A stretch of 64,000 nt of DNA, taken from positions 62,001 through 126,000 of the forward strand of contig NZ_RJVI01000001.1 of assembly GCF_003751635.1 (NCBI RefSeq). The letters are read 5' to 3'. Position 1 is the stretch's first letter. Every line of letters begins with the position of its first letter. This document shows positions 1 through 64,000 of this stretch, piece after piece. This DNA comes from Inmirania thermothiophila. Lineage in GTDB: Bacteria > Pseudomonadota > Gammaproteobacteria > DSM-100275. The position numbers were made by a program, and so were the translations under genes. The notes below the pieces were generated by a model, which was not told where the DNA came from, did not search any database, and worked only from the letters and a program-made list of their open reading frames with translations.

Positions 1-1786
1 CGGGGTCCTGGGCCTCGAAGACCTCCATGCAGGGCATGGAGACCACGCGCACGCGCCGTCCCGCCTCGGCCAGGCGCCGCCCCGCCTCCACCACCAGCCC
101 CACCTCGGAGCCGCTGGCCATGAGGATCAGCTCCGGCGTGCCCTCGCAGTCGACGAGGACGTAGCCGCCGCGGGCGATGGCCTCCACCTGCGCGTCGGTG
201 CGCGGCTGGTGCGGCACCCCCTGGCGGGTGAGGGCGAGGCTCGTGGGGCCGTCGCGGCGCAGCAGCGCCGCGCGCCAGGCCGCCGCGGTCTCCACCGCGT
301 CGCAGGGCCGCCAGACGTGCATCTCGGGGATCAGCCGCAGGCTCGCCACGTGCTCCACGGGCTGGTGGGTGGGGCCGTCCTCGCCGAGGCCGATGGAGTC
401 GTGGGTGAGGACGTAGATCACGCCGAGGCGCATCAGCGCCGACATGCGCATGCCGTTGCGCATGTAGTCGGAGAAGACGAGGAAGGTGCCGCCGTAGGGC
501 AGGAAGCCGCCGTGCAGGGCGAGCCCGTTCATGATCGCCGCCATGGCGAACTCGCGCACGCCGTAGTGGATGTAGTTGCCGTCGGCGTCCTCGCGGGTGA
601 TCGCCTTCGACCCCGACCAGGCGGTGAGGTTGGAGCCGGTGAGATCGGCCGAGCCCCCGATGAGCTCCGGCAGCGCCGGGGCGAGGGCCTCGATGGCCAT
701 CTGCGAGGCCTTGCGGGTGGCCACCTTGGGACCCTCGGCCTGGAGCCGCCGGATGTAGTCGGCGGCGCGCGCGGCGAGCTCCGCAGGCAGATCCCCGCGC
801 ATGCGCCGCTCGAACTCGGCGGCGAGCTCGGGGTAGGCCTCGCGGTAGGCGGCGAAGCGCTCGTTCCAGGCCTGCTCGGCCTCGGCGCCCCGCCCGCGCG
901 CATCCCAGGCCTCGTAGATCTCCCGCGGGATCTCGAAGGGCGGATGCGGCCAGCCGAGCTTCTCCCGCGCCGCCGCCACCTCCTCCTCGCCCAGGGGCGC
1001 GCCGTGGCAGTCGTGGGTGCCGGCGAGGTTCGGCGAGCCGTAGCCGATGATGGTGCGGCAGCAGATCAGGCTCGGGCGCGCGCGCTCGGCGCGGGCGGCC
1101 TCGATGGCCCTCGCCACCGCCTCCGGGTCGTGGCCGTCGACGTCGCGCACCACGTGCCAGCCGTAGGCCTCGAAGCGCGCCGGCGTGTCGTCGGCGAACC
1201 AGCCCTCCACCTCGCCGTCGATGGAGATGCCGTTGTCGTCCCAGAAGACGATGAGCTTGCCGAGGCCCAGCGTGCCCGCGAGCGAGCAGGCCTCGTGGGA
1301 GACGCCCTCCATGAGACAGCCGTCGCCGGCGAAGACGTAGGTGTAGTGGTCGACGATGGTGTGGCCGTCGCGGTTGTAGCGGGCGGCGAGCACCTTCTCC
1401 GCGAGCGCCATGCCGACGGCGTTGGTGATGCCCTGCCCCAGCGGCCCGGTGGTGGTCTCGACCCCCGGCGTGAGGCCGTACTCGGGATGGCCCGCGGTCC
1501 GCGAGCCGAGCTGGCGGAAGTTCTTGATGTCCTCGATGCCGAGGTCGTAGCCGCTCAGGTGCAGGAGCGCGTAGAGCAGCATGGAGGCGTGGCCGTTGGA
1601 GAGCACGAAGCGGTCGCGGTCGGCCCACCTCGGATTGGCCGGATTGTGCTTGAGGTAGTCCCGCCACAGGACCTCGGCGATGTCGGCCATCCCCATGGGG
1701 GCGCCGGGGTGACCCGACTTGGCGCGCTGCACCGCGTCCATGCTGAGGACGCGGATGGCGTTGGCAAGCTCTCTGCGACTGGGCAT
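1..1786 (-). CDS. tkt: Transketolase (3' end cut by window edge)
   Basis: Thiamine-diphosphate enzyme that moves two-carbon units between sugar phosphates in the pentose phosphate pathway and Calvin cycle. About 595 codons are visible of a family length near 660, so the C-terminal domain is incomplete. The N-terminus reads [32 protein letters not shown] motif, a GDG...MEGVSHEA cofactor-binding region with DDN, and the pyrimidine-domain stretch around [19 protein letters not shown] are all readable on the minus strand. The ATG at 1786 follows an AGAGGAG ribosome site. A plausible promoter lies at 1860-1889. The metK operon starts 0.8 kb away on the opposite strand, an association also seen in enterics (tktA near metK). 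Identification is firm; whether it serves a Calvin cycle cannot be told from here. Confidence 0.97.
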
Positions 1787-1859
1787 GCTCGTCTCCTCTG
1801 GTCGCATCCCTTCCCCGGGGGTGCGCCGGGCGCGGGGCGCCGGTGCCGCCGGGCCGTGC

Positions 1860-1889
1860 AATATGCGGCGGGGGGGCGCATTCCCGCAA
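1860..1889 (-). promoter_or_regulatory. Candidate sigma-70 promoter of tkt
   Basis: On the minus strand, TTGCGG (1884-1889) and CATATT (1860-1865) are separated by 18 bp, about 75 bp upstream of the tkt start. The region is an AT-rich island (1886-1920) in otherwise very GC-rich DNA. A GAAT-N9-ATTC inverted repeat at about 1902-1918, just upstream of the -35, could be an operator. This is a consensus match only. Confidence 0.4.
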
Positions 1890-1946
1890 ATAAAAATTCA
1901 GAATGCCTGCATGATTCAGGCGCTTGCGCGCCCCGCCGGGGGGCTC

Positions 1947-2507
1947 TCAGCCGCCGTCGCGCCACTTGATGGAGCAGCCCATGCTCGGGATCTGCTCCTC
2001 GGGGCCGCGGCCGGTCTCGGCGATCTGCTTCATGGCCTCGTAGAGCTCGCGGCGGGCATCGGGCGGCGCCGTCTCGCGGGTGCTGGCGTCGAGCCGGCCG
2101 CGGTACTGGAGCTCGAGGTCGGCGTTGTAGCCGAAGAAGTCCGGGGTGCAGACGGCCCCGTAGGCGCGCGCCACCGCCTGGGTCTCGTCGTAGAGGTAGG
2201 GGAAGGGGTAGCCGTAGGTCTCGGCCACCCGCTTCATGTTCTCGAAGGAATCCTCGGGATAGTCGGTGGGGTCGTTGGCGCTGATGGCGACGACGCCGAT
2301 GCCCAGGGCCTGGATGTCGCGGGCGTCACGGATGAGCCGCTCGCGGATGGCCTTGACGTAGGGGCAGTGGTTGCAGATGAACATCACCAGCAGCCCCTTG
2401 GGCCCGCGGCACGCATCGCGGGTCCAGATGCGCCCGTCGACACCCGGCAGGGCGAAGTCGGGGGCGGGCTTGCCGAACTCGCACACGGGGGTCTTCATCA
2501 GCACCAT
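1947..2507 (-). CDS. Thioredoxin-fold redoxin (AhpC/TSA, PRX-like family)
   Basis: A 186-residue thioredoxin-fold protein. It has the CNHCPYVK active-site motif typical of the small peroxiredoxin-like 'thioredoxin family protein' group, in which CxxC is followed by proline. The N-terminal [12 protein letters not shown] stretch is the usual redoxin entry strand. There is no signal peptide, so it is probably a cytoplasmic thiol oxidoreductase; the substrate is unknown. The ATG at 2507 is chosen because GAGGAGG lies 7 nt upstream; an in-frame ATG at 2498 is possible. It is transcribed alone, divergently from metK, sharing about 100 bp of upstream DNA, and ends 160 bp upstream of tkt on the same strand. 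Confidence 0.85.
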
Positions 2508-2536
2508 GGTCCGTCCTCCTCGCGCAGGTGCGGCCC

Positions 2537-2555
2537 GGTAACCGCCGTGGTAACC
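2537..2555 (+). promoter_or_regulatory. Direct heptamer repeat upstream of metK operon
   Basis: GGTAACC occurs twice (2537-2543 and 2549-2555) with a 12-bp period, in the short divergent spacer between the redoxin gene and metK. The repeats are in direct, not inverted, orientation. They could bind a regulator of the methyl cycle. No regulator is identified, and chance is possible. Confidence 0.3.
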
Positions 2556-2608
2556 TTCGGATCCTTTTCCCGGACGTTCATTCTACGCCTCTGGAGGCCG
2601 CAGCGACG

Positions 2609-3769
2609 ATGAGCAGGAGCTTTCTCTTCACCTCCGAGTCGGTGTCCGAGGGACACCCGGACAAGATCGCCGACCAGATCTCCGACGCCGTCCTCGACGC
2701 CATCCTGGAGCAGGATCCGAGGGCGCGGGTGGCCTGCGAGACCATGATCAAGACCGGCGCCGTGATCGTGGGCGGCGAGATCACCACCTCGGCCTGGGTG
2801 GATCTCGACGAGCTGGTGCGCGAGGTGGTCTGCGGCATCGGCTACAACAGCTCCGAGGTGGGCTTCGACGGCGCCACCTGCGCCGTGCTCTCCATGATCG
2901 GCAAGCAGTCGGGCGACATCGCCATGGGGGTGGACCGCGACAACCCGGAGGAGCAGGGCGCGGGCGACCAGGGGCTGATGTTCGGCTACGCCACCGACGA
3001 GACCGACGTCCTCATGCCCGCGCCCATCACCTACGCCCACCGCCTGGTCCAGCGCCAGGCCGAGGTGCGCAAGAACGGCACCCTGCCCTGGCTGCGCCCC
3101 GACGCCAAGAGCCAGGTGACCTTCCGCTACGAGGACGGGCGCCCGGCGGCCATCGACGCCGTCGTGCTCTCGACCCAGCACGACCCCCACATCGCGCGCA
3201 AGGACCTGGTGGAGGCGGTGATGGAGGTGATCATCAAGCCGGTGCTGCCCGAGCAGTGGCTGCACCGCGAGACCAAGTACTTCATCAACCCCACCGGCCA
3301 GTTCGTGGTGGGCGGCCCGGTGGGCGACTGCGGCCTGACCGGGCGCAAGATCATCGTCGACACCTACGGCGGCATGGCCCGCCACGGCGGCGGCGCCTTC
3401 TCCGGCAAGGACCCCTCCAAGGTGGACCGCTCGGCCGCCTACGCCGCCCGCTACGTGGCCAAGAACATCGTCGCCGCGGGGCTCGCCCAGCGCTGCGAGA
3501 TCCAGGTCTCCTACGCCATCGGCGTCGCCGAGCCCACCTCCATCAGCGTCGAGACCTTCGGCACCGGGCGCATCGACGACGAGCGCATCGTCGAGCTCGT
3601 GCGCGAGCACTTCGACCTGCGCCCCTACGGGCTCATCCGCATGCTCGACCTCATCCGGCCCATCTACCGCAAAACCGCGGCCTACGGCCACTTCGGCCGC
3701 GAGGAGCCGGAGTTCACCTGGGAGCGCACGGACAAGGCCGAGGCCCTGCGCGAGGCCGCGGGCCTGTGA
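2609..3769 (+). CDS. metK: S-adenosylmethionine synthetase
   Basis: Makes S-adenosylmethionine from methionine and ATP in the cytoplasm. The 386 residues match the family length (384 in E. coli). Near the N-terminus is [16 protein letters not shown] (ATP/metal binding), followed by the central [16 protein letters not shown] loop, the [18 protein letters not shown] phosphate-binding stretch and a C-terminal [14 protein letters not shown]. The ATG at 2609 is preceded by GGAGG at 2592-2596; earlier in-frame codons encode a non-conserved leader. The next gene, ahcY, starts 20 bp later and metF follows, so the three genes form a methyl-cycle operon: make SAM, remove its product SAH, regenerate methyl-folate. 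Confidence 0.98.
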
Positions 3770-3789
3770 CACCGAGGGAGGAGCGGACC

Positions 3790-5208
<1,419 letters not shown>

Positions 5209-5228
5209 GGGCGCGGGGGCGAAAGGCC

Positions 5229-6065
5229 GTGCAGCTCAGCCTCGAGTTCTTCCCGCCCAAGACGCCCGAGGGCGAGGCGCGCTGGCGCGAAGCCCTGGAG
5301 GGGCTGGCGCCCCTCGCCCCCGCCTACTGCTCGGTGACCTACGGCGCCGGCGGCTCGACGCGGGAGCGCACCGCCGAGACGGTGTTCGCGATCCAGGCGC
5401 GCGGCCTCGAGGCCGCACCCCACATCTCCTGCATCGGCGCCAGCCGCGAGAGCATCCGCGAGCTCCTCCGGCTCTACGCCGAGCGCGGCATCCGCCGCCT
5501 CGTCGCCCTCCGCGGGGACCTGCCCTCGGGGATGCGCGACATCGGCGAGTTCCGCCACGCCTCGGATCTCGTCGCCTTCATCCGCGCCGAGACCGGGCGG
5601 CGCTTCCACGTGGAGGTGGCCTGCTACCCCGAGTTCCACCCCCAGGCGCCCGATGCGCTCACGGATCTGCGCAACTTCCGCACCAAGGTGGAGGCCGGCG
5701 CCGACGGCGCCATCACCCAGTACTTCTACAACGCCGACGCCTACTTCCGCTTCGTCGAGGACTGCCGCCGCATGAGGATCGGGATCCCCATCGTCCCGGG
5801 GATCATGCCCATCACCCAGTTCAGCCAGCTCGCCCGCTTCTCCGACGCCTGCGGCGCCGAGATCCCGCGCTGGCTGCGCCGGCGCATGGAGGCCTACGGC
5901 GACGACGCCGCCTCGATCCGGGCCCTGGGCGAGGAGGTGGTGACGCGGCTGTGCGAGCGCCTGCTCGAGGGCGGCGCACCGGGGCTGCACTTCTACACCA
6001 TGAACCGGGCGGAGCCCACCCTCGCCATCTGCCGCAACCTCGGCCTCGCCCCTCAGGCCGCCTGA
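5229..6065 (+). CDS. metF: 5,10-methylenetetrahydrofolate reductase
   Basis: FAD enzyme that reduces methylene-tetrahydrofolate to methyl-tetrahydrofolate, the methyl donor for methionine synthase. It is 278 residues, slightly shorter than E. coli MetF. The N-terminal LEFFPPKTPEG is the family signature (catalytic glutamate), followed by SVTYGAGGSTR, RLVALRGDLP, the KVEAGADGAITQYFYN flavin/folate stretch and VPGIMPI. The GTG start at 5229 is chosen because the conserved EFFPPK begins five codons later; its ribosome site is weak. It starts 20 bp after ahcY. The 3' end overlaps the convergent GGDEF gene by 13 bp. Confidence 0.96.
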   Translation: MQLSLEFFPPKTPEGEARWREALEGLAPLAPAYCSVTYGAGGSTRERTAETVFAIQARGLEAAPHISCIGASRESIRELLRLYAERGIRRLVALRGDLPSGMRDIGEFRHASDLVAFIRAETGRRFHVEVACYPEFHPQAPDALTDLRNFRTKVEAGADGAITQYFYNADAYFRFVEDCRRMRIGIPIVPGIMPITQFSQLARFSDACGAEIPRWLRRRMEAYGDDAASIRALGEEVVTRLCERLLEGGAPGLHFYTMNRAEPTLAICRNLGLAPQAA

Positions 6066-7087
6066 TCCGGCGGCGCCGCCGCCTCGACCCGGTTGCGCCC
6101 GCCCTCCTTGGCGCGGTAGAGGGCGGCATCCGCGCGCGCGACGAGCTCCTCCGCCGACTCCCCGGGGACCCACTGGGCGACGCCCAGGGACATGGTGATG
6201 CGGCCGATCTCCTCGCCGCTGCGCACCGAGCGCACGCGCCCGGCGGCGAGGGCCCGGCGCAGGCCCTCGGCCACCGCGCGCGCGGCGGCAAGATCGTGGC
6301 CGGGCAGGACGAGGGCGAACTCCTCGCCGCCGTAGCGCGCCGGCAGCGCCCCCTCCGGCGCCCGCTGCCGCAGCAGCCCGGCGAGGAAGCGCAGCACGCG
6401 GTCGCCCATGAGATGGCCATGGGTGTCGTTGATGCGCTTGAAGTGGTCGATGTCGGCCATGACGAGGGCGAAGGGCGCACCGGCCGCCACCGCCTCGGCC
6501 AGCGCCGTCTCCAGGGCCTTGCGGTTGGCGATGCCGGTGAGGGGGTCGGTGCGCGCCTCCTCGCGCACCCGCTCCAGCTCGCGCCGCAGCGCCTCCACCT
6601 CCGAGGTGGCCTCGTGCAGGCGCGACTCCAGGCGCGTCCCCATCTCGGCCATGCCGCGGCTCTCCTCCGCGGCCTCGCGGATGAGCTCCTGGAGCGACCC
6701 CGGCTCGCCCGCCCCGGCGACGCGACGCGCGATGTCGGCGAGGGCCGCGCTGCGCCGCCCGGCCTCGTCGCCCGCCTCCGACAGCAGGCGCGTCACCTGC
6801 CGCACCACCGCCGCCAGCGCGGTGCGCAGCTCGGCCACGGTGCGCTCGTCGCGGTCGGCGAGGTGGCGCAGGTAGAGCTCGCGTCCGAGGGCGTCGTCGA
6901 AGCCGCCCCCGCGCAGGCGCGCCTCGAGCTCGGCGCTCAGCTCCGGCGACTTCCCCGCAAGATGAGCGTACCAGACGGCGTAGTTGACCGGATTGGGGCT
7001 CGCGCGGTGCTCGGCCATGGCCGGCACCACCATGCGCAGGACCTGCGCGGCCTCGGCGTAGGACTCCTCGTAGCGGACCTTGTGCAC
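6053..7087 (-). CDS. GGDEF-domain diguanylate cyclase
   Basis: Predicted to make c-di-GMP from two GTP. It is 344 residues from a GTG at 7087, which has a GGGGGAA site upstream; an in-frame ATG at 7147 would add an Arg-rich stretch that looks like translated spacer. Residues 1-175 form a soluble helical sensor-like region with a coiled-coil linker (about 140-178) and no membrane segments or signal peptide. The GGDEF domain begins at DPLTGIANRK (181) with ADIDHFKRIND and an intact GGEEF active site (253-257). The usual RxxD inhibitory site is absent: residues 244-247 read PEGA. The 3' end overlaps metF tail-to-tail. Targets could include MshE, encoded in this window, but that is inference. Confidence 0.92.
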   Translation of the reverse strand: MHKVRYEESYAEAAQVLRMVVPAMAEHRASPNPVNYAVWYAHLAGKSPELSAELEARLRGGGFDDALGRELYLRHLADRDERTVAELRTALAAVVRQVTRLLSEAGDEAGRRSAALADIARRVAGAGEPGSLQELIREAAEESRGMAEMGTRLESRLHEATSEVEALRRELERVREEARTDPLTGIANRKALETALAEAVAAGAPFALVMADIDHFKRINDTHGHLMGDRVLRFLAGLLRQRAPEGALPARYGGEEFALVLPGHDLAAARAVAEGLRRALAAGRVRSVRSGEEIGRITMSLGVAQWVPGESAEELVARADAALYRAKEGGRNRVEAAAPPDQAA

Positions 7088-7226
7088 GGCTGTTCCCCCG
7101 CGGCGACCCCGCCGCCTCCGACGGCGGGCCCGCCATGAGGCTAGCACGGGGGGCCACCCGCCCCAAGCGCTGGACGACGCCGGCGCGGACCGCTACCGTC
7201 GCGCCGACGGTATCCAGGAGGAGCCC

Positions 7227-7958
7227 ATGCGCATCCCTCGCATCCACTGCCGCGATCCCCTGCCGGAGAAAGGGCCGGTGCGCCTCGAGCCCGCCGCCGC
7301 ACGGCGCCTGCGCCGGGTCCTGCGCCTCGCCGACGGGGCGCCGCTGGTGCTCTTCGACGGTGGCGGCGCCGAGCACCGTGCCCGCCTCGCCCGCGACGCC
7401 GCGGGGGCGGACATCGCCGTGGTGGAGGCGGTCACGCAGCCGCGGCGCGAATCGTCCCTGCGCCTGCGCATCGCCCAGGGCGTGGCCAAGGGCGAGCGCA
7501 TGGACTGGATCGTGCAGAAGGCCGTGGAGCTGGGCGTGACCACGGTCCAGCCGCTGGTCACCGAGCGCACCGTGGTCCGCCTCGACGGCGCGCGGGCCCG
7601 CCGCCGCCTGGAGCACTGGCGGGCGGTCGCGGTCGCCGCCTGCGAGCAGTGCGGCCGCACCCGGCTGCCCGCCGTCGAGCCGCCCCGGACCTTCCGCGAC
7701 TGGATCGCCTCCGCCGACGCCCCCCTGCGGCTGCTGCTCGATCCCGAGGCCGAGGAAGGCCTGCCGCGGCATCCCTCATCCCCGGCCGCGGTGGATCTCC
7801 TCGTCGGCCCCGAGGGCGGGCTCGCCCCCGGCGAGCGCACGGCGGCGCTGGCCGCGGGCTTCCGTCCGGTGCGCCTCGGCCCGCGCGTGCTGCGCACCGA
7901 GACCGCGGCCGTGGTCGCCCTCGCCCTCGTCCAGCACCGCTACGGCGATCTGCGCTAG
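7227..7958 (+). CDS. rsmE: 16S rRNA m3U1498 methyltransferase
   Basis: SPOUT-family enzyme that methylates N3 of U1498 in 16S rRNA using SAM. It is 243 residues, as expected. Features are the N-terminal PUA-like domain (about residues 1-75), AQGVAKGERMDWIVQKAVELGV, the VTERTVV strand, AACEQCGRTRLP, and the knot that binds SAM: LLVGPEGGLAPGE, then LGPRVLRTETA. The ATG at 7227 follows AGGAGGAG. It is a single gene between the divergent GGDEF gene and a convergent cytochrome gene whose stop lies 10 bp beyond. In between is a small CCGAC/GTCGG hairpin. Confidence 0.96.
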   Translation: MRIPRIHCRDPLPEKGPVRLEPAAARRLRRVLRLADGAPLVLFDGGGAEHRARLARDAAGADIAVVEAVTQPRRESSLRLRIAQGVAKGERMDWIVQKAVELGVTTVQPLVTERTVVRLDGARARRRLEHWRAVAVAACEQCGRTRLPAVEPPRTFRDWIASADAPLRLLLDPEAEEGLPRHPSSPAAVDLLVGPEGGLAPGERTAALAAGFRPVRLGPRVLRTETAAVVALALVQHRYGDLR

Positions 7959-7968
7959 CACCGACCGC

Positions 7969-8727
7969 TCAGTCGGCGTGGCCGTGCCCGTCCCCGCCGT
8001 GACCGGCCCCGGCGGGATGCGCCGCCGGCGCGCCGTGGCCGTCCCCGGACTTCCGAGGCGGCGTCCCCCCGGCGCCGGCCGAGGCGACGTAGTGGGCCAC
8101 GGCGCGGATCTCGTCCTCGCCGAGGGATGCCGCCACCTGCGCCATGACCTCGCTGTGGCGGCGCCGGTCGCCGCTGCGGAAGCGCTCCAGCTGGCGGACG
8201 ACGTACTCCGGATGCTGTCCGGCGAGGCGCGGATAGCCGGCACGACCGGCCACGCCGTCGCCGTGGCAGGCCCGGCAGCGGGCCTGGAAGACCGCCTCGC
8301 CGCGCGCGGCGAGGGCGGGATCGGCCGCCTCGCGCCCCCCCTCCTGGACGGCGAAGAAGACCGCCACCTGGCGGCGCTCCTCGGGACCGAGCTGGCGCGC
8401 GAGCGGGGTCATGACGTAGTGGCTCCGGTCACCGCTGGCGAAGCGCGCGAGCTGGTCCAGCAGGTAGTACGGATTCTGCCCCGCGAGGCGCGGGATGTCG
8501 GGACGCGCGGTGTTGCCGTGGTCGCCGTGGCAGCGCACGCACAGCGCCGCCCGCGCACGCCCGGCCGCCGCCGCCTGCTCCCGCCGTTCGGGATCCGCGA
8601 GGATCTCGCGCAGGGCGGCGACCTCCCCCTCGCCCGTGGCCACCAGGCCCTCCATCGCCGCCCCGGCCGCAGGCGCTCCGCCTGCGACGGTCAGAACCGC
8701 CAGGAACCAACCGGTTGTTCTGCGCAC
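7969..8727 (-). CDS. Diheme cytochrome c (c4-like) with His-rich C-terminal tail
   Basis: A 252-residue periplasmic electron carrier. Residues 1-24 form a signal peptide. Two CxxCH heme sites (63-67 and 151-155) sit in two repeated domains, each with an RLAGQ motif and a candidate methionine ligand (M106, M195). That is the plan of cytochrome c4. After the second domain a Gly/His-rich tail (about 229-252, five His) extends the protein; such a tail is not part of c4. The GTG at 8727 is preceded by GGAGGTG. It is oriented like the pil-chp operon and begins 37 bp after chpC ends, so it may be the last gene of that operon. Electron partners are unknown. Confidence 0.88.
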   Translation of the reverse strand: MRRTTGWFLAVLTVAGGAPAAGAAMEGLVATGEGEVAALREILADPERREQAAAAGRARAALCVRCHGDHGNTARPDIPRLAGQNPYYLLDQLARFASGDRSHYVMTPLARQLGPEERRQVAVFFAVQEGGREAADPALAARGEAVFQARCRACHGDGVAGRAGYPRLAGQHPEYVVRQLERFRSGDRRRHSEVMAQVAASLGEDEIRAVAHYVASAGAGGTPPRKSGDGHGAPAAHPAGAGHGGDGHGHAD

Positions 8728-8764
8728 CTGAGCACCTCCGGGATCGTCTCGAAAGCCCCTCTGT

Positions 8765-9244
8765 TCACCCCCCTTCGGCCGCCGCGCCGTGGCGGTCGCG
8801 CAGCAGCAGCTCGAGGGCGTCGAAATCGGGAATCACGGCGGCGCGCCCACCGACCAGGACGCGGGCCCGCACCCCCGGCTCGCCGCCCCCGCCCTCCTCC
8901 TCCAGGGGGGCGAGGCTGCCCGCCTCCGCCGTCAGCAGCGAGGGGAAGCCCTGGGTCACCAGCGCGTAATGGCCCGGTCCGCCCTCCTCGGCGGTGGCGT
9001 TGTGCAGCACCACCAGGCGGCTGCGAGCCCCGAGGGGCGGACGCGGGGCCCCCGTCGCGGCCTCGAAGGAAAGCACCGGGATCAGCCGCCCCCGCCAGCG
9101 CATCACCCCGAGCAGCCAGGGCGGAGACTGCGGCACCGGATTCGGCGGCTGGAAGGTGAGGATCTCCGCCACCGCCGCGTTGGGGACCAGCAGGTGCATC
9201 CCCTGCAGCGGCACCAGCAGGCAGCGCACCGAACGCTCGCTCAT
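8765..9244 (-). CDS. chpC: CheW-like coupling protein, ChpC-like
   Basis: A 159-residue CheW-domain protein ([12 protein letters not shown] near the start, [21 protein letters not shown] in the middle), cytoplasmic. Its ATG overlaps the stop of chpA as ATGA, so the two are probably translationally coupled. In Pseudomonas aeruginosa the gene after chpA/chpB is chpC, a second CheW-type adaptor of the twitching-motility system. The position and fold match, so ChpC is the best name, although CheW paralogs are hard to tell apart by sequence. The methylesterase gene chpB, expected between them, is absent. Confidence 0.82.
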
Positions 9245-12200
9245 GCCCCGCCCCCCGCATCGGCCGCCGGCGCGCGCCCCTCCAGCAGCTCGCGCACCGT
9301 CTCGAGCAGCTCCGCCTCCTGGTAGGGTTTGCCGAGGTAGCGGTCGACGCCGAGCTCGAGGGCGCGCTGGCGGTGCTTGTCGCCGGTGCGCGAGGTGACC
9401 ATGACGATGGGCACGGTGGCGAGCCCCGGATCGGCGCGCATGTGGGCGGCCACGTCGTAGCCGTCCATGCGCGGCATCTCGATGTCGAGGAGCACGAGGT
9501 CGGGGTGCAGCTCGCGCATCCGCGCCAGGGCCTCGACGCCGTCACGGGCGGCCACGGCCCGCATGCCGTGACGCTCGAGCAGCCGCCCGGTGACCCGGCG
9601 CATGGTGATGGAGTCGTCCACCACATAGACCACCGGCCGCTCGTCCACCTCCTGCGCCGCCGCCTCGCGCGCCCGGAGGATGGCCCCCCGGTGCACCAGC
9701 GCGGCGACGTCGACGATGAGCACCACCTCGCCGTCGGCGAGGATGGTGGCGCCGAGCACCCCGCGCACGCCGTGGAACTGGGGCCCCAGGGACTTGACCA
9801 CCACCTCGCGGGCGCCGAGCACGGCGTCCACCAGCAGCGCCACCTGCTGCTGGGCGGCGCGCACCAGGATCACCGGCAGCTTGGCGCCGCCCTCCGGCAC
9901 CGCCACCCCGGCCCCGTCCACGAGGCTGCCGAGGTGGTGGAAGCGGTAGCCGCGCCCGGCGTAGACGAACTCCTCGCGCTCCCCGCTCACGAAGGGCGCG
10001 AGCTCCTCCGCCCCCATGCGGGCGATGCCCACCACGCCGGAGAGGAGGACGGCGTAGGTCTCGTCGCCGGCACGCAGCAGCAGCGCCCGGTTGACGGCGA
10101 GGGTGAAGGGGATGCGCAGGGTGAAGGCGGTGCCGCGCCCGCGCACGGTCTCGATGGCGAAGGTGCCGCCCAGCTGGCGCACCTGGTTCACCACCACGTC
10201 CATGCCCACCCCGCGGCCGGAGACCTGGGTCACCTCCTGCGCCGTGCTCAGGCCCGACTCGAGGATGAGCTGGGCGAGGTCGGCCTCCGGGATCTGCGCC
10301 CCCGGGGGCAGCAGGCCGAGCGCCTCCGCCTTGCGCCGCACCGCCTCGAGGTCGACCCCGGCACCGTCGTCGGCGATGCGGATGACCACGTCCGGGCCGT
10401 CGCGGCTGAGGCTGATGCTGACGACCCCGGTCTCGGGCTTGCCCGCCTCGCGCCGCCGCTCGGGCGGCTCGATGCCGTGGGCGAGGGCGTTGCGCAGGAG
10501 GTGCTCCAGGGCCGGCACCACGCGGTCGATCACGGTGGTGTCGAGCTCCACCTCGGCGCCGGCGACCCGCAGATCGGCCTTGCGGCCGAGCTCCTGGGCG
10601 ACCTGACGGACGATGCGCCGCATGCGCGGCAGCAGGCCCGCGAAGGGGACCATGCGCGCGCGCATGAGCCCCTCCTGCAGCGCCGAGGCCACGCGCCCCT
10701 GCTGCACCAGCATGGTCTCGGCCTCGCGGTTGAGGCCGTCGAGGATGCCCCGCAGGTTGACCAGGTCCTCGGTGGACTCGGCGAGCGCCCGCGAGAGCTG
10801 CTGCAGCGTGGAGAAGCGGTCCAGCTCCAGGGGATCGAAGTCCTCCCGTCCCGGACCGCCCTCGCGCTCGTAGCGGTAGAGGATCTGGGCCTCGGTCTCG
10901 ATCTCGAGCTTGCGCAGCTGCTCGCGCAGCCGCCCCACCGTGGCCTCCATCTCGCCCAGGGCCGCGCGCAGCGCGTTCGCCTGCTGCACGAGCCGTGCCC
11001 GGTAGAGCCCGATCTCGCCGGCGAAGCCCACCAGCTCGTCGATCAGGGTCGCCCGCACGCGGACGGTGTCGTGGCCCTGATAGGCGGGGAGCACCGGCTG
11101 CCGCCGCTCGGCACCCACCGTGGCGGTGACGGCGACCCCGCCACCCGCCGCCGCGCCCTCGTCGCCGGAGGCCGGCCGGTCCGGCCCGGCATCCGCACCG
11201 GGCTCCGGCCCGGCGGCGCCTTCGCCGACCTCCGCCTTCGCCGCGGGCTCCTCCGCCCCCGCATCCTGCCGCTCCGCCGCCGCCGGCTGCGCCGGCGCAC
11301 CCGATGCCGCACCCTCCACGGGGGCGGTCTCCGCCTCGCCGCGCACGGCCGCATGCAGCCGGCCCACCCGCTCGAGGAGGTCCGGCGCCGGCGCCGGACT
11401 TCCGCCGCGCCAGACGGTCTCCACCATGCCGGCGAGGGCGTCCAGCGCCTCCTGCAGGACCTCGCGCACCGGAGCCTCCTCGCCGCGCCGCGTGGCGAGG
11501 TCGTCGAGCAGGCTCTCGGCGGCGTGACAGAGCTCGGCGACGGCGGCGATCCCGGCCATGCGCGCCCCGCCCTTGAGGGTGTGAAGCTCGCGCCGGAGCT
11601 GCGCCGCCGGCTCCGGGTCCTGAGGCCGCGCCCGCCAACCGACCATCGCCTCCTCGGCGCGGCCGAGGATCTCGCTGGCCTCCTCGAGAAAGACCTCGCG
11701 CAGGAGGGCCGCCTCGTCGTCGGCCTCCGCCGCCTCCTCGGCCGCAGCGGCCCCCTCTCCCACCTCGAGGATCAGCGTGGACTCGTCCCACACCGCCGCC
11801 GACGCCCGCGCGCCCGTTTCCCCGCCCCGGTCGTCGGCGGGGCAAGGCGGGCCCTCGCCCGCCGCGTCCTGCGCCGGGACGGCCGCCTCCGCCGCCTCCT
11901 CGGTCGCGCCCGCCGCGGCGTCACCCGGACCGCCCTCCGCCCCGGGTGCGCCGCCGAAGGCCTCCAGCCGCGCCACCAGCTCCGCCTGCGGCTCCGGATC
12001 CTGTCCCGCCTGCACCGCGCTGGTCATCGCCTCGAGGGCCTCGATCCCCTCGGCGAGAAGCCCCCAGAGGGCCGGATCCGGCGCCTCCCCGGCACCGCCC
12101 GCCCGCTCCAGCAGACCCTTCATGGCCCGGCACAGAGCGGCCATCGGCGCCACCCCGGCCAGCCCCGCCGCCTCCCCGAGGCTGCGCAGGTCGCGCGCGA

Positions 12201-13725
12201 GCTCCACCGCGAACCGTGTCTCGGCGGGCTGCTCGCTCCACTGGTGCAGCGTCGCCTCCAGCGCCTGCACCAGCTCCATCGCCTCGTCGAGGAAGACCTC
12301 CAGCACCGCGCGGCGGCTCGACGCATCCTCCTCCGGGGGCAGCTCCAGACCCTCCAGCCGCAGCACCTGGCTGGTCCGCTCCTTGTTCTCGAAGACGGTG
12401 ATGCGCCGCACCAGCCCATCGACGTCGGGCAGCGCGGCGCCGCCCCGGGCGAGCCCGTCCACGGCCGCGCGCATGGCCTCCACCGCCTCGGCGAGCACGG
12501 TCAGGGCCTCCTCCGGGAACACCGCCTGGTTGGCCCGCAGCGCCTTGCCATAGGCCTCCAGCGCCCCGGCCACCTCGGCCACCGGCGCCACTCCCGCCAT
12601 GCGCGCGCTGCCGTGCAGGGTATGAAGCGCCCTCAGGAGGCCGTCGCTGGGGGCCGCCGCCATGCCACCGCGCGCCGCCTCCTCGAGGAAGGCCGACACC
12701 ACGTCCAGATGCCCTTCCGCCTCCTGGCGGAAGACCTGGTAGAGGACGGGGTCCATGGCCGCCCCCATGAGGGTCTGCTCGTCCTCCACCTCGGCCCGCG
12801 CCGGCACCTCGCGCGGCTCCGGCCCCGCCTCGGCGGCCGCACCGGCGTCGTCGGCCGCGGCCGCCTCCGCCCCACCGCGGTCCGACGCCTGCACCGTCGC
12901 CGGAAGCCGGCCCCGGCCCTCGACCAGGGCCGCGGCGCGCGCCGCCAGCCGCTCGGCGCCCGCCGCCAGCGGCCGCCGCTGGCGGATCTCGCGGATCATC
13001 TCCGGCACCAGATCCAAGGCCTCGGCGGCGGCCGCGACCACCGCCGGGGTGGCCGGATAGAGACCGTCGCGCACGCCGTTGAGGAGCCGCTCCAGCTGCC
13101 AGGCGAACTCCCCCATGCGCTGCGCCCCGGCCATGCGTCCGCTGCCCTTGAGGGTGTGGAAGGCGCGGCGCAGGGACAGGAGGGCCTCGCCGTCGGTGTC
13201 ATCGCGCCGCAGCCGTGCAAGCGCCTCGCGCGCCTCGCCCAGGACCTCGCCGGCCTCCTCCACGAAGATCTCGACGATCTCGGGGTCCGCACCTTCCGCG
13301 AGGACCGCCAGCCCGTCCAGGGGCGACGGCGCGCGGCCCGCCGTCTCGGGCTCGACCGTCTCGGGCTCGGCCACCTCGGCTTCGGCCACCTCGGCTTCGG
13401 CCACCTCGGGCTCGGCCACCTCGGGCTCGGCCACCTCGGCTTCGGCCACCTCGGGCTCGGCCACCTCGGGCTCGGCCACCTCGGGCTCGGCCACCTCGGG
13501 CTCGGCCACCTCGGGCTCGGCCACCTCGGGCTCGGCCACCTCGGCCCTCGGGCTCGGCCACCTCGGGCTCGGCCACCTCGGGCTCGGCCACCTCGGGCTC
13601 GGCCACCTCGGGCTCGGCCACCTCGGGCTCGGCCACCTCGGGCTCGGCCACCTCGGCTTCGGCCACCTCGGCTTCGGCCGCCTCGGGCTCGGCCGCCTCG
13701 GGTCCTGGGGCACCCAGAACGGCAT
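9241..13725 (-). CDS. chpA: ChpA-type hybrid histidine kinase, C-terminal part (after frameshift)
   Basis: Carries the signalling core of the Pil-Chp kinase: Hpt domains with intact [11 protein letters not shown] (His near 13157), [11 protein letters not shown] (near 12623) and [11 protein letters not shown] (near 11580), a fourth degenerate Hpt-like unit without His, then a CheA-type dimerisation/ATPase domain ([28 protein letters not shown]), a CheW-like domain and a C-terminal receiver ([12 protein letters not shown], phospho-Asp in [13 protein letters not shown]). The open frame runs to 13725, but authentic sequence ends near 13544. Beyond that the frame is shifted within the 15-bp repeat array, and the N-terminal half continues in another frame. 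No credible start with a ribosome site exists here. Either the gene is broken or the sequence has an error in the repeat. Confidence 0.85.
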
Positions 13726-15313
13726 GCGCCCGCGCCAGCAGCTCGTCGGCGTCGGAACGACCGTCGCGCAGCCCCTCGGCGTAGAGCTCGAGCGCCGTCA
13801 CCCCCTCGGCCAGCCGCTCCAGCTCGGCCTCCCGGCCCCCGCGCAGGGCCCCGAGGAATCCCGCCGCCACCGCCGCCGCCACCGCCTCGACGGCCTGCGC
13901 CCCCTGCTCGAGATCCAGCACCCGCAGCAGCAGCGCGGCCTGGCCGAAGTGCCTGCCGGCGGCGTCGACGAGGGCCCCCTCCTGCGGGCGCGACAGCAGC
14001 GCGGTGAGGGCGTCGCGCGCCAGGGCCAGCTCCTGCAGCACCTCCTCGAGGACGTGGCGGCGGGCCTCGCCGACGGCACCCCCCGCGGGCCGCTCCCGGC
14101 CGTGCGCCATGCTGTCGAGCAGCGCCTCCACTTCCACCAGCGCGGTGGCCGCAAGCATCATCGCCTCGCCGTCGGCCTGCGGCGCCGACCCGGTGTCCCC
14201 GAGACGCGCCACCGCCGCCTCGAGGCGGGCGACCCCTTCCTCGAGGCCCACCACCCGGAGGATGTCGGCGATCCGGCCCATGGCCTGCGCGGCCTCGGCG
14301 ATGCGCGCCTCGGCGTCGTCGCCGCCTGCGGCGTCCAGCAGATCGCGCGCCACCGCGAGCTCCTCCCGCAGCCCCTCGGCGACGCGCTCGAGCAGCTCCA
14401 GGTTCAGCTCCGCCGCGGGCTCCTCGGAACCGACGAGCGCGGTGAGGTCGTAGGCCGACTGCAGCGCGCGGATCCGGGGCGTGGCCGGGCGGGCGCGGGC
14501 CACCGCATAGAGCAGGCGGCGCAGCACCCCTTCCGGGACCGCGGCCGCCACCTCCGGCTCCGGCCGCCGCGTCAGGTCACGCAGACAGCGGTCGGCGTTG
14601 CCGAGCAGGCGCGCCGCGGGCTCGTCCCCGGCGAGGGCGCCGGTTGCCGCCCCCTCGGCCACCGCGGCGATGGCGGCCAACAGCAACTGCAGGGGGGGCG
14701 CCGCGACCCGGGCGAGGACCTGGTCGAGGGCGCCGACGAAGGCGCGCAGGGCGTTGCCGTCGCCGCCGCGCATCCACCCGAGGAGGGCGCGCTGCACCAC
14801 GGGCCGTGCCCGCAGCGCCACCGCACCGGCGTCCCCCTCGCGGTGCGGAGGCAGGGCCTCGGCGGGCACGGGACGGGTCAGGTCCGGGCGGAAGAACGAC
14901 TCCAGCGGGAGGGGCTCGGCCCCGCGCGCGGCCCGCAGGTCGTTGATGGTGCGCACAAGCGCCGCGGGCGGCTCGCTGTCGCCGCTGCGGGCGCGATCCA
15001 GCAGCGCGCGCAGGCGCAGCAGCCCGCGCACCAACAGCTCCGCGACATCGCGCTGCGCCTCCGTCGGCCGGCGCGGCAGCCCCTGCAGGACCTGCTCGAG
15101 CTCCTCGCCCAGGGCCACCGCCCCGTCGAGCTCGACCAGCCGCAGGGTGCCCACGACCCCGTGCAGCCGCTGGGCCAGCGCCTCGGCGACCTGCACCGGC
15201 TCCTCCGCGGCCAGGGCCGCCTCGATGCCGCGGGCGATCTCCTCGATCTCGTGGGCCAGACCGTCGCCGAGCCAGCCCAGAGCGGTACGGCGGAAGCCCC
15301 CTTCGCTAGCCAT
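13199..15313 (-). CDS. chpA: ChpA-type hybrid histidine kinase, N-terminal part (before frameshift)
   Basis: N-terminal half of the Pil-Chp kinase. It contains degenerate Hpt/FimL-like helical domains; the first reads [20 protein letters not shown], as in the N-terminus of Pseudomonas ChpA. The rest is helical repeats with no CheA catalytic motifs. The reading frame passes into the EVAEP repeat array and, after 13545, yields an Arg/Gly-rich nonsense tail to a stop at 13199. The ATG at 15313 is preferred over 15319 because GGGAGG then sits 7 nt upstream. Joined to the downstream part the protein would be about 2,020 residues, within the ChpA size class (2,472 in P. aeruginosa). It begins 36 bp after pilJ ends. 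Confidence 0.83.
13365..13695. repeat. 15-bp tandem repeat array inside chpA (about 20 copies)
   Basis: About 20 near-identical 15-bp units (plus strand CTCGGCCACCTCGGG with a few CTTCGG variants) encode the pentapeptide Glu-Val-Ala-Glu-Pro/Ala on the minus strand. They would form an acidic, Pro/Ala-rich linker between the N-terminal and Hpt regions of ChpA. The periodicity is broken once, by a net extra 7 bp (ccctcgg at 13545-13551), which shifts the frame. Unit number changes would keep frame; this 7-bp irregularity does not. Confidence 0.92.
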
Positions 15314-15349
15314 CGCCATGCCTCCCGCAGGCCTCGGGGGCGGGGATCG

Positions 15350-17740
15350 TCACCGACCGCCCGCGCGCACCGGGGTCTCGCCGCCGAGATCGAGGTCGAT
15401 CTCCTCCACCGCCTCCGGGGCCAGCTCGGCCACCTCCTCCTCCACCGCGCGCCGGGCCTCGTCCTCGAGCTCCGGCGCCGCCGCGGGGGGCCGGCGCCGC
15501 TCCACCGCCGGCGCCCCCTGCACCGCGGGCTCAGCGGCAGCGGTCGGCTGCGGGGCGGCCGGGGCCTCCTCGACCGCCGGCGCCGCGGGCGCGGCCTCGC
15601 TCTGCACCGCCATCTCCGCATCCTGGGGCAGGCGGAAGCCGGCCACGGAGGCGCGCAGCTCCGAGGCGAGCTCGGTGAGGTTGGCCACCGCCTGCGCCGT
15701 CTCCTGGCTGCCCGCGGCCACCTCGCGGGTGATGTCGCGGATGACGTTCATGGTGTTGGCGACGCTGGAGGCCGCGCGGGCCTGCTCCACCGAGGAGTGC
15801 GAGATGCGCTCCACCAGCCCCGCGAGCTGCCTGGACACGTCCTCGATCTCGCCCAGGGCGGCGCCCGCCTCCTCGGCGAGGCGCGCCCCCTGCACCACCC
15901 CCGCGGTGGTCTCCTCCATGGAGGCGACGGCCTCGTTGGTGTCGGCCTGGATGGCCTTGACCAGGGTCTCGATCTGCTTGGTCGCCTCCGCCGAGCGCTC
16001 GGCGAGGCGCTGCACCTCGTCGGCCACCACGGCGAAGCCGCGGCCGGCCTCGCCGGCCATGGCGGCCTGGATCGCGGCGTTGAGGGCGAGGATGTTGGTC
16101 TGGTCGGCGATGTCGTTGATGAGCCCGACGATGCTGCCGATCTCCTGGGAGCTCTCGCCGAGGCGCTTGATGCGCTTGGCGGTCTCCTGGATCTGCTCGC
16201 GCGTGGCGTCCATGCCCTCGATGGTGCGGCGCACGGTCTCGGCGCCGCGATGGGCGATGTCCACCGAACGGCGCGCCACCTCCGCCGAGGACTGGGCGTC
16301 GCGCGAGACCTGGTCGATGGAGGCGGCCATGGTCTCGATCTCGCCCGCCGCCTCCTCGATCCGGGCCGCCTGCTGCTCGCCCGCTTCGGCGAGATGGGTG
16401 GCCACCGCCCGCGTCTCCTGGGCGGCGCGGGCGACGCGCTCGGCGGTGCGGCGGATGGTGAGCACCAGCTCGCGCAGGGCCTCGATGGCGTAGTTGACGG
16501 AGTCGGCGATGGCGCCCGTGATCTCCTCCGTCACCGTCGCGTTGGTGGTGAGATCGCCGTCGGCGAGGCTCGCCATCTCATCGAGGAGGGTGAGGATGGC
16601 GTCCTGGGTGCGCCGGTTGCGCTCCTCGGCCTCGCGCGCCAGGCGCTCGCTTTCCTCGCGCTGGGCGCGCACCTGCCCCACCACCTGCACGCCGAGGAGG
16701 ATCAGCAGCAGCGGGGCGAGGGCGCCGACGCCGTAGACCGCCTCCGGCCGCGACCACCAGCGCGTCCCCTCGACGTCCACGATGGCCGCGGTCAGCGCCC
16801 CGGTGGCCTCGTCGAGACGCCCGAGGGCGGCCTCCACGTCCCGCGCCGCCTCGCGCACCCGGAAGTAGTCGGGCACCGCCGCCAGGGCCTCGTCGATGCG
16901 CGCGGAGATCCCGGTGAAGGCATTGGCGAGGGCCGCCACCTCCGGGGCCGGCAGCGGGGCGATGCCCCGCGCCCTGTCGCCCTCGAGCAGGGCCTTGAGC
17001 GCCCCCTGCACCTCCTGGGCGCCGCGGGCGAGGGTGTCGGCGGCCACCACCGCGGCGGCATCGCCGCGCAGGAGGCGCCCGGCCGCGCGCTCGATGCGCT
17101 CGAGGCCCGCCAGCACCAGCGCCAGCTCGCGCATGTGCGCGCCGCCGCCGCGGCGCGCGGCCAGCTCGTCCATGAGCTTGCGGGCCCGGTCCTTGAGGGG
17201 GGGCAGCGCCCGCTCGAGCTCGGGGACGAGCCCGGCCACCGCCGCCACCGCCTCGCGCCCGGGGAGGACCACCTGCACCTGCGCGTGGAGGGCGTTCCAG
17301 CGCTCGACCAGCTGCTGCAGCTCGTCGCGCGCATCCGGGGGCACGGGGCTGACCTCGGGCAGGACCATCGCCTCCCCGGATTCGCCGTGACCGTGGCCGG
17401 CGGCCTCGCCGTCGCCGTGGGCGTGGCCGTCCCCCGCCGCCTCCTCGCCGTGGCCCAGGGCAAGGTGGCTGATGTGCTCGACCATGCGCGCCCGGGCCGC
17501 GGCCAGGCGATCGAAGGCCTCGATGTCGCCGTCGGTCGCCGCCGCCGCGAGCCGCCCGAGCTCGATGGCGGTCAGCCGCATGTCGGTGGTGTGGACCAGG
17601 TAGTCCTTCACGGTCTGCTCGAGCACGGCCTGCTGGCGGAAGAGCCAGGCCATGGCGCCGACCGAGGCCACCAGCAGCCCCACGAGGACGACATACCGGC
17701 CGACCCCTGCACGCCCGCCCGAGAGGTTGATCAGTTTCAT
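15350..17740 (-). CDS. pilJ: PilJ-type methyl-accepting chemotaxis protein
   Basis: Transmembrane receptor of the Pil-Chp system, 796 residues. One membrane segment is at about 16-34 and a second near 320-340. The periplasmic part between them has PilJ-like helical modules but also a His/Gly-rich insert (residues 89-118, seven His). The cytoplasmic part has a HAMP-like region and a signalling hairpin with an N..ILALNAAI tip-type sequence and [18 protein letters not shown]. The C-terminal 130 residues are a Pro/Ala-rich acidic tail. The ATG at 17740 follows GGAGGGC. It lies between pilI and chpA. No pilK methyltransferase gene follows, unlike Pseudomonas. Confidence 0.93.
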
Positions 17741-17789
17741 CGCTTCTGCCCTCCGACTCCGGCGCTCCCCCGCGCCGACCCGTCCGGCC

Positions 17790-18317
17790 TCAGCCGGCCA
17801 CGTTCAGGAAACGCTCGCTCGCCAGCAGCGCACGCACGCTCACGACCCCCCAGTAGCCGCCCTCGTGCCAGTAGGCGCGCACGAGGTAGGGCCGCACGGC
17901 GTCCCCCAGCGCCGGCAGCACCGCCGCCCGCTCCTCCTCCGGAAAATGCACCATGCCGTAGGCCTCCTCCACGAGGAGGCCGGCGCGCAGGTCACCGTGC
18001 TCGGCCGCGATCACCCGCCGGCGCGGTCCGGGCGGCGTCGGCGTGTCGTAGAGGAGTCCGTGCAGGTCCACCACCGGCAGGAGAGTGCCGCGCACGTTGC
18101 CCACTCCCAGCAGCCACGGCTTGGTGTGCGGCACCCGGGTCAGGCGCGGCGGCTCGAGGATCTCGGCCACCTCTGCGAGCGGGGCCGCCAGCCGCAGCGC
18201 CCCCAGGCGGAAGCCGAGCCCCGACCAGGTCTCCCGCTCGGCGCCCTCGAGGCGCACCGGCTCGACCCGGCCCCGGAACCGGGCCTCGGCCTCCTGCAGG
18301 AGCGCCAGCGGATCCAC
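17790..18317 (-). CDS. pilI: PilI, CheW-like adaptor of Pil-Chp system
   Basis: A 175-residue CheW-domain protein expected to link PilJ to the ChpA kinase. The central [22 protein letters not shown] stretch is typical of PilI/CheW; the N-terminal 30 residues form a helix. The start is the GTG at 18317, 4 bp downstream of the pilH stop. The order pilG-pilH-pilI-pilJ-chpA identifies it more firmly than its sequence alone. Confidence 0.92.
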
Positions 18318-18321
18318 GGGC

Positions 18322-18687
18322 TCAGCCTCCGAGGACCGCGCGCACCTTGGCCAGCAGCTCGGGTTCGGTGACGGGCTTGACGATGTAGTCCTTGGCCCCC
18401 TGGCGCAGCCCCCACACCTTGTCGCTCTCCTGGCCCTTGCTGCTGACGATGATCACCGGGATGCCCGCCGTCTGCGGGTCGCGCGCGATCTGCCGGGTGG
18501 CCTGGAAGCCGTTCAGCCCCGGCATGACGATGTCCATGAGGATCAGATCCGGCCGCTGGCTGCGCGCCATCTCCACCCCCTCCTCCCCGCTGGTGGCGCT
18601 GAGGACCTCGTAGCCGTTGCGCTCCAGCATGGTGGAGATGATGTGGATCTCCGTGGGCGAGTCGTCGACGATCAGGACACGGGCCAT
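18322..18687 (-). CDS. pilH: PilH, single-domain response regulator
   Basis: A 121-residue stand-alone receiver: VLIVDDSPTE acidic pair, LILMDIVMPGLNG with the phospho-Asp, VSSKGQESD and KPVTEPELL with the conserved Lys. In Pseudomonas, PilH is the CheY-like regulator linked to PilT-driven retraction; that function is assumed by homology. It starts at the ATG at 18687 and runs straight into pilI. It shares the operon promoter upstream of pilG. Confidence 0.94.
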   Translation of the reverse strand: MARVLIVDDSPTEIHIISTMLERNGYEVLSATSGEEGVEMARSQRPDLILMDIVMPGLNGFQATRQIARDPQTAGIPVIIVSSKGQESDKVWGLRQGAKDYIVKPVTEPELLAKVRAVLGG

Positions 18688-18727
18688 GGGGTCTTCCCTC
18701 CTCGTCTGCCTCTGCCGCCGCTGCGGC

Positions 18728-19132
18728 TCACCGGCGCACGCACTGGCGCAGCACCCCCAGCAGCTCGTCCCGCGTGAACGGCTTGGTCAGGTACATGTCG
18801 GAACCGGCCACGCGGCCGCGGGCGCGGTCGAACAGCCCGTCCTTGCTCGAGAGCATGATCACGGGCGTGTCCTTGAGCATGCGGTTGTGCTTGATCAGGG
18901 CGCAGGTCTGATAGCCGTCCAGCCGCGGCATCATGATGTCGATGAAGATGACGTCCGGACGCGTCTCCACCACCTTCGCCAGGGCCTCGAAGCCGTCGTT
19001 GGCGGTCACCACCTCGCAGCCGGCCTTGCGCAGCAGGGTCTCCGCGGTGCGGCGGATGGTCTTGCTGTCGTCCACCACCATGACCTTGAGGCCCTGAAGA
19101 TCGGAACCCGTGGCATCCATGGCGACCGCCAT
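18728..19132 (-). CDS. pilG: PilG, single-domain response regulator
   Basis: A 134-residue receiver (135 in P. aeruginosa): LKVMVVDDSKTIRRTAETLL, VIFIDIMMPRLDGYQTC with the phospho-Asp, MLSSKDGLFDRARG and TKPFTRDELL. In Pseudomonas, PilG promotes pilus extension downstream of ChpA. It is the first gene of the Pil-Chp operon. The ATG at 19132 lies just after a GAGGGGAGGAG stretch; the in-frame ATG at 19120 is an alternative. A good sigma-70 promoter is at 19170-19198. Confidence 0.95.
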   Translation of the reverse strand: MAVAMDATGSDLQGLKVMVVDDSKTIRRTAETLLRKAGCEVVTANDGFEALAKVVETRPDVIFIDIMMPRLDGYQTCALIKHNRMLKDTPVIMLSSKDGLFDRARGRVAGSDMYLTKPFTRDELLGVLRQCVRR

Positions 19133-19169
19133 CTCCTCCCCTCGTGCGGGCACGCTGTCCGGTGAGCGC

Positions 19170-19198
19170 ACTGTAGTGGATCGGCCAAGCTCGGACAA
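19170..19198 (-). promoter_or_regulatory. Sigma-70-type promoter of pilG-chp operon
   Basis: On the minus strand, TTGTCC (19193-19198) and TACAGT (19170-19175) are spaced exactly 17 bp, 38 bp upstream of the pilG ATG. It is the only close match in the 165-bp pilG-gshA divergent spacer on this strand. Confidence 0.55.
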
Positions 19199-19262
19199 TT
19201 CTTGAGCCCCGGCGCGCAAGCCCTTGGCAGGCGGTCCGTGGGCGTGCCGGCGGCGCCGCGGC

Positions 19263-19268
19263 TATAAT
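19263..19268 (+). promoter_or_regulatory. Perfect -10 box upstream of gshA
   Basis: TATAAT in otherwise GC-only surroundings, 30 bp before the gshA ATG. No convincing -35 element is seen 16-18 bp upstream. Confidence 0.4.
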
Positions 19269-19297
19269 CCGGTGCCCGACCCGCCTGCGAGGGCCTC

Positions 19298-20593
19298 ATG
19301 TCCGCTGTCCGCACCGAGAGCGTCCCGCACCTCACCACCGCGCTCACCGGGCCGCTGCTGCACCTCGAGCGGCACCTGCTCGAGCACCAGGCCCGCATCG
19401 AGGGCTGGCTGCGCAGCCAGTGGCAGCGCACGCCGCCGCCCTTCTACGCCTCGGTGGACCTGCGCAACGCCGGCTTCAAGCTGGCGCCGGTGGACACCAA
19501 CCTGTTCCCGGCGGGCTTCAACAACCTCAGCCCGGCCTTCACCCCGCTGTGCGTGCAGGCGGTGCAGGCGGCCCTCGACCGCGTCCGCCCCGAGGCCTGC
19601 CGCGTGCTCGTGGTGCCCGAGAACCACACCCGCAACGTCCATTACCTGGAGAGCCTCGCGAGCCTCGCCGCCATCATCGCCAAGGCGGGCTTCGAGGTGC
19701 GCATCGGCTCGCTCCTGCCGGAGCTCGAGGCGCCGCGGCGCATCGAGCTGCCCTCCGGGCGCACCGTGACCCTGGAGCCGGTGCGGCGGGAGGGGGCGCG
19801 GCTGCGGCTCGACGACTACCGGCCGTGCCTCGTCCTGCTCAACAACGACCTTGCGGGGGGCGAGCCCGAGCTGCTGGCGGGGCTCGAACAGCCGGTGGTG
19901 CCGCCGCCGGCGATGGGCTGGCAGCGGCGGCGCAAGTCGAGCCACTTCCGGCACTACGAGGCGGCGGCGCGGGAACTCGCCGGGCTGATCGGGCTCGATC
20001 CCTGGCTCGTCACCCCCATCTTCCGCGACTGCGGCGAGATCGACTTCATGAAGCGCGACGGCGAGGACTGCCTCGCGCGCAACACCGAGGTCCTCCTCGC
20101 CGCGGTGGAGGCCAAGTACCGCGAGTTCGGCATCGACGAGGAGCCGTTCGTGGTGGTCAAGGCCGACTCGGGCACCTACGGCATGGCGGTGATGAGCGTG
20201 CGCAGCGTCGAGGAGGTGCGCGAGCTCAACCGCCGCCAGCGCACGCGCATGGCCACCACCAAGGGCGGGCTGCCGGTGACGCGGGTGATCGTGCAGGAGG
20301 GGGTACCCACGGCCGAGACTTGGGGCGAGGCCGGGCACGTGGCCGAGCCCGTGGTCTACCTCATCGACCGCTTCGTCGTCGGCGGCTTCTACCGCGTCCA
20401 CACCCGCCGCGGCCCGAGGGAGAACCTCAACGCCCCGGGGATGCACTTCGAGCCGCTCGCCTTCGCCGAGCCCTGCAACGACCCCGACCCCGCGGCCGAC
20501 CCCGACGCCGGCGCCAACCGCTTCTACGCCTACGGGGTGGTGGCCCGCCTCGCCCTCGTGGCGGCGGCGCGGGAGATGGCGGAGGCGGTCTGA
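19298..20593 (+). CDS. gshA: Glutamate-cysteine ligase, Acidithiobacillus-type family
   Basis: First step of glutathione synthesis: ATP-dependent joining of glutamate and cysteine. At 431 residues it is unlike the E. coli enzyme. It resembles the family first defined from Acidithiobacillus ferrooxidans, with FYASVDLRNAGFKLAPVDTNLFPAGFNNL near the N-terminus, VPENHTRN, CGEIDFMKRD and an ATP-grasp-like VVVKADSGTYGMAVM. The ATG at 19298 has no strong ribosome site, only GCGAGGGCC. It is 4 bp from gshB, so the two glutathione genes are coupled. In Pseudomonas gshB and tonB3 flank pilG but gshA lies elsewhere; here all three are together. Confidence 0.92.
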   Translation: MSAVRTESVPHLTTALTGPLLHLERHLLEHQARIEGWLRSQWQRTPPPFYASVDLRNAGFKLAPVDTNLFPAGFNNLSPAFTPLCVQAVQAALDRVRPEACRVLVVPENHTRNVHYLESLASLAAIIAKAGFEVRIGSLLPELEAPRRIELPSGRTVTLEPVRREGARLRLDDYRPCLVLLNNDLAGGEPELLAGLEQPVVPPPAMGWQRRRKSSHFRHYEAAARELAGLIGLDPWLVTPIFRDCGEIDFMKRDGEDCLARNTEVLLAAVEAKYREFGIDEEPFVVVKADSGTYGMAVMSVRSVEEVRELNRRQRTRMATTKGGLPVTRVIVQEGVPTAETWGEAGHVAEPVVYLIDRFVVGGFYRVHTRRGPRENLNAPGMHFEPLAFAEPCNDPDPAADPDAGANRFYAYGVVARLALVAAAREMAEAV

Positions 20594-20597
20594 GGCC

Positions 20598-21560
20598 ATG
20601 CGCCTGGGTGTGGTCATGGACCCCATCGGGTCCATCCACTTCCGCAAGGACAGCACCCTGGCCATGCTGCTCGCGGCCCGGCGCCGCGGCCACGAGCTCC
20701 TCTACATGGAGCTCGGCGACCTCTACCTGGAGGGCGCCGAGGCGCGGGCGCGCATGCGCCCACTGGAGGTCTTCGACGATCCCGCCGGCTGGTACCGCCT
20801 GGGCGAGGCCGAGGACCGGGCGCTGGCCTCGCTCGACGCCGTGCTCATGCGCAAGGACCCGCCGGTGGACCCGGACTACCTCTACGCCACCCACGTCCTC
20901 GAGCACGCCGAGCGGGCCGGCGCCTGCGTGGTCAACCGCCCGGCCGCCCTGCGCGAGGCCAACGAGAAGCTCGCCGCGCTGTGGTTCCCCGAGCTCTGCC
21001 CGCCGACGCGGGTGGCACGCGACCCGGCGCTGCTGCGCGCCTTCCTCGAACGGCACGGCGACGCCGTGGTCAAGCCGCTGGATGCCATGGGCGGGGAGTC
21101 GGTCTTCCGCGTCCGCCTCGGCGACCCCAACGTCAGCGTCATCCTCGAGACCATCACCGGCCGCGGCCGCCGCTTCGCCATGATCCAGCGCTACCTGCCG
21201 GCGATCGCCGAGGGCGACAAGCGCATCCTCCTCATCGACGGCGAACCCGTGCCCTATGCGCTGGCGCGGGTGCCGGCCCCCGGGGAGCTGCGCGGCAACC
21301 TCGCCGCCGGCGGCACCGGCGTCGGGGTCGAGCTGGGCGCGGCCGAGCGCGCCATCTGCGCCCGCGTCGGCCCTGAGCTCGCCCGCCGCGGCCTGCTCTT
21401 CGTCGGCCTCGACGTCATCGGCGACCGCCTCACCGAGGTCAACGTCACGAGCCCCACCTGCATCCGGGAGCTCGAGCGCATCTACGGCCTCGACATCGCC
21501 GGCACCCTCATCGCGCGCATCGAGGACCGGGTGGCGGGCCGTCGCGCCGCGGGAGCATGA
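20598..21560 (+). CDS. gshB: Glutathione synthetase
   Basis: ATP-grasp enzyme adding glycine to gamma-glutamylcysteine. It is 320 residues, the family size. The N-terminal GVVMDPIGSIHFRKDSTLAML is diagnostic. The core has VVNRPAALREANEKLAALWFP, VKPLDAMGGESVFR, the MIQRYLPAIAEGDKRILLIDG glycine-rich segment, NLAAGGTG, and GLDVIGDRLTEVNVTSPTC with the metal-binding Glu/Asn. It follows gshA by 4 bp and overlaps tonB as ATGA (21557-21560). Confidence 0.98.
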   Translation: MRLGVVMDPIGSIHFRKDSTLAMLLAARRRGHELLYMELGDLYLEGAEARARMRPLEVFDDPAGWYRLGEAEDRALASLDAVLMRKDPPVDPDYLYATHVLEHAERAGACVVNRPAALREANEKLAALWFPELCPPTRVARDPALLRAFLERHGDAVVKPLDAMGGESVFRVRLGDPNVSVILETITGRGRRFAMIQRYLPAIAEGDKRILLIDGEPVPYALARVPAPGELRGNLAAGGTGVGVELGAAERAICARVGPELARRGLLFVGLDVIGDRLTEVNVTSPTCIRELERIYGLDIAGTLIARIEDRVAGRRAAGA

Positions 21561-22435
21561 ACGCGCGCCGCCACACCCCCCCGGTGCGCCCCGAGGACCG
21601 CCTCGGTCTCATGGTCTTTCTCGCCGCCGCCCTGCACGCGGTGGTGATCCTCGGCGTCACCTTCGACCGCGAGCCCCCCGCCCGCCGCCCGCCGCTGGAG
21701 CGGCTCGAGATCACGCTGGTGCACGAGCGCAGCGAGCGCCCTCCCGAGGACGCCGAGTACCTGGCGCAGGCGGCCCAGGACGGGGGTGGGCGCGCCGAGG
21801 CGCGGCGCCGCCCGCGGGCCCCTGCGGCCACCCCGCTGGAGGTGCCGCGGCCGGGGCCGGCGCCGCAGGCGACACCGGCCGAGGCGCCGCCGCCGGCGCC
21901 GCCGCAGCGGCCGCTCATGACCGTCGAGCGGGCCCCCGACGCGCGCCCCCCGGCCCCGCGGGCGCAGCCTGAGCCCGCGCCGCAGCCCGACGCCGCACGC
22001 CTCCTGCGCCAGGCCCGCGAGATGGCGGCGCTCGCGGCCGAGATCGGCCTCACCCGCGAGGCCTTCGCGCGCAAGCCACGCCAGAAGTTCATCTCCGCCC
22101 GCACCCGCGAGTACAAGTACGCCGCCTACGAGGAGGCGTGGCGCCGCAAGGTGGAGCGCATCGGCAACCTCAACTACCCCGAGGAGGCGCGCCGCCGGGG
22201 CCTGACCGGCAGCCTCATGCTGGACGTCGCCCTGCGCCCCGACGGCACGGTGCAAGAGATCCGCCTCCTGCACTCCTCCGGCGAGCCCATCCTGGACCAG
22301 GCCGCCGAGCGCATCGTGCGCCTCGCCGCGCCCTTCGCCCCCTTCCCGCCGGAGATCCGCCGCGAGACCGACATCCTCCACATCGTCCGCACCTGGCGCT
22401 TCGAGAGCGACAACCGCCTGCGCAGCGACCGCTGA
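21557..22435 (+). CDS. tonB: TonB-family energy transducer (TonB3-like by synteny)
   Basis: A 292-residue envelope protein with one N-terminal membrane anchor (about 16-34, LMVFLAAALHAVVILGV), a long Pro/Ala-rich periplasmic spacer (40-145) and a C-terminal TonB domain with NYPEEARRRGLTGSLML and LRPDGTVQEIRLLHSSGEPILDQAA. No exbB/exbD genes are nearby. Its start overlaps gshB. In P. aeruginosa the gene next to gshB and pilG is tonB3, which is needed for twitching motility. The same neighbourhood suggests, but does not show, a pilus-related role here. Confidence 0.88.
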   Translation: MNARRHTPPVRPEDRLGLMVFLAAALHAVVILGVTFDREPPARRPPLERLEITLVHERSERPPEDAEYLAQAAQDGGGRAEARRRPRAPAATPLEVPRPGPAPQATPAEAPPPAPPQRPLMTVERAPDARPPAPRAQPEPAPQPDAARLLRQAREMAALAAEIGLTREAFARKPRQKFISARTREYKYAAYEEAWRRKVERIGNLNYPEEARRRGLTGSLMLDVALRPDGTVQEIRLLHSSGEPILDQAAERIVRLAAPFAPFPPEIRRETDILHIVRTWRFESDNRLRSDR

Positions 22436-22447
22436 GCGGCGCCGTCC

Positions 22448-22476
22448 TTGACCGCCCCCGCGGCGCGGGCTGAAAT
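22448..22476 (+). promoter_or_regulatory. Sigma-70-type promoter of plsY
   Basis: TTGACC (22448-22453) and TGAAAT (22471-22476) with a 17-bp spacer, ending 8 bp before the plsY ATG. If used, the transcript would have almost no 5' leader, so either the start lies further downstream or the mRNA is nearly leaderless. Confidence 0.45.
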
Positions 22477-22484
22477 GGCGGCCC

Positions 22485-23078
22485 ATGGAGACGGCCGCCT
22501 GGATCCTCGCCGGCTATCTGCTGGGCTCGCTCTCGAGCGCCATCGTCGTCTGCCGCGCCCTCGGCCTGCCCGATCCGCGCACCCAGGGCTCGCGCAACCC
22601 CGGCGCCACCAACGTCCTGCGCATCGGCGGGCGGCGCGCGGCGGCGCTGACGCTCGCCGGGGACATGCTCAAGGGGCTCGTCCCGGTGGCGGCGGCCCGG
22701 CTCGCGGGCCTCGACCCCTTCGCGGCCTCGCTGGTGGGCCTCGCCGCCTTTCTCGGCCACCTCTACCCGGTCTTCTTCGGCTTCCAGGGCGGCAAGGGGG
22801 TGGCGACGCTGCTCGGCGTCCTGCTCGGGCTGCACCCGCTCGCGGGCCTGCTCACGGTGGGGACCTGGCTCGCCACCGCCGCCCTCTGGCGCATCTCCTC
22901 GCTGTCGGCGCTGGTGGCCTCGGCGCTGGCCCCCCTCTACACGCTGTGGGCGACGGGGGCGCCGCGCGCCGCGGGCACGGTCGCGGTCATGACCGTGCTC
23001 CTCTACTGGCGGCACCGCAGCAACATCCGCAACCTCATGGCCGGGCGCGAGGAGCCGATCCGCGGCCCCGACCGCTGA
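22485..23078 (+). CDS. plsY: Acyl-phosphate glycerol-3-phosphate acyltransferase
   Basis: Integral membrane enzyme that transfers an acyl group from acyl-phosphate to glycerol-3-phosphate, the first step of phospholipid synthesis. At 197 residues with about five hydrophobic segments it matches the family. Motifs are GSRNPGATNVLR, the DMLKG loop and GHLYPVFFGFQGGKGVAT (substrate-binding). It ends 3 bp short of the convergent tsaD stop. A plsY-tsaD-rpsU neighbourhood is common in proteobacteria. Confidence 0.97.
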   Translation: METAAWILAGYLLGSLSSAIVVCRALGLPDPRTQGSRNPGATNVLRIGGRRAAALTLAGDMLKGLVPVAAARLAGLDPFAASLVGLAAFLGHLYPVFFGFQGGKGVATLLGVLLGLHPLAGLLTVGTWLATAALWRISSLSALVASALAPLYTLWATGAPRAAGTVAVMTVLLYWRHRSNIRNLMAGREEPIRGPDR

Positions 23079-23081
23079 GGC

Positions 23082-24119
23082 TCACCCGCCGGGCGGGGCC
23101 AGCGCCTCCACCGGCCAGCGCGGGCGCGCCTCCACCTCCAGGCCCGCGGCCTCGCCCGCGGCCAGGCGCAGGCAGCCGGCGAGGGCGATCATCGCCCCGT
23201 TGTCGGTGCAGAAGGCCGGCCGCGGATAGTGGACGCGCACCCCCTCGGCCCGCGCGAGGGCGTCGAGGGCCTCGCGCAGGGCGCGGTTGGCCCCCACCCC
23301 GCCCGCCACCACGAGGCGGCGGAAGCCGGTCGCGCGCAGCGCCCGCCGGCACTTGATCACCAGCGTCTCCACCACCGCCTCCTGGAAGGCGCAGGCGATG
23401 TCGGCCCGGGTCTGCTCGTCCCCGCCGGCCTCGCGCAGGGTGTAGAGGGCGTGGGTCTTGAGGCCGCTGAAGCTGAAGTCGAGCCCGGGCCGGTCCGTCA
23501 TCGGCCGCGGGAAGCGGAAGCGCCCCGGGCGGCCGCGGTCGGCGAGCGCGGCGAGCGCCGGCCCCCCGGGGTAGCCCAGCCCCAGCAGCTTCGCGGTCTT
23601 GTCGAAGGCCTCGCCGGCGGCGTCGTCGCGGCTCTCCCCGAGGAGCCGGTAGCGGCCCACGCCGGCCACCGCGAGCAGCTGCGTGTGCCCGCCCGAGACC
23701 AGCAGCGCGACGAAGGGGAAGGCGGGCGGATCGGGCTCGAGCAGGGGGGCGAGCAGGTGGCCCTCCAGATGGTGCACCGCCACCGCGGGCACCCCCAGGG
23801 ACCAGGCGAGGGCGCGGCCGAAGGCGGCCCCCACCAGGAGCGCCCCGATGAGGCCCGGCCCCGCGGTGTAGGCGACCCCGTCCAGCCCCGAAGGGGACAG
23901 CCCCGCCTCGGCCAGCGCCTGGCGCACCAGCGCGGGCAGCCTCCGGACGTGATCGCGCGAGGCGAGCTCCGGCACCACCCCGCCGTAGCGGGCGTGCACC
24001 GCCGCCTGACTGTGCAGGGCCTGCGCGAGCAGGCCCCGGCCGAGCTCGTAGACCGCGACCCCGGTCTCGTCGCAGGAGGTCTCGATGCCGAGGCAGCGAA
24101 ACGCGCGCTTTGCATCCAC
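23082..24119 (-). CDS. tsaD: tRNA N6-adenosine threonylcarbamoyltransferase
   Basis: Catalytic subunit for t6A37 modification of ANN-decoding tRNAs. It is 345 residues with [16 protein letters not shown] near the start, the metal-binding [39 protein letters not shown] and a C-terminal [12 protein letters not shown] with the metal-binding Asp. The only usable start is the GTG at 24119, seven codons before the conserved strand; its ribosome site is weak. It diverges from rpsU, and the rpsU -35 box lies inside its first codons, so promoter activity and tsaD expression may interfere. Confidence 0.97.
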
Positions 24120-24138
24120 CGCAGGGCCCCGATAGAAT
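24110..24138 (+). promoter_or_regulatory. Sigma-70-type promoter of rpsU-yqeY-dnaG-rpoD operon
   Basis: TTGCAT (24110-24115) and TAGAAT (24133-24138) with a 17-bp spacer, about 47 bp upstream of the rpsU ATG. The -35 box overlaps the tsaD start on the other strand. Confidence 0.6.
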
Positions 24139-24184
24139 TTCGCTTTTACCGTGTCGTGCCTTCCACTTGGAGGTGACTATACCG

Positions 24185-24400
24185 ATGCCGACGGTACGCG
24201 TGAAAGAGAACGAGCCCTTCGACGTTGCGCTTCGCCGCTTCAAGCGGGCCTGCGAGAAGGCGGGCATCCTCACCGAGCTGCGCCGCCGCGAGTACTACGA
24301 GAAGCCCACCGAGGCGCGCAAGCGCAAGCGTGCCGCGGCCATCAAGCGCTACCTCAAGAAGCTTGCGCGCGAGCAGAAGCGGCTCGAGCGCCTGTACTGA
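24185..24400 (+). CDS. rpsU: 30S ribosomal protein S21
   Basis: A 71-residue, very basic ribosomal protein of the small-subunit head, identical in length to E. coli S21. [20 protein letters not shown] and the C-terminal Arg/Lys-rich helix are typical. GGAGGTGA at 24169-24176 is a near-perfect ribosome site, the strongest in the window, fitting high expression. It is the first gene of the macromolecular-synthesis operon; yqeY follows after 4 bp. Confidence 0.99.
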
Positions 24401-24404
24401 CCCG

Positions 24405-24860
24405 ATGAGCGCCTCGGCCGTCCGCGCCCGCATCGAGCACGACATGAAGGCCGCCCTCAAGGGCGGCGACAAGCGCCGCCTCGGGGCGTTGCGGCTGATG
24501 CTGGCGGCGATCCAGCAGCGCGAGATCGACGCCCGCACGCGCCTCGACGACGCGGGGGTGATGGCGGTGCTGGACAAGATGGCCAAGCAGCGCCGCGACG
24601 CCGAGGCGCAGTACCGGGAGGCCGGGCGCGAGGACCTCGCCGAGCAGGAGCGGTTCGAGCTCGCGGTCATCGCCGATTACCTGCCGGAGCCGCTCTCGGG
24701 CGAGGCGCTCGATCGCCTGGTGGAGGCCGCGGTGGCCGAGGCCGGGGCCGCCTCCATGCGCGACATGGGCCGGGTGATGGCGCTGCTGCGCCCGCAGGTG
24801 CAGGGTCGCGCCGACATGGGCGAGGTCAGCGCGCGGGTCAAGGCGCGCCTCGGCGGCTGA
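24405..24860 (+). CDS. GatB/YqeY-domain protein
   Basis: A 151-residue cytoplasmic protein of the YqeY family, which shares a fold with the tail domain of the GatB amidotransferase subunit. It reads IEHDMKAALKGGDKRRLGALRLMLAAIQQREID, then a long helical core with YLPEPLSGEALDRLV and GRVMALLRPQVQGRADMG. The family is regularly found between rpsU and dnaG, as here, but its biochemical role is unsettled; binding to a tRNA-linked enzyme is only guessed. The ATG at 24405 follows the rpsU stop by 4 bp. Confidence 0.93.
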   Translation: MSASAVRARIEHDMKAALKGGDKRRLGALRLMLAAIQQREIDARTRLDDAGVMAVLDKMAKQRRDAEAQYREAGREDLAEQERFELAVIADYLPEPLSGEALDRLVEAAVAEAGAASMRDMGRVMALLRPQVQGRADMGEVSARVKARLGG

Positions 24861-24888
24861 GCCCGCGGCCCCGGCCGACGGGGCATCG

Positions 24889-26619
24889 ATGGGCGGGCGC
24901 ATCCCCCGCAGCTTCATCCGGGAACTGCTCGATCGCGTCGACATCGTCGACGTGATCCAGGACCACGTGCCGCTGCGCAAGGCCGGCCGCGACTACACCG
25001 CCCGCTGCCCCTTCCACGAGGAGCGCACCCCCTCCTTCACCGTGAGCCCCGCCAAGCAGTTCTTCCACTGCTTCGGCTGCGGCGCCCACGGTAACGCCAT
25101 CGACTTCCTCATGCGCCACCAGCGCCTGGAGTTCCCGGAGGCGGTGGAGCAGCTCGCCGCCCGCGCCGGCCTCGAGGTGCCCCGCGAGGGCGGGCGGGCA
25201 CCGCGCCGGGACGCCGGCCTCGAGGCGCTGCGGGACCTGCTCGAGGAGGTGAGCGCCCACTACCGGCGCCAGCTCCGCGAGCACCCGGCGGCGCCGCGGG
25301 CGGTGGCCTACCTGCGCGGGCGCGGGCTCGACGGCGCCGTCGCCGCCCGCTTCGGCCTCGGCTACGCCCCGCCGGGATGGGACGGGCTGCTGCGCGCCTT
25401 CGCCGGCCGGGAGGCGCTCCTCGTGCGCGCGGGGCTCGTGGTGGAGCGCGAGGACGGGCGCCGCCACGACCGCTTCCGCGACCGCATCATGTTTCCCATC
25501 CGCGACGTGCGCGGCCGCGTCGTCGGCTTCGGCGGCCGCGCCCTCGGCGAGGCCACGCCCAAGTACCTCAACAGCCCCGAGACCCCGCTCTTCCACAAGG
25601 GCAGGCTGCTCTACGGCCTGCACGAGGCCCTCGCCGCCGAGGCCCGCCCGCCGCGGCTGCTGGTGGTGGAGGGCTACATGGACGTCATCGCCCTCGCCCA
25701 GGCCGGACTGCCGTGGGCGGTGGCCACCCTCGGCACCGCCACCACCGCCGAGCACCTGGCGGCCCTCTTCCGCCACACGCGGGAGGTGGTCTTCTGCTTC
25801 GACGGCGATGCCGCCGGCCGGCGCGCCGCCTGGCACGCCCTCGAGACCGCGCTGCCCTTCCTCGAGGGCGACCGGGAGGTCCGCTTCCTGGTCCTGCCCG
25901 CTGGCGAGGATCCCGACACCCTCGTGCGGCGCGAGGGCCGCGAGCGCTTCGAGGCACGGGTGGTGCACGCGACCCCCCTCTCCCGCCACCTCCTCGACGG
26001 CCTCGCCCGCGGCCTCGACCTCGCCGCCATCGAGGGGCGCGCGCGCCTGGCCGCCGCCGCCCGCCCCCTGCTGCGGCGCATCCCGCCGGGCTTCTACCGC
26101 GACCTGCTCGCGGCGGAGCTGGCGCGCCGCACCGGCCTTGCGCTCGAGGACGAGGAGGCGGCGCCGGCGCCGCCGCGGCCCCGCGGCATCGCCGACCCGC
26201 GCCGCCGCCCGGTGCGCCTCGCCATCGCGCTCCTCCTCGAGCAGCCGGCCCTGGCCCGCGATGCGCCCGATCCCGCGCCCTGGCGGGCCCTCGACCTGCC
26301 GGGCATCGGCCTGCTCTGCGAGCTCGTTGAACTCCTGCGCGCCGACCCCCATCTAACCACCGGCGCCGTCCTGGAGCATTTCCGCGGGCGCGAGGAGGCC
26401 GAGATCCTGGCCCGCATCGCGGCATGGGAACACGGCGTCCCGGCGGCGGGGGCGCGCGCCGAACTGGAGGCCGTCCTCGCCCGCCTCGAGGCGCAGGCGC
26501 GCAGCGCCCGCCAGCGCCTGCTCACGGAACGCTACGAGCGCGGCGAGGCCACCCCGGCGGAGGTGGCGGAGCTGCGCGCACTCCTCACCGGAGCGGGCCG
26601 GCGCGACGAAACTTCGTGA
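24889..26619 (+). CDS. dnaG: DNA primase
   Basis: Makes RNA primers at the replication fork. It is 576 residues, near E. coli's 581. The N-terminal CHC2 zinc domain reads [11 protein letters not shown]...[10 protein letters not shown]. The Toprim catalytic core has [15 protein letters not shown] and [14 protein letters not shown] (acidic metal ligands). The C-terminal helicase-binding domain (from about 430) is poorly conserved, as usual. The central operon position between rpsU/yqeY and rpoD is the classic arrangement. The ATG at 24889 has no strong ribosome site, consistent with the low DnaG levels seen in E. coli. Confidence 0.98.
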
Positions 26620-26636
26620 CAGGGGCAGGATCCGAC

Positions 26637-26642
26637 TATAAT
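26637..26642 (+). promoter_or_regulatory. Internal promoter -10 box upstream of rpoD
   Basis: A perfect TATAAT in the 89-bp dnaG-rpoD spacer, 67 bp before the rpoD ATG. The -35 region is poor (near 26614-26622, containing GTGACA). It suggests rpoD can be transcribed independently of the operon, as known for E. coli. Confidence 0.5.
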
Positions 26643-26708
26643 GGGCGGTTCATGTTTTCCGGCCTTCGGCCGACACGAGGCCCAGGCGCAGGCACGGTGC
26701 AGGTGACT

Positions 26709-28541
<1,833 letters not shown>

Positions 28542-28577
28542 GGCGGGGCACCGCGGGCGCCGCCCGCAGGCTACAAT

Positions 28578-28604
28578 GGGGCGCCGCCGCAAGGGCGGCG
28601 CCCC
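28578..28604 (+). terminator. Strong GC hairpin between rpoD and tRNA-Ile
   Basis: A perfect 11-bp stem (28578-28588 with 28594-28604) and a five-base loop, starting 37 bp after the rpoD stop. No T-run follows, so it may be a weak or factor-aided terminator, an mRNA-stabilising stem, or a leader structure ahead of the tRNA. A TACAAT box (28572-28577) touches its left edge, so if that is a promoter the hairpin would be transcribed as the tRNA leader. Confidence 0.5.
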
Positions 28605-28614
28605 GTCCGTTTCC

Positions 28615-28687
28615 GGGCCTGTAGCTCAGCGGTCAGAGCAGGTGGCTCATAACCACTCGGTCGCAGGTTCGAATCCTGCCGGGCCCA
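28615..28687 (+). tRNA. tRNA-Ile2 (CAU anticodon, lysidine type)
   Basis: A 73-nt cloverleaf. The acceptor stem GGGCCTG pairs with CGGGCCC, the D-arm is AGCTCAGCGGTCAGAGC, the anticodon is CAT at 28648-28650 in a GGTGG/CCACT stem, and the T-arm is GCAGG TTCGAAT CCTGC. CCA is not encoded. Although the anticodon is CAU, the short D-loop and the anticodon arm resemble E. coli ileX, not elongator or initiator Met tRNA. It would therefore be modified to lysidine by TilS and read AUA. A location next to rpoD also matches ileX in E. coli. Confidence 0.93.
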
Positions 28688-28787
28688 CACTCCGCCCTCC
28701 CCCATGGGGAGTCGACATCCGCTCCGGACGGTCTATGAATCAAGGAAGGCGCGAGCCTGCCGATTCAGCCGACGAAGGGAGGAGCCG

Positions 28788-29372
28788 ATGGCGACACGCC
28801 CCGCCGGGAACCTGATCCTCGAGCCCACCGCCACCGCCCAGTGGCACAAGCTGGTGCGCGACGCCCAGGCGGCCTGCGGCTGCAGCCTCGAGGAGGAGCT
28901 CGAGAGCTACCTGACCTTCCTCCTCATGCGCTTCGTCGAGCGGCCCGACATGGCCGCGGCCGTGCTCGCGGTGGAATACCTCGACGGGCTCGTCTCCGCG
29001 GGGCGCCTGCGCCGCGAGCGGCTCCGCGACGTGGGCGACAAGTGCCTGCTCTACTCCGGCCTGTTCCCGCGCCGCGCCCAGCGCAAGCGGGTGCGCGTGG
29101 GCTACTTCGTCCGCCTCGGCACCAGCGCCTACCGGCAGCTCGCCGACGGCGCGCGCCCGGGCGAGGCGGCCCTGTTCGGGCGCCTGGCGGAGGGCTTCGT
29201 GGCGATGATGGACGTGCTCCAGTCGATGCGCAGCGACGAGCGCCTCGACCCCCTCGCCGCGCACGAGCTCTGGGCCGACACCGGCAGTCCCCGCGCGCGC
29301 CGGCGCCTGTCCGAGCTGACGGCGGCGACGCCGCTTGCGGGGCCCGCCGGCGCGGGCCCGCACCGCCACTGA
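28788..29372 (+). CDS. Conserved hypothetical protein, helical, 194 residues
   Basis: I do not recognise this family. The protein is soluble, helical, with no signal peptide or membrane segment. It opens with LILEPTATAQWHKLVRDAQAACGC, followed by an acidic helix (SLEEELESYLTFLLMRF). Later come a basic segment (RRAQRKRVRVGYFVRLG) and a helical domain ending in a His-tipped tail. GGGAGGAG precedes the ATG at 28788. It stands alone between tRNA-Ile2 and a hairpin at 29398-29426. Codon use is like its neighbours, so there is no sign of recent transfer. A homologue search would be decisive. Confidence 0.8.
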   Translation: MATRPAGNLILEPTATAQWHKLVRDAQAACGCSLEEELESYLTFLLMRFVERPDMAAAVLAVEYLDGLVSAGRLRRERLRDVGDKCLLYSGLFPRRAQRKRVRVGYFVRLGTSAYRQLADGARPGEAALFGRLAEGFVAMMDVLQSMRSDERLDPLAAHELWADTGSPRARRRLSELTAATPLAGPAGAGPHRH

Positions 29373-29397
29373 CAATCCCCGCGCGAACAAGGGGTTG

Positions 29398-29426
29398 GAG
29401 CCCGGCACGGTACCCCTGCCGGGCTC
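29398..29426 (+). terminator. Hairpin terminator candidate downstream of hypothetical gene
   Basis: A perfect 10-bp stem (29398-29407 GAGCCCGGCA with 29417-29426 TGCCGGGCTC) and a nine-base loop, followed by a pyrimidine-rich CCTCTGTTATCCTT. It starts 26 bp after the stop at 29372. The TATCCT-type box just downstream may be the promoter of the next operon. Confidence 0.5.
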
Positions 29427-29469
29427 CCTCTGTTATCCTTGCCGCCCCGACGAACGGACCGCACACGCC

Positions 29470-30516
29470 ATGCCCCAGCCCCAGCGCAAGGCCGTCGCCC
29501 TCATCTCCGGCGGGCTCGACTCGATGCTCGCCGCGCGCCTGATCCTCGACCAGGGGATCCACGTCGAGGGCATCAACTTCTTCACCGGCTTCTGCGTCGA
29601 GGGGCACACCCACGCCATACGCAAGCGCGACCGCGCCCGCCCCAAGCGCAACAACGCGCTGTGGGTGGCCGAGCAGCTGGGCATCCGCCTGCACATCATC
29701 GACGTCTCCGAGCCCTACAAGGAGGTGCTGCTGAATCCGCGCCACGGCTACGGGGCCAACCTCAACCCCTGCCTCGACTGCAAGGTCTTCATGGTGCGCA
29801 AGGCCCTGGAGTGGATGGAGGCGAACGGCTTCGACTTCGTCATCACCGGCGAGGTGCTGGGCCAGCGCCCCATGTCCCAGCGCCGCGACACCTTCCCCGT
29901 GGTGGCGCGCGAGTCGGGGGCCCACGACCGGCTCCTGCGCCCGCTGTGCGCCAAGCTCCTGCCCCCCACCCTGCCCGAGCGCGAGGGCTGGGTCGACCGC
30001 GAGCGTCTCCTGGACCTCTCGGGGCGCAGCCGCAAGCGCCAGATCGAGCTCGCCCACCGCTACGGCCTGCACGACTTCGCCCAGCCCGCGGGCGGCTGCT
30101 GCTTCCTCACCGACGCCGCCTATTCGGCCAAGCTCGCCGATCTCTGGCGCGCCCGCGGGCGGCGCGATTACACCCTGGACGACATCATGCTGCTCAAGGT
30201 GGGCCGGCACATCCGCCCGCGGCCGCACTTCAAGCTCATCGTCGCCCGGGAGGAGGGCGAGAACCGCTTCCTCGAGGGCTACCGCCGGCGCTTCACCCAC
30301 CTCTACACGGTGAGCCACAAGGGCCCCTTGACCCTGCTCGACGGCGAGGCCTCGGAGGCGGACCTGGAGCTTGCCGCCCGCATCACCGCGCGCTTCAGCC
30401 AGGGCCGCGACGCCGAGCGGGTGGAGGTGGAGGTGGTGGAGCGCGCGGGCGGCAGCCGCCGCCTCACGGTGGCCCCCATGGGGCGGGACGAGATCCCGCA
30501 GGGGTGGTACGTGTGA
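29470..30516 (+). CDS. PP-loop tRNA-thiolation-type protein with NFACT-R-like C-terminus
   Basis: A 348-residue cytoplasmic protein. An N-terminal PP-loop ATPase domain has SGGLDS at 13-18 and resembles ThiI/MnmA-type sulfur-inserting enzymes. A CLDC motif (101-104) and paired cysteines in GGCC (208-211) are candidate sulfur carriers. From about 232 the sequence changes to LLKVGRHIRPRPHFKLIVARE, which resembles the RNA-binding NFACT-R (DUF814) domain; that assignment is my reading. It overlaps the TusA-like gene by 4 bp (GTGA), so sulfur delivery by that protein is likely. It probably thiolates a tRNA or another RNA; the exact target is unknown. The ATG at 29470 is the first in-frame start before the PP-loop. 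Confidence 0.82.
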   Translation: MPQPQRKAVALISGGLDSMLAARLILDQGIHVEGINFFTGFCVEGHTHAIRKRDRARPKRNNALWVAEQLGIRLHIIDVSEPYKEVLLNPRHGYGANLNPCLDCKVFMVRKALEWMEANGFDFVITGEVLGQRPMSQRRDTFPVVARESGAHDRLLRPLCAKLLPPTLPEREGWVDRERLLDLSGRSRKRQIELAHRYGLHDFAQPAGGCCFLTDAAYSAKLADLWRARGRRDYTLDDIMLLKVGRHIRPRPHFKLIVAREEGENRFLEGYRRRFTHLYTVSHKGPLTLLDGEASEADLELAARITARFSQGRDAERVEVEVVERAGGSRRLTVAPMGRDEIPQGWYV

Positions 30517-30749
30517 CGCGCAGACGACTGGACGCGCGGGGCCTGCTCTGCCCCATGCCGGTGATCCGCACCCAGGAGCGGGTGCGCGAGATGGCCCCGG
30601 GGGAGGAGCTGGAGGTGCTCTGCACCGACCCAGGCGCCCTCGCCGACATCCCCGCCTGGTGCCGCATCCACGGCCACGAGGTGGTGGAGACCGAGCAGGG
30701 ACGCGACATCGTCCGCATCGTGGTGCGGGTGGGCGGCGGTGGCGGCTGA
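30513..30749 (+). CDS. TusA-like sulfurtransferase
   Basis: A 78-residue TusA/SirA-fold protein with the diagnostic DARGLLCPMPVIRTQERV: the Cys at about residue 13 carries persulfide sulfur. The GTG start at 30513 overlaps the preceding PP-loop gene's stop as GTGA, and the end overlaps the CDF gene by 11 bp, so all three are translationally coupled. TusA feeds sulfur to MnmA in E. coli. Here it likely feeds its PP-loop neighbour, or acts in sulfur-oxidation traffic, where TusA proteins are also used. Confidence 0.9.
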   Translation: MTRRRLDARGLLCPMPVIRTQERVREMAPGEELEVLCTDPGALADIPAWCRIHGHEVVETEQGRDIVRIVVRVGGGGG

Positions 30750-31899
30750 CGCGACGACGGCGGCCCACGCCGCCGAGGACGAGGCGCGGCACCGCGCCAC
30801 CCGGCGCGCCACCGTCATCGGCGCCGTCGTCAACGTGGTGCTCGCGGCGGTGAAGCTCGTCGCCGGCCTCCTCGGCCACTCGGCGGCGCTGGTGGCCGAC
30901 GCCGTCCACTCCCTGTCCGACCTCGCCAGCGACGCCGTCGTCCTCTACGCCTCACGCGAGGGCAGCCGCGCCGCCGACGCCGAGCACCCCTACGGCCACG
31001 CCCGCATCGAGACCGTCGCCACCGTCGCCGTCGGCGGGCTCCTCATCGGGGTCGCGGCGGGGATCCTGTGGGACGCCGCGGAGCGGCTGCTGGACCCGCA
31101 GCGGCTCCTGCGTCCCGGGGCCCTGGCGCTCGCCGCCGCCGCCCTCTCCGTGATCGCCAAGGAGGCCCTCTATCAGTACACGGTCCTCGTCGCCCGCCGG
31201 GTGCAGTCGGATCTGCTCCGCGCCAACGCCTGGCACCACCGCAGCGACGCCGTCTCTTCGGTGGTGGTCCTGCTCGGCATCGGCGGGGTCATGCTGGGGA
31301 TCGAGAGCCTCGACGCCGTCGCCGCCGTCGCGGTCGCCCTCATGATCGCCAAGGTGGGCTGGGAACTCGCCGCCGGCGGCGTGCGCGAGCTCATCGACAC
31401 CGGCCTCGAGCCCGAGCGGGTGCGCGAGATCCGCCGCGTGATCCTCGGCACCGACGGGGTGCGTACCCTGCACATGCTGCGCACCCGCCGCATGGGCCCG
31501 CATGCCCTGGTGGACGTCCACATCCTCGTGGACCCCCGCGTCAGCGTCTCGGAGGGCCACCAGATCGGCGAGACCGTGCGCGCGCGTCTCATGGAGGCGC
31601 TGCCCGAGGTGCGCGACGTGACCGTCCACGTGGACCCCGAGGACGACACCGGCGGCAACCCCTCCGAGGGGCTGCCCCTGCGCGGGGAGGTGCTCGCGCG
31701 GCTGGAGCGGCGCTGGCGGCATATCCCCGAGGCGGCGCGGATCGAGGAGGTCACCCTCCACTACCTCGAGGGCCGCATCCACGTCGACGTGGTGCTGCCG
31801 CTCGCGGCCGCCGCCGACCCCGAGGCCACCGCGCGCGCCCTGCGCGAGGCGGCGGCGGGGCTGACGGAGATCGGTGAGGTGCGCGTGCATTTTCGCTGA
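30739..31899 (+). CDS. Cation diffusion facilitator (CDF) family metal transporter
   Basis: A 386-residue inner-membrane divalent-metal exporter of the FieF/MamM type. About six membrane segments fill residues 25-215. The metal-site motifs are intact: HSLSDLASD in the second segment and HHRSDAVSS in the fifth. The C-terminal cytoplasmic domain is about 80 residues longer than usual and seems to contain two CDF-tail modules (VDVHILVDP...VTVHVDPEDD, then EEVTLHYLEGRIHVDVVLPL). The GTG start overlaps tusA by 11 bp. The metal (Fe, Zn or Mn) cannot be told. Linkage to a thiolation pair suggests iron or thiol-metal homeostasis, as inference. Confidence 0.9.
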   Translation: MAADATTAAHAAEDEARHRATRRATVIGAVVNVVLAAVKLVAGLLGHSAALVADAVHSLSDLASDAVVLYASREGSRAADAEHPYGHARIETVATVAVGGLLIGVAAGILWDAAERLLDPQRLLRPGALALAAAALSVIAKEALYQYTVLVARRVQSDLLRANAWHHRSDAVSSVVVLLGIGGVMLGIESLDAVAAVAVALMIAKVGWELAAGGVRELIDTGLEPERVREIRRVILGTDGVRTLHMLRTRRMGPHALVDVHILVDPRVSVSEGHQIGETVRARLMEALPEVRDVTVHVDPEDDTGGNPSEGLPLRGEVLARLERRWRHIPEAARIEEVTLHYLEGRIHVDVVLPLAAAADPEATARALREAAAGLTEIGEVRVHFR

Positions 31900-31916
31900 C
31901 GCACCAAACCGGTGCA
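31900..31916 (+). promoter_or_regulatory. NtrC-binding site upstream of glnA
   Basis: A 17-bp near-palindrome with half sites GCACC and GGTGCA around AAACC. It matches the NtrC consensus (TGCAC(C/T)-N5-GGTGCA) at all but the first base. It lies about 85 bp upstream of the sigma-54 promoter, a typical enhancer distance. A second, imperfect copy (TGCGCC...GGTGCA) is at about 31931-31949. Confidence 0.65.
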
Positions 31917-31990
31917 TCGGGGGCCCGCTTTGCGCCCCATGATGGTGCACCGGGGGCGCACGGACCGGCCCCCATCGGGGCGCCGAAAGC

Positions 31991-32006
31991 TGGCATGTTT
32001 CGTGCT
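31991..32006 (+). promoter_or_regulatory. Sigma-54 promoter of glnA
   Basis: TGGCATG-N4-GTGCT has the invariant GG (31992-31993) and GC (32004-32005) at the required 10-bp spacing of -24/-12 promoters. It is about 85 bp upstream of the glnA ATG and has an upstream NtrC site, so nitrogen-limitation control is expected. Confidence 0.78.
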
Positions 32007-32087
32007 TGCAGTGAAGGGGATCGCTGAAACTCAACCGGCCGCCGTGGCGGCCCTGTCTCAAGACCCACCGGAAGGAGACCCAGACCC

Positions 32088-33497
32088 ATGTCTGCATCCG
32101 ACGTGCTCAAGATGATCCAGGAGAAGGAGGTCAAGTTCGTCGACCTCCGCTTCACCGACACCCGCGGCAAGGAGCAGCACGTCTCCGTGCCCGCCCACAC
32201 CGTCGACGAGGACTTCTTCCGCGACGGCAAGATGTTCGACGGCTCGTCCATCGCCGGCTGGAAGGGGATCAACGAGTCCGACATGATCCTCATGCCGGAC
32301 GAGACCACCGCGGTCATGGATCCCTTCAGCGACGAGCCGACCCTGATCCTGCGCTGCGACATCGTGGATCCCGGCACCATGCAGGGCTACGAGCGTGACC
32401 CGCGCTCGCTGGCCAAGCGCGCCGAGGCCTATCTGCGCTCCACCGGCATCGCCGACACCGCCTTCTTCGGCCCCGAGCCCGAGTTCTTCGTCTTCGACGA
32501 CGTGCGCTGGTCCAGCGACATCAGCGGCTCCTTCGTCAAGGTGGACTCCGAGGAGGCCTCCTGGAACTCCGAGCGCGTCTACGAGGGCGGCAACATCGGC
32601 CACCGCCCCTCGATCAAGGGCGGCTACTTCCCGGTGCCGCCGGTGGACTCGATGCAGGACCTGCGCTGCGCCATGGCACTGACCCTGGAGGAGATGGGGG
32701 TCAAGGTGGAGGCCCACCACCACGAGGTGGCCACCGCCGGCCAGAACGAGATCGGCACCCGCTTCAACACCCTGGTGCGCAAGGCCGACGAGCTGCAGAT
32801 CCTCAAGTACGTGGTCATGAACGTCGCCCATGCCTACGGCAAGACGGCGACCTTCATGCCCAAGCCGCTGGTGGGGGACAACGGCTCCGGCATGCACGTG
32901 CACCAGTCGCTGTCCAAGGACGGCGTCAACCTCTTCGCCGGCGACGGCTACGGCGGGCTGTCGGAGCTGGCGCTCTACTACATCGGCGGCATCTTCAAGC
33001 ACGCACGCGCCATCAACGCCTTCACCAACTCCACCACCAACAGCTACAAGCGGCTCGTGCCCGGCTTCGAGGCGCCGGTGCTGCTCGCCTACTCGGCGCG
33101 CAACCGCTCGGCCTCGGTGCGCATCCCCTACGTGCCGAGCCCCAAGGCCCGGCGCATCGAGGTGCGCTTCCCGGACGCCTGCGGCAACCCCTACCTCGGC
33201 TTCGCCGCCATGCTCATGGCCGGCCTCGACGGGATCCTGAACAAGATCCACCCCGGCGACCCCATGGACAAGGACCTCTACGACCTGCCGCCGGAGGAGG
33301 AGAAGCGGATCCCCACCGTGTGCCACTCCCTCGACCAGGCCCTGGAGGCGCTGGACAAGGACCGCGAGTTCCTGAAGGCGGGGGGCGTCTTCACCGACGA
33401 CATGATCGACGGCTACATCGCCCTCAAGATGGAGGAGGTCACGCGTCTGCGTATGACCACCCATCCCGTCGAGTTCGACATGTACTACAGCCTCTGA
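32088..33497 (+). CDS. glnA: Glutamine synthetase, type I
   Basis: Assimilates ammonia by converting glutamate to glutamine with ATP; forms a dodecamer. It is 469 residues, as in E. coli. Landmarks are [17 protein letters not shown], the metal-binding [33 protein letters not shown] and the ATP-site [14 protein letters not shown]. Tyr398 in DLYDLPPEE is the adenylylation site of GSI-beta enzymes, so control by GlnE is expected. The ATG at 32088 follows GAAGGAG. Sigma-54 and NtrC elements lie upstream and a strong terminator follows, so glnA is its own unit apart from ntrBC. Confidence 0.99.
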
Positions 33498-33514
33498 ACC
33501 CACCGAGGCCGGCC

Positions 33515-33549
33515 GAGGCCCCCGCCCCGCGGGGGCCTCTCCTTTTCCG
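33515..33549 (+). terminator. Intrinsic terminator after glnA
   Basis: An 11-bp perfect stem (GAGGCCCCCGC/GCGGGGGCCTC, 33515-33539) with a 3-base loop, followed by TCTCCTTTTCC. It begins 18 bp after the glnA stop. Confidence 0.88.
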
Positions 33550-33582
33550 CACCGGGCCGCGGCGACGCCGGCATCCCCGTGC

Positions 33583-33588
33583 TATCCT
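33583..33588 (+). promoter_or_regulatory. -10 box immediately upstream of DUF4124 gene
   Basis: TATCCT ends 7 bp before the ATG at 33596, and no ribosome site is present. If this is the promoter, the mRNA would start at or within a base or two of the ATG and be leaderless. Confidence 0.4.
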
Positions 33589-33595
33589 TGCGGCC

Positions 33596-34138
33596 ATGCG
33601 CGGATCGGGCGGCATCGTGCTGGCGCTGGTCCTCGGGCTTGCAGGCCCGCACGCACTCGCCGCGGTCTACAAGTGGACCGACGCCGAAGGCCGGGTCCAC
33701 TACAGCGACCGGCCGGCTCCGGGCGCCGAGGCCGTGCGTCTCGACCCCCTCTCCACCTTCCGCGCCCCGGCCCCGGCTCGCAGGCCGCCGACTCCGCCCG
33801 CGCCGCAGGCGGCCGAGGGCTACCGCCGCGTGGTCATCGCCGCCCCCGAGCCCGAGGCCACCATCCGCGACAACGAGGGCCGCATCACCGTGGTGGTCAA
33901 CCTGGAGCCGGCGCTGCGAGAGGGCCACGCGGTGCAGATCCTCGTCGACGACCGCCCCCAGGGGGCGCCCGCCCGCGTCACCCAGTTCACCCTTACCAAC
34001 GTCGACCGCGGCACCCACCGCATCGGCGCCCGCGTTCTGGACGGCGAAGGCCGCGAGGTCGCTCGCGCCGAACCCGTGACCGTCTATCTGCATCGGGAAT
34101 CGGCGCTCCTGCGGCGGGCCGCCCCGGGCGCCTCCTGA
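33596..34138 (+). CDS. DUF4124-domain exported protein
   Basis: A 180-residue protein with a signal peptide (about 1-22, ending AGPHALA) and an N-terminal DUF4124 motif VYKWTDAEGRVHYSDRPAPG. A Pro-rich linker and a predicted beta-sandwich follow (VVVNLEPALREGHAVQILVDD, then FTLTNVDRGTHRIGARVLDGEG). Location is probably periplasmic. DUF4124 genes are repeatedly found between glnA and ntrB in gammaproteobacteria, as here; the function is not known. There is no ribosome site, so translation may be leaderless. Confidence 0.88.
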   Translation: MRGSGGIVLALVLGLAGPHALAAVYKWTDAEGRVHYSDRPAPGAEAVRLDPLSTFRAPAPARRPPTPPAPQAAEGYRRVVIAAPEPEATIRDNEGRITVVVNLEPALREGHAVQILVDDRPQGAPARVTQFTLTNVDRGTHRIGARVLDGEGREVARAEPVTVYLHRESALLRRAAPGAS

Positions 34139-34165
34139 ACGACCCCGCCCCTGTCCGGGGCGCCG

Positions 34166-34182
34166 TGCACTACAATGGTGCA
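34166..34182 (+). promoter_or_regulatory. NtrC operator overlapping the ntrB promoter -10 box
   Basis: TGCACTACAATGGTGCA is a perfect 17-bp NtrC site. TACAAT at 34171-34176 inside it looks like a sigma-70 -10 box. The layout equals the E. coli glnL promoter, where NtrC binding represses transcription. The ntrB ATG is 70 bp downstream. Confidence 0.8.
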
Positions 34183-34251
34183 TGACCCCTGCGCCCGTCC
34201 CCCTGTGCGGGCCTGCGAAATCCAGGCCCGCATCTTGCAGGGAGCTCGGAC

Positions 34252-35293
34252 ATGGATCCGCCCCGCTACGATCTGCTCCTCGACCATCTCACCACCGCCG
34301 TGCTGCTGCTCGCCCCGGACGGCCGGCTGCGCCACGTCAATGCCGCCGGCGAGGACCTGCTGGGACTGAGCCGCCGCCAGGTCCTCGCCATGCCGCTGTC
34401 CCGCCTGCTGCGAAGCGGGCCGCTCGCCGAGCGCCTCGCGCGGGCCGCCCGGACCGGCCAGCCCTTCACCGAGCGCGAGGCCCGTCTCGCCCTCGCCGAC
34501 GGGCGGACGGTGACGGTGGACTGCACGGTGACCCCCATGGGGGATCCGCCCGCCGATCTGGTGGTGGAACTGCAGGTGCTCGACCGGCTGCTCCAGATCG
34601 CGCGCGAGGACCAGCTGCGCAGCCGCCAGCAGGTCACGGCCTCGGTGCTGCGCGGCCTCGCCCACGAGATCCGCAACCCCCTCGGCGGCCTGCGGGGCGC
34701 GGCGCAGCTGCTCGGCCGCGAGCTGGGGGCGAGCCCCCTCCGCGAGTACGTGGAGGTGATCCTCGCCGAGGCCGACCGCCTCGGCGCGCTGCTGGACCGG
34801 ATGCTGGGGCCGTCGCGCCAGCCGCGGCGCCGCAGGATCAACCTCCACGAGGTCACGGAGCGGGTGCGCCACCTCCTCGCCGCCGAGGCCCCCGAGGCCC
34901 GCGTCGTGGCCGACTACGACCCCAGCATCCCGGAGCTCACGGCGGACGCCGACGGCCTGATCCAGGCGGTGCTCAACCTCGGCCGCAACGCGCTGCAGGC
35001 GACGGGCGGGCGGGGTCGCGTGGTGCTGCGCACCCGGGTGCAGCGCCAGTTCACCATCGGCGAGCGACGCCACCGGCTGGTGGCGCGGATCGAGGTGGAG
35101 GACGACGGCCCCGGCGTGCCCCCGCAGCTGCAGGAGCAGATCTTCTATCCGCTCGTGACCACGCGGCCGGAGGGCACGGGCCTGGGACTGTCCATCGCCC
35201 AGGACATCGCCGTCCGGCACGGCGGGCTCGTCGAGTGCGAGAGCGCGCCGGGGCGCACGATCTTCACCCTGCTGCTGCCCTTGGAGGAGAGGG

Positions 35294-35301
<8 letters not shown>
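34252..35301 (+). CDS. ntrB: Nitrogen regulation sensor kinase NtrB
   Basis: Histidine kinase/phosphatase that phosphorylates NtrC when nitrogen is scarce, controlled by PII. It is 349 residues, as in E. coli NtrB. Domains are an N-terminal PAS domain (about 5-115), the dimerisation helix with His138 in RGLAHEIRNPLGG, and an ATPase domain with NLGRNALQA, DDGPGVP and TGLGLSIAQDI. There is no membrane segment, so it is cytoplasmic. GCAGGGAGC precedes the ATG. It overlaps ntrC by 8 bp, so the two are co-translated. The promoter is probably repressed by NtrC itself. Confidence 0.97.
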
Positions 35302-36747
<1,446 letters not shown>

Positions 36748-36766
<19 letters not shown>

Positions 36767-39700
36767 TAGATGCGGTAGTCGTCGCCGCGGTAGACGCCCC
36801 AGGTGGCCCGCGCCGCGGGGTCGGCCGCACCCGTCCCCTTCCAGTCGTACTCGAGCCAGACGGGGGCGTCGACGCCCACCTCCGCGGCGCCGTCGTTGCC
36901 GGCGCCGGGGGCCTGCGTGAGGGCGACGCTGCCGGCCCCGGCCGAAAGCGTCACCGCCACGTCCGGCAGCCCGTCGCCGTCGCCGTCGAGGTCGGCCGGA
37001 TCGAGGTTGCCGGTGTAGCCGGAGAGGCTTACGGCGGAGGCCGCCACCGTGGTGCAGGCATCGTCGGCGTGGGTGACGAAGCTCGCGACACCGTCGCCGT
37101 CGGGGTCGCCCCAGTACTCGATGCGAAGCGGAAGCTGAAGCGGCAGCAGCTCCGGGCCGTGGGCCGGATCCAGGGCCAGCCGCCCGTAGCGCATGGACTT
37201 GCCGGCGTCGAAGGCGATGCCGTTGCCGGCGCTGGCGTCGCCGAACCGCGCGGGGTTGCCGGCATAGGCGACGCCGTCGGCGTCCACCACGTCCAGCGAC
37301 AGCGCGATCTCGGCGTCGAAGGGCGGCACGGGACCGCCGGAGCGGTCGAAGCGCAGGCCGCTGCCGGCGGAGAAGGTGAGGGTCACGGTGCCGGCCCCGA
37401 GGTCGGCGATGGCGGGATCGCCCGAGGCGGGCAGGCCCGAGAGATCGAGGGTGCCGGTGGCGGCCGCGTAGGCGGGCAGGCCCAGGCTCGCGTTGGTCAG
37501 CCGCATCCACGCCCCGGTGTAGTTGGCGGTGGTGCCGCCCTGGGCGTTGCGCGCGGTCACCGTGATCACGGGCGCGGTGGCGTAGCCGAAGGGCTGGCCG
37601 AGGTAGGTGAAGCCGCCGGCGTCGCAGAAGGTGTCGAACGCCGGGGTGTTGAGGGCGACGTCGAAATGGTCGGGCGTGAACCGGCCCACCGTAACCCCGA
37701 CCGCGCCGACGTCGACCCCGGCGCTGCCGAGATAGGCGCTGGCGGAGGCGCCCAGGGTGAAGGCGCCCACCTCGGAGTAGCCGAGATCGCTCACCGTCGC
37801 CTCCCCCGCCGCGTACTCGGAGGCGGCCACCACGGGGGCGCCGACACCGCCCCGGGCGAGGCTCCCGAGGGCCCCGCCCGCCGGGGCATACGGCGCCCCC
37901 GCGGCGAGGGTCGTCGACCAGGCGAAGGCGGGGGTGGTGCCGTTGTCCGCAAGATCCGCCCCCGCGTCCGGGACGCCGTCGCCGTCGGCGTCGTCCGCCG
38001 CCTGCCAGATCACCGCACGCACGCGCACGTCGAAGGGGCGCCCGGCCTTGGCGAACACCGCACCGGCCGGGGTGGTGCTGCCCGGGTTGGCGGTGCCGCC
38101 CGCCTGGATCCCCTCCAGCGACAGCCCGAAGGGGCGCACCGTGAGGGTGGCGGAGCCGCCGGCGATGGGCCGCGGGTTGCCCGCCGCGTCCCGGGCGAAG
38201 CCCGACTCATCGTCGCGCAGGGCGAGGGCGTACTTGCCGGCGTCGCTGGTGTCCAGGGTGAAGCCGGCGACACCCGCGACGAAGGTCAGGGCGATGTTGT
38301 TGCCGAGCGGGGCGCTGTCCGGCAGCACGGTGCCGCCGATGGCCGGCCCGCCCCCCCCGGGGTCGGCCCCGTCGCGCACCACCCAGGCCTTGAGCTTGAC
38401 CGCGCCGGCGTAGCCGGCGGCGACGGCGCAGTCGCCCGTGACCGGATCGCGCCGCCACAGCTCGGCCTTGAAGCCGTGGCCGCGCCCGGCCACCACCTCG
38501 GTACCCAGCGTGTCGGTGGGGGTCAGGACGAAGGCGTCGTCGCGGAAGGACACCGTGGCGGAGGTGCTGCCCACCCCCGCCGAGGCGTCGGCCACCGTGA
38601 TGGTGAGGTCGTCGGCGTGGACGTCTGCAAGCTCCAGCACGACGCTGCCGCCGTCGGCGGCGTCGAAGGTGTAGGTGGCGGCACCGTCGTCGGCGCCGCC
38701 GTTGTCGAGGGTGCCGGAACCGGCGGAGACCGACCAGTCGCCGTGGCCGGCGGAGGTGGTGATGGAGACGGTGCCGGTGTAGCCGCCGAGCACCGCGCCG
38801 GAGCTGTCGTAGGCGGTGATGGTGACCGCACGCGGCATGCAGGTGCTCGCGGTGCCCGCGCCGGCGTCGACGACGAAGTGGTCCAGCGTCGGCACGGCCC
38901 CGCTGCAGACGGTCACCGTCCCGCCCTTGCCGGCGTAGTAGGCGAGCCCCGAGGGGGAGACCCACACCTCCTCGAGATCGGTGCCGCCTGCCTCGGTGGT
39001 CTCGCTCCAGGCCGCGCCGTCCCAGCTCAGGACCACGCCCTTCTTGCCCACCGCCACGATGCGGTCCGCCCCCGCGCCGTAGATCCCCTTGAGGTCCTCC
39101 AACGCCGTCGCCACCACGGTGCAGGATGCGCCGTCCCAACGGTAGACCGCGCCCTTCTTGTCGTCCTTGCCCGCGAGGTAGAGCACGCCCCCGCCCCCCC
39201 ACAGGCTCTCGAATCCCCGCGTCCTCGCCGGGCAGGACGCGCCGTCGCTGCGCCAGACGCCGGAGGCGCGGTCGAGCCAGAACAGCTTGCCGTCGTCGGT
39301 GAGGGCGTAGAGGGTCGAGGCATCGCCCCAGAGGTCCTTGAAGTCGTCCTTCCCACCGGTGCCCGCCGCCCGCGAGAGATCGGTCCACGCCGCACCGTCG
39401 TACCGCCACAGGGTGCCGTCCTTGCCCGCGACGTAGACCTCGCCCGCCGAGTAGGCCCAGACCGCCTCGAGGTCCTTGGTGGTGCCCGGCCCCGGGAGGA
39501 CGCTCCAGCCGCCCGCGCCGCGGCGGAGCACGGCGCCCTTGTCCCCCACCGCGAAGGCCGTCACCGTGTCGAGGGCGAAGATCCCCTTCAGCTCCTCGGT
39601 CGTCGGCGTCGCCACGTCCGTCCAGCCGGCGCCGTCGTATTCGAGGATCTGGCCCTTCTTGCCCACCGCGAGGACCCAGCGGTCCGACACGCCGTGGACC

Positions 39701-40872
39701 GCCTTGAGGTCGTCCGTGCCCACCGTGGTGGTGGAGCACACGGGACCGCCCCCGGCGCCCACCAGGGTCACCGTCGGCTCCGGCTCGACGTAGCGGCGCA
39801 CGAGGATGTTGCGCAGCCGGGCCTGGTCCTGGGCCGTCATGACCGCGACGAAGCCGCGCCCCGTGACCTCGTCGCCGCCGCCGTCGGTGCCGGAGGCCTG
39901 GAGCTCGGCGTCGGTGGGCCAGCCCATGCTCGCCCAGCCCGCGTCGCTGTCCCAGAACTTGAGACGGGTGGGCCCGACACCCCACGCCGCAAGCGCCTGG
40001 CGCCGCCACCGTCCGGTGGCGATGGCGGGCGGGTTGGGGCCGTCCACCGCCGTGACGGTGCGTTCGCCCCGCAGGATGTCGCCGTCGTGCGGGTAGTCGT
40101 GGTTGCTCCCGCAGCCGTCCTGCTCGCCGCGGTTCGAGGCGTAGTAGCTGTCGGACGTCTCACTGCCGCCGCTTCCCGAGTCGATGCGGCCCCGCACCAG
40201 CAGCCCCGTGGTCATGCTGAGGGGAAAGCAGCCCGTGTGGTAGAACTCGGCCTCGATGTAGACGTCGCGCTCGTCCACCGTCCGCCGGTAGCCGCTGGTG
40301 TGGTTGTCGTCGTTGCGGTAGCGGTAGTAGCCCGCCGCATCCCAGGTCAGGGAGTCGTCCCACCATTGGCCATGCCAGGGATCGATACGGCCGTGGACGT
40401 AGCTTGCGCTGCGGTCGACGCTGGCATCGTCGTACCAGAGGTAGACGTCGGTGGGGCCCGGGGCGGCCGGCGCGGGAGCAGCCGGGTTGCCGTGGTAGAG
40501 GTAGTAGCCGGCGTCGCTGCCGTTGGCGGCGATGTCGGCGGCGAGCTTGAAGCGCACCTCGGTGGCGGCGGTGCCGCAGCCCACCACGTGGCGCGGGAGC
40601 TCCTTGGCCGTGCTCCCGTCGCCGTACACGACCCGTAGATCGTCGCAGTCGGGCTGCAGGGTGCCGGCGGCGATCCAGGCCTTGCCGTCGACGACGACCC
40701 GCACCGTGTAGCCCGCGTAGCCCTTGTCGGGCACGTTGGGCCCGACCCGCACCTCGAGCTGCTCGCGGGCGCTCCAGGCCGGATCCCACCACGCCTCCGC
40801 GGCGCCCGGCGCGAGCCCCGCCAAGAGCACCAGGGCTGCAAGCGCCCCCCGGCCTCCGTCCTCACGGCGCAT
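36748..40872 (-). CDS. mshQ: MshQ-like giant surface protein with DUF2341, beta-propeller and DUF6701
   Basis: A 1,374-residue exported protein. There is a signal peptide (about 1-27) and then a DUF2341-type domain starting WWDPAWSAREQLEV. Residues about 375-655 contain seven repeats of about 40 residues (e.g. VLAVGKKGQILEYDGAGW and VYVAGKDGTLWRYDGAAW) that should fold as a seven-bladed propeller. The remainder is a beta-rich DUF6701 region, as in MshQ proteins, with GRFTPDHFDV near 1060 and a C-terminal end in YRIYQRELY. It overlaps mshP by 11 bp as the last gene of the MSHA locus. MshQ is thought to be a pilus-associated surface protein; the propeller is not a usual part of it. Confidence 0.88.
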
Positions 40873-41296
40873 CGGTCACCACCGTCCGGATCCGCCGCCG
40901 CACGTAGGCGAGGCTACCCCAGGCCCCGGTCTCGGCGGTGCTGGTGATCTCGTAGACCGCATAGTCGTCGGCGCGCTCCCTGTGTTCGGTGTATCGGCAC
41001 ACGACGGTCACGGTGAAGTCCGCCCCGCCCCCGGCGGCGACGGTGAAGGTGGTGGCGACGTCGGTGGCCGGCGCCGTGCCGCAGGCGGCCGAGGGCGCGG
41101 CCGCGCCGGTGGGGGCGATCTGGTGCAGCGCCCACTCGATGCCTGCCAGGGCCGCCTGGTAGGCGCGCGCCCCCTGCACCGCGTAGCGGGCGGTCTCGCG
41201 CTGTGCTCCGGCCACCGTGAGGAGGTAGGTGGCGATGGCGGCGAGCACCACCAGGAGGAAGACCGCGGTCACGGTGGCGAAGCCCCGGCCCCTCAC
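40862..41296 (-). CDS. mshP: MshP-like minor pilin-type protein
   Basis: A 144-residue protein with an N-terminal hydrophobic helix after a short basic leader (MRGRGFATVTAVFLLVVLAAIATYLL). It matches MshP/PilX-like proteins and lacks Glu5 of classical pilins, as PilX-type proteins do. The rest is a short beta-rich domain with three cysteines. The GTG start overlaps the mshO stop as GTGA. It probably helps prime the pilus together with MshO, MshD and MshC. Confidence 0.87.
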   Translation of the reverse strand: MRGRGFATVTAVFLLVVLAAIATYLLTVAGAQRETARYAVQGARAYQAALAGIEWALHQIAPTGAAAPSAACGTAPATDVATTFTVAAGGGADFTVTVVCRYTEHRERADDYAVYEITSTAETGAWGSLAYVRRRIRTVVTDAP

Positions 41297-42114
41297 GGCG
41301 CGTTCACCACGTGGACCTGGCGCAGCAGGGTCACCGACTCGTCCCCCTGGGCCAGGCTGATGCGCAGCGTCGCCAGCGCCGCCCGCCGGCTCGTGCCCGC
41401 CTGGTAGGTGAAGCTGCAGGCGGTGACGCCGGCGGCCATGCGGGCCTCGCCGGCGCCGAGGGCGGCAAGCTCCGCCGTCGTGTCCACGTCGGCCTGGCTC
41501 GCGTGCCAGCCGTAGCCGTGGTAGCGGGTGAGGGTGCCGGCGGCGGGGTCGCAGAGGTAGGTCACCGGCCCGCGCACGACGAAGAAGCGCTGCCGGGGCG
41601 AGGGCCGCGGGAACTGCGTCGGCGCGGCGAGCGCGATGTGGCTGTCCGTGGTGCCGCCGGCGAGGGCGGCGCGGTTGTCGCCCGCGTAGGCGTCGGCCCC
41701 TGCCACGCCGAGGTTGTAGATCACCACCGCGTCGCCGGGCACCTGGATCTCGGCGAAGCGCGTCAGGCGCCCGATGACGTCGAAGGCGTCGTCGGGCGCG
41801 GTGAAGTCGAGGACGGCGTCCGGGCTTCCGGGCGGCGGGTCGTCGCGGTAGCGCGCCGCATCCACGCTCTCCACCAGCTCCAGCACGGTGCCGCCCCCGG
41901 TCACGCGCACGCTGTTGGGCAGCGCCGCGCGCAGGTCGCGCGCCATGCGCTGAAGCGCGAGCTCGGCCACCGCGGTGAGCTCGGCGCGGCGCGAGACCGC
42001 CTGGTAGGAGGTCACCGCGCCGGGGATGAAGGAGGCGGCGACGGCGGCGATGGCGCCGATGATGGTCATCACCGCGACCAGCTCGACGAGGGTGAAGCCG
42101 CGCCCGCGCACCAT
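41293..42114 (-). CDS. mshO: MshO-like minor pilin
   Basis: A 273-residue prepilin. The class III leader MVRGRG is cut before FTLVELVAVMTIIG (Glu5 present), followed by a long globular domain with SRRAELTAVAELALQRMARDLR, typical of PilW/MshO. The ATG at 42114 lies 1 bp from mshD's stop. A single minor-pilin cluster mshC-D-O-P is thus intact and translationally coupled. Confidence 0.9.
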   Translation of the reverse strand: MVRGRGFTLVELVAVMTIIGAIAAVAASFIPGAVTSYQAVSRRAELTAVAELALQRMARDLRAALPNSVRVTGGGTVLELVESVDAARYRDDPPPGSPDAVLDFTAPDDAFDVIGRLTRFAEIQVPGDAVVIYNLGVAGADAYAGDNRAALAGGTTDSHIALAAPTQFPRPSPRQRFFVVRGPVTYLCDPAAGTLTRYHGYGWHASQADVDTTAELAALGAGEARMAAGVTACSFTYQAGTSRRAALATLRISLAQGDESVTLLRQVHVVNAP

Positions 42115-42115
42115 C

Positions 42116-42571
42116 TCAGTAACGGGTCCGGTAGCCGGTCAGGGTCACGTCCACGTCCGCCCGCCGCTGATGGCGGACGCGCACCTCGATGCGGTAGGCA
42201 TCGGCGGCGGGCACGGTGTGCAGCGCCGCATGGGCCACCGCGACATCGACCCGGTAGTCGCCCAGCCCCGCCACCGCGTTGCCCTCCTGGTCGCGGGCGC
42301 CGAGGTCGCTCAGGCCGTCGTAGTCGTCCACGTCGTCGTAGTCGGCGCGGCTCGCCTCGCCGTCGGCGCCGTCGGGATCGTCGAAGGCGCGCAGCTGGAT
42401 CTCCTCGAGATAGGCCTCGGCCACCGCCACCGCCTGCTGCACCAGGAGCGGATCGGCGCTGCGCGCGGCGGTCTGCTGGAAGGCGAGGAGGACGCCGGCG
42501 ACGGCGATGGCCAGGATGACGATGGCGATCACCAGCTCCACCAGGGTGAAGCCTTCCGCCCGCCGCCCCAT
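42116..42571 (-). CDS. mshD: MshD-like minor pilin
   Basis: A 151-residue prepilin with leader MGRRAEG, then FTLVELVIAIVILAIAVAGVLL (Glu5 present), and an Asp-rich loop (YDDVDDYDGLSDLG) seen in MshD proteins. The C-terminus is basic. Its ATG overlaps the mshC stop as ATGA. It probably sits at the pilus tip or in the priming complex. Confidence 0.9.
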   Translation of the reverse strand: MGRRAEGFTLVELVIAIVILAIAVAGVLLAFQQTAARSADPLLVQQAVAVAEAYLEEIQLRAFDDPDGADGEASRADYDDVDDYDGLSDLGARDQEGNAVAGLGDYRVDVAVAHAALHTVPAADAYRIEVRVRHQRRADVDVTLTGYRTRY

Positions 42572-43029
42572 CAGGAGGCCTCCGCGTAGCCGCTGCCGCC
42601 CCAGACCTGGATGCTGCGCCCGCCCAGGGTCACGGTGTGATCCTTGCCGTCCTCCACCTCGCCCAGGGGCGTGAAGACGAGGCTCGCCGGCGCCGCTCCG
42701 TCGAGGGCGAGGGGCGCGGGCGCGCCGCCGCGCTCGAGCCCGCCGGCGCGCGAGGGATGCGCCACGGTGATCCAGGGTCCCGCGGTGCAGCCGGTCTGGT
42801 GCCGCTCGACCCGATAGCCCGCGGCCTCGATGGTCACCCGCACCGGGCAGCCCGACCCCACCGCCAGGACCTGGGCGTAGCGGATCGCCGAGAGCAGCTC
42901 GTCGAAGAAGCCGCGCTCGCGCGCCGCCCGGGTGTCCATGAGCCGCGGCGCGGCGAAGACCGCCAGCACCCCCACGAGCACCAGCACGATCACCGCCTCG
43001 GTCAGGGTGAACCCCCCCGCCCGCCTCAC
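42571..43029 (-). CDS. mshC: MshC-like minor pilin
   Basis: A 152-residue GspH-type prepilin with leader MRRAGG, then FTLTEAVIVLVLVGVLAVFAAP (Glu5 present), the RERGFFDELLSAIRYAQVLAVGSGCPVRV helix-strand region and a disulfide-capable cysteine pair (GSGCPV and TGCTAG). The GTG start overlaps the preceding glycosyltransferase-like gene as GTGA, so that inserted gene is coupled to the pilin genes. Confidence 0.9.
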   Translation of the reverse strand: MRRAGGFTLTEAVIVLVLVGVLAVFAAPRLMDTRAARERGFFDELLSAIRYAQVLAVGSGCPVRVTIEAAGYRVERHQTGCTAGPWITVAHPSRAGGLERGGAPAPLALDGAAPASLVFTPLGEVEDGKDHTVTLGGRSIQVWGGSGYAEAS

Positions 43030-44936
43030 GGCGCCACCCCCTGCCCCTCGAGCAGCCTGCGGATGCGGGCCGCCCCGGCCGCATCGCCGCCCGCCTCCAG
43101 CATCCGCATGAGCGCGCGCCAGGCCTCGTGGTTCTCGGGATCGCGCCGGACGATGCGCAGGTAGACCTCGCGCGCCTGGGCGGGCCGCCCGAGGGCGAGC
43201 AGCGCGTTGGCCAGGTGCAGCTCCACCAGCCCCCGCAGCTCGTCGTCCCCTGCCGGCACCGCGGCGAGCGCCTCGCGCAGCCGCGCCACCGCCGCCGCGG
43301 CATCGCCCGCCCGCAGGGCCCGCCCCGCCTCGAGGATGCGCGCATGGGGCCGCGCCCCGGCCGCCTCCAGGGTCGCGATCCATCGCTGCGCGCCGGCGGC
43401 ATCGCCCGCGCGCAGGGCGATCTCGCCGAGGTAGAAGGCCGCGTCCAGGGTCAGGCCGAACTCCGCCCGCTGGCGCTCGAAGGCCGAGCGCGCGCCGTCG
43501 AGATCGCCCGCGAAGAGCCGACCCATGCCGATGAGGTTGAGCAGGATCAGGCGCCGGCGCCCCTCGGCCTCGCCGAGGGCGGCCTCGGCCACGCGCACCG
43601 CCTCGGCATGCCGGCCCTGGCGCAGGAGACCGAAGGCGCGGTTGATGGCCGCCCGCGCCGGTGTCGCCCCGCGCGCCTGCTCGGTGCGCCAGAACTCCGC
43701 GCGCACGCCCCAGTCCTCGTTGCGAAGCGTGGTGGCGTGCGCCGCAAGACCCACCGCCACCGCCAGCGCCGGCGCGCTCCAGCGCGCCCCCCGCCCCCCC
43801 AGCAGGCTCAGGGCACCGGCGGCGAGGAAGGCCGTGGGCAGGTAGGCGCGGTGCTCGAAGACGAGCTCCAGGTCCACCCACGAGGCCTCCACCGCCGAGG
43901 CCAGGAGGTAGAAGAGCAGGGCGAAGGCGGCGAGCGGCGCCGCCCGCCGCAGCCGCCAGGCGAGCATCGCCGCCAGCGCCCACGCGGCCAGGGCGAGGGC
44001 GGTGACGGGCGGGTCGAGGAGCCCCCGCGAGGGCGCCCAGGCGTAGTCCAGGTGCAGCCGCGAGGGCAGCGGCCAGAGGTAGAGCCCGAGGTAGTGCCAG
44101 AGGACTCGCGGCTCGGTGAGCAGCCGCTCCAGGGGCGAGAAGTCGCGACCGGGGTAGCGCGCCGTCCAGTCCGGCAGGCGGCCGCCGAGATAGAACCAGG
44201 CCAGCCCCGCCAGCACCAGCGCCAGCAGCGCCAGGGCACGTCCCCCCACCAGCGGACGGCGGTGGGCATAGACGGTGCGGTCCAGCAGCAGCACCGCCAG
44301 CGGCAGGGTGGCGGCGTTCTCCTTGCTCGCGAGGGCGAGGACCCAGCAGGCAATGAGCCCCATCCAGAACCGCCCCGGCCTGAGCCTTCCCGCGCGGTGG
44401 AGGGCGAGCAGCGCAAGCCCCGCGAGGTAGAAGAGCGCCGCCAACGCCGCCATCCGCTGCACCACGTAGGTGACGGCCTGAGTCTGGAGCGGATTCACCG
44501 CCCACAGCGCCGCCCCCCAGAAGGCGAGGCGCGCCGCCTCCCCGGGGTCCCGCCCGAGGGCGGCGAGCAGGATGCGGATTAGGGCGTAGAGGAGGAGGGC
44601 GTTGGCCCCGTGGATGACGATGTTGACCAGGTGGTAGCCGGCGGGGTCGAGCCCACCCGCGAGGTAGTTGAGGGCGAAGGTGGCCAGCGCCAGCGGCCGG
44701 CGCGCCGAGTAAGGCGAGTCCAGCACCGCCGCCAGGTCCGCCGCCGACCGGGGATGGACCGCCGGATTGAGGACGATGTTGGGGACGTCGTCGAACAGGA
44801 AGGGGAGCTGGAGGGCGTTGGCGTAGGCAAACCCCACCAGGGCCGCGAGGACGGCGCAATGGGCGAGCGTGGCGAGGGGCAGGCGAAGCTGCAGCCCCGC
44901 CAGCTCGCGGACCCCTCGCGCCGGCAGCGCCTCCAT
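43026..44936 (-). CDS. GT-C-like polytopic membrane protein with TPR domain, inserted in MSHA locus
   Basis: A 636-residue protein. The N-terminal 400 residues have about ten membrane segments. After the first comes FLFDDVPNIVLNP, an acidic pair in the position of the catalytic motif of GT-C glycosyltransferases (PMT/TMTC-like); ASKENAATLPLAVLLLD and FEHRAYLPTAFL are also typical of that group. Residues about 440-636 are TPR repeats. The gene sits between mshA and mshC and overlaps mshC by 4 bp. The classical Vibrio MSHA locus has no gene here. By analogy with other membrane-TPR genes next to pilins it may glycosylate MshA, but no activity can be read from sequence alone. Confidence 0.82.
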   Translation of the reverse strand: MEALPARGVRELAGLQLRLPLATLAHCAVLAALVGFAYANALQLPFLFDDVPNIVLNPAVHPRSAADLAAVLDSPYSARRPLALATFALNYLAGGLDPAGYHLVNIVIHGANALLLYALIRILLAALGRDPGEAARLAFWGAALWAVNPLQTQAVTYVVQRMAALAALFYLAGLALLALHRAGRLRPGRFWMGLIACWVLALASKENAATLPLAVLLLDRTVYAHRRPLVGGRALALLALVLAGLAWFYLGGRLPDWTARYPGRDFSPLERLLTEPRVLWHYLGLYLWPLPSRLHLDYAWAPSRGLLDPPVTALALAAWALAAMLAWRLRRAAPLAAFALLFYLLASAVEASWVDLELVFEHRAYLPTAFLAAGALSLLGGRGARWSAPALAVAVGLAAHATTLRNEDWGVRAEFWRTEQARGATPARAAINRAFGLLRQGRHAEAVRVAEAALGEAEGRRRLILLNLIGMGRLFAGDLDGARSAFERQRAEFGLTLDAAFYLGEIALRAGDAAGAQRWIATLEAAGARPHARILEAGRALRAGDAAAAVARLREALAAVPAGDDELRGLVELHLANALLALGRPAQAREVYLRIVRRDPENHEAWRALMRMLEAGGDAAGAARIRRLLEGQGVAP

Positions 44937-44982
44937 GAGAGGACGGCGGGCCGCAAGGGCCCGCCGCTCGGGACCCCCGCCC

Positions 44983-45393
44983 TCAGTCGACCTCGATCGC
45001 AGTGAAGGTGGCGCTCGCCACCACGTTGCCGCCGGTATCCTTCAGCACCACCGTGCAGGTGGCGGTGCTCCCGTCGGTGGCGGGGAAGCTCGCGCCGAGG
45101 TCGCGGATCGAATAGCTGCCGTTGGACGGCGAGGGAAGGGCGCCGCCCTGAAGCGCGCTCTCGAAGTCCGAGCAGTCGGCCACCGCCACGCCCTTGGTGC
45201 TGTCGAGGCTGCGCGCCGCGAAGTTGATGGAGGCGGCCGAGCTCAGGGCGCCGGCCACGCCCTCGACGGCGGCCTGCTGGGCATCGTCCTTGAAGTTGAC
45301 GAACTTCGGCAGCGCCGTGGCGGCGAGGATGCCGAGGATGATGATGACGATGACCAGCTCGATGAGGGTGAAGCCCTGCTGCCTGCGATGCAT
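44983..45393 (-). CDS. mshA: MshA-like major pilin
   Basis: A 136-residue type IVa prepilin with leader MHRRQQG, cleaved before FTLIELVIVIIILGILAATALPKF, with Glu5 conserved. KFVNFKDDAQQAAVEGVAGALSSAASINFAARS is characteristic of MshA. C74 and C113 can form the D-region disulfide. The ATG at 45393 is preceded by GGGGAG. An 86-bp spacer upstream holds a TGCCCC/GGGGCA stem (45429-45450), possibly affecting read-through. It lies between the mshF-position prepilin and the GT-C/TPR gene. Confidence 0.92.
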   Translation of the reverse strand: MHRRQQGFTLIELVIVIIILGILAATALPKFVNFKDDAQQAAVEGVAGALSSAASINFAARSLDSTKGVAVADCSDFESALQGGALPSPSNGSYSIRDLGASFPATDGSTATCTVVLKDTGGNVVASATFTAIEVD

Positions 45394-45479
45394 GTCGATG
45401 CTCCCCAGTTGTGTCGATGCCGCAATCATGCCCCGTTTGCGCATGGGGCACCACTTTTCCCCTTGTCGGCCGCCCGCCT

Positions 45480-46007
45480 TCAGTCCTTGAGCCAGGTGTA
45501 GGGCTCGAGGGCGACCAGATCGAGCCCCTGCGGGAGGTCCTCTCCCGCCGCGAAGCGCCCGTCCCCGTCCACGTCCTCGTAGACGAGGCGGACACGGAAG
45601 CGGATGTGCGGCGGCCCGGGCCCGCCGCCGCGGAAGTGCTCCGCGAAGCGCACACGGTAGATCAGGATGCCGCTGGCACGCTCGAAGGCCCACGCCCCCG
45701 GAGGCAGCGCCGCCGGATCCACCCGTTCGGCCTCGCCGACGTAGCCCTGCGGCACCTGCTGCAGCAGCAGCATGGGGTTGCCCCCGTCGAGCGCCGCCAG
45801 GGCCTGCACCCCGCCCGAGACCACGCGCCGCGCCGCCTCCAGGCCCAGCGCGCTGCGCAGCCCCCCCACCACCTGGGCCACCGCCACCCGCTCGGCCTCG
45901 ATGCGCAGGGGCAGCAGCCGATCGATGGCGAACCGGATCAGCAGCACCACCACGATGACGACGAGGGTGAGCTCGAGCAGGCTGAAGCCCCGCGCACGCC
46001 ATCGCAT
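45480..46007 (-). CDS. Prepilin-like protein in MshF/MshB position
   Basis: A 175-residue protein with leader MRWRARG, then FSLLELTLVVIVVVLLIRFAIDRLLPL (Glu5 present). The helix continues into VAQVVGGLRSALGLEAARRVVSGG, and the C-terminal domain has a YEDVDGDGRF acidic loop that could bind calcium. Vibrio has mshF and mshB between mshG and mshA; here there is one gene. It could be a fused or alternative version of either, so I give no symbol. The ATG at 46007 follows GGAGGGG, and mshG ends 13 bp upstream. Confidence 0.8.
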   Translation of the reverse strand: MRWRARGFSLLELTLVVIVVVLLIRFAIDRLLPLRIEAERVAVAQVVGGLRSALGLEAARRVVSGGVQALAALDGGNPMLLLQQVPQGYVGEAERVDPAALPPGAWAFERASGILIYRVRFAEHFRGGGPGPPHIRFRVRLVYEDVDGDGRFAAGEDLPQGLDLVALEPYTWLKD

Positions 46008-46020
46008 CCCGCCCCTCCGC

Positions 46021-47244
46021 TCAGCCCCGGCGCGCCAGCGAGGTCAGCTCCCACATGGGCAGGAAGACCCCGAGGGCGAGGATCAGCACCATGACGCCGA
46101 CGGCCACGATGAGGATGGGCTCGATGGCGTCGGAGAGGTACTTGAGCTCGTAGTCCACCTCCCGCTCGTAGAAGTCCGCGACCTCCGCAAGCATGTCGTC
46201 CACCGCGCCCGTCTCCTCCCCCACCGCGACCATCTGGATCACGAGCGGGGTGAAGAGCCCGGTGGCGCGGGCGGTGCGGGTGAGGGTGTCGCCCCGCTCC
46301 ACGCCCTCCCGCATGGCGAGGATCCTGCCCTCCACGAAGCGGTTGTCCACCGCCCGCGCCACCGCGGTCAGGGTCGCCAGCAGGGGCACCCCGGAGCGCT
46401 GGCAGAGGGCGAAGGAGCGGGCGAAGCGGGCCAGCGTCGCGCGCAGGATGATGCTCCCCACCACCGGCAGGTGCAGCTTGAGGCGGTCCCAGCGCAGCCG
46501 CCCCGCCTCGGTGGCGACATAGCGGCGCAGCCCCGCGACCGCCACCGCCGCCGCGACGAGCAGGTGCGGCCACCAGGCGGTGAAGAAGGCCGAGACCGCC
46601 AGCAGCACCCGCGTCGCCCACGGCAGCTCCATCTGGAAGCCGGCGAAGACCCGCGAGAAGGCGGGGATCACGAACAGGTTGATGACGAAGACAGCGATGG
46701 CGATGGCGCTGAGCACGATGACCGGATAGCGCATGGCGGTGCGGATGCGCTGGCGCGTCTCCCGCTCGCGCTCCAGGGTGTCGGCCATCTGGCTGAAGGC
46801 CTCGTCGAGGCGCCCGGCGTTCTCGCCCACTGCGACCACCGCCACGTAGAGGGAGGAGAAGACCTCCGGGTGGCGGGCGAGACAGGCCGAGACCGACCGC
46901 CCCGACTCGAGCCCCTCCGCGATCTCCTCCAGCACCTGGCGCATGCGCGCCGAGCGCGTGGTCTCCACGAGCCCCCTCATCGCCCGCAGGATCGGCACCC
47001 CGGCCTTGAGCAGCGAGTACATCTGGCGGCTGAAGAGGATCAGCTCGTCGAGGCCCGGCCCGCGCTCGAACAGCCGCCCCAGCAGGTCGCCCCGCGGCGC
47101 CCGCGTGACCTCGGCCTCGATCGCCACCGGGGTCAGCCCCTCCCCCAGCAGCCGCTCGGCCACCGCCTCCGCCGACGGCCCCTCGAGCACCCCCTCCACC
47201 ACGGCGCCGTGGCGGTCGCGCCCCCGGTAGCGGTAGCGGGCCAC
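46021..47244 (-). CDS. mshG: MshG, type IV pilus inner-membrane platform protein
   Basis: A 407-residue PilC/GspF-family protein with two GspF domains (about 70-190 and 275-395), each with a KAGVPIL/RSGVPLL motif, and three membrane segments. The N-terminal 60 residues contain the MARYRYRGRDRHGAVVEG strand typical of GspF. It anchors the extension ATPase MshE at the membrane. The GTG start at 47244 lies 3 bp after the mshE stop. Confidence 0.94.
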   Translation of the reverse strand: MARYRYRGRDRHGAVVEGVLEGPSAEAVAERLLGEGLTPVAIEAEVTRAPRGDLLGRLFERGPGLDELILFSRQMYSLLKAGVPILRAMRGLVETTRSARMRQVLEEIAEGLESGRSVSACLARHPEVFSSLYVAVVAVGENAGRLDEAFSQMADTLERERETRQRIRTAMRYPVIVLSAIAIAVFVINLFVIPAFSRVFAGFQMELPWATRVLLAVSAFFTAWWPHLLVAAAVAVAGLRRYVATEAGRLRWDRLKLHLPVVGSIILRATLARFARSFALCQRSGVPLLATLTAVARAVDNRFVEGRILAMREGVERGDTLTRTARATGLFTPLVIQMVAVGEETGAVDDMLAEVADFYEREVDYELKYLSDAIEPILIVAVGVMVLILALGVFLPMWELTSLARRG

Positions 47245-47247
47245 GGC

Positions 47248-48975
47248 TCAGCCCTCCGCCCCCGCCGCCACCGACTCGCCCGCGACCCGCATCACCTCCT
47301 CGAGGCTGGTGACCCCGACGCGCGCGTAGTCCAGGGCGGCGTGGACCAGGGGACGATAGTCCGGCCTCTGGCGCGCCTGCGCGGCGAAGGCGGCCATGTC
47401 CTCGCGCCGCAGGGCGTCGGTGAGCCCGGCGTCCATCTCGAGGAGCTCGTAGACCCCGATGCGCCCGCGGTAGCCGGTGTTGTTGCAGCGCGGGCAGCCG
47501 CGGCCGCGCACGAAGCCGGCCTCCTCCCCCTCGAACGGGATCTCGAGGGCCTCGAGCCAGGCCCGGGTCTGGGGCAGGGGCTCGTCCGGCACCCGGCAGG
47601 CGTCGCAGACCCGGCGCACCAGCCGCTGGGCGACGATCCCCCGCAGCGCCGCCGCCACCAGATAGCCCTCCCCGCCCATGTCGATGAGCCGGCTCGCGGT
47701 GGCCACGGCATCGTTGGTGTGCAGGGTCGAGAGCACGAAGTGCCCGGTCATCGCCGCGCGGAGACCGATCTGCATCGTCTCCTGGTCTCGCATCTCGCCC
47801 ACCAGGAGGATGTCCGGGTCCTGGCGCAGGGCCGCCCGCAGCACGCCGGCGAAGGTGAGGTTGATGCGGAAGTTGACCTGCACCTGGTTGACCCGCGGCA
47901 CCCGGTACTCCACCGGGTCCTCGACGGTGATGATCTTCTTCTCCGGGCGGTTGAGCTCGGCGAGGGTGGCGTAGAGGGTGGTGGTCTTGCCCGAGCCGGT
48001 GGGCCCGGTGACCAGCACCATGCCGTGGGGCGAGGCCACGAGCCGCCGGTAGCGCCCGAGCATCTCCTGGGGCATGCCGAGCTGCTCCAGCGAGAGCTTG
48101 GCCCGCTCCGGGTCGAGCAGGCGCATCACCGCCGCCTCGCCGTGCTGCACCGGCATGGTGGAGAGGCGCACGTCGATGCGCCGCCCCTGCACCTGGACCT
48201 GGAAGCGCCCGTCCTGGGGCAGGCGCTTCTCCGAGATGTCGAGCCCGCTCATGAGCTTGAGGCGCGAGACCAGGGCCGGGGCGACCCGCACCTCCTTCAT
48301 CACCTGCTCCTGGAGCACGCCGTCGATGCGAAGCCGAAGCCGCAGCACCCCTTCGTCGGGCTCCACATGGATGTCCGAGGCCCCGGCGCGCACCGCGTCC
48401 TCGAACAGGGTCTGGATCAGACGCACCACCGGGGCATCGCCCCCCGCCCCCTCGGCGAGCTCGGCGAGATCGATGCCGGCCTCCCCCAGGTCCTCGCTCA
48501 CCGCCTGGGCGAGGTCGCTGAGCTCGTCGCCGTGCCGGTAGGCCTGGTCCAGCACCGCGAGCAGGTCGCTCTCGCGCACCAGGGCCTGGCGCACCGGGCG
48601 GCCGAGGAGGCGCCGGATCTCGTCGTAGGCGAAGAGATCGGTGGGATCGGCCATGCCCACGAGGTAGGCCCCGTCCGCCTCCTCGGCCAACACGATGGCG
48701 CGGAAGCGCCGGGCGTAGGTCTCGGGCAGGCGCCGCACCAGCTCGGGGCGGTAGCGGTACTGGCGCAGGTCGATGTGGGGGACGCCGAGCTGGCGGGCGA
48801 GGAAGTCGAGGAGCTGCTCCTCGCCGATGTAGCCGAGCTGGACCAGGGTGCGCCCGAGCTTGAGGCCAAGCCGCTTCTGCTCGGCGAGGGCGTGCTGGAG
48901 CTGCTCGGCGGTGATGAGGCCGTGCTCGACGAGGAGATCGCCGATGCGGATGCGCCGCCTCGCCTCCTCGGCCAT
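47248..48975 (-). CDS. mshE: MshE, MSHA pilus extension ATPase
   Basis: A 575-residue PilB/GspE-type ATPase that powers pilus assembly. The N-terminal domain carries two MshEN motifs (RIGDLLVEHGLITAEQL and LGRTLVQLGYIGEEQL), which in Vibrio MshE bind c-di-GMP. The core has GPTGSGKTTTLY (Walker A), EDPVEYRVP (Asp box), GEMRDQETMQIGLRAAMTGH (Walker B and His box) and a zinc-binding CxxC pair (CDAC and CPRC). It overlaps mshN by 1 bp (ATGA). Pilus extension is thus likely stimulated by c-di-GMP. Confidence 0.96.
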   Translation of the reverse strand: MAEEARRRIRIGDLLVEHGLITAEQLQHALAEQKRLGLKLGRTLVQLGYIGEEQLLDFLARQLGVPHIDLRQYRYRPELVRRLPETYARRFRAIVLAEEADGAYLVGMADPTDLFAYDEIRRLLGRPVRQALVRESDLLAVLDQAYRHGDELSDLAQAVSEDLGEAGIDLAELAEGAGGDAPVVRLIQTLFEDAVRAGASDIHVEPDEGVLRLRLRIDGVLQEQVMKEVRVAPALVSRLKLMSGLDISEKRLPQDGRFQVQVQGRRIDVRLSTMPVQHGEAAVMRLLDPERAKLSLEQLGMPQEMLGRYRRLVASPHGMVLVTGPTGSGKTTTLYATLAELNRPEKKIITVEDPVEYRVPRVNQVQVNFRINLTFAGVLRAALRQDPDILLVGEMRDQETMQIGLRAAMTGHFVLSTLHTNDAVATASRLIDMGGEGYLVAAALRGIVAQRLVRRVCDACRVPDEPLPQTRAWLEALEIPFEGEEAGFVRGRGCPRCNNTGYRGRIGVYELLEMDAGLTDALRREDMAAFAAQARQRPDYRPLVHAALDYARVGVTSLEEVMRVAGESVAAGAEG

Positions 48976-50150
48976 CAGTCCCTCCCCTCCGCGGCGAGCG
49001 CCGCGATCCTGCCCTCGGCGTAGCGCGCCGCCTCGCCCGCAAGCCCCGGACGCGCCCGCCGGTAGGCCGCGAGCGCCTCCCGCCGCGCCCCCAGCGCCTC
49101 GAGGCTGATGGCAAGCCCCAGCCAGGCCGCCGCCCCCTGCCCGGCGGCGGCCGCCCGCCGGTAGGCCGCCACCGCCTCGGCGTGGGCGCCGAGGCGCTGG
49201 TAGACCGCCCCCAGGAGCTGGTGGAGGGCGGCCGGCGCCGCCGGCCCCAGCGCGCCCTCCAGCAGGGCCCGCGCCTCCGCCCAGCGCCCCTGTGCGGCGA
49301 GCCAGCGCCCCGCGACGAGGGCGAGCTCGGCATCGGCCGGGTCGCGCGCGAGCCCCTCCCGCACGAGCGCCGCCATCTCCTCCCCGCGGCCGGCCTCGAG
49401 CAGCCGCGAGGCAAGAAGCAGCCGCGCCCCGCGGTGCCCCGGATCGGACGCAAGCGCCGCGCGCAGCCGCACCTCGGCCTCGCGCACCTCCCCCCGACGA
49501 AGCAGCGCCACCGCCTCCCCGTAAGCGGCCTCGGCCTGCTCCGCAGGCGTCGGCGGGCGCTCGATGCGGCGCACCGGCGGCGGGGCGGCCACCTCGGCTG
49601 CCGCCACCGGGCGGGGCGGCGGGGGTGGGGACGCCTTGGGCTTGGCCGGCTGCGGCGCCCGCGCCGTACGCCTCGACGCCGCCTCCTTCGCGGGGGGCGT
49701 CGCGACAGGGCGCGAGGCCGCCGCCTCCGCAGGAACGGTCCGCGCTGCCGCCGGCGGCGCCGCGGTCGCGGCGGCCGTCTCGCCCCGCGCTGCGGCCGGC
49801 CGCTCTCCCGCGGCGCCCGGCCCCTTCCCGGCGTCGGGGTGCGGTGCGGGGGCGGGCCCCGCATCGGCCTGCGCCGCCGCGGGCCGCTCCGTCTGCACGA
49901 GCTCGGCCGGCGGCGGCGCCGGCTCCGGGGCCGCCGCCTCCCCGCGCGCCCGAAGCGGCGGCCCGGACCTGCCCAGGACCCCCGCCAGCACGGCGAGCCC
50001 GCCGGCGAGGACGAGCAGCGCCAGGACCCGGCCGAGGCGGCCGCCCCGGCCGGCGCGCACCGGCGCCACCTCCGCCGGCATCCCGGGCGTGGCCGGCGAG
50101 AGCGCGCGGCGCGCATCCAGCTCGCGCAGCATCTCGTTGATGACGCTCAC
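48975..50150 (-). CDS. mshN: MshN-like TPR protein
   Basis: A 391-residue bitopic protein: SVINEMLRELDARR at the N-terminus (family signature), one membrane segment near 38-55, a Pro/Ala-rich spacer (65-185) and C-terminal TPR repeats (190-390, e.g. AEAAYGEAVALLRRGEVREAEVRLR). It is likely periplasmic and linked to the secretin. The GTG start at 50150 overlaps the mshM stop as GTGA. Confidence 0.88.
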   Translation of the reverse strand: MSVINEMLRELDARRALSPATPGMPAEVAPVRAGRGGRLGRVLALLVLAGGLAVLAGVLGRSGPPLRARGEAAAPEPAPPPAELVQTERPAAAQADAGPAPAPHPDAGKGPGAAGERPAAARGETAAATAAPPAAARTVPAEAAASRPVATPPAKEAASRRTARAPQPAKPKASPPPPPRPVAAAEVAAPPPVRRIERPPTPAEQAEAAYGEAVALLRRGEVREAEVRLRAALASDPGHRGARLLLASRLLEAGRGEEMAALVREGLARDPADAELALVAGRWLAAQGRWAEARALLEGALGPAAPAALHQLLGAVYQRLGAHAEAVAAYRRAAAAGQGAAAWLGLAISLEALGARREALAAYRRARPGLAGEAARYAEGRIAALAAEGRD

Positions 50151-51061
50151 CCCAGCACCCCCCAGGCGTAGGCCGCGCCGAGGCCGGCGGCGGCGGCGGC
50201 GACGGCCCCCCCGGCCACCGCCCACGGCAGGGCCGGGCGCCGGCGACGCACCGCGCCCTCGGTGTCGCGCACGGCGGCCCGCACCTCGCGCACGCCCACC
50301 CGCCGCCGCCCCCGCCCGTAGGCGAGCATCATGGACTTGTGGGCGAGGATGTTGACGAGGCGCGGGATGCCGCCGCTTGCGCGGGCCAGCATCCGCAGCG
50401 CGGCGCGGTCGAAGGGGGTGCCGGGTCCGTCCCACCCGGCCACCGTGAGCCGGTGGCGCAGGTAGCCCTCGACCCCCGCGCGGTCCAGGGTGGGGATCCG
50501 GTAGGAAAAGGTGATGCGCTGGCGGAGCTGGCGCAGCCCCGGCTCGGCGAGCACGCGGTCGAGCTCCGGCTGGCCGAAGAGCACCACCTGCAGCAGCTTC
50601 TCCCGCTCCGTCTCGAGGTTGGTCAGCAGCCTGAGCGCCTCCAGGGTCGGCGGCGGCATGGCCTGCGCCTCGTCCACCACGAGGACCACCCGCCGCCCGG
50701 CGGCGGCGCGCGCCACGAGGGCCTCGGTCAGCGCCGCCAGCACCCGATGCTGGCCGAGGTTGCGGGCGAGGCTCAGCCCCAGCTCGGCGGCGATGGCATG
50801 GTAGAGGCCGGCCGGGCTCAGCGCGGGGTTGGGCAGGTAGGCGCTCTCGAAGGGCGCCTCCAGCCGCGCCAGCAGCAGCCGGCAGAGCAGCGTCTTGCCG
50901 GTGCCCACCTCGCCGCTGATCTTGACGAAGCCCTCGCCCCCTGCGAGCGCCACCAGCAGCACGTTGAGGGCCTCCTGGTGGCCGGCGGTGTTGTAGTAGT
51001 AGCCGGTGTCCGGCGTCAGCCGGAAGGGCGGCTCGCGCAGTCCGAAGTGCGCCTCGTACAC
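50147..51061 (-). CDS. mshM: MshM, ExeA-like AAA ATPase
   Basis: A 304-residue ATPase. MYEAHFGLREPPFRLTPD begins it, as in ExeA/MshM. Walker A is GEVGTGKT (about 50-57) and Walker B is VVLVVDEAQ, followed by a sensor region and a C-terminal hydrophobic helix (about 280-300) that may anchor it. ExeA-type proteins help secretin assembly by binding peptidoglycan; a role in placing MshL is likely. The GTG start at 51061 lies 4 bp after the mshL stop. Confidence 0.92.
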   Translation of the reverse strand: MYEAHFGLREPPFRLTPDTGYYYNTAGHQEALNVLLVALAGGEGFVKISGEVGTGKTLLCRLLLARLEAPFESAYLPNPALSPAGLYHAIAAELGLSLARNLGQHRVLAALTEALVARAAAGRRVVLVVDEAQAMPPPTLEALRLLTNLETEREKLLQVVLFGQPELDRVLAEPGLRQLRQRITFSYRIPTLDRAGVEGYLRHRLTVAGWDGPGTPFDRAALRMLARASGGIPRLVNILAHKSMMLAYGRGRRRVGVREVRAAVRDTEGAVRRRRPALPWAVAGGAVAAAAAGLGAAYAWGVLG

Positions 51062-51065
51062 CGCC

Positions 51066-52733
51066 TCAGCGCCCGTCCATGCCCTCGACCCGCCGCGCCG
51101 ACTCGCCGATCGCCTCGCGCCAGACGCGGCCCTCGGGGTCCACCACCACCGGGCGCAGCAGGATCACCAGCTCGCTCTTGCGCGCCTCGCTGCGGCGGTG
51201 GCGGAAGAGCGCGCCGACCCCCGGCAGGCGGCCGAGCACCGGCGTGGCGGCGCGGTCGTCGGTGGAGGACTCCCGCATCAGCCCGCCGATCACCACCACC
51301 TGCCCGCTGCGCGCCCGCACCACGCTGTCGGCCTCGCGCACCCGGCTCACCGCCAGCGGCAGGGTCTGGGTCTCGCCGCCGATGGTGATGGTCTTGATCT
51401 GGTCGCTGACCTCGCTCACCGTCGGGTGGATGTGCAGCACGATGCCGCCCTCCTCGTCGATCTCGGGGGTGACATCCAGCGCGATGCCCGAGAAGAACGG
51501 GGTCAGGGTGACGTCCGGGGTGGTGGTGGTGGTGGTGCCGGTGACGGTGGTGGTGGAGACGTCGGTGACGAAGAACTCGTCCGAGCCCACCTTGATCACC
51601 GCCTTCTGGTTGTTGACCGTGGCCACCCGCGGGCTCGAGAGCACCCGCACCCGGCCCTGGGTCTCCAGCAGCTCCAGGAAGGCGGTGAAGTCGTCGAAGC
51701 GGGCGGCGAAGGTGAGCACGCCGCCGAAGGCCTCGGCGAGGTTCCCGGCGACGGCGCTGAAGTCGAGGGGATCGAGGTTGCCCTCCTGGCCGGCGATCAC
51801 GGAGCGGCCCTCGGCGAGGGCGCGCCCGCCCCCGGTCTGCCCCACCAGGAAGTGGTCGCCGCCGCCGAGGAGCGCGGCCCAGTTGATCCCGCTCTGGAAG
51901 CCGTCGGCGAGCTCCACCTCCACGATCTTGGCCTCGAGGATCACCTGCCGCGACAGGGCCAGCCGCGCCTTCTCCAGGTAGGCCTCCACGTCGCGCAGCT
52001 CGCCCGGCATCGCCCGCACCACCAGCAGCCCGGTCTGCGGGCTCGCGACCACGCTGCGCCCATCGCCGCCGCCGACGAGGGCGCGCACCGCGGCCTCGAG
52101 CTCGCGCCAGAAGTCCGACTGGGTCTCGGTGCGGACGCTGCTGCCGGTGACTTCCTCCGGGGTCGAGCCGGCCCCGCCGTCCTCGCTGCGCGCCCCCTGC
52201 GAGACCTGGCCCGAGCTGACCCGCGTGCGCGACTCGCCCCGACGCACCACGTCGGGGTAGCCGACGTGGAAGATGCGCGTGCTCAGCCGAGCCGGATAGA
52301 CCTCGAAGCCGGTGGCGGTGCGGCGGAAGTCGTAGCCGTAGACGTCGCGCACGACGCGCAGCACCTCGGGCACGGTGACGTTCTTGAGCTCGAGGCTGAT
52401 GGAGCCCTCCACCGCCGGGTGCACCACCATGTTCCATGGCGTGCCGCGCACCAGGCCCATGAAGAAGGCCTTGGCCGGGGCGTCGTGCACCTCGATGTCG
52501 AAGCGCGGCTCGGGCGAAGACTCCGCCTCCGGGAGCTGCACCCGCACCGGCGGAAGCAGCGCCTGCGCCACCGCCTCCGGGACCTGCCCGCCGGCGTCCG
52601 CCTCCGGCACCGCCAGCGCCTCGCGCACACCGTCCGCGCCGGCGGCCGGCGGCGCCTGCGGCCGCGGATGCGGCGCCGCGCACCCGGCGAGCAGCGCCAG
52701 CGCCAGCATCGCCCCCCCAAGGCCCCGCACCAT
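51066..52733 (-). CDS. mshL: MshL, secretin of MSHA pilus
   Basis: A 555-residue outer-membrane secretin. A lipoprotein signal with LLAGCAAPHP gives a lipobox Cys near residue 17. The N-terminal secretin/STN-type domain follows, then LSSPRVATVNNQKAVIKVG and VPVLGRLPGVGALFRHRR of the secretin core. A Thr-rich stretch (TTTVTGTTTTTTP) lies in the beta-barrel region. The ATG at 52733 is chosen over the GTG at 52742 because GAGGAGG then has 8-nt spacing. mshK ends 5 bp upstream. Confidence 0.93.
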   Translation of the reverse strand: MVRGLGGAMLALALLAGCAAPHPRPQAPPAAGADGVREALAVPEADAGGQVPEAVAQALLPPVRVQLPEAESSPEPRFDIEVHDAPAKAFFMGLVRGTPWNMVVHPAVEGSISLELKNVTVPEVLRVVRDVYGYDFRRTATGFEVYPARLSTRIFHVGYPDVVRRGESRTRVSSGQVSQGARSEDGGAGSTPEEVTGSSVRTETQSDFWRELEAAVRALVGGGDGRSVVASPQTGLLVVRAMPGELRDVEAYLEKARLALSRQVILEAKIVEVELADGFQSGINWAALLGGGDHFLVGQTGGGRALAEGRSVIAGQEGNLDPLDFSAVAGNLAEAFGGVLTFAARFDDFTAFLELLETQGRVRVLSSPRVATVNNQKAVIKVGSDEFFVTDVSTTTVTGTTTTTTPDVTLTPFFSGIALDVTPEIDEEGGIVLHIHPTVSEVSDQIKTITIGGETQTLPLAVSRVREADSVVRARSGQVVVIGGLMRESSTDDRAATPVLGRLPGVGALFRHRRSEARKSELVILLRPVVVDPEGRVWREAIGESARRVEGMDGR

Positions 52734-52738
52734 GCCCC

Positions 52739-53074
52739 TCACCTCCTCTCCACCGGCGGCAGCGGGAGCCGAAGCCGCACCTTGCGGCCGCCGCCCACGA
52801 GCTCGACCTCCCCGCGCCCGATCCGCGCCACCCGCCAGGATCCGACGCGCTCGCCCTCGCCCACGGTGCGCCCGTCGAGGATCGCGAGCCGGCGCGCCCC
52901 CCCGAGGAGGACCCCCTCGAGGCGCGGCGGCGGCGCCGCCGGGGCCTTCCCCCGCGCCTGGCGCGCCGCCGGGACCGCGGGCGGCAGGGTGGGATCCGCG
53001 AGCCCCTCCGCCGCCGCAGCCGCCCCCGAGAGCAGCGCCGCGAGCATCGCCGCCAGGATCCGCCCCACCGTCAC
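52739..53074 (-). CDS. mshK: MshK-like periplasmic protein
   Basis: A 111-residue exported protein with a signal peptide (about 1-21) and LADPTLPP just after it, typical of MshK/PilP-related proteins. A small beta domain (LEGVLLGGARRLAILDGRTVGEGERVGSWRVARI) matches the type II secretion GspC/PilP fold. The GTG start at 53074 overlaps the mshJ stop as GTGA. It likely bridges the inner-membrane MshI/J proteins and MshL. Confidence 0.87.
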   Translation of the reverse strand: MTVGRILAAMLAALLSGAAAAAEGLADPTLPPAVPAARQARGKAPAAPPPRLEGVLLGGARRLAILDGRTVGEGERVGSWRVARIGRGEVELVGGGRKVRLRLPLPPVERR

Positions 53075-53736
53075 ACCCCGATCCAGTGCCGCTGCAGGCT
53101 CAGGGTCTCGAGCCGCAGCACCACCCGTACCCGCCCGGGCCGAAGCGTCTCCAGCTCCAGCCCCGCCCAGTGCAGCCGCCACGGCAGCCCCTCGAGGCGC
53201 CGCAGATAGGCGAGGACGTCCAGGTAGGCGCCCTCCACCGTGAGCTCCAGCCCGTGCCGGTAGAGCCGCGGCACCCCCGCCTCGGCCTCCGCCGGCCCCC
53301 CGCCCGGCGGCGCCGCCCCCCAGGGCCGGGGCGGCAGGTTGCGCAGCGCCACCAGCCGCAGCCTGCCGTCCTCGCCGATGAGGTCGCGCAGCAGCTCCGG
53401 CATCTCCTCGGGCCGGATGAAGGCCGCGGCGATGGCGTCGAGGCGCCGGTTCACCGCCTCGAGCTCCGCCTGCAGGGCGGCGATCTCGGCCCGCAGCGGC
53501 GCGTCGGGGTCGCCCCGCCGCCGCGTCTGCTCGGCCGCGATCGCGGCCTGCAGCCGGGCCTGCGCCTGCGCCGCCTCCGTAAGCTCCGCCCCGAGCCGCG
53601 CCCGCTCGGCGCGCAGCGGCGTGTCCACCAGCGCCGACCAGGCCGCCGCCACCACCGCGAGGGCGGCGGCGAAGAGGAGCCGGCGGCTGCGCGCCGGCAG
53701 CCGCTCCAGCCGCAGCCAGAGCGCGCCGATCCTCAT
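53071..53736 (-). CDS. mshJ: MshJ, PilO-like protein
   Basis: A 221-residue bitopic inner-membrane protein with one membrane segment (about 18-38), a periplasmic coiled coil (40-100, ERARLGAELTEAAQAQARLQ) and a C-terminal ferredoxin-like PilO domain ending in LQRHWIGV. It pairs with the PilN-like protein upstream. Its ATG overlaps that gene's stop as ATGA. Confidence 0.88.
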   Translation of the reverse strand: MRIGALWLRLERLPARSRRLLFAAALAVVAAAWSALVDTPLRAERARLGAELTEAAQAQARLQAAIAAEQTRRRGDPDAPLRAEIAALQAELEAVNRRLDAIAAAFIRPEEMPELLRDLIGEDGRLRLVALRNLPPRPWGAAPPGGGPAEAEAGVPRLYRHGLELTVEGAYLDVLAYLRRLEGLPWRLHWAGLELETLRPGRVRVVLRLETLSLQRHWIGV

Positions 53737-54344
53737 CCGGCCCCGCCCTCCGACGGCCGCGTGCGCAGGTCGAACTCCACCTGGGCCGGACGCGGCTGCG
53801 GCCGGCGGATCGCGAACTCGTCGAACAGCCGCCCCGCGAACGCCGGCTCCTCGCGCAGCCCGGCGAGCCAGCGCGGCAGCAACCGCGGCGCCACCGCCCC
53901 CCCGCCCACGGCCAGGTCCCGACCGCCGTCGCCGATCGTCAATCTTTCGATCCAGACCCCCTCGAGGCGCCGCCGCGCCAGCCCCTCGAGGACCCCGGCG
54001 AACCCCGCGCCGCCGGGCAGATCGCGCGCGTCCAGCATCCCCACCAGGCGACGACGCCCCTCGAGCTCGCGGTGCAGAGCGTCGCGACGCGCGACGAGAC
54101 GCGCGTCCGCCTGCGGCACCGGCAGCGCCCGCACCGATTCCAGCTCCTGCTCGAGCGCGGCCTGCGCCGCCCGCGCCGCCTCGAGGCGGGCCGCGAGCCG
54201 CGCCGTCTCCACCCGGCCCAGCACGCCGTGGGCGACCGCCGCAACCAGGGCGAGAAGCACCACCGCGGTCCCGGCCACGGCCTCGCGGCGGCCCGGGTTG
54301 CGGTAGCGCTCGGGGCGGTAGAGATTGATGCGCTGGGTGCTCAC
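53733..54344 (-). CDS. PilN-like protein of MSHA assembly complex
   Basis: A 203-residue bitopic inner-membrane protein that opens with STQRINLYRPERYR, the PilN signature that binds the PilM-like partner. A membrane segment spans about 26-45, then comes a coiled coil (50-95) and a ferredoxin-like PilN domain with LEGVWIERLTIGDGG. It corresponds to the C-terminal part of MshI, or MshI2, in other species. The GTG start at 54344 overlaps the mshI stop. Confidence 0.87.
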   Translation of the reverse strand: MSTQRINLYRPERYRNPGRREAVAGTAVVLLALVAAVAHGVLGRVETARLAARLEAARAAQAALEQELESVRALPVPQADARLVARRDALHRELEGRRRLVGMLDARDLPGGAGFAGVLEGLARRRLEGVWIERLTIGDGGRDLAVGGGAVAPRLLPRWLAGLREEPAFAGRLFDEFAIRRPQPRPAQVEFDLRTRPSEGGAG

Positions 54345-55248
54345 GCCCCCTCCTCGCGCAGCCTGAGCACCGCCCCGAGGGCGCAGGCCGCGGCCGGATC
54401 CAGCGCCGCCCGCTCGGCGTCCCACCGCCCCAACGCCTGCGCCTCCAGGGCCCTCGCCCGCACGCCGAGGGCGGCATCCAGCCGGGCCGCCGCCTCCGCC
54501 GCCCCCTCGCCGGTCACCACCAGCAGCTCCTGCACCGCGCCGAGGCCGAAGTGGCTCTCGAAGTGGTCGAAGGTCCGCTGCAGCTCCAGGGCCATGGACT
54601 CGATGCGCGGGTCCACCTCCAGGGCGAGGCCCGTGCCGTCGGCCGCAGGAGCCGACGCCGCCGCCACCTCCACCCCCACGGGCAGGGTGCGGGCGAGGTA
54701 GAGGGCCCCGTTGCGCGCCACCACCAGGAGGCTCGTGCCCGTCTCGGCGGCGAGCAGCGCCACCGCCCGGTCCGCCGGCCCCGCCGCCCCGGCAAGCCGC
54801 GCCAGCGCGAGCTCCGGGATCTCGATGGCCCGTACCCGCATCCCCGCCCCGCGCAGCGCGCGCACGCGGGCATCCACCGCCTCCCCCGGGGCGGCTACGG
54901 CGTAGAGCTGCGGGCGCGCATCGCCCGCCTCGCCCACCGGGAAGACGTCCACCACCGCCGAGGCCGCGGGGAAGTCCAGCAGGTCGCGGATGCGCCAGCG
55001 CACCGCCTCGGCGAGCTCGGCCTCCGCCACCTGCGGCCGCTCCACCTGGAGCAGCTTGTACTCGCTGCGGGCGAGCACCGCGCAGGCGGCACGGCCCCGC
55101 CAGCGCTGGTCGCCCTCCACCCACCGCTCGCAGGCCTCCACCACGAGCCCGCCGCCCTCGACGCGGGCGGCGACGACGGCCCCCTCGCCCTCGCCGAAGG
55201 CGATCCCGACGCAGCCCCTTCCGCGGCGGCCGATCGCGATGGCTCCAT
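54341..55248 (-). CDS. mshI: MshI, PilM-like actin-fold protein (start disturbed)
   Basis: Actin-like cytoplasmic protein that docks the MSHA inner-membrane complex. The conserved first strand reads GCVGIAFGEGEGAVVAARV upstream of 55144, so the first in-frame GTG (55144) is too far inside. Going back in frame to 55240 and beyond there is no ATG, GTG or TTG. An ATG at 55248 with AAAAGGGGGG before it is out of frame by one base. A single missing base near 55241-55247 would give a normal 302-residue protein starting MEPIAIGRR. Either a sequence error, a real frameshift or a rare start codon is involved. The C-terminal part (to 54341) is intact. Confidence 0.78.
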
Positions 55249-55316
55249 CCCCCCTTTTGCGGACCCGGGCCCAAAGCTGCGACTGCGTCGCAAGTTTGCA
55301 CCCTATGTCCTTGTTG

Positions 55317-56291
55317 TCAAGGATTTTTCGGCTCGACCTCCTCGGGAAGCTCGAGTCCGCCGACGAGCTCCGAGAGCCGTGCCAGGCCGTGACGGCGCAG
55401 ATAGTCCTCGATGCCGCGGTTGATCTTCGCGCAGATCAGGGGGTCGTAGAAGAGGGCCGTGCCGACCCCCACCGCGCTCGCCCCCGCGAGGATGAACTCG
55501 ATCGCGTCCTCGGCGCTCGCGATCCCCCCCTGGCCGATGATGGGGATGCCGTGGGGGCGGCAGACGCGGTAGACCTGGTGCACCTTGAGCAGGGCCACCG
55601 GCTTGATCGCCGGCCCCGAGAGCCCGCCCTGGACGTTGCCGAGCACCGGCCGGCGCCGCTCGATGTCGATGGCCATCCCCATCAGCGTGTTGATGGCAGA
55701 GAAGGCGTCGGTGCCGGCCTCGATGCAGCGGCGCGCGTTCTCGGCGATGTCGGTCTGGTTCGGAGAGAGCTTGGTGATGAGCGGCTTCGAGGTGGCCCGG
55801 CGGCAGGCCTCCACCACCCGCGCCGACATCTCCGGGTCGTTGCCGAAGGCGACGCCCCCGGCCTTGACGTTGGGGCAGGAGATGTTGATCTCGATGGCGT
55901 CCACCGGGGAGTCGTCGAAGCGCCGCGTCACCTCGGCGTACTCCTCCACGGTGGAGCCCGAGACGTTGGCGATGTAGCGGGTCTCGGAGAAGTCGAGGCG
56001 CGGCAGGATCTCGCGCACCACGTGATCGACGCCGGGGTTCTGGAGCCCGATGGCGTTGAGCATCCCCATGGGCGTCTCGCAGACCCGGTGCGGGGGGTTG
56101 CCGAGGCGCGGCTCGAGGGTCGTGCCCTTGAGGCAGACCGCACCCACCTCGCGGTGGGAGAAGCCGGCCACCCGCGTATACTCCTCGCCGAATCCGACAC
56201 AGCCCGAGAGCAGGACGATGGGGGTCTGCAGGCGCAGGCCGCAGAGCTCCACGCCGATGTCGGGCCGCCTCTGCACCGCCGGGTCGCTCAT
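55317..56291 (-). CDS. pyrD: Dihydroorotate dehydrogenase, class 1B-type
   Basis: Flavoprotein oxidising dihydroorotate to orotate in pyrimidine synthesis, 324 residues. The order of motifs fits class 1B: PIVLLSGCVGFGEEYTRVAG, CLKGTTLEPRLGNPPHRVCETPMGMLNAIGLQNPG, EINISCPNVK with the catalytic Cys, and IGQGGIASAEDAIEFILAGA. There is no membrane anchor. Class 1B enzymes pair with a PyrK iron-sulfur subunit, which is not in this window; most gammaproteobacteria instead use membrane-bound class 2. Its start codon overlaps trmL's start head-to-head by 2 bp. Confidence 0.93.
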   Translation of the reverse strand: MSDPAVQRRPDIGVELCGLRLQTPIVLLSGCVGFGEEYTRVAGFSHREVGAVCLKGTTLEPRLGNPPHRVCETPMGMLNAIGLQNPGVDHVVREILPRLDFSETRYIANVSGSTVEEYAEVTRRFDDSPVDAIEINISCPNVKAGGVAFGNDPEMSARVVEACRRATSKPLITKLSPNQTDIAENARRCIEAGTDAFSAINTLMGMAIDIERRRPVLGNVQGGLSGPAIKPVALLKVHQVYRVCRPHGIPIIGQGGIASAEDAIEFILAGASAVGVGTALFYDPLICAKINRGIEDYLRRHGLARLSELVGGLELPEEVEPKNP

Positions 56292-56763
56292 GTTCCGCGT
56301 CGTCCTCTACCGCCCCGAGATCCCGCCCAACACGGGCAACGTCATCCGCCTCTGCGCCAACACCGGCTGCTCCCTGCACCTGATCGGCCCGCTCGGCTTC
56401 AGCCTTGAGGACCGCCACCTCCGCCGCGCCGGCCTCGACTACCGCGAGCTCGCCGTGCTGCGCACCCACGCCGATCTCGACGCCTTCCTCGCCGCCGAGC
56501 GCCCGCCGCGCCTCTGGGCCTTCACCACCCGCGGCACCGCAGCCCACACCGAGGCCCGCTTCGGCCCCGGCGACGCCCTCCTCTTCGGCCCCGAGACCGC
56601 GGGCCTGCCGGCCGAGGTCCTCGCCCGCATCCCCGCGGCCCGGCGGCTGCGCCTGCCCATGCGGCCGGGCAACCGCAGCCTCAACCTCTCCAACGCCGTC
56701 GCCGTCGCCGTCTACGAGGCCTGGCGCCAGCATGGCTTCGCCGGCGCCGCCCCGCCCGGCTAG
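56290..56763 (+). CDS. trmL: tRNA (cytidine34-2'-O)-methyltransferase
   Basis: A 157-residue SPOUT enzyme that methylates the wobble ribose of tRNA-Leu. FRVVLYRPEIPPNTGNVIRLCANTGC at the N-terminus, LLFGPETAGLP in the knot and NRSLNLSNAVAVAVYEAWRQ at the end are all diagnostic. The ATG at 56290 overlaps pyrD's start on the other strand, so any ribosome site lies inside pyrD codons and none is obvious. It ends overlapping the gpsA stop. trmL beside gpsA-secB is a conserved arrangement. Confidence 0.97.
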   Translation: MFRVVLYRPEIPPNTGNVIRLCANTGCSLHLIGPLGFSLEDRHLRRAGLDYRELAVLRTHADLDAFLAAERPPRLWAFTTRGTAAHTEARFGPGDALLFGPETAGLPAEVLARIPAARRLRLPMRPGNRSLNLSNAVAVAVYEAWRQHGFAGAAPPG

Positions 56764-57803
56764 AAGCCGGCGAACTCCTCCTTCTGGCTCCGCGCGAGCA
56801 GCGCCTGCACCGCCTCCTGCGCGCTGCAGCGCCCCTTCAGCAGACGGTCCACCTGCTCGCAGATGGGCATCTCCACGCCGAGGCGGGCGCCGAGGCGCCG
56901 CACCGCCGCCGCCGTCGCCACCCCCTCCACCGCCTGGCCGATGCCGGCGAGGGCCTCGGCGAGGGCCGCCCCGCGCGCCAACGCCAGCCCCAGGCGGCGG
57001 TTGCGCGACTGGTCGTCGGTGCAGGTGAGGACGAGGTCGCCGAGCCCGGCGAGCCCCATGAAGGTCTCGCGCCGTCCACCGAGGGCGAGCCCGAGGCGCG
57101 TCACCTCGGCGAGGCCGCGGGTGACGAGGGCCGCGCGCGCGTTGGCGCCGAAGCCGAGCCCGTCGGAGACGCCGGCGGCGATGGCCATGACGTTCTTGAC
57201 CGCGCCCCCCACCTCGACCCCCACCAGGTCGTCACTGAGATAGGCGCGGAAGGCGCCGTGATGGAGACGGCGCGCCCAGGCCCGGGCGGCCTCGGGATGG
57301 CCGGCGACGGTGACCGCGGTGGGCAGCCCGGCCGCGACCTCGGCGGCGAAGCTGGGGCCGGAGACCACGGCCACGGGCACCGCGGCGCCGAGGCGCTCGG
57401 CGACGACCTCGTGCAGGAGCCGCTCGCCGCCGTGCTCGAAGCCCTTGGTGGCCCAGGCGAGCGCCCGGCCCGCCTCCCACAGCGGGCGCAGCGCCTCCAG
57501 CAGCGGGGCGAAGCCCGCGCTCGGCACCGCCACCAGCACCTCGGCCCCCCCCGCGAGGGCGGCCTCCAGCGCCGCCACCGGCTCGAGCCCCTCCGGAAGC
57601 GCGACCCCCGGCAGGTACCGGGCATTGGCTCGCTCGCGCGCAAGCCGCCCGAGGTGCACCGGATCGCGCCCCCACAGGCGGACCCGATGGCCGCCGCGCG
57701 CCAGGTGCACGGCGAGCGCCGTCCCCCAGGAGCCCGCCCCGAGGACGGCGAGGGGGGGCTCAGTGGCGCCCGGCGGCCTGCTGCTGGCGCCGGCTCTGGG
57801 CAT
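56760..57803 (-). CDS. gpsA: Glycerol-3-phosphate dehydrogenase [NAD(P)+]
   Basis: Makes sn-glycerol-3-phosphate for phospholipid synthesis (substrate for PlsY, also here). It is 347 residues; the NAD fold begins at LAVLGAGSWGTALAVHLA (about 18-35) after a non-conserved leader. Also present are ATKGFEHGGERLLHEVV, VVSGPSFAAEVAAGLPTAV and VKNVMAIAAGVSDGLGFG. The ATG at 57803 lies 44 bp inside secB; no closer in-frame start exists. It overlaps the trmL stop tail-to-tail. Confidence 0.95.
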   Translation of the reverse strand: MPRAGASSRPPGATEPPLAVLGAGSWGTALAVHLARGGHRVRLWGRDPVHLGRLARERANARYLPGVALPEGLEPVAALEAALAGGAEVLVAVPSAGFAPLLEALRPLWEAGRALAWATKGFEHGGERLLHEVVAERLGAAVPVAVVSGPSFAAEVAAGLPTAVTVAGHPEAARAWARRLHHGAFRAYLSDDLVGVEVGGAVKNVMAIAAGVSDGLGFGANARAALVTRGLAEVTRLGLALGGRRETFMGLAGLGDLVLTCTDDQSRNRRLGLALARGAALAEALAGIGQAVEGVATAAAVRRLGARLGVEMPICEQVDRLLKGRCSAQEAVQALLARSQKEEFAGF

Positions 57804-58230
57804 AGACGGCGTTGAAGTCCACCGGGGCCAGGATCACCGGCGGGAACCCCCCCTTGGCCACCAGGCTGCCCACCGCTTCGCGGGCGTAGGGATAGAGGGT
57901 CCCGGGGCAGAAGGCCCCGAGCACCGGCCCGAGCTCCTTCTCCTCGAAGCCGCGCACGCGGAACACGCCCGCCTGCTGCACCTCCACGAGAAAGGCGGTG
58001 CGCTCGCCGAGGCGCGCCGTCACCGTCACCGTGAGCACCACCTCATAGGCATCCCCCTCGAGCGGACGGGCGTTGGAACCGAGCTGGACCTCGGCCTGCG
58101 GCTCCCACTTCTCGGCGAAGACCGCCGGGCTGTTGGGCGCCTCGAAGGAGACGTCCTTGACGTAGAGCCGCTCGATCAGGACCTGGCGCTCGCCGCCCCC
58201 CGCGGCCGCATCCTCGGGCCGCCCGCTCAT
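57760..58230 (-). CDS. secB: SecB protein-export chaperone
   Basis: A 156-residue tetrameric chaperone that keeps secretory proteins unfolded and delivers them to SecA. Typical stretches are LYVKDVSFEAPNSPAVF, VEVQQAGVFRVRGF, FCPGTLYPYAREAVGSLV and GGFPPVILAPVDFNAVY. The ATG overlaps the grxC stop as ATGA. Its 3' end overlaps gpsA by 44 bp. The order yibN-grxC-secB-gpsA is the classic gammaproteobacterial arrangement. Confidence 0.98.
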   Translation of the reverse strand: MSGRPEDAAAGGGERQVLIERLYVKDVSFEAPNSPAVFAEKWEPQAEVQLGSNARPLEGDAYEVVLTVTVTARLGERTAFLVEVQQAGVFRVRGFEEKELGPVLGAFCPGTLYPYAREAVGSLVAKGGFPPVILAPVDFNAVYAQSRRQQQAAGRH

Positions 58231-58502
58231 GCCGATGCCCGCCCGCCGTCGAGACCCAGGAGGCGGTCCAGCTCCCCCTCGAGATCCAGCTCCGCGAGAT
58301 CGTCGAAGCCGCCCACCGGCCGGCCGTCGATGAAGACCTGCGGCACCGTGCCGCGCCCGCTCAGCCGCTCCATCTCCGCCCAGCGGTGCGGTTCCTCGTC
58401 GACCCGGATCTCCCGCCAGTGCACCCCCTTGCGCTCGAGGAGCCTGCGTGCCCGCATGCAGTAGGGGCACGACCCGGTGGCGTACATGATCACCTCGGCC
58501 AT
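58227..58502 (-). CDS. grxC: Glutaredoxin 3
   Basis: A 91-residue glutaredoxin with the dithiol site CPYC in YATGSCPYCMRARRLLERKGVHW, the cis-Pro region GTVPQVFIDG and the glutathione-binding GGFDDLAELD. It is cytoplasmic. It depends on glutathione made by gshA and gshB in this window. It starts at 58502, 38 bp downstream of the rhodanese gene. Confidence 0.96.
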   Translation of the reverse strand: MAEVIMYATGSCPYCMRARRLLERKGVHWREIRVDEEPHRWAEMERLSGRGTVPQVFIDGRPVGGFDDLAELDLEGELDRLLGLDGGRASA

Positions 58503-58539
58503 CGTTCGTCTCGCCTCCCCGCGGGCGCCCGCGCCCACC

Positions 58540-58965
58540 TCACTTGCGCCGCACCGGCAGGTTGGCCCGCTCCCAGGCCAGCATGCCGCCGGCGAGATGG
58601 TACACCGGCCCGAAGCCGCTGCGCGCGAGCAGGGCACAGGCCGAAGGGGCGCGCGAGCCGCTGCGGCAGACCACCACCAGCGGGCGACCCCGGTAGCGCG
58701 CCAGCTCGTCGAGCCGCTCGCGCAGGCGCGCCAGCGGCACCGAGACGGCCCCCGCGATGTGCCCCTCGCGGAACTCGTGCGGCTCGCGCACATCCAGCAC
58801 CACCGCGTCCTCGCGGTTGATCAGGGTGGTCGCCTCCAGCGGCCCCACCTCGCGGTAGCGCCGCAGGGCCGGGGCGACGAAGGACCAGACGAGGGCGCCG
58901 CCGGTGACGACGAAGGCCGCGACCAGCAGCCAGTGGCGCGTGGCGAACTCGATCAGCCGCTCCAT
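58540..58965 (-). CDS. YibN-like membrane-anchored rhodanese
   Basis: A 141-residue single-domain rhodanese with an N-terminal membrane helix (about 12-30) and active-site loop CRSGSR (sulfur-accepting Cys) preceded by VLDVREPHEF. The active domain is predicted to face the cytoplasm by analogy with YibN. It is first in the yibN-grxC-secB-gpsA block and sits 48 bp downstream of an ArsR regulator with paired cysteines, on the same strand. That pairing recalls E. coli ygaV-ygaP. The physiological sulfur donor is unknown. Confidence 0.9.
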   Translation of the reverse strand: MERLIEFATRHWLLVAAFVVTGGALVWSFVAPALRRYREVGPLEATTLINREDAVVLDVREPHEFREGHIAGAVSVPLARLRERLDELARYRGRPLVVVCRSGSRAPSACALLARSGFGPVYHLAGGMLAWERANLPVRRK

Positions 58966-59013
58966 GTCGGCGCTGGACTCCGGATGGTCGGGACCGCGCG
59001 CGGGGCGAGGCGC

Positions 59014-59334
59014 TCAGGGCCGGTGGCCCGAGCAGAAGATCTCGCGCATCATCTCGATCAGGCGCAGCGTGCGCGCGTCGCGGACCCGGTAGTAGACTCG
59101 GTTGCCGTCCTTGCGCGAGGCCAGCAGCCCCTTGTCGCGCAGGATCGCCAGATGCTGAGAGATGTTGCTCTGGGAGGTGCCCACGTGATCGGCGATCTCC
59201 TGCACGCTCACCTCGCCGTCGCCGAGGGTGCAGAGGATCTTCAGGCGCAGCGGATGCGACATGGCCTTGAGCGAGCGCGAGGTCCGCTCGATGTCCTCCT
59301 CGCGCGCCATGAGCAGTCCGTGGGCCGTGTTCAT
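59014..59334 (-). CDS. ArsR-family regulator, SqrR/BigR/YgaV-like persulfide sensor
   Basis: A 106-residue winged-helix repressor: SLKAMSHPLRLKILCTLGDGEVSVQEIADHVGTSQSNISQHLAILRDKGLL and a wing RKDGNRVYYRV. It has two cysteines, C35 in the second helix and C101 in the last helix (EIFCSG). They are 66 residues apart, the same spacing as the sensing pair in SqrR (41/107) and BigR (42/108). It is therefore probably a persulfide-responsive repressor. It lies upstream of a rhodanese gene and diverges from envC across 84 bp containing an AT-rich segment. The ATG at 59334 follows GGGAGG. Confidence 0.85.
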   Translation of the reverse strand: MNTAHGLLMAREEDIERTSRSLKAMSHPLRLKILCTLGDGEVSVQEIADHVGTSQSNISQHLAILRDKGLLASRKDGNRVYYRVRDARTLRLIEMMREIFCSGHRP

Positions 59335-59418
59335 GGGGAGCGCCCTCCCGGCCGCGGGTTCCCGGCGGTCATTTAGCATCCATCGATACAATAATACGCC
59401 ATCGCAACCACGGCAAAC

Positions 59419-60552
59419 ATGTCGCGCCTGCCCGCCCTGCCGCTGCTGCTCCTGGCCGCCCTCGCCGCGGCCGCCCCCCCCGAGGACGACCTCGCCCGCC
59501 TGCGCGAGCGCATCCGCACCGTGGAGCAGGCGCTCGCCGGCGACCGCGGGCGCCTCGAGGCGCTGGGGCGCGAGCTCGAGGGGCTCGAGCGCGAGCTGGG
59601 CGAGGTGGGCCGCGAGCTGCACCACCTCGAGGCGGAGGCGGCGCGAAGCCGCGACCGCATCGCCGCCCTGCGCCGGACCCGCGACGAGGCCGCCGACACC
59701 GTCGGCCGCCACCGCGCCCTGCTGCGACGGCAGCTGCGCGCCGCCTTCGCCGCCGGCCGCGCCGAGCGCGTCAAGCTCCTCCTCGAGCAGGACGATCCGG
59801 GACGCGTGGCGCGCATGCTGGCCTACCACCGCCGCCTCGCGCGGGCGCGCGCCCGCGAGCTCGAGCGGCTGCAGGCCGAGATCGCGCGTCTCGCCGAGGC
59901 CGAGCGCCGCCTCGCCGAGGAGGTCCGGCGCCTGGAGGGGCTGCAGGCGGCGGCGGCGGCGCGGCGCGACGCCCTCGCGGCCTCGCGTGCGGCGCGCGCG
60001 GCGCTTGCGGCCGAGATCGAGCGCTCGGTGCGCGCGCGGGGGCAGGAGCTGGCGCAGCTTCGCGCCGATGCCGAACGGCTGGAGGCGCTGGTGCGCTCCC
60101 TGCGCGAGGCCCCGCCCCTCGCCGAGGGCGAGCGCGTGCCCTTCGCGAGGCTGCGGGGCCGCCTCCGCTGGCCGCTGAGCGGCCGCGTCCTCGCCCGCTA
60201 CGGCAGCCCCCGGCGCGGCGGCGGGCCGCAGTGGCGAGGCCTGCTCATCGGCGCCCGCACCGGCGCCCCGGTGCGCGCCGTCTCCCACGGACGCGTGGTC
60301 TTCGCCGACTGGCTGCGCGGGTACGGCCTCCTGCTCATCATCGACCACGGCGACGGCTACATGAGCCTCTACGCCCACAACGACGCCCTCTACAAGGAGA
60401 CCGGCGAGTGGGTCGAGGGGGGCGAGGTGGTGGCCGCGGTGGGGGCAAGCGGCGGCCGGCGCGAACCCGCCCTCTACTTCGAGCTGCGCCGCGACGGCGA
60501 GCCGCTGGACCCGGCGGGGTGGCTGGGACGGCAGGTGGCCGGCGTGAAGTAG
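59419..60552 (+). CDS. envC: EnvC-like murein hydrolase activator
   Basis: A 377-residue periplasmic protein with a signal peptide (about 1-20), long coiled coils (25-225) and a C-terminal LytM/M23 domain (260-375). The M23 zinc site is degenerate: QWRGLLIG replaces the HxGxD motif, and ALYFELR replaces HLHFEIR. Like E. coli EnvC it should be non-catalytic, activating amidases at the division site. The first in-frame ATG is at 59419. A likely -10 (TACAAT, 59387-59392) precedes it. ctpA and yibQ follow on the same strand. Confidence 0.93.
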   Translation: MSRLPALPLLLLAALAAAAPPEDDLARLRERIRTVEQALAGDRGRLEALGRELEGLERELGEVGRELHHLEAEAARSRDRIAALRRTRDEAADTVGRHRALLRRQLRAAFAAGRAERVKLLLEQDDPGRVARMLAYHRRLARARARELERLQAEIARLAEAERRLAEEVRRLEGLQAAAAARRDALAASRAARAALAAEIERSVRARGQELAQLRADAERLEALVRSLREAPPLAEGERVPFARLRGRLRWPLSGRVLARYGSPRRGGGPQWRGLLIGARTGAPVRAVSHGRVVFADWLRGYGLLLIIDHGDGYMSLYAHNDALYKETGEWVEGGEVVAAVGASGGRREPALYFELRRDGEPLDPAGWLGRQVAGVK

Positions 60553-60654
60553 GGCGCGCTTTGTTGCATACTCGGCGCAGCGGCCGGCGCAGATCCCCGC
60601 GCGGCCGCGTCCCGAGACGACCACGGCGGGCGCGGAGTGCCCGCGGAGCGAGCC

Positions 60655-61974
60655 ATGCGATCCCTGATGCGACAGCTGTCCCTGATCCTGCTCGGCACGG
60701 TGCTCGGCATCGCCCTCCTCGAGGGCGGCTCGGCCCTGGCCGAGCGCGGCGGCGAGGGCGCCGCCGCCGTCCCCCTGGAGGAGCTTCGCCTCTTCAGCGA
60801 GGTCTACGCCCGGCTCAAGTCCGACTACGTGGAGCCGGTGGACGACCGCACCCTGCTCGAGAACGCCATCCGCGGCATGCTCGCCGGCCTCGATCCGCAC
60901 TCGGCCTACCTCGACGAGGACGCCTTCCGCGAGCTGCGCATCGGCACCTCGGGCGAGTTCGGCGGCCTCGGCATCGAGGTCACCATGGAGGGCGGCTTCG
61001 TCAAGGTCATCGCCCCCATCGACGACACCCCGGCCGAGCGCGCCGGCATCCGCGCCGGCGACCTCATCATCCGCCTCGACGACACGCCGGTGAAAGGAAT
61101 GACCCTCGCCGAGGCGGTCAAGCGCATGCGCGGCAAGCCCGGCACCCAGATCACCCTCACGGTGGTGCGCGAGGGCGAGGAGAAGCCCCTCAAGTTCACC
61201 ATCACCCGCGACGTCATCCGCGTCCGCAGCGTGCGCAGCCGCCTCCTCGAGGACGGCTTCGGCTACGTCCGCATCAGCCACTTCCAGGCCCAGACCGCGC
61301 GCGCCCTGCGCGAGGCGGTGAGCGCGCTGCGCAAGCAGGCCGGCGGCAACCTCAAGGGCCTCATCCTCGACCTGCGCAACAACCCGGGCGGCGTGCTCAA
61401 CGCCGCGGTGGAGGTCAGCGACGCCTTCCTCCGCGACGGGCTCATCGTCTACACCGACGGCCGGGTGGAGGACGCCAAGCTGCGCTTCAACGCCACCCCG
61501 GACGACATCCTCAACGGCGCGCCCATGGTGGTGCTGGTCAACGGCGGCTCGGCCTCGGCGTCGGAGATCGTCGCCGGCGCCCTCAAGGACCACCGGCGGG
61601 CCATCGTCATGGGGCAGAAGACCTTCGGCAAGGGCTCGGTGCAGACCATCGTCCCCCTCGCCAACGAGACCGCCATCAAGTTCACCACGGCGCGCTACTT
61701 CACGCCCTCGGGGCGCTCGATCCAGGCCGAGGGCATCGTCCCCGACATCCGTCTCGACAACGTCAAGGTCACGCGCGCCGAGGACAACGCCATCGAGCCC
61801 GTCAAGGAGGCCGACCTCTCGCGCCACCTCGCCAACCCCAACGGCGACGCGAAGGCGCCGCAGGAGGAGGCGCCCGCCGGCGGGGCGTCCGTCTCCGCCA
61901 CCGAGGACTACGCCCTCTACGAGGCCCTGAACCTGCTGCGGGGGCTGGCGATCCTGCAGGCGCGGGGGCACTGA
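60655..61974 (+). CDS. ctpA: C-terminal processing protease (S41)
   Basis: A 439-residue periplasmic serine protease with a signal peptide (about 1-25), an N-terminal region, a PDZ domain (about 85-165, GLGIEVTMEGGFVKVIAPIDDTPAERAG) and an S41 catalytic domain with the Ser/Lys dyad in GGSASASEIVAGAL and GQKTFGKGSVQ. The start is the ATG at 60655 with GGAG 7 nt upstream; a GTG at 60637 lacks a signal-peptide context. envC-ctpA-yibQ order is well conserved. Confidence 0.95.
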   Translation: MRSLMRQLSLILLGTVLGIALLEGGSALAERGGEGAAAVPLEELRLFSEVYARLKSDYVEPVDDRTLLENAIRGMLAGLDPHSAYLDEDAFRELRIGTSGEFGGLGIEVTMEGGFVKVIAPIDDTPAERAGIRAGDLIIRLDDTPVKGMTLAEAVKRMRGKPGTQITLTVVREGEEKPLKFTITRDVIRVRSVRSRLLEDGFGYVRISHFQAQTARALREAVSALRKQAGGNLKGLILDLRNNPGGVLNAAVEVSDAFLRDGLIVYTDGRVEDAKLRFNATPDDILNGAPMVVLVNGGSASASEIVAGALKDHRRAIVMGQKTFGKGSVQTIVPLANETAIKFTTARYFTPSGRSIQAEGIVPDIRLDNVKVTRAEDNAIEPVKEADLSRHLANPNGDAKAPQEEAPAGGASVSATEDYALYEALNLLRGLAILQARGH

Positions 61975-61988
61975 CAGGGGCGGGGCGG

Positions 61989-62828
61989 ATGCGCGGCCCG
62001 CTGCTCGCGCTGCTGCTCGGCCTCGCCGGCGCGGTGGCGGCCGATCCCCCGCGCATCGCCGTCGTCCTCGACGACATCGGCAACGAGCTCGCCGCCGCCC
62101 GCCGCGCGCTCGCGCTGCCGGGCCCGATCGCCTACGCGGTGCTCCCGGCGACGCCGGCGGCTCGCTGGGCCGCGCGCGAGGCCGCTCGGCGCGGGCGCGA
62201 GGTGCTGCTGCACCTGCCCATGCAGGCGGTGGAGCCGCTCCCCCTGGGGCCGGGCGGCGTGACCCTCGACATGACCGAGGGCGAGTTCCGGCGCACGGTG
62301 CTCGCCGACCTCGACCTGGTCCCGGAGGCGGTGGGGGTGAACAACCACATGGGCAGCCTGCTCACCCGCCATCCGGGGGCGATGCAGTGGCTCATGGGGC
62401 TGCTCGCCCGCCGCGGCGGGCTCTACTTCCTCGACAGCCGCACCAGCGAGCGCTCGGTGGCGGCGCGGCTTGCGCGCGAGAACGGGCTCGCGGTGCTCGA
62501 GCGCGACGTCTTCCTCGACCCGGAGCCGAGCCGCGCCGTGGTCTCGGCCCAGTTCGACCGCCTGCTGGAGCTGGCGCGCCGGCGCGGGCAGGCCGTGGCC
62601 ATCGGTCATCCCCACCCGTGGACCCTGGACGTGCTCGAGCGGCGCCTGGGCGAGATCGAGGCCGCGGGGATGCGCCTCGTGCCGCCCTCGGCGCTGCTCG
62701 CGCGCGGGCCGCAGCAGAGGAGGATCCCCACATGGCACGCGTCCTTGTCCCCCTCGCCCCCGGCTTCGAGGAGATCGAGGCCGTCACCGTGGTCGACATC
62801 CTCCGCCGCGCCGGCGTGGAGGTGGTGA
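61989..62828 (+). CDS. YibQ-type divergent polysaccharide deacetylase
   Basis: A 279-residue exported protein with a signal peptide (about 1-20). Its core reads PRIAVVLDDIGNELAAARRALALPGPIAYAVLPATP (divergent polysaccharide deacetylase, DUF610), with NNHMGSLLTR and IGHPHPWTLDVL. The family normally ends soon after LVPPSALL. Here the frame goes on for about 45 codons, running out of frame through the first 97 bp of the DJ-1 gene and giving a Ser/Pro/Arg-rich tail. Function in the family is unclear; it is linked to cell-envelope upkeep by neighbourhood (envC-ctpA). Confidence 0.9.
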   Translation: MRGPLLALLLGLAGAVAADPPRIAVVLDDIGNELAAARRALALPGPIAYAVLPATPAARWAAREAARRGREVLLHLPMQAVEPLPLGPGGVTLDMTEGEFRRTVLADLDLVPEAVGVNNHMGSLLTRHPGAMQWLMGLLARRGGLYFLDSRTSERSVAARLARENGLAVLERDVFLDPEPSRAVVSAQFDRLLELARRRGQAVAIGHPHPWTLDVLERRLGEIEAAGMRLVPPSALLARGPQQRRIPTWHASLSPSPPASRRSRPSPWSTSSAAPAWRW

Positions 62829-63280
62829 CGGCGGGGCTCGTCGCCGGCCCCATCCGCGCAAGCCGCGGCGTCGTCGTCCTCCCCGACACGACCCTCGACG
62901 CCGTCGCCGGGGAGGACTTCGACATGGTGGTGCTGCCGGGGGGCCAGCCCGGCACGGACACCCTCGCCGCCGATCCCCGCGTGCGGGCGATCCTCGCCCG
63001 CCACGCCCAGCGCGGCGCCTACACCGCGGCCATCTGCGCCGCCCCCAAGGTCCTCGCCGAGGCGGGGCTGCTGGAGGGGCGCCGCGCCACCGCCTATCCG
63101 GGCGTGCTCGAGGCCCGCGCCGGCGGCATCACGCTGGAGGAGGCGCCGGTGGTGCGCGACGGCCGCGTGGTGACCTCGCGCGGCCCCGGCACGGCGATGG
63201 ACTTCGCCCTCGAGCTCGCCGAGCTGCTCGCCGGCCCGCAGCGGCGGCGCGAGGTGGAGGCAGCGCTGCAGCGCCCCTGA
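62732..63280 (+). CDS. DJ-1/PfpI family protein (YajL-like)
   Basis: A 182-residue cytoplasmic protein. VLVPLAPGFEEIEAVTVVDILRRAGVEV begins the fold, with the Glu partner in FEEIE and a nucleophilic Cys in AAICAAPKVLAEAGLL, followed by GRRATAYPG. The family includes YajL/DJ-1 chaperone-deglycase proteins; which activity applies is unknown. GAGGAGG precedes the ATG. Its first 97 bp overlap yibQ in another frame. It ends 7 bp before the convergent ubiB stop. Confidence 0.92.
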   Translation: MARVLVPLAPGFEEIEAVTVVDILRRAGVEVVTAGLVAGPIRASRGVVVLPDTTLDAVAGEDFDMVVLPGGQPGTDTLAADPRVRAILARHAQRGAYTAAICAAPKVLAEAGLLEGRRATAYPGVLEARAGGITLEEAPVVRDGRVVTSRGPGTAMDFALELAELLAGPQRRREVEAALQRP

Positions 63281-63287
63281 GGGGAGC

Positions 63288-64000
63288 TCAGTCCTCGCTG
63301 CGCGGCCAGGCCGAGGCGAGCAGGGCCGCTCCCAGCCCGCCGAGGAGCCAGGTGCCCAGGGGGGCGCCGCCCAGCATCGGCGGCGCGTAGCCGTCGAGGC
63401 CGAGGAGCAGCACCGCCGCCACCACCAGGCCGGTCCCCACGGTGGCGAGGAACTGCCGCCGCTGGCCGCGCACCAGCGCCCGGCGCAGCCGCGCAAGCTC
63501 CTCGCTCTCCCAGCGCAGCCGCAGCTCGCCGGCGAGGGCCTGGTCCAGGAACTCCTGCACCTGGCCCGGCAGGCGCGGCAGCTGCTCGGCCCATACCGGC
63601 AGGTTCTCGCGCACCCCGCGGGCAAGACCCCGCCAGCCCACCTGCTCCGACATCCAGCGCTCGAGGAAGGGCTTGGCCGTGCGCCACAGGTCGAGGTCGG
63701 GGTAGAGCTGACGGCCGAGGCCTTCGATGTTGAGCAGCGTCTTCTGCAGCAGCACCAGCTGGGGCTGCACCTCCATGTCGAAGCGGCGCGCGGTCTGGAA
63801 CAGCCGCAGCAGCAGCTGGCCGAAGGAGATGTCCTTGAGCGGGCGCTCGAAGATGGGCTCGCAGACCGCGCGCACGGCGGCCTCCAGCTCGTCGATGCGG
63901 GTCTCGCGCGGGACCCAGCCGGAGCGCACGTGCAGCTCCGCGACGCGGCGGTAGTCGCGGCGGAAGAAGGCGACGAAGTTCTCGGCGAGATAGCGCTGGT
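63288..64000 (-). CDS. ubiB: UbiB, ubiquinone-biosynthesis accessory kinase-like protein (5' end cut)
   Basis: C-terminal 236 codons of an ABC1/UbiB protein; the N-terminal part lies outside the window. Visible are [90 protein letters not shown] and a C-terminal hydrophobic hairpin (about the last 50 residues) that anchors it in the inner membrane. The protein aids ubiquinone synthesis. Convergent with the DJ-1 gene, 7 bp apart. Confidence 0.96.

Follow-up and report, generated by a model that had tools for sequence, protein, structure and literature searches.

A two-cysteine ArsR repressor of predicted persulfide-sensor type precedes the yibN-grx-secB-gpsA block of Inmirania thermothiophila and other Gammaproteobacteria

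A stretch of 64,000 nucleotides from Inmirania thermothiophila (contig NZ_RJVI01000001.1, positions 62,001 to 126,000; termed here the window) carries a small ArsR-family gene next to a rhodanese gene. The features of this locus are:

59014..59334, minus strand: ArsR-family repressor (106 aa, Cys35/Cys101), predicted to be of the persulfide-sensor type
58540..58965, minus strand: membrane-anchored rhodanese of the YibN type, with catalytic Cys100 in the loop CRSGSR
58227..58502, minus strand: glutaredoxin 3 (grxC), 50% to E. coli GrxC
57760..58230, minus strand: protein-export chaperone SecB, assigned by family searches
56760..57803, minus strand: glycerol-3-phosphate dehydrogenase GpsA, assigned by family searches
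59419..60552, plus strand: EnvC-type murein hydrolase activator, a divergent neighbor that we do not propose as a target
59335..59418: intergenic region between the divergent genes arsR (minus) and envC (plus)
59373..59397, minus strand: predicted promoter/operator motif GTATTATTGTAT-N10-TAA, with the core TATTATTGTAT at 59386-59396

The arsR ORF begins with the ATG at 59334 and ends with the stop codon at 59014-59016. The minus-strand genes follow in the order arsR-rhodanese-grx-secB-gpsA, separated first by 48 and 37 bp and then overlapping by 4 and 44 bp, a compact gene order that confirms the earlier proposal of an ArsR/rhodanese pair joined to the grx-secB-gpsA block. Promoter-like or terminator-like sites were looked for inside the block and none was found. 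On the plus strand, envC is accompanied by ctpA and a YibQ-like gene. By eye, pilM-N-O-P-Q-like type IV pilus genes were recognized near the block on the minus strand (window 51066-55144).

ArsR contains two cysteines, C35 and C101, separated by 66 residues. When the protein was compared with solved structures by phmmer, both residues aligned with the cysteines of BigR (3pqj), SqrR (6o8l) and HlyU (4k2e), and the Cys pair of YgaV also matched in the alignment. In the AlphaFold model (mean pLDDT 84.7), C35 lies inside helix 28-37 (α2), and C101 is one residue beyond the end of helix 87-100 (α5). The winged-helix ArsR fold was recovered (Pfam HTH_5, E=1.7e-14), and the solved folds nearest to the model include HlyU, NolR, BigR and SqrR, HlyU being the closest. 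The preliminary description had pointed to the two-Cys ArsR with its 66-residue spacing, and had named beforehand a lack of Cys conservation in orthologues as a possible refutation. The ORF and the alignments agree with it, and the pair was kept at 66 residues in 102 of 102 orthologues with at least 70% identity (one of six peptide patterns in the contig scan ended in the C101 motif; unbiased whole-genome searches agree). Because all 102 keep the pair, a chance origin of the spacing was ruled out.

In a network of 168,163 ArsR sequences, every known persulfide sensor falls into a single cluster with an α2/α5 Cys pair, and the known RSS sensors of this cluster are located near rhodaneses (PMC10509353). 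In the window protein, the α2 and α5 cysteines are conserved among orthologues, the α3 CxC metal site is absent, C35 and C101 being the only cysteines, and a sulfurtransferase/rhodanese gene adjoins. As judged from sequence, ArsR fits the persulfide-sensor kind by its cysteines, fold and neighborhood. That it is a metal or metalloid sensor acting through the two cysteines is highly improbable: it belongs to the ArsR/SmtB superfamily and scores 94.5 bits against NCBIfam HTH_metalloreg (cut-off 55), but, besides the missing α3 motif, the conserved block showed neither a metal transporter nor an arsenic gene, and the arsenic ArsR of the genome is a separate protein. The latter, the sole other ArsR match in the genome (L191, C2:49500-56000), is of the canonical CVC arsenic type. 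By eye, it adjoins genes resembling arsC and an Acr3 transporter.

Among the known systems, SqrR of the sulfur-oxidizing Rhodobacter capsulatus shares the ArsR fold and the alignment columns of the α2/α5 Cys pair, and a rhodanese is among the SqrR-regulated genes (PMC9995734). It differs in its neighbor genes and is 41-42% identical to ArsR by structural alignment. The SqrR-type deduced site ATTC-N8-GAAT (PMC9774250) was not found in the arsR promoter region (59335-59418), even with one mismatch. BigR of Xylella fastidiosa and Acinetobacter has the fold and the Cys pair in common with ArsR and regulates a sulfur-handling operon, in Xylella sensing for the PDO-rhodanese fusion Blh (PMC9995734), but it is 33-35% identical, and ArsR scores 81.7 bits against the NCBIfam BigR equivalog NF040642, below the cut-off of 155. 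Orthology to BigR or SqrR was ruled out by this cut-off, the 33-42% identity and the different operator. HlyU of Vibrio, which has the Cys pair and the nearest solved fold and reacts with persulfides (PMC10509353), differs in being an activator acting on a hemolysin gene, and is 38-39% identical to ArsR.

The adjoining gene encodes a 141-aa protein with a Pfam Rhodanese match (E=4e-20) and a hydrophobic N-terminal segment (residues ∼11-34) that forms a TM helix, as expected of the membrane-anchored rhodanese proposed earlier. The alignment with E. coli YibN (32% identity) runs from end to end. The pair had been likened to ygaV-ygaP, and the likeness stands for the arrangement: in E. coli a repressor, YgaV (Cys pair C31/C98, 38% identical to ArsR), is likewise followed by a membrane rhodanese. 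It does not extend to orthology, because YgaP has an N-terminal rhodanese and C-terminal TM segments and is not a YibN orthologue, whereas the window protein has the YibN architecture with an N-terminal anchor; in addition, ygaV-ygaP occupies another chromosomal place than the yibN block. The identity with YgaP was thus ruled out and the locus is not a ygaVP operon; since the rhodanese is YibN, the ArsR/rhodanese pair differs from the ygaVP pair. The E. coli block has the same order yibN-grxC-secB-gpsA and the same divergent gpmM-envC-yibQ genes, but it lacks an ArsR gene.

A class-wide search (E<=1e-25) detected an ArsR homologue in 183 of 369 gammaproteobacterial genomes; the arrangement is not peculiar to I. 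thermothiophila and occurs in roughly half of the sampled genomes of the class. The rhodanese gene came next after arsR in 133 of the 136 loci with enough downstream sequence; where longer downstream sequence was available, secB was present in 65/65 and gpsA in 64/65 loci, and gpmI, envC and/or ctpA lay divergently upstream in 131 of the 135 loci with upstream sequence. The nearer ArsR homologues are 70-87% identical, and the adjoining rhodanese, SecB and EnvC are mostly at 30-57% to those of the window. By raw counts, a TrxC gene was inserted between rhodanese/grx and secB in 29/131 ArsR-linked operons vs. 1/57 operons without ArsR. One example of this insertion is at L059 5382-5816, and 28 other loci have it. 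In about half of the ArsR-linked loci grx was not found between rhodanese and secB, so the composition of the operon is loose. Sulfur oxidizers are prominent among the named carriers of the homologue, and the culturable Allochromatium, Thiocapsa and Thiohalophilus have the locus. I. thermothiophila itself carries soxB and dsrA, and it therefore probably oxidizes sulfur, with sulfane sulfur as a probable intracellular product.

The catalytic Cys was kept in all 144 ArsR-linked rhodaneses vs. 45 of 57 in genomes lacking the homologue (Fisher 1e-7, kinship ignored), and the CR[ST]G loop in 101/144 vs. 5/57 (raw counts). The association between ArsR and the rhodanese motif, given here as raw counts, is confounded with phylogeny: the SecB and SecB+GpsA trees provided only 2-4 supported independent pairs, which are too few for a test of co-loss. 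In E. coli YibN an Asp aligns with the catalytic Cys; the cysteine of this protein has been described as displaced within the active loop, and YibN interacts with YidC (PMC12282094).

Instead of persulfides, the dithiol could sense some other oxidizing or electrophilic signal (peroxide, organotin, reactive electrophiles or disulfide stress), the operon then serving a general thiol-redox and envelope-stress function. Grx and TrxC are indeed general disulfide reductases, and derepression of the ygaVP operon by tributyltin was reported (PMC9774250). However, HlyU, with the same Cys pair, forms a tetrasulfide bridge of about +62 Da with persulfides and is unreactive toward H2O2 and GSSG (PMC10509353), the H2O2 sensor RexT uses Cys in α3, and the near-universal neighbor of the arsR gene is a rhodanese with an intact catalytic Cys. 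We consider such a signal unlikely.

A conserved motif was present in the intergenic stretch 59335-59418, the region already singled out in the preliminary description for DNA binding. A GTATTATTGTATAATGTTTNNTTAATAAAG-like sequence, with the pattern TATTATTGTAT-N10-TAATA, was common to 71 of 93 dereplicated arsR upstream regions. It contains the dyad TATTA-N16-TAATA centered at column 13.5 (column permutation p=0.012), with a symmetry moderately above that of the mirror control (7.84 vs. 6.6). In I. thermothiophila the right half is imperfect (TAAAT instead of TAATA). The core TATTATTGTAT occurs once in the window (74% G+C), at 59386-59396 on the minus strand, and in none of 100 shuffles, and GTATTATTGTAT-N10-TAA is matched exactly at just one place in the 2.6 Mb genome. 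In many relatives a TATAAT-like -10 element lies inside the motif. A bound repressor would therefore block its own promoter, and for the same reason part of the motif conservation may be promoter conservation.

A wider regulon was rejected, since the genome has one exact site and one site with three mismatches, not exceeding the reversed-pattern control. In relatives, sites were found at arsR together with a few one-mismatch extras, and of three of these inspected (L195-L197) none was convincingly upstream of a sulfur gene. This distribution of predicted sites is better matched by local autoregulation than by a large regulon.

These data suggest that ArsR is probably a persulfide/polysulfide-responsive autorepressor of arsR-yibN-grx-(trxC)-secB-gpsA. 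In the proposed mechanism, the reduced ArsR dimer would bind the conserved TATTATTGTAT-N10-TAATA site and block transcription of the operon. Upon accumulation of sulfane sulfur in the cell, a polysulfide bridge would join C35 and C101, and the bridged ArsR would leave the DNA. Derepression would then provide a membrane sulfurtransferase and thiol reductases able to take up and reduce sulfane sulfur, and SecB and GpsA would be made together with them. We infer both the ligand and the direction of regulation, and also a control that would reach Grx, SecB and GpsA beyond the rhodanese; the reach to secB and gpsA is suggested because the genes are closely spaced and no internal promoter or terminator was detected.

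ArsR might instead control arsR and the rhodanese gene only, with grx, secB and gpsA expressed mainly from internal promoters, an arrangement compatible with persulfide sensing that we hold to be possible but somewhat doubtful. The housekeeping genes secB and gpsA occur together in E. coli without the regulator, and about half of the linked loci have no grx detected between rhodanese and secB, as expected under such restricted control; the short gaps and overlaps of the block, in which the search for promoter-like or terminator-like sites was negative, and the nearly universal linkage of secB and gpsA argue against it.

ArsR is best read as belonging to an uncharacterised orthologue group inside the persulfide-sensing ArsR family already known, and its proposed target operon is an unusual one. 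In the open-access literature searched we found no experiment on, or study of, any of these ArsR orthologues. If ArsR senses persulfides, this would (i) explain the presence of a sulfurtransferase, glutaredoxin and thioredoxin beside SecB and GpsA; (ii) connect sulfur metabolism with envelope biogenesis in a way that can be tested; and (iii) give a role to YibN, whose catalytic center seems to have decayed chiefly in genomes that lack the sensor. More tentatively, a class-wide persulfide switch on yibN-grxC-(trxC)-secB-gpsA may be ancestral, E. coli-like lineages having lost the sensor and some of them then the catalytic Cys of YibN. If so, the 'housekeeping' block of today would be a remnant of a sulfur-response operon, and reactive sulfur would have been linked to protein export and to the supply of phospholipid precursors.

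Beyond the nearer orthologues, the distant ArsR homologues have both cysteines at the aligned positions, with a spacing of 65-71 residues. Among 84 diverse ArsR proteins, both Cys columns were filled except in L137, L182 and the canonical arsenic ArsR. L137, a natural orthologue encoded in the operon setting, retains Cys35 with Val in place of Cys101, which makes it a ready comparison for sensing. A tree of ArsR with SqrR, BigR, HlyU and YgaV had too few columns for the deep forks. A second ArsR paralogue, encoded elsewhere than in the operon, occurs in some genomes (L180, L181 and L182; 41-57% identical); the L180 and L181 paralogues keep both Cys positions, and in L182 C35 is replaced by Tyr. 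In a group of divergent homologues (L157, L159-L162 and L165) arsR is kept with ctpA divergent, and a rhodanese was not found within the stretch examined. In these proteins a third Cys is conserved, located in the wing (VLCKV, ILCKV, ILCSV or ILCRV), and in one fuller locus (L185) the ArsR gene lies between an MlaC-like gene and lgt-thyA.
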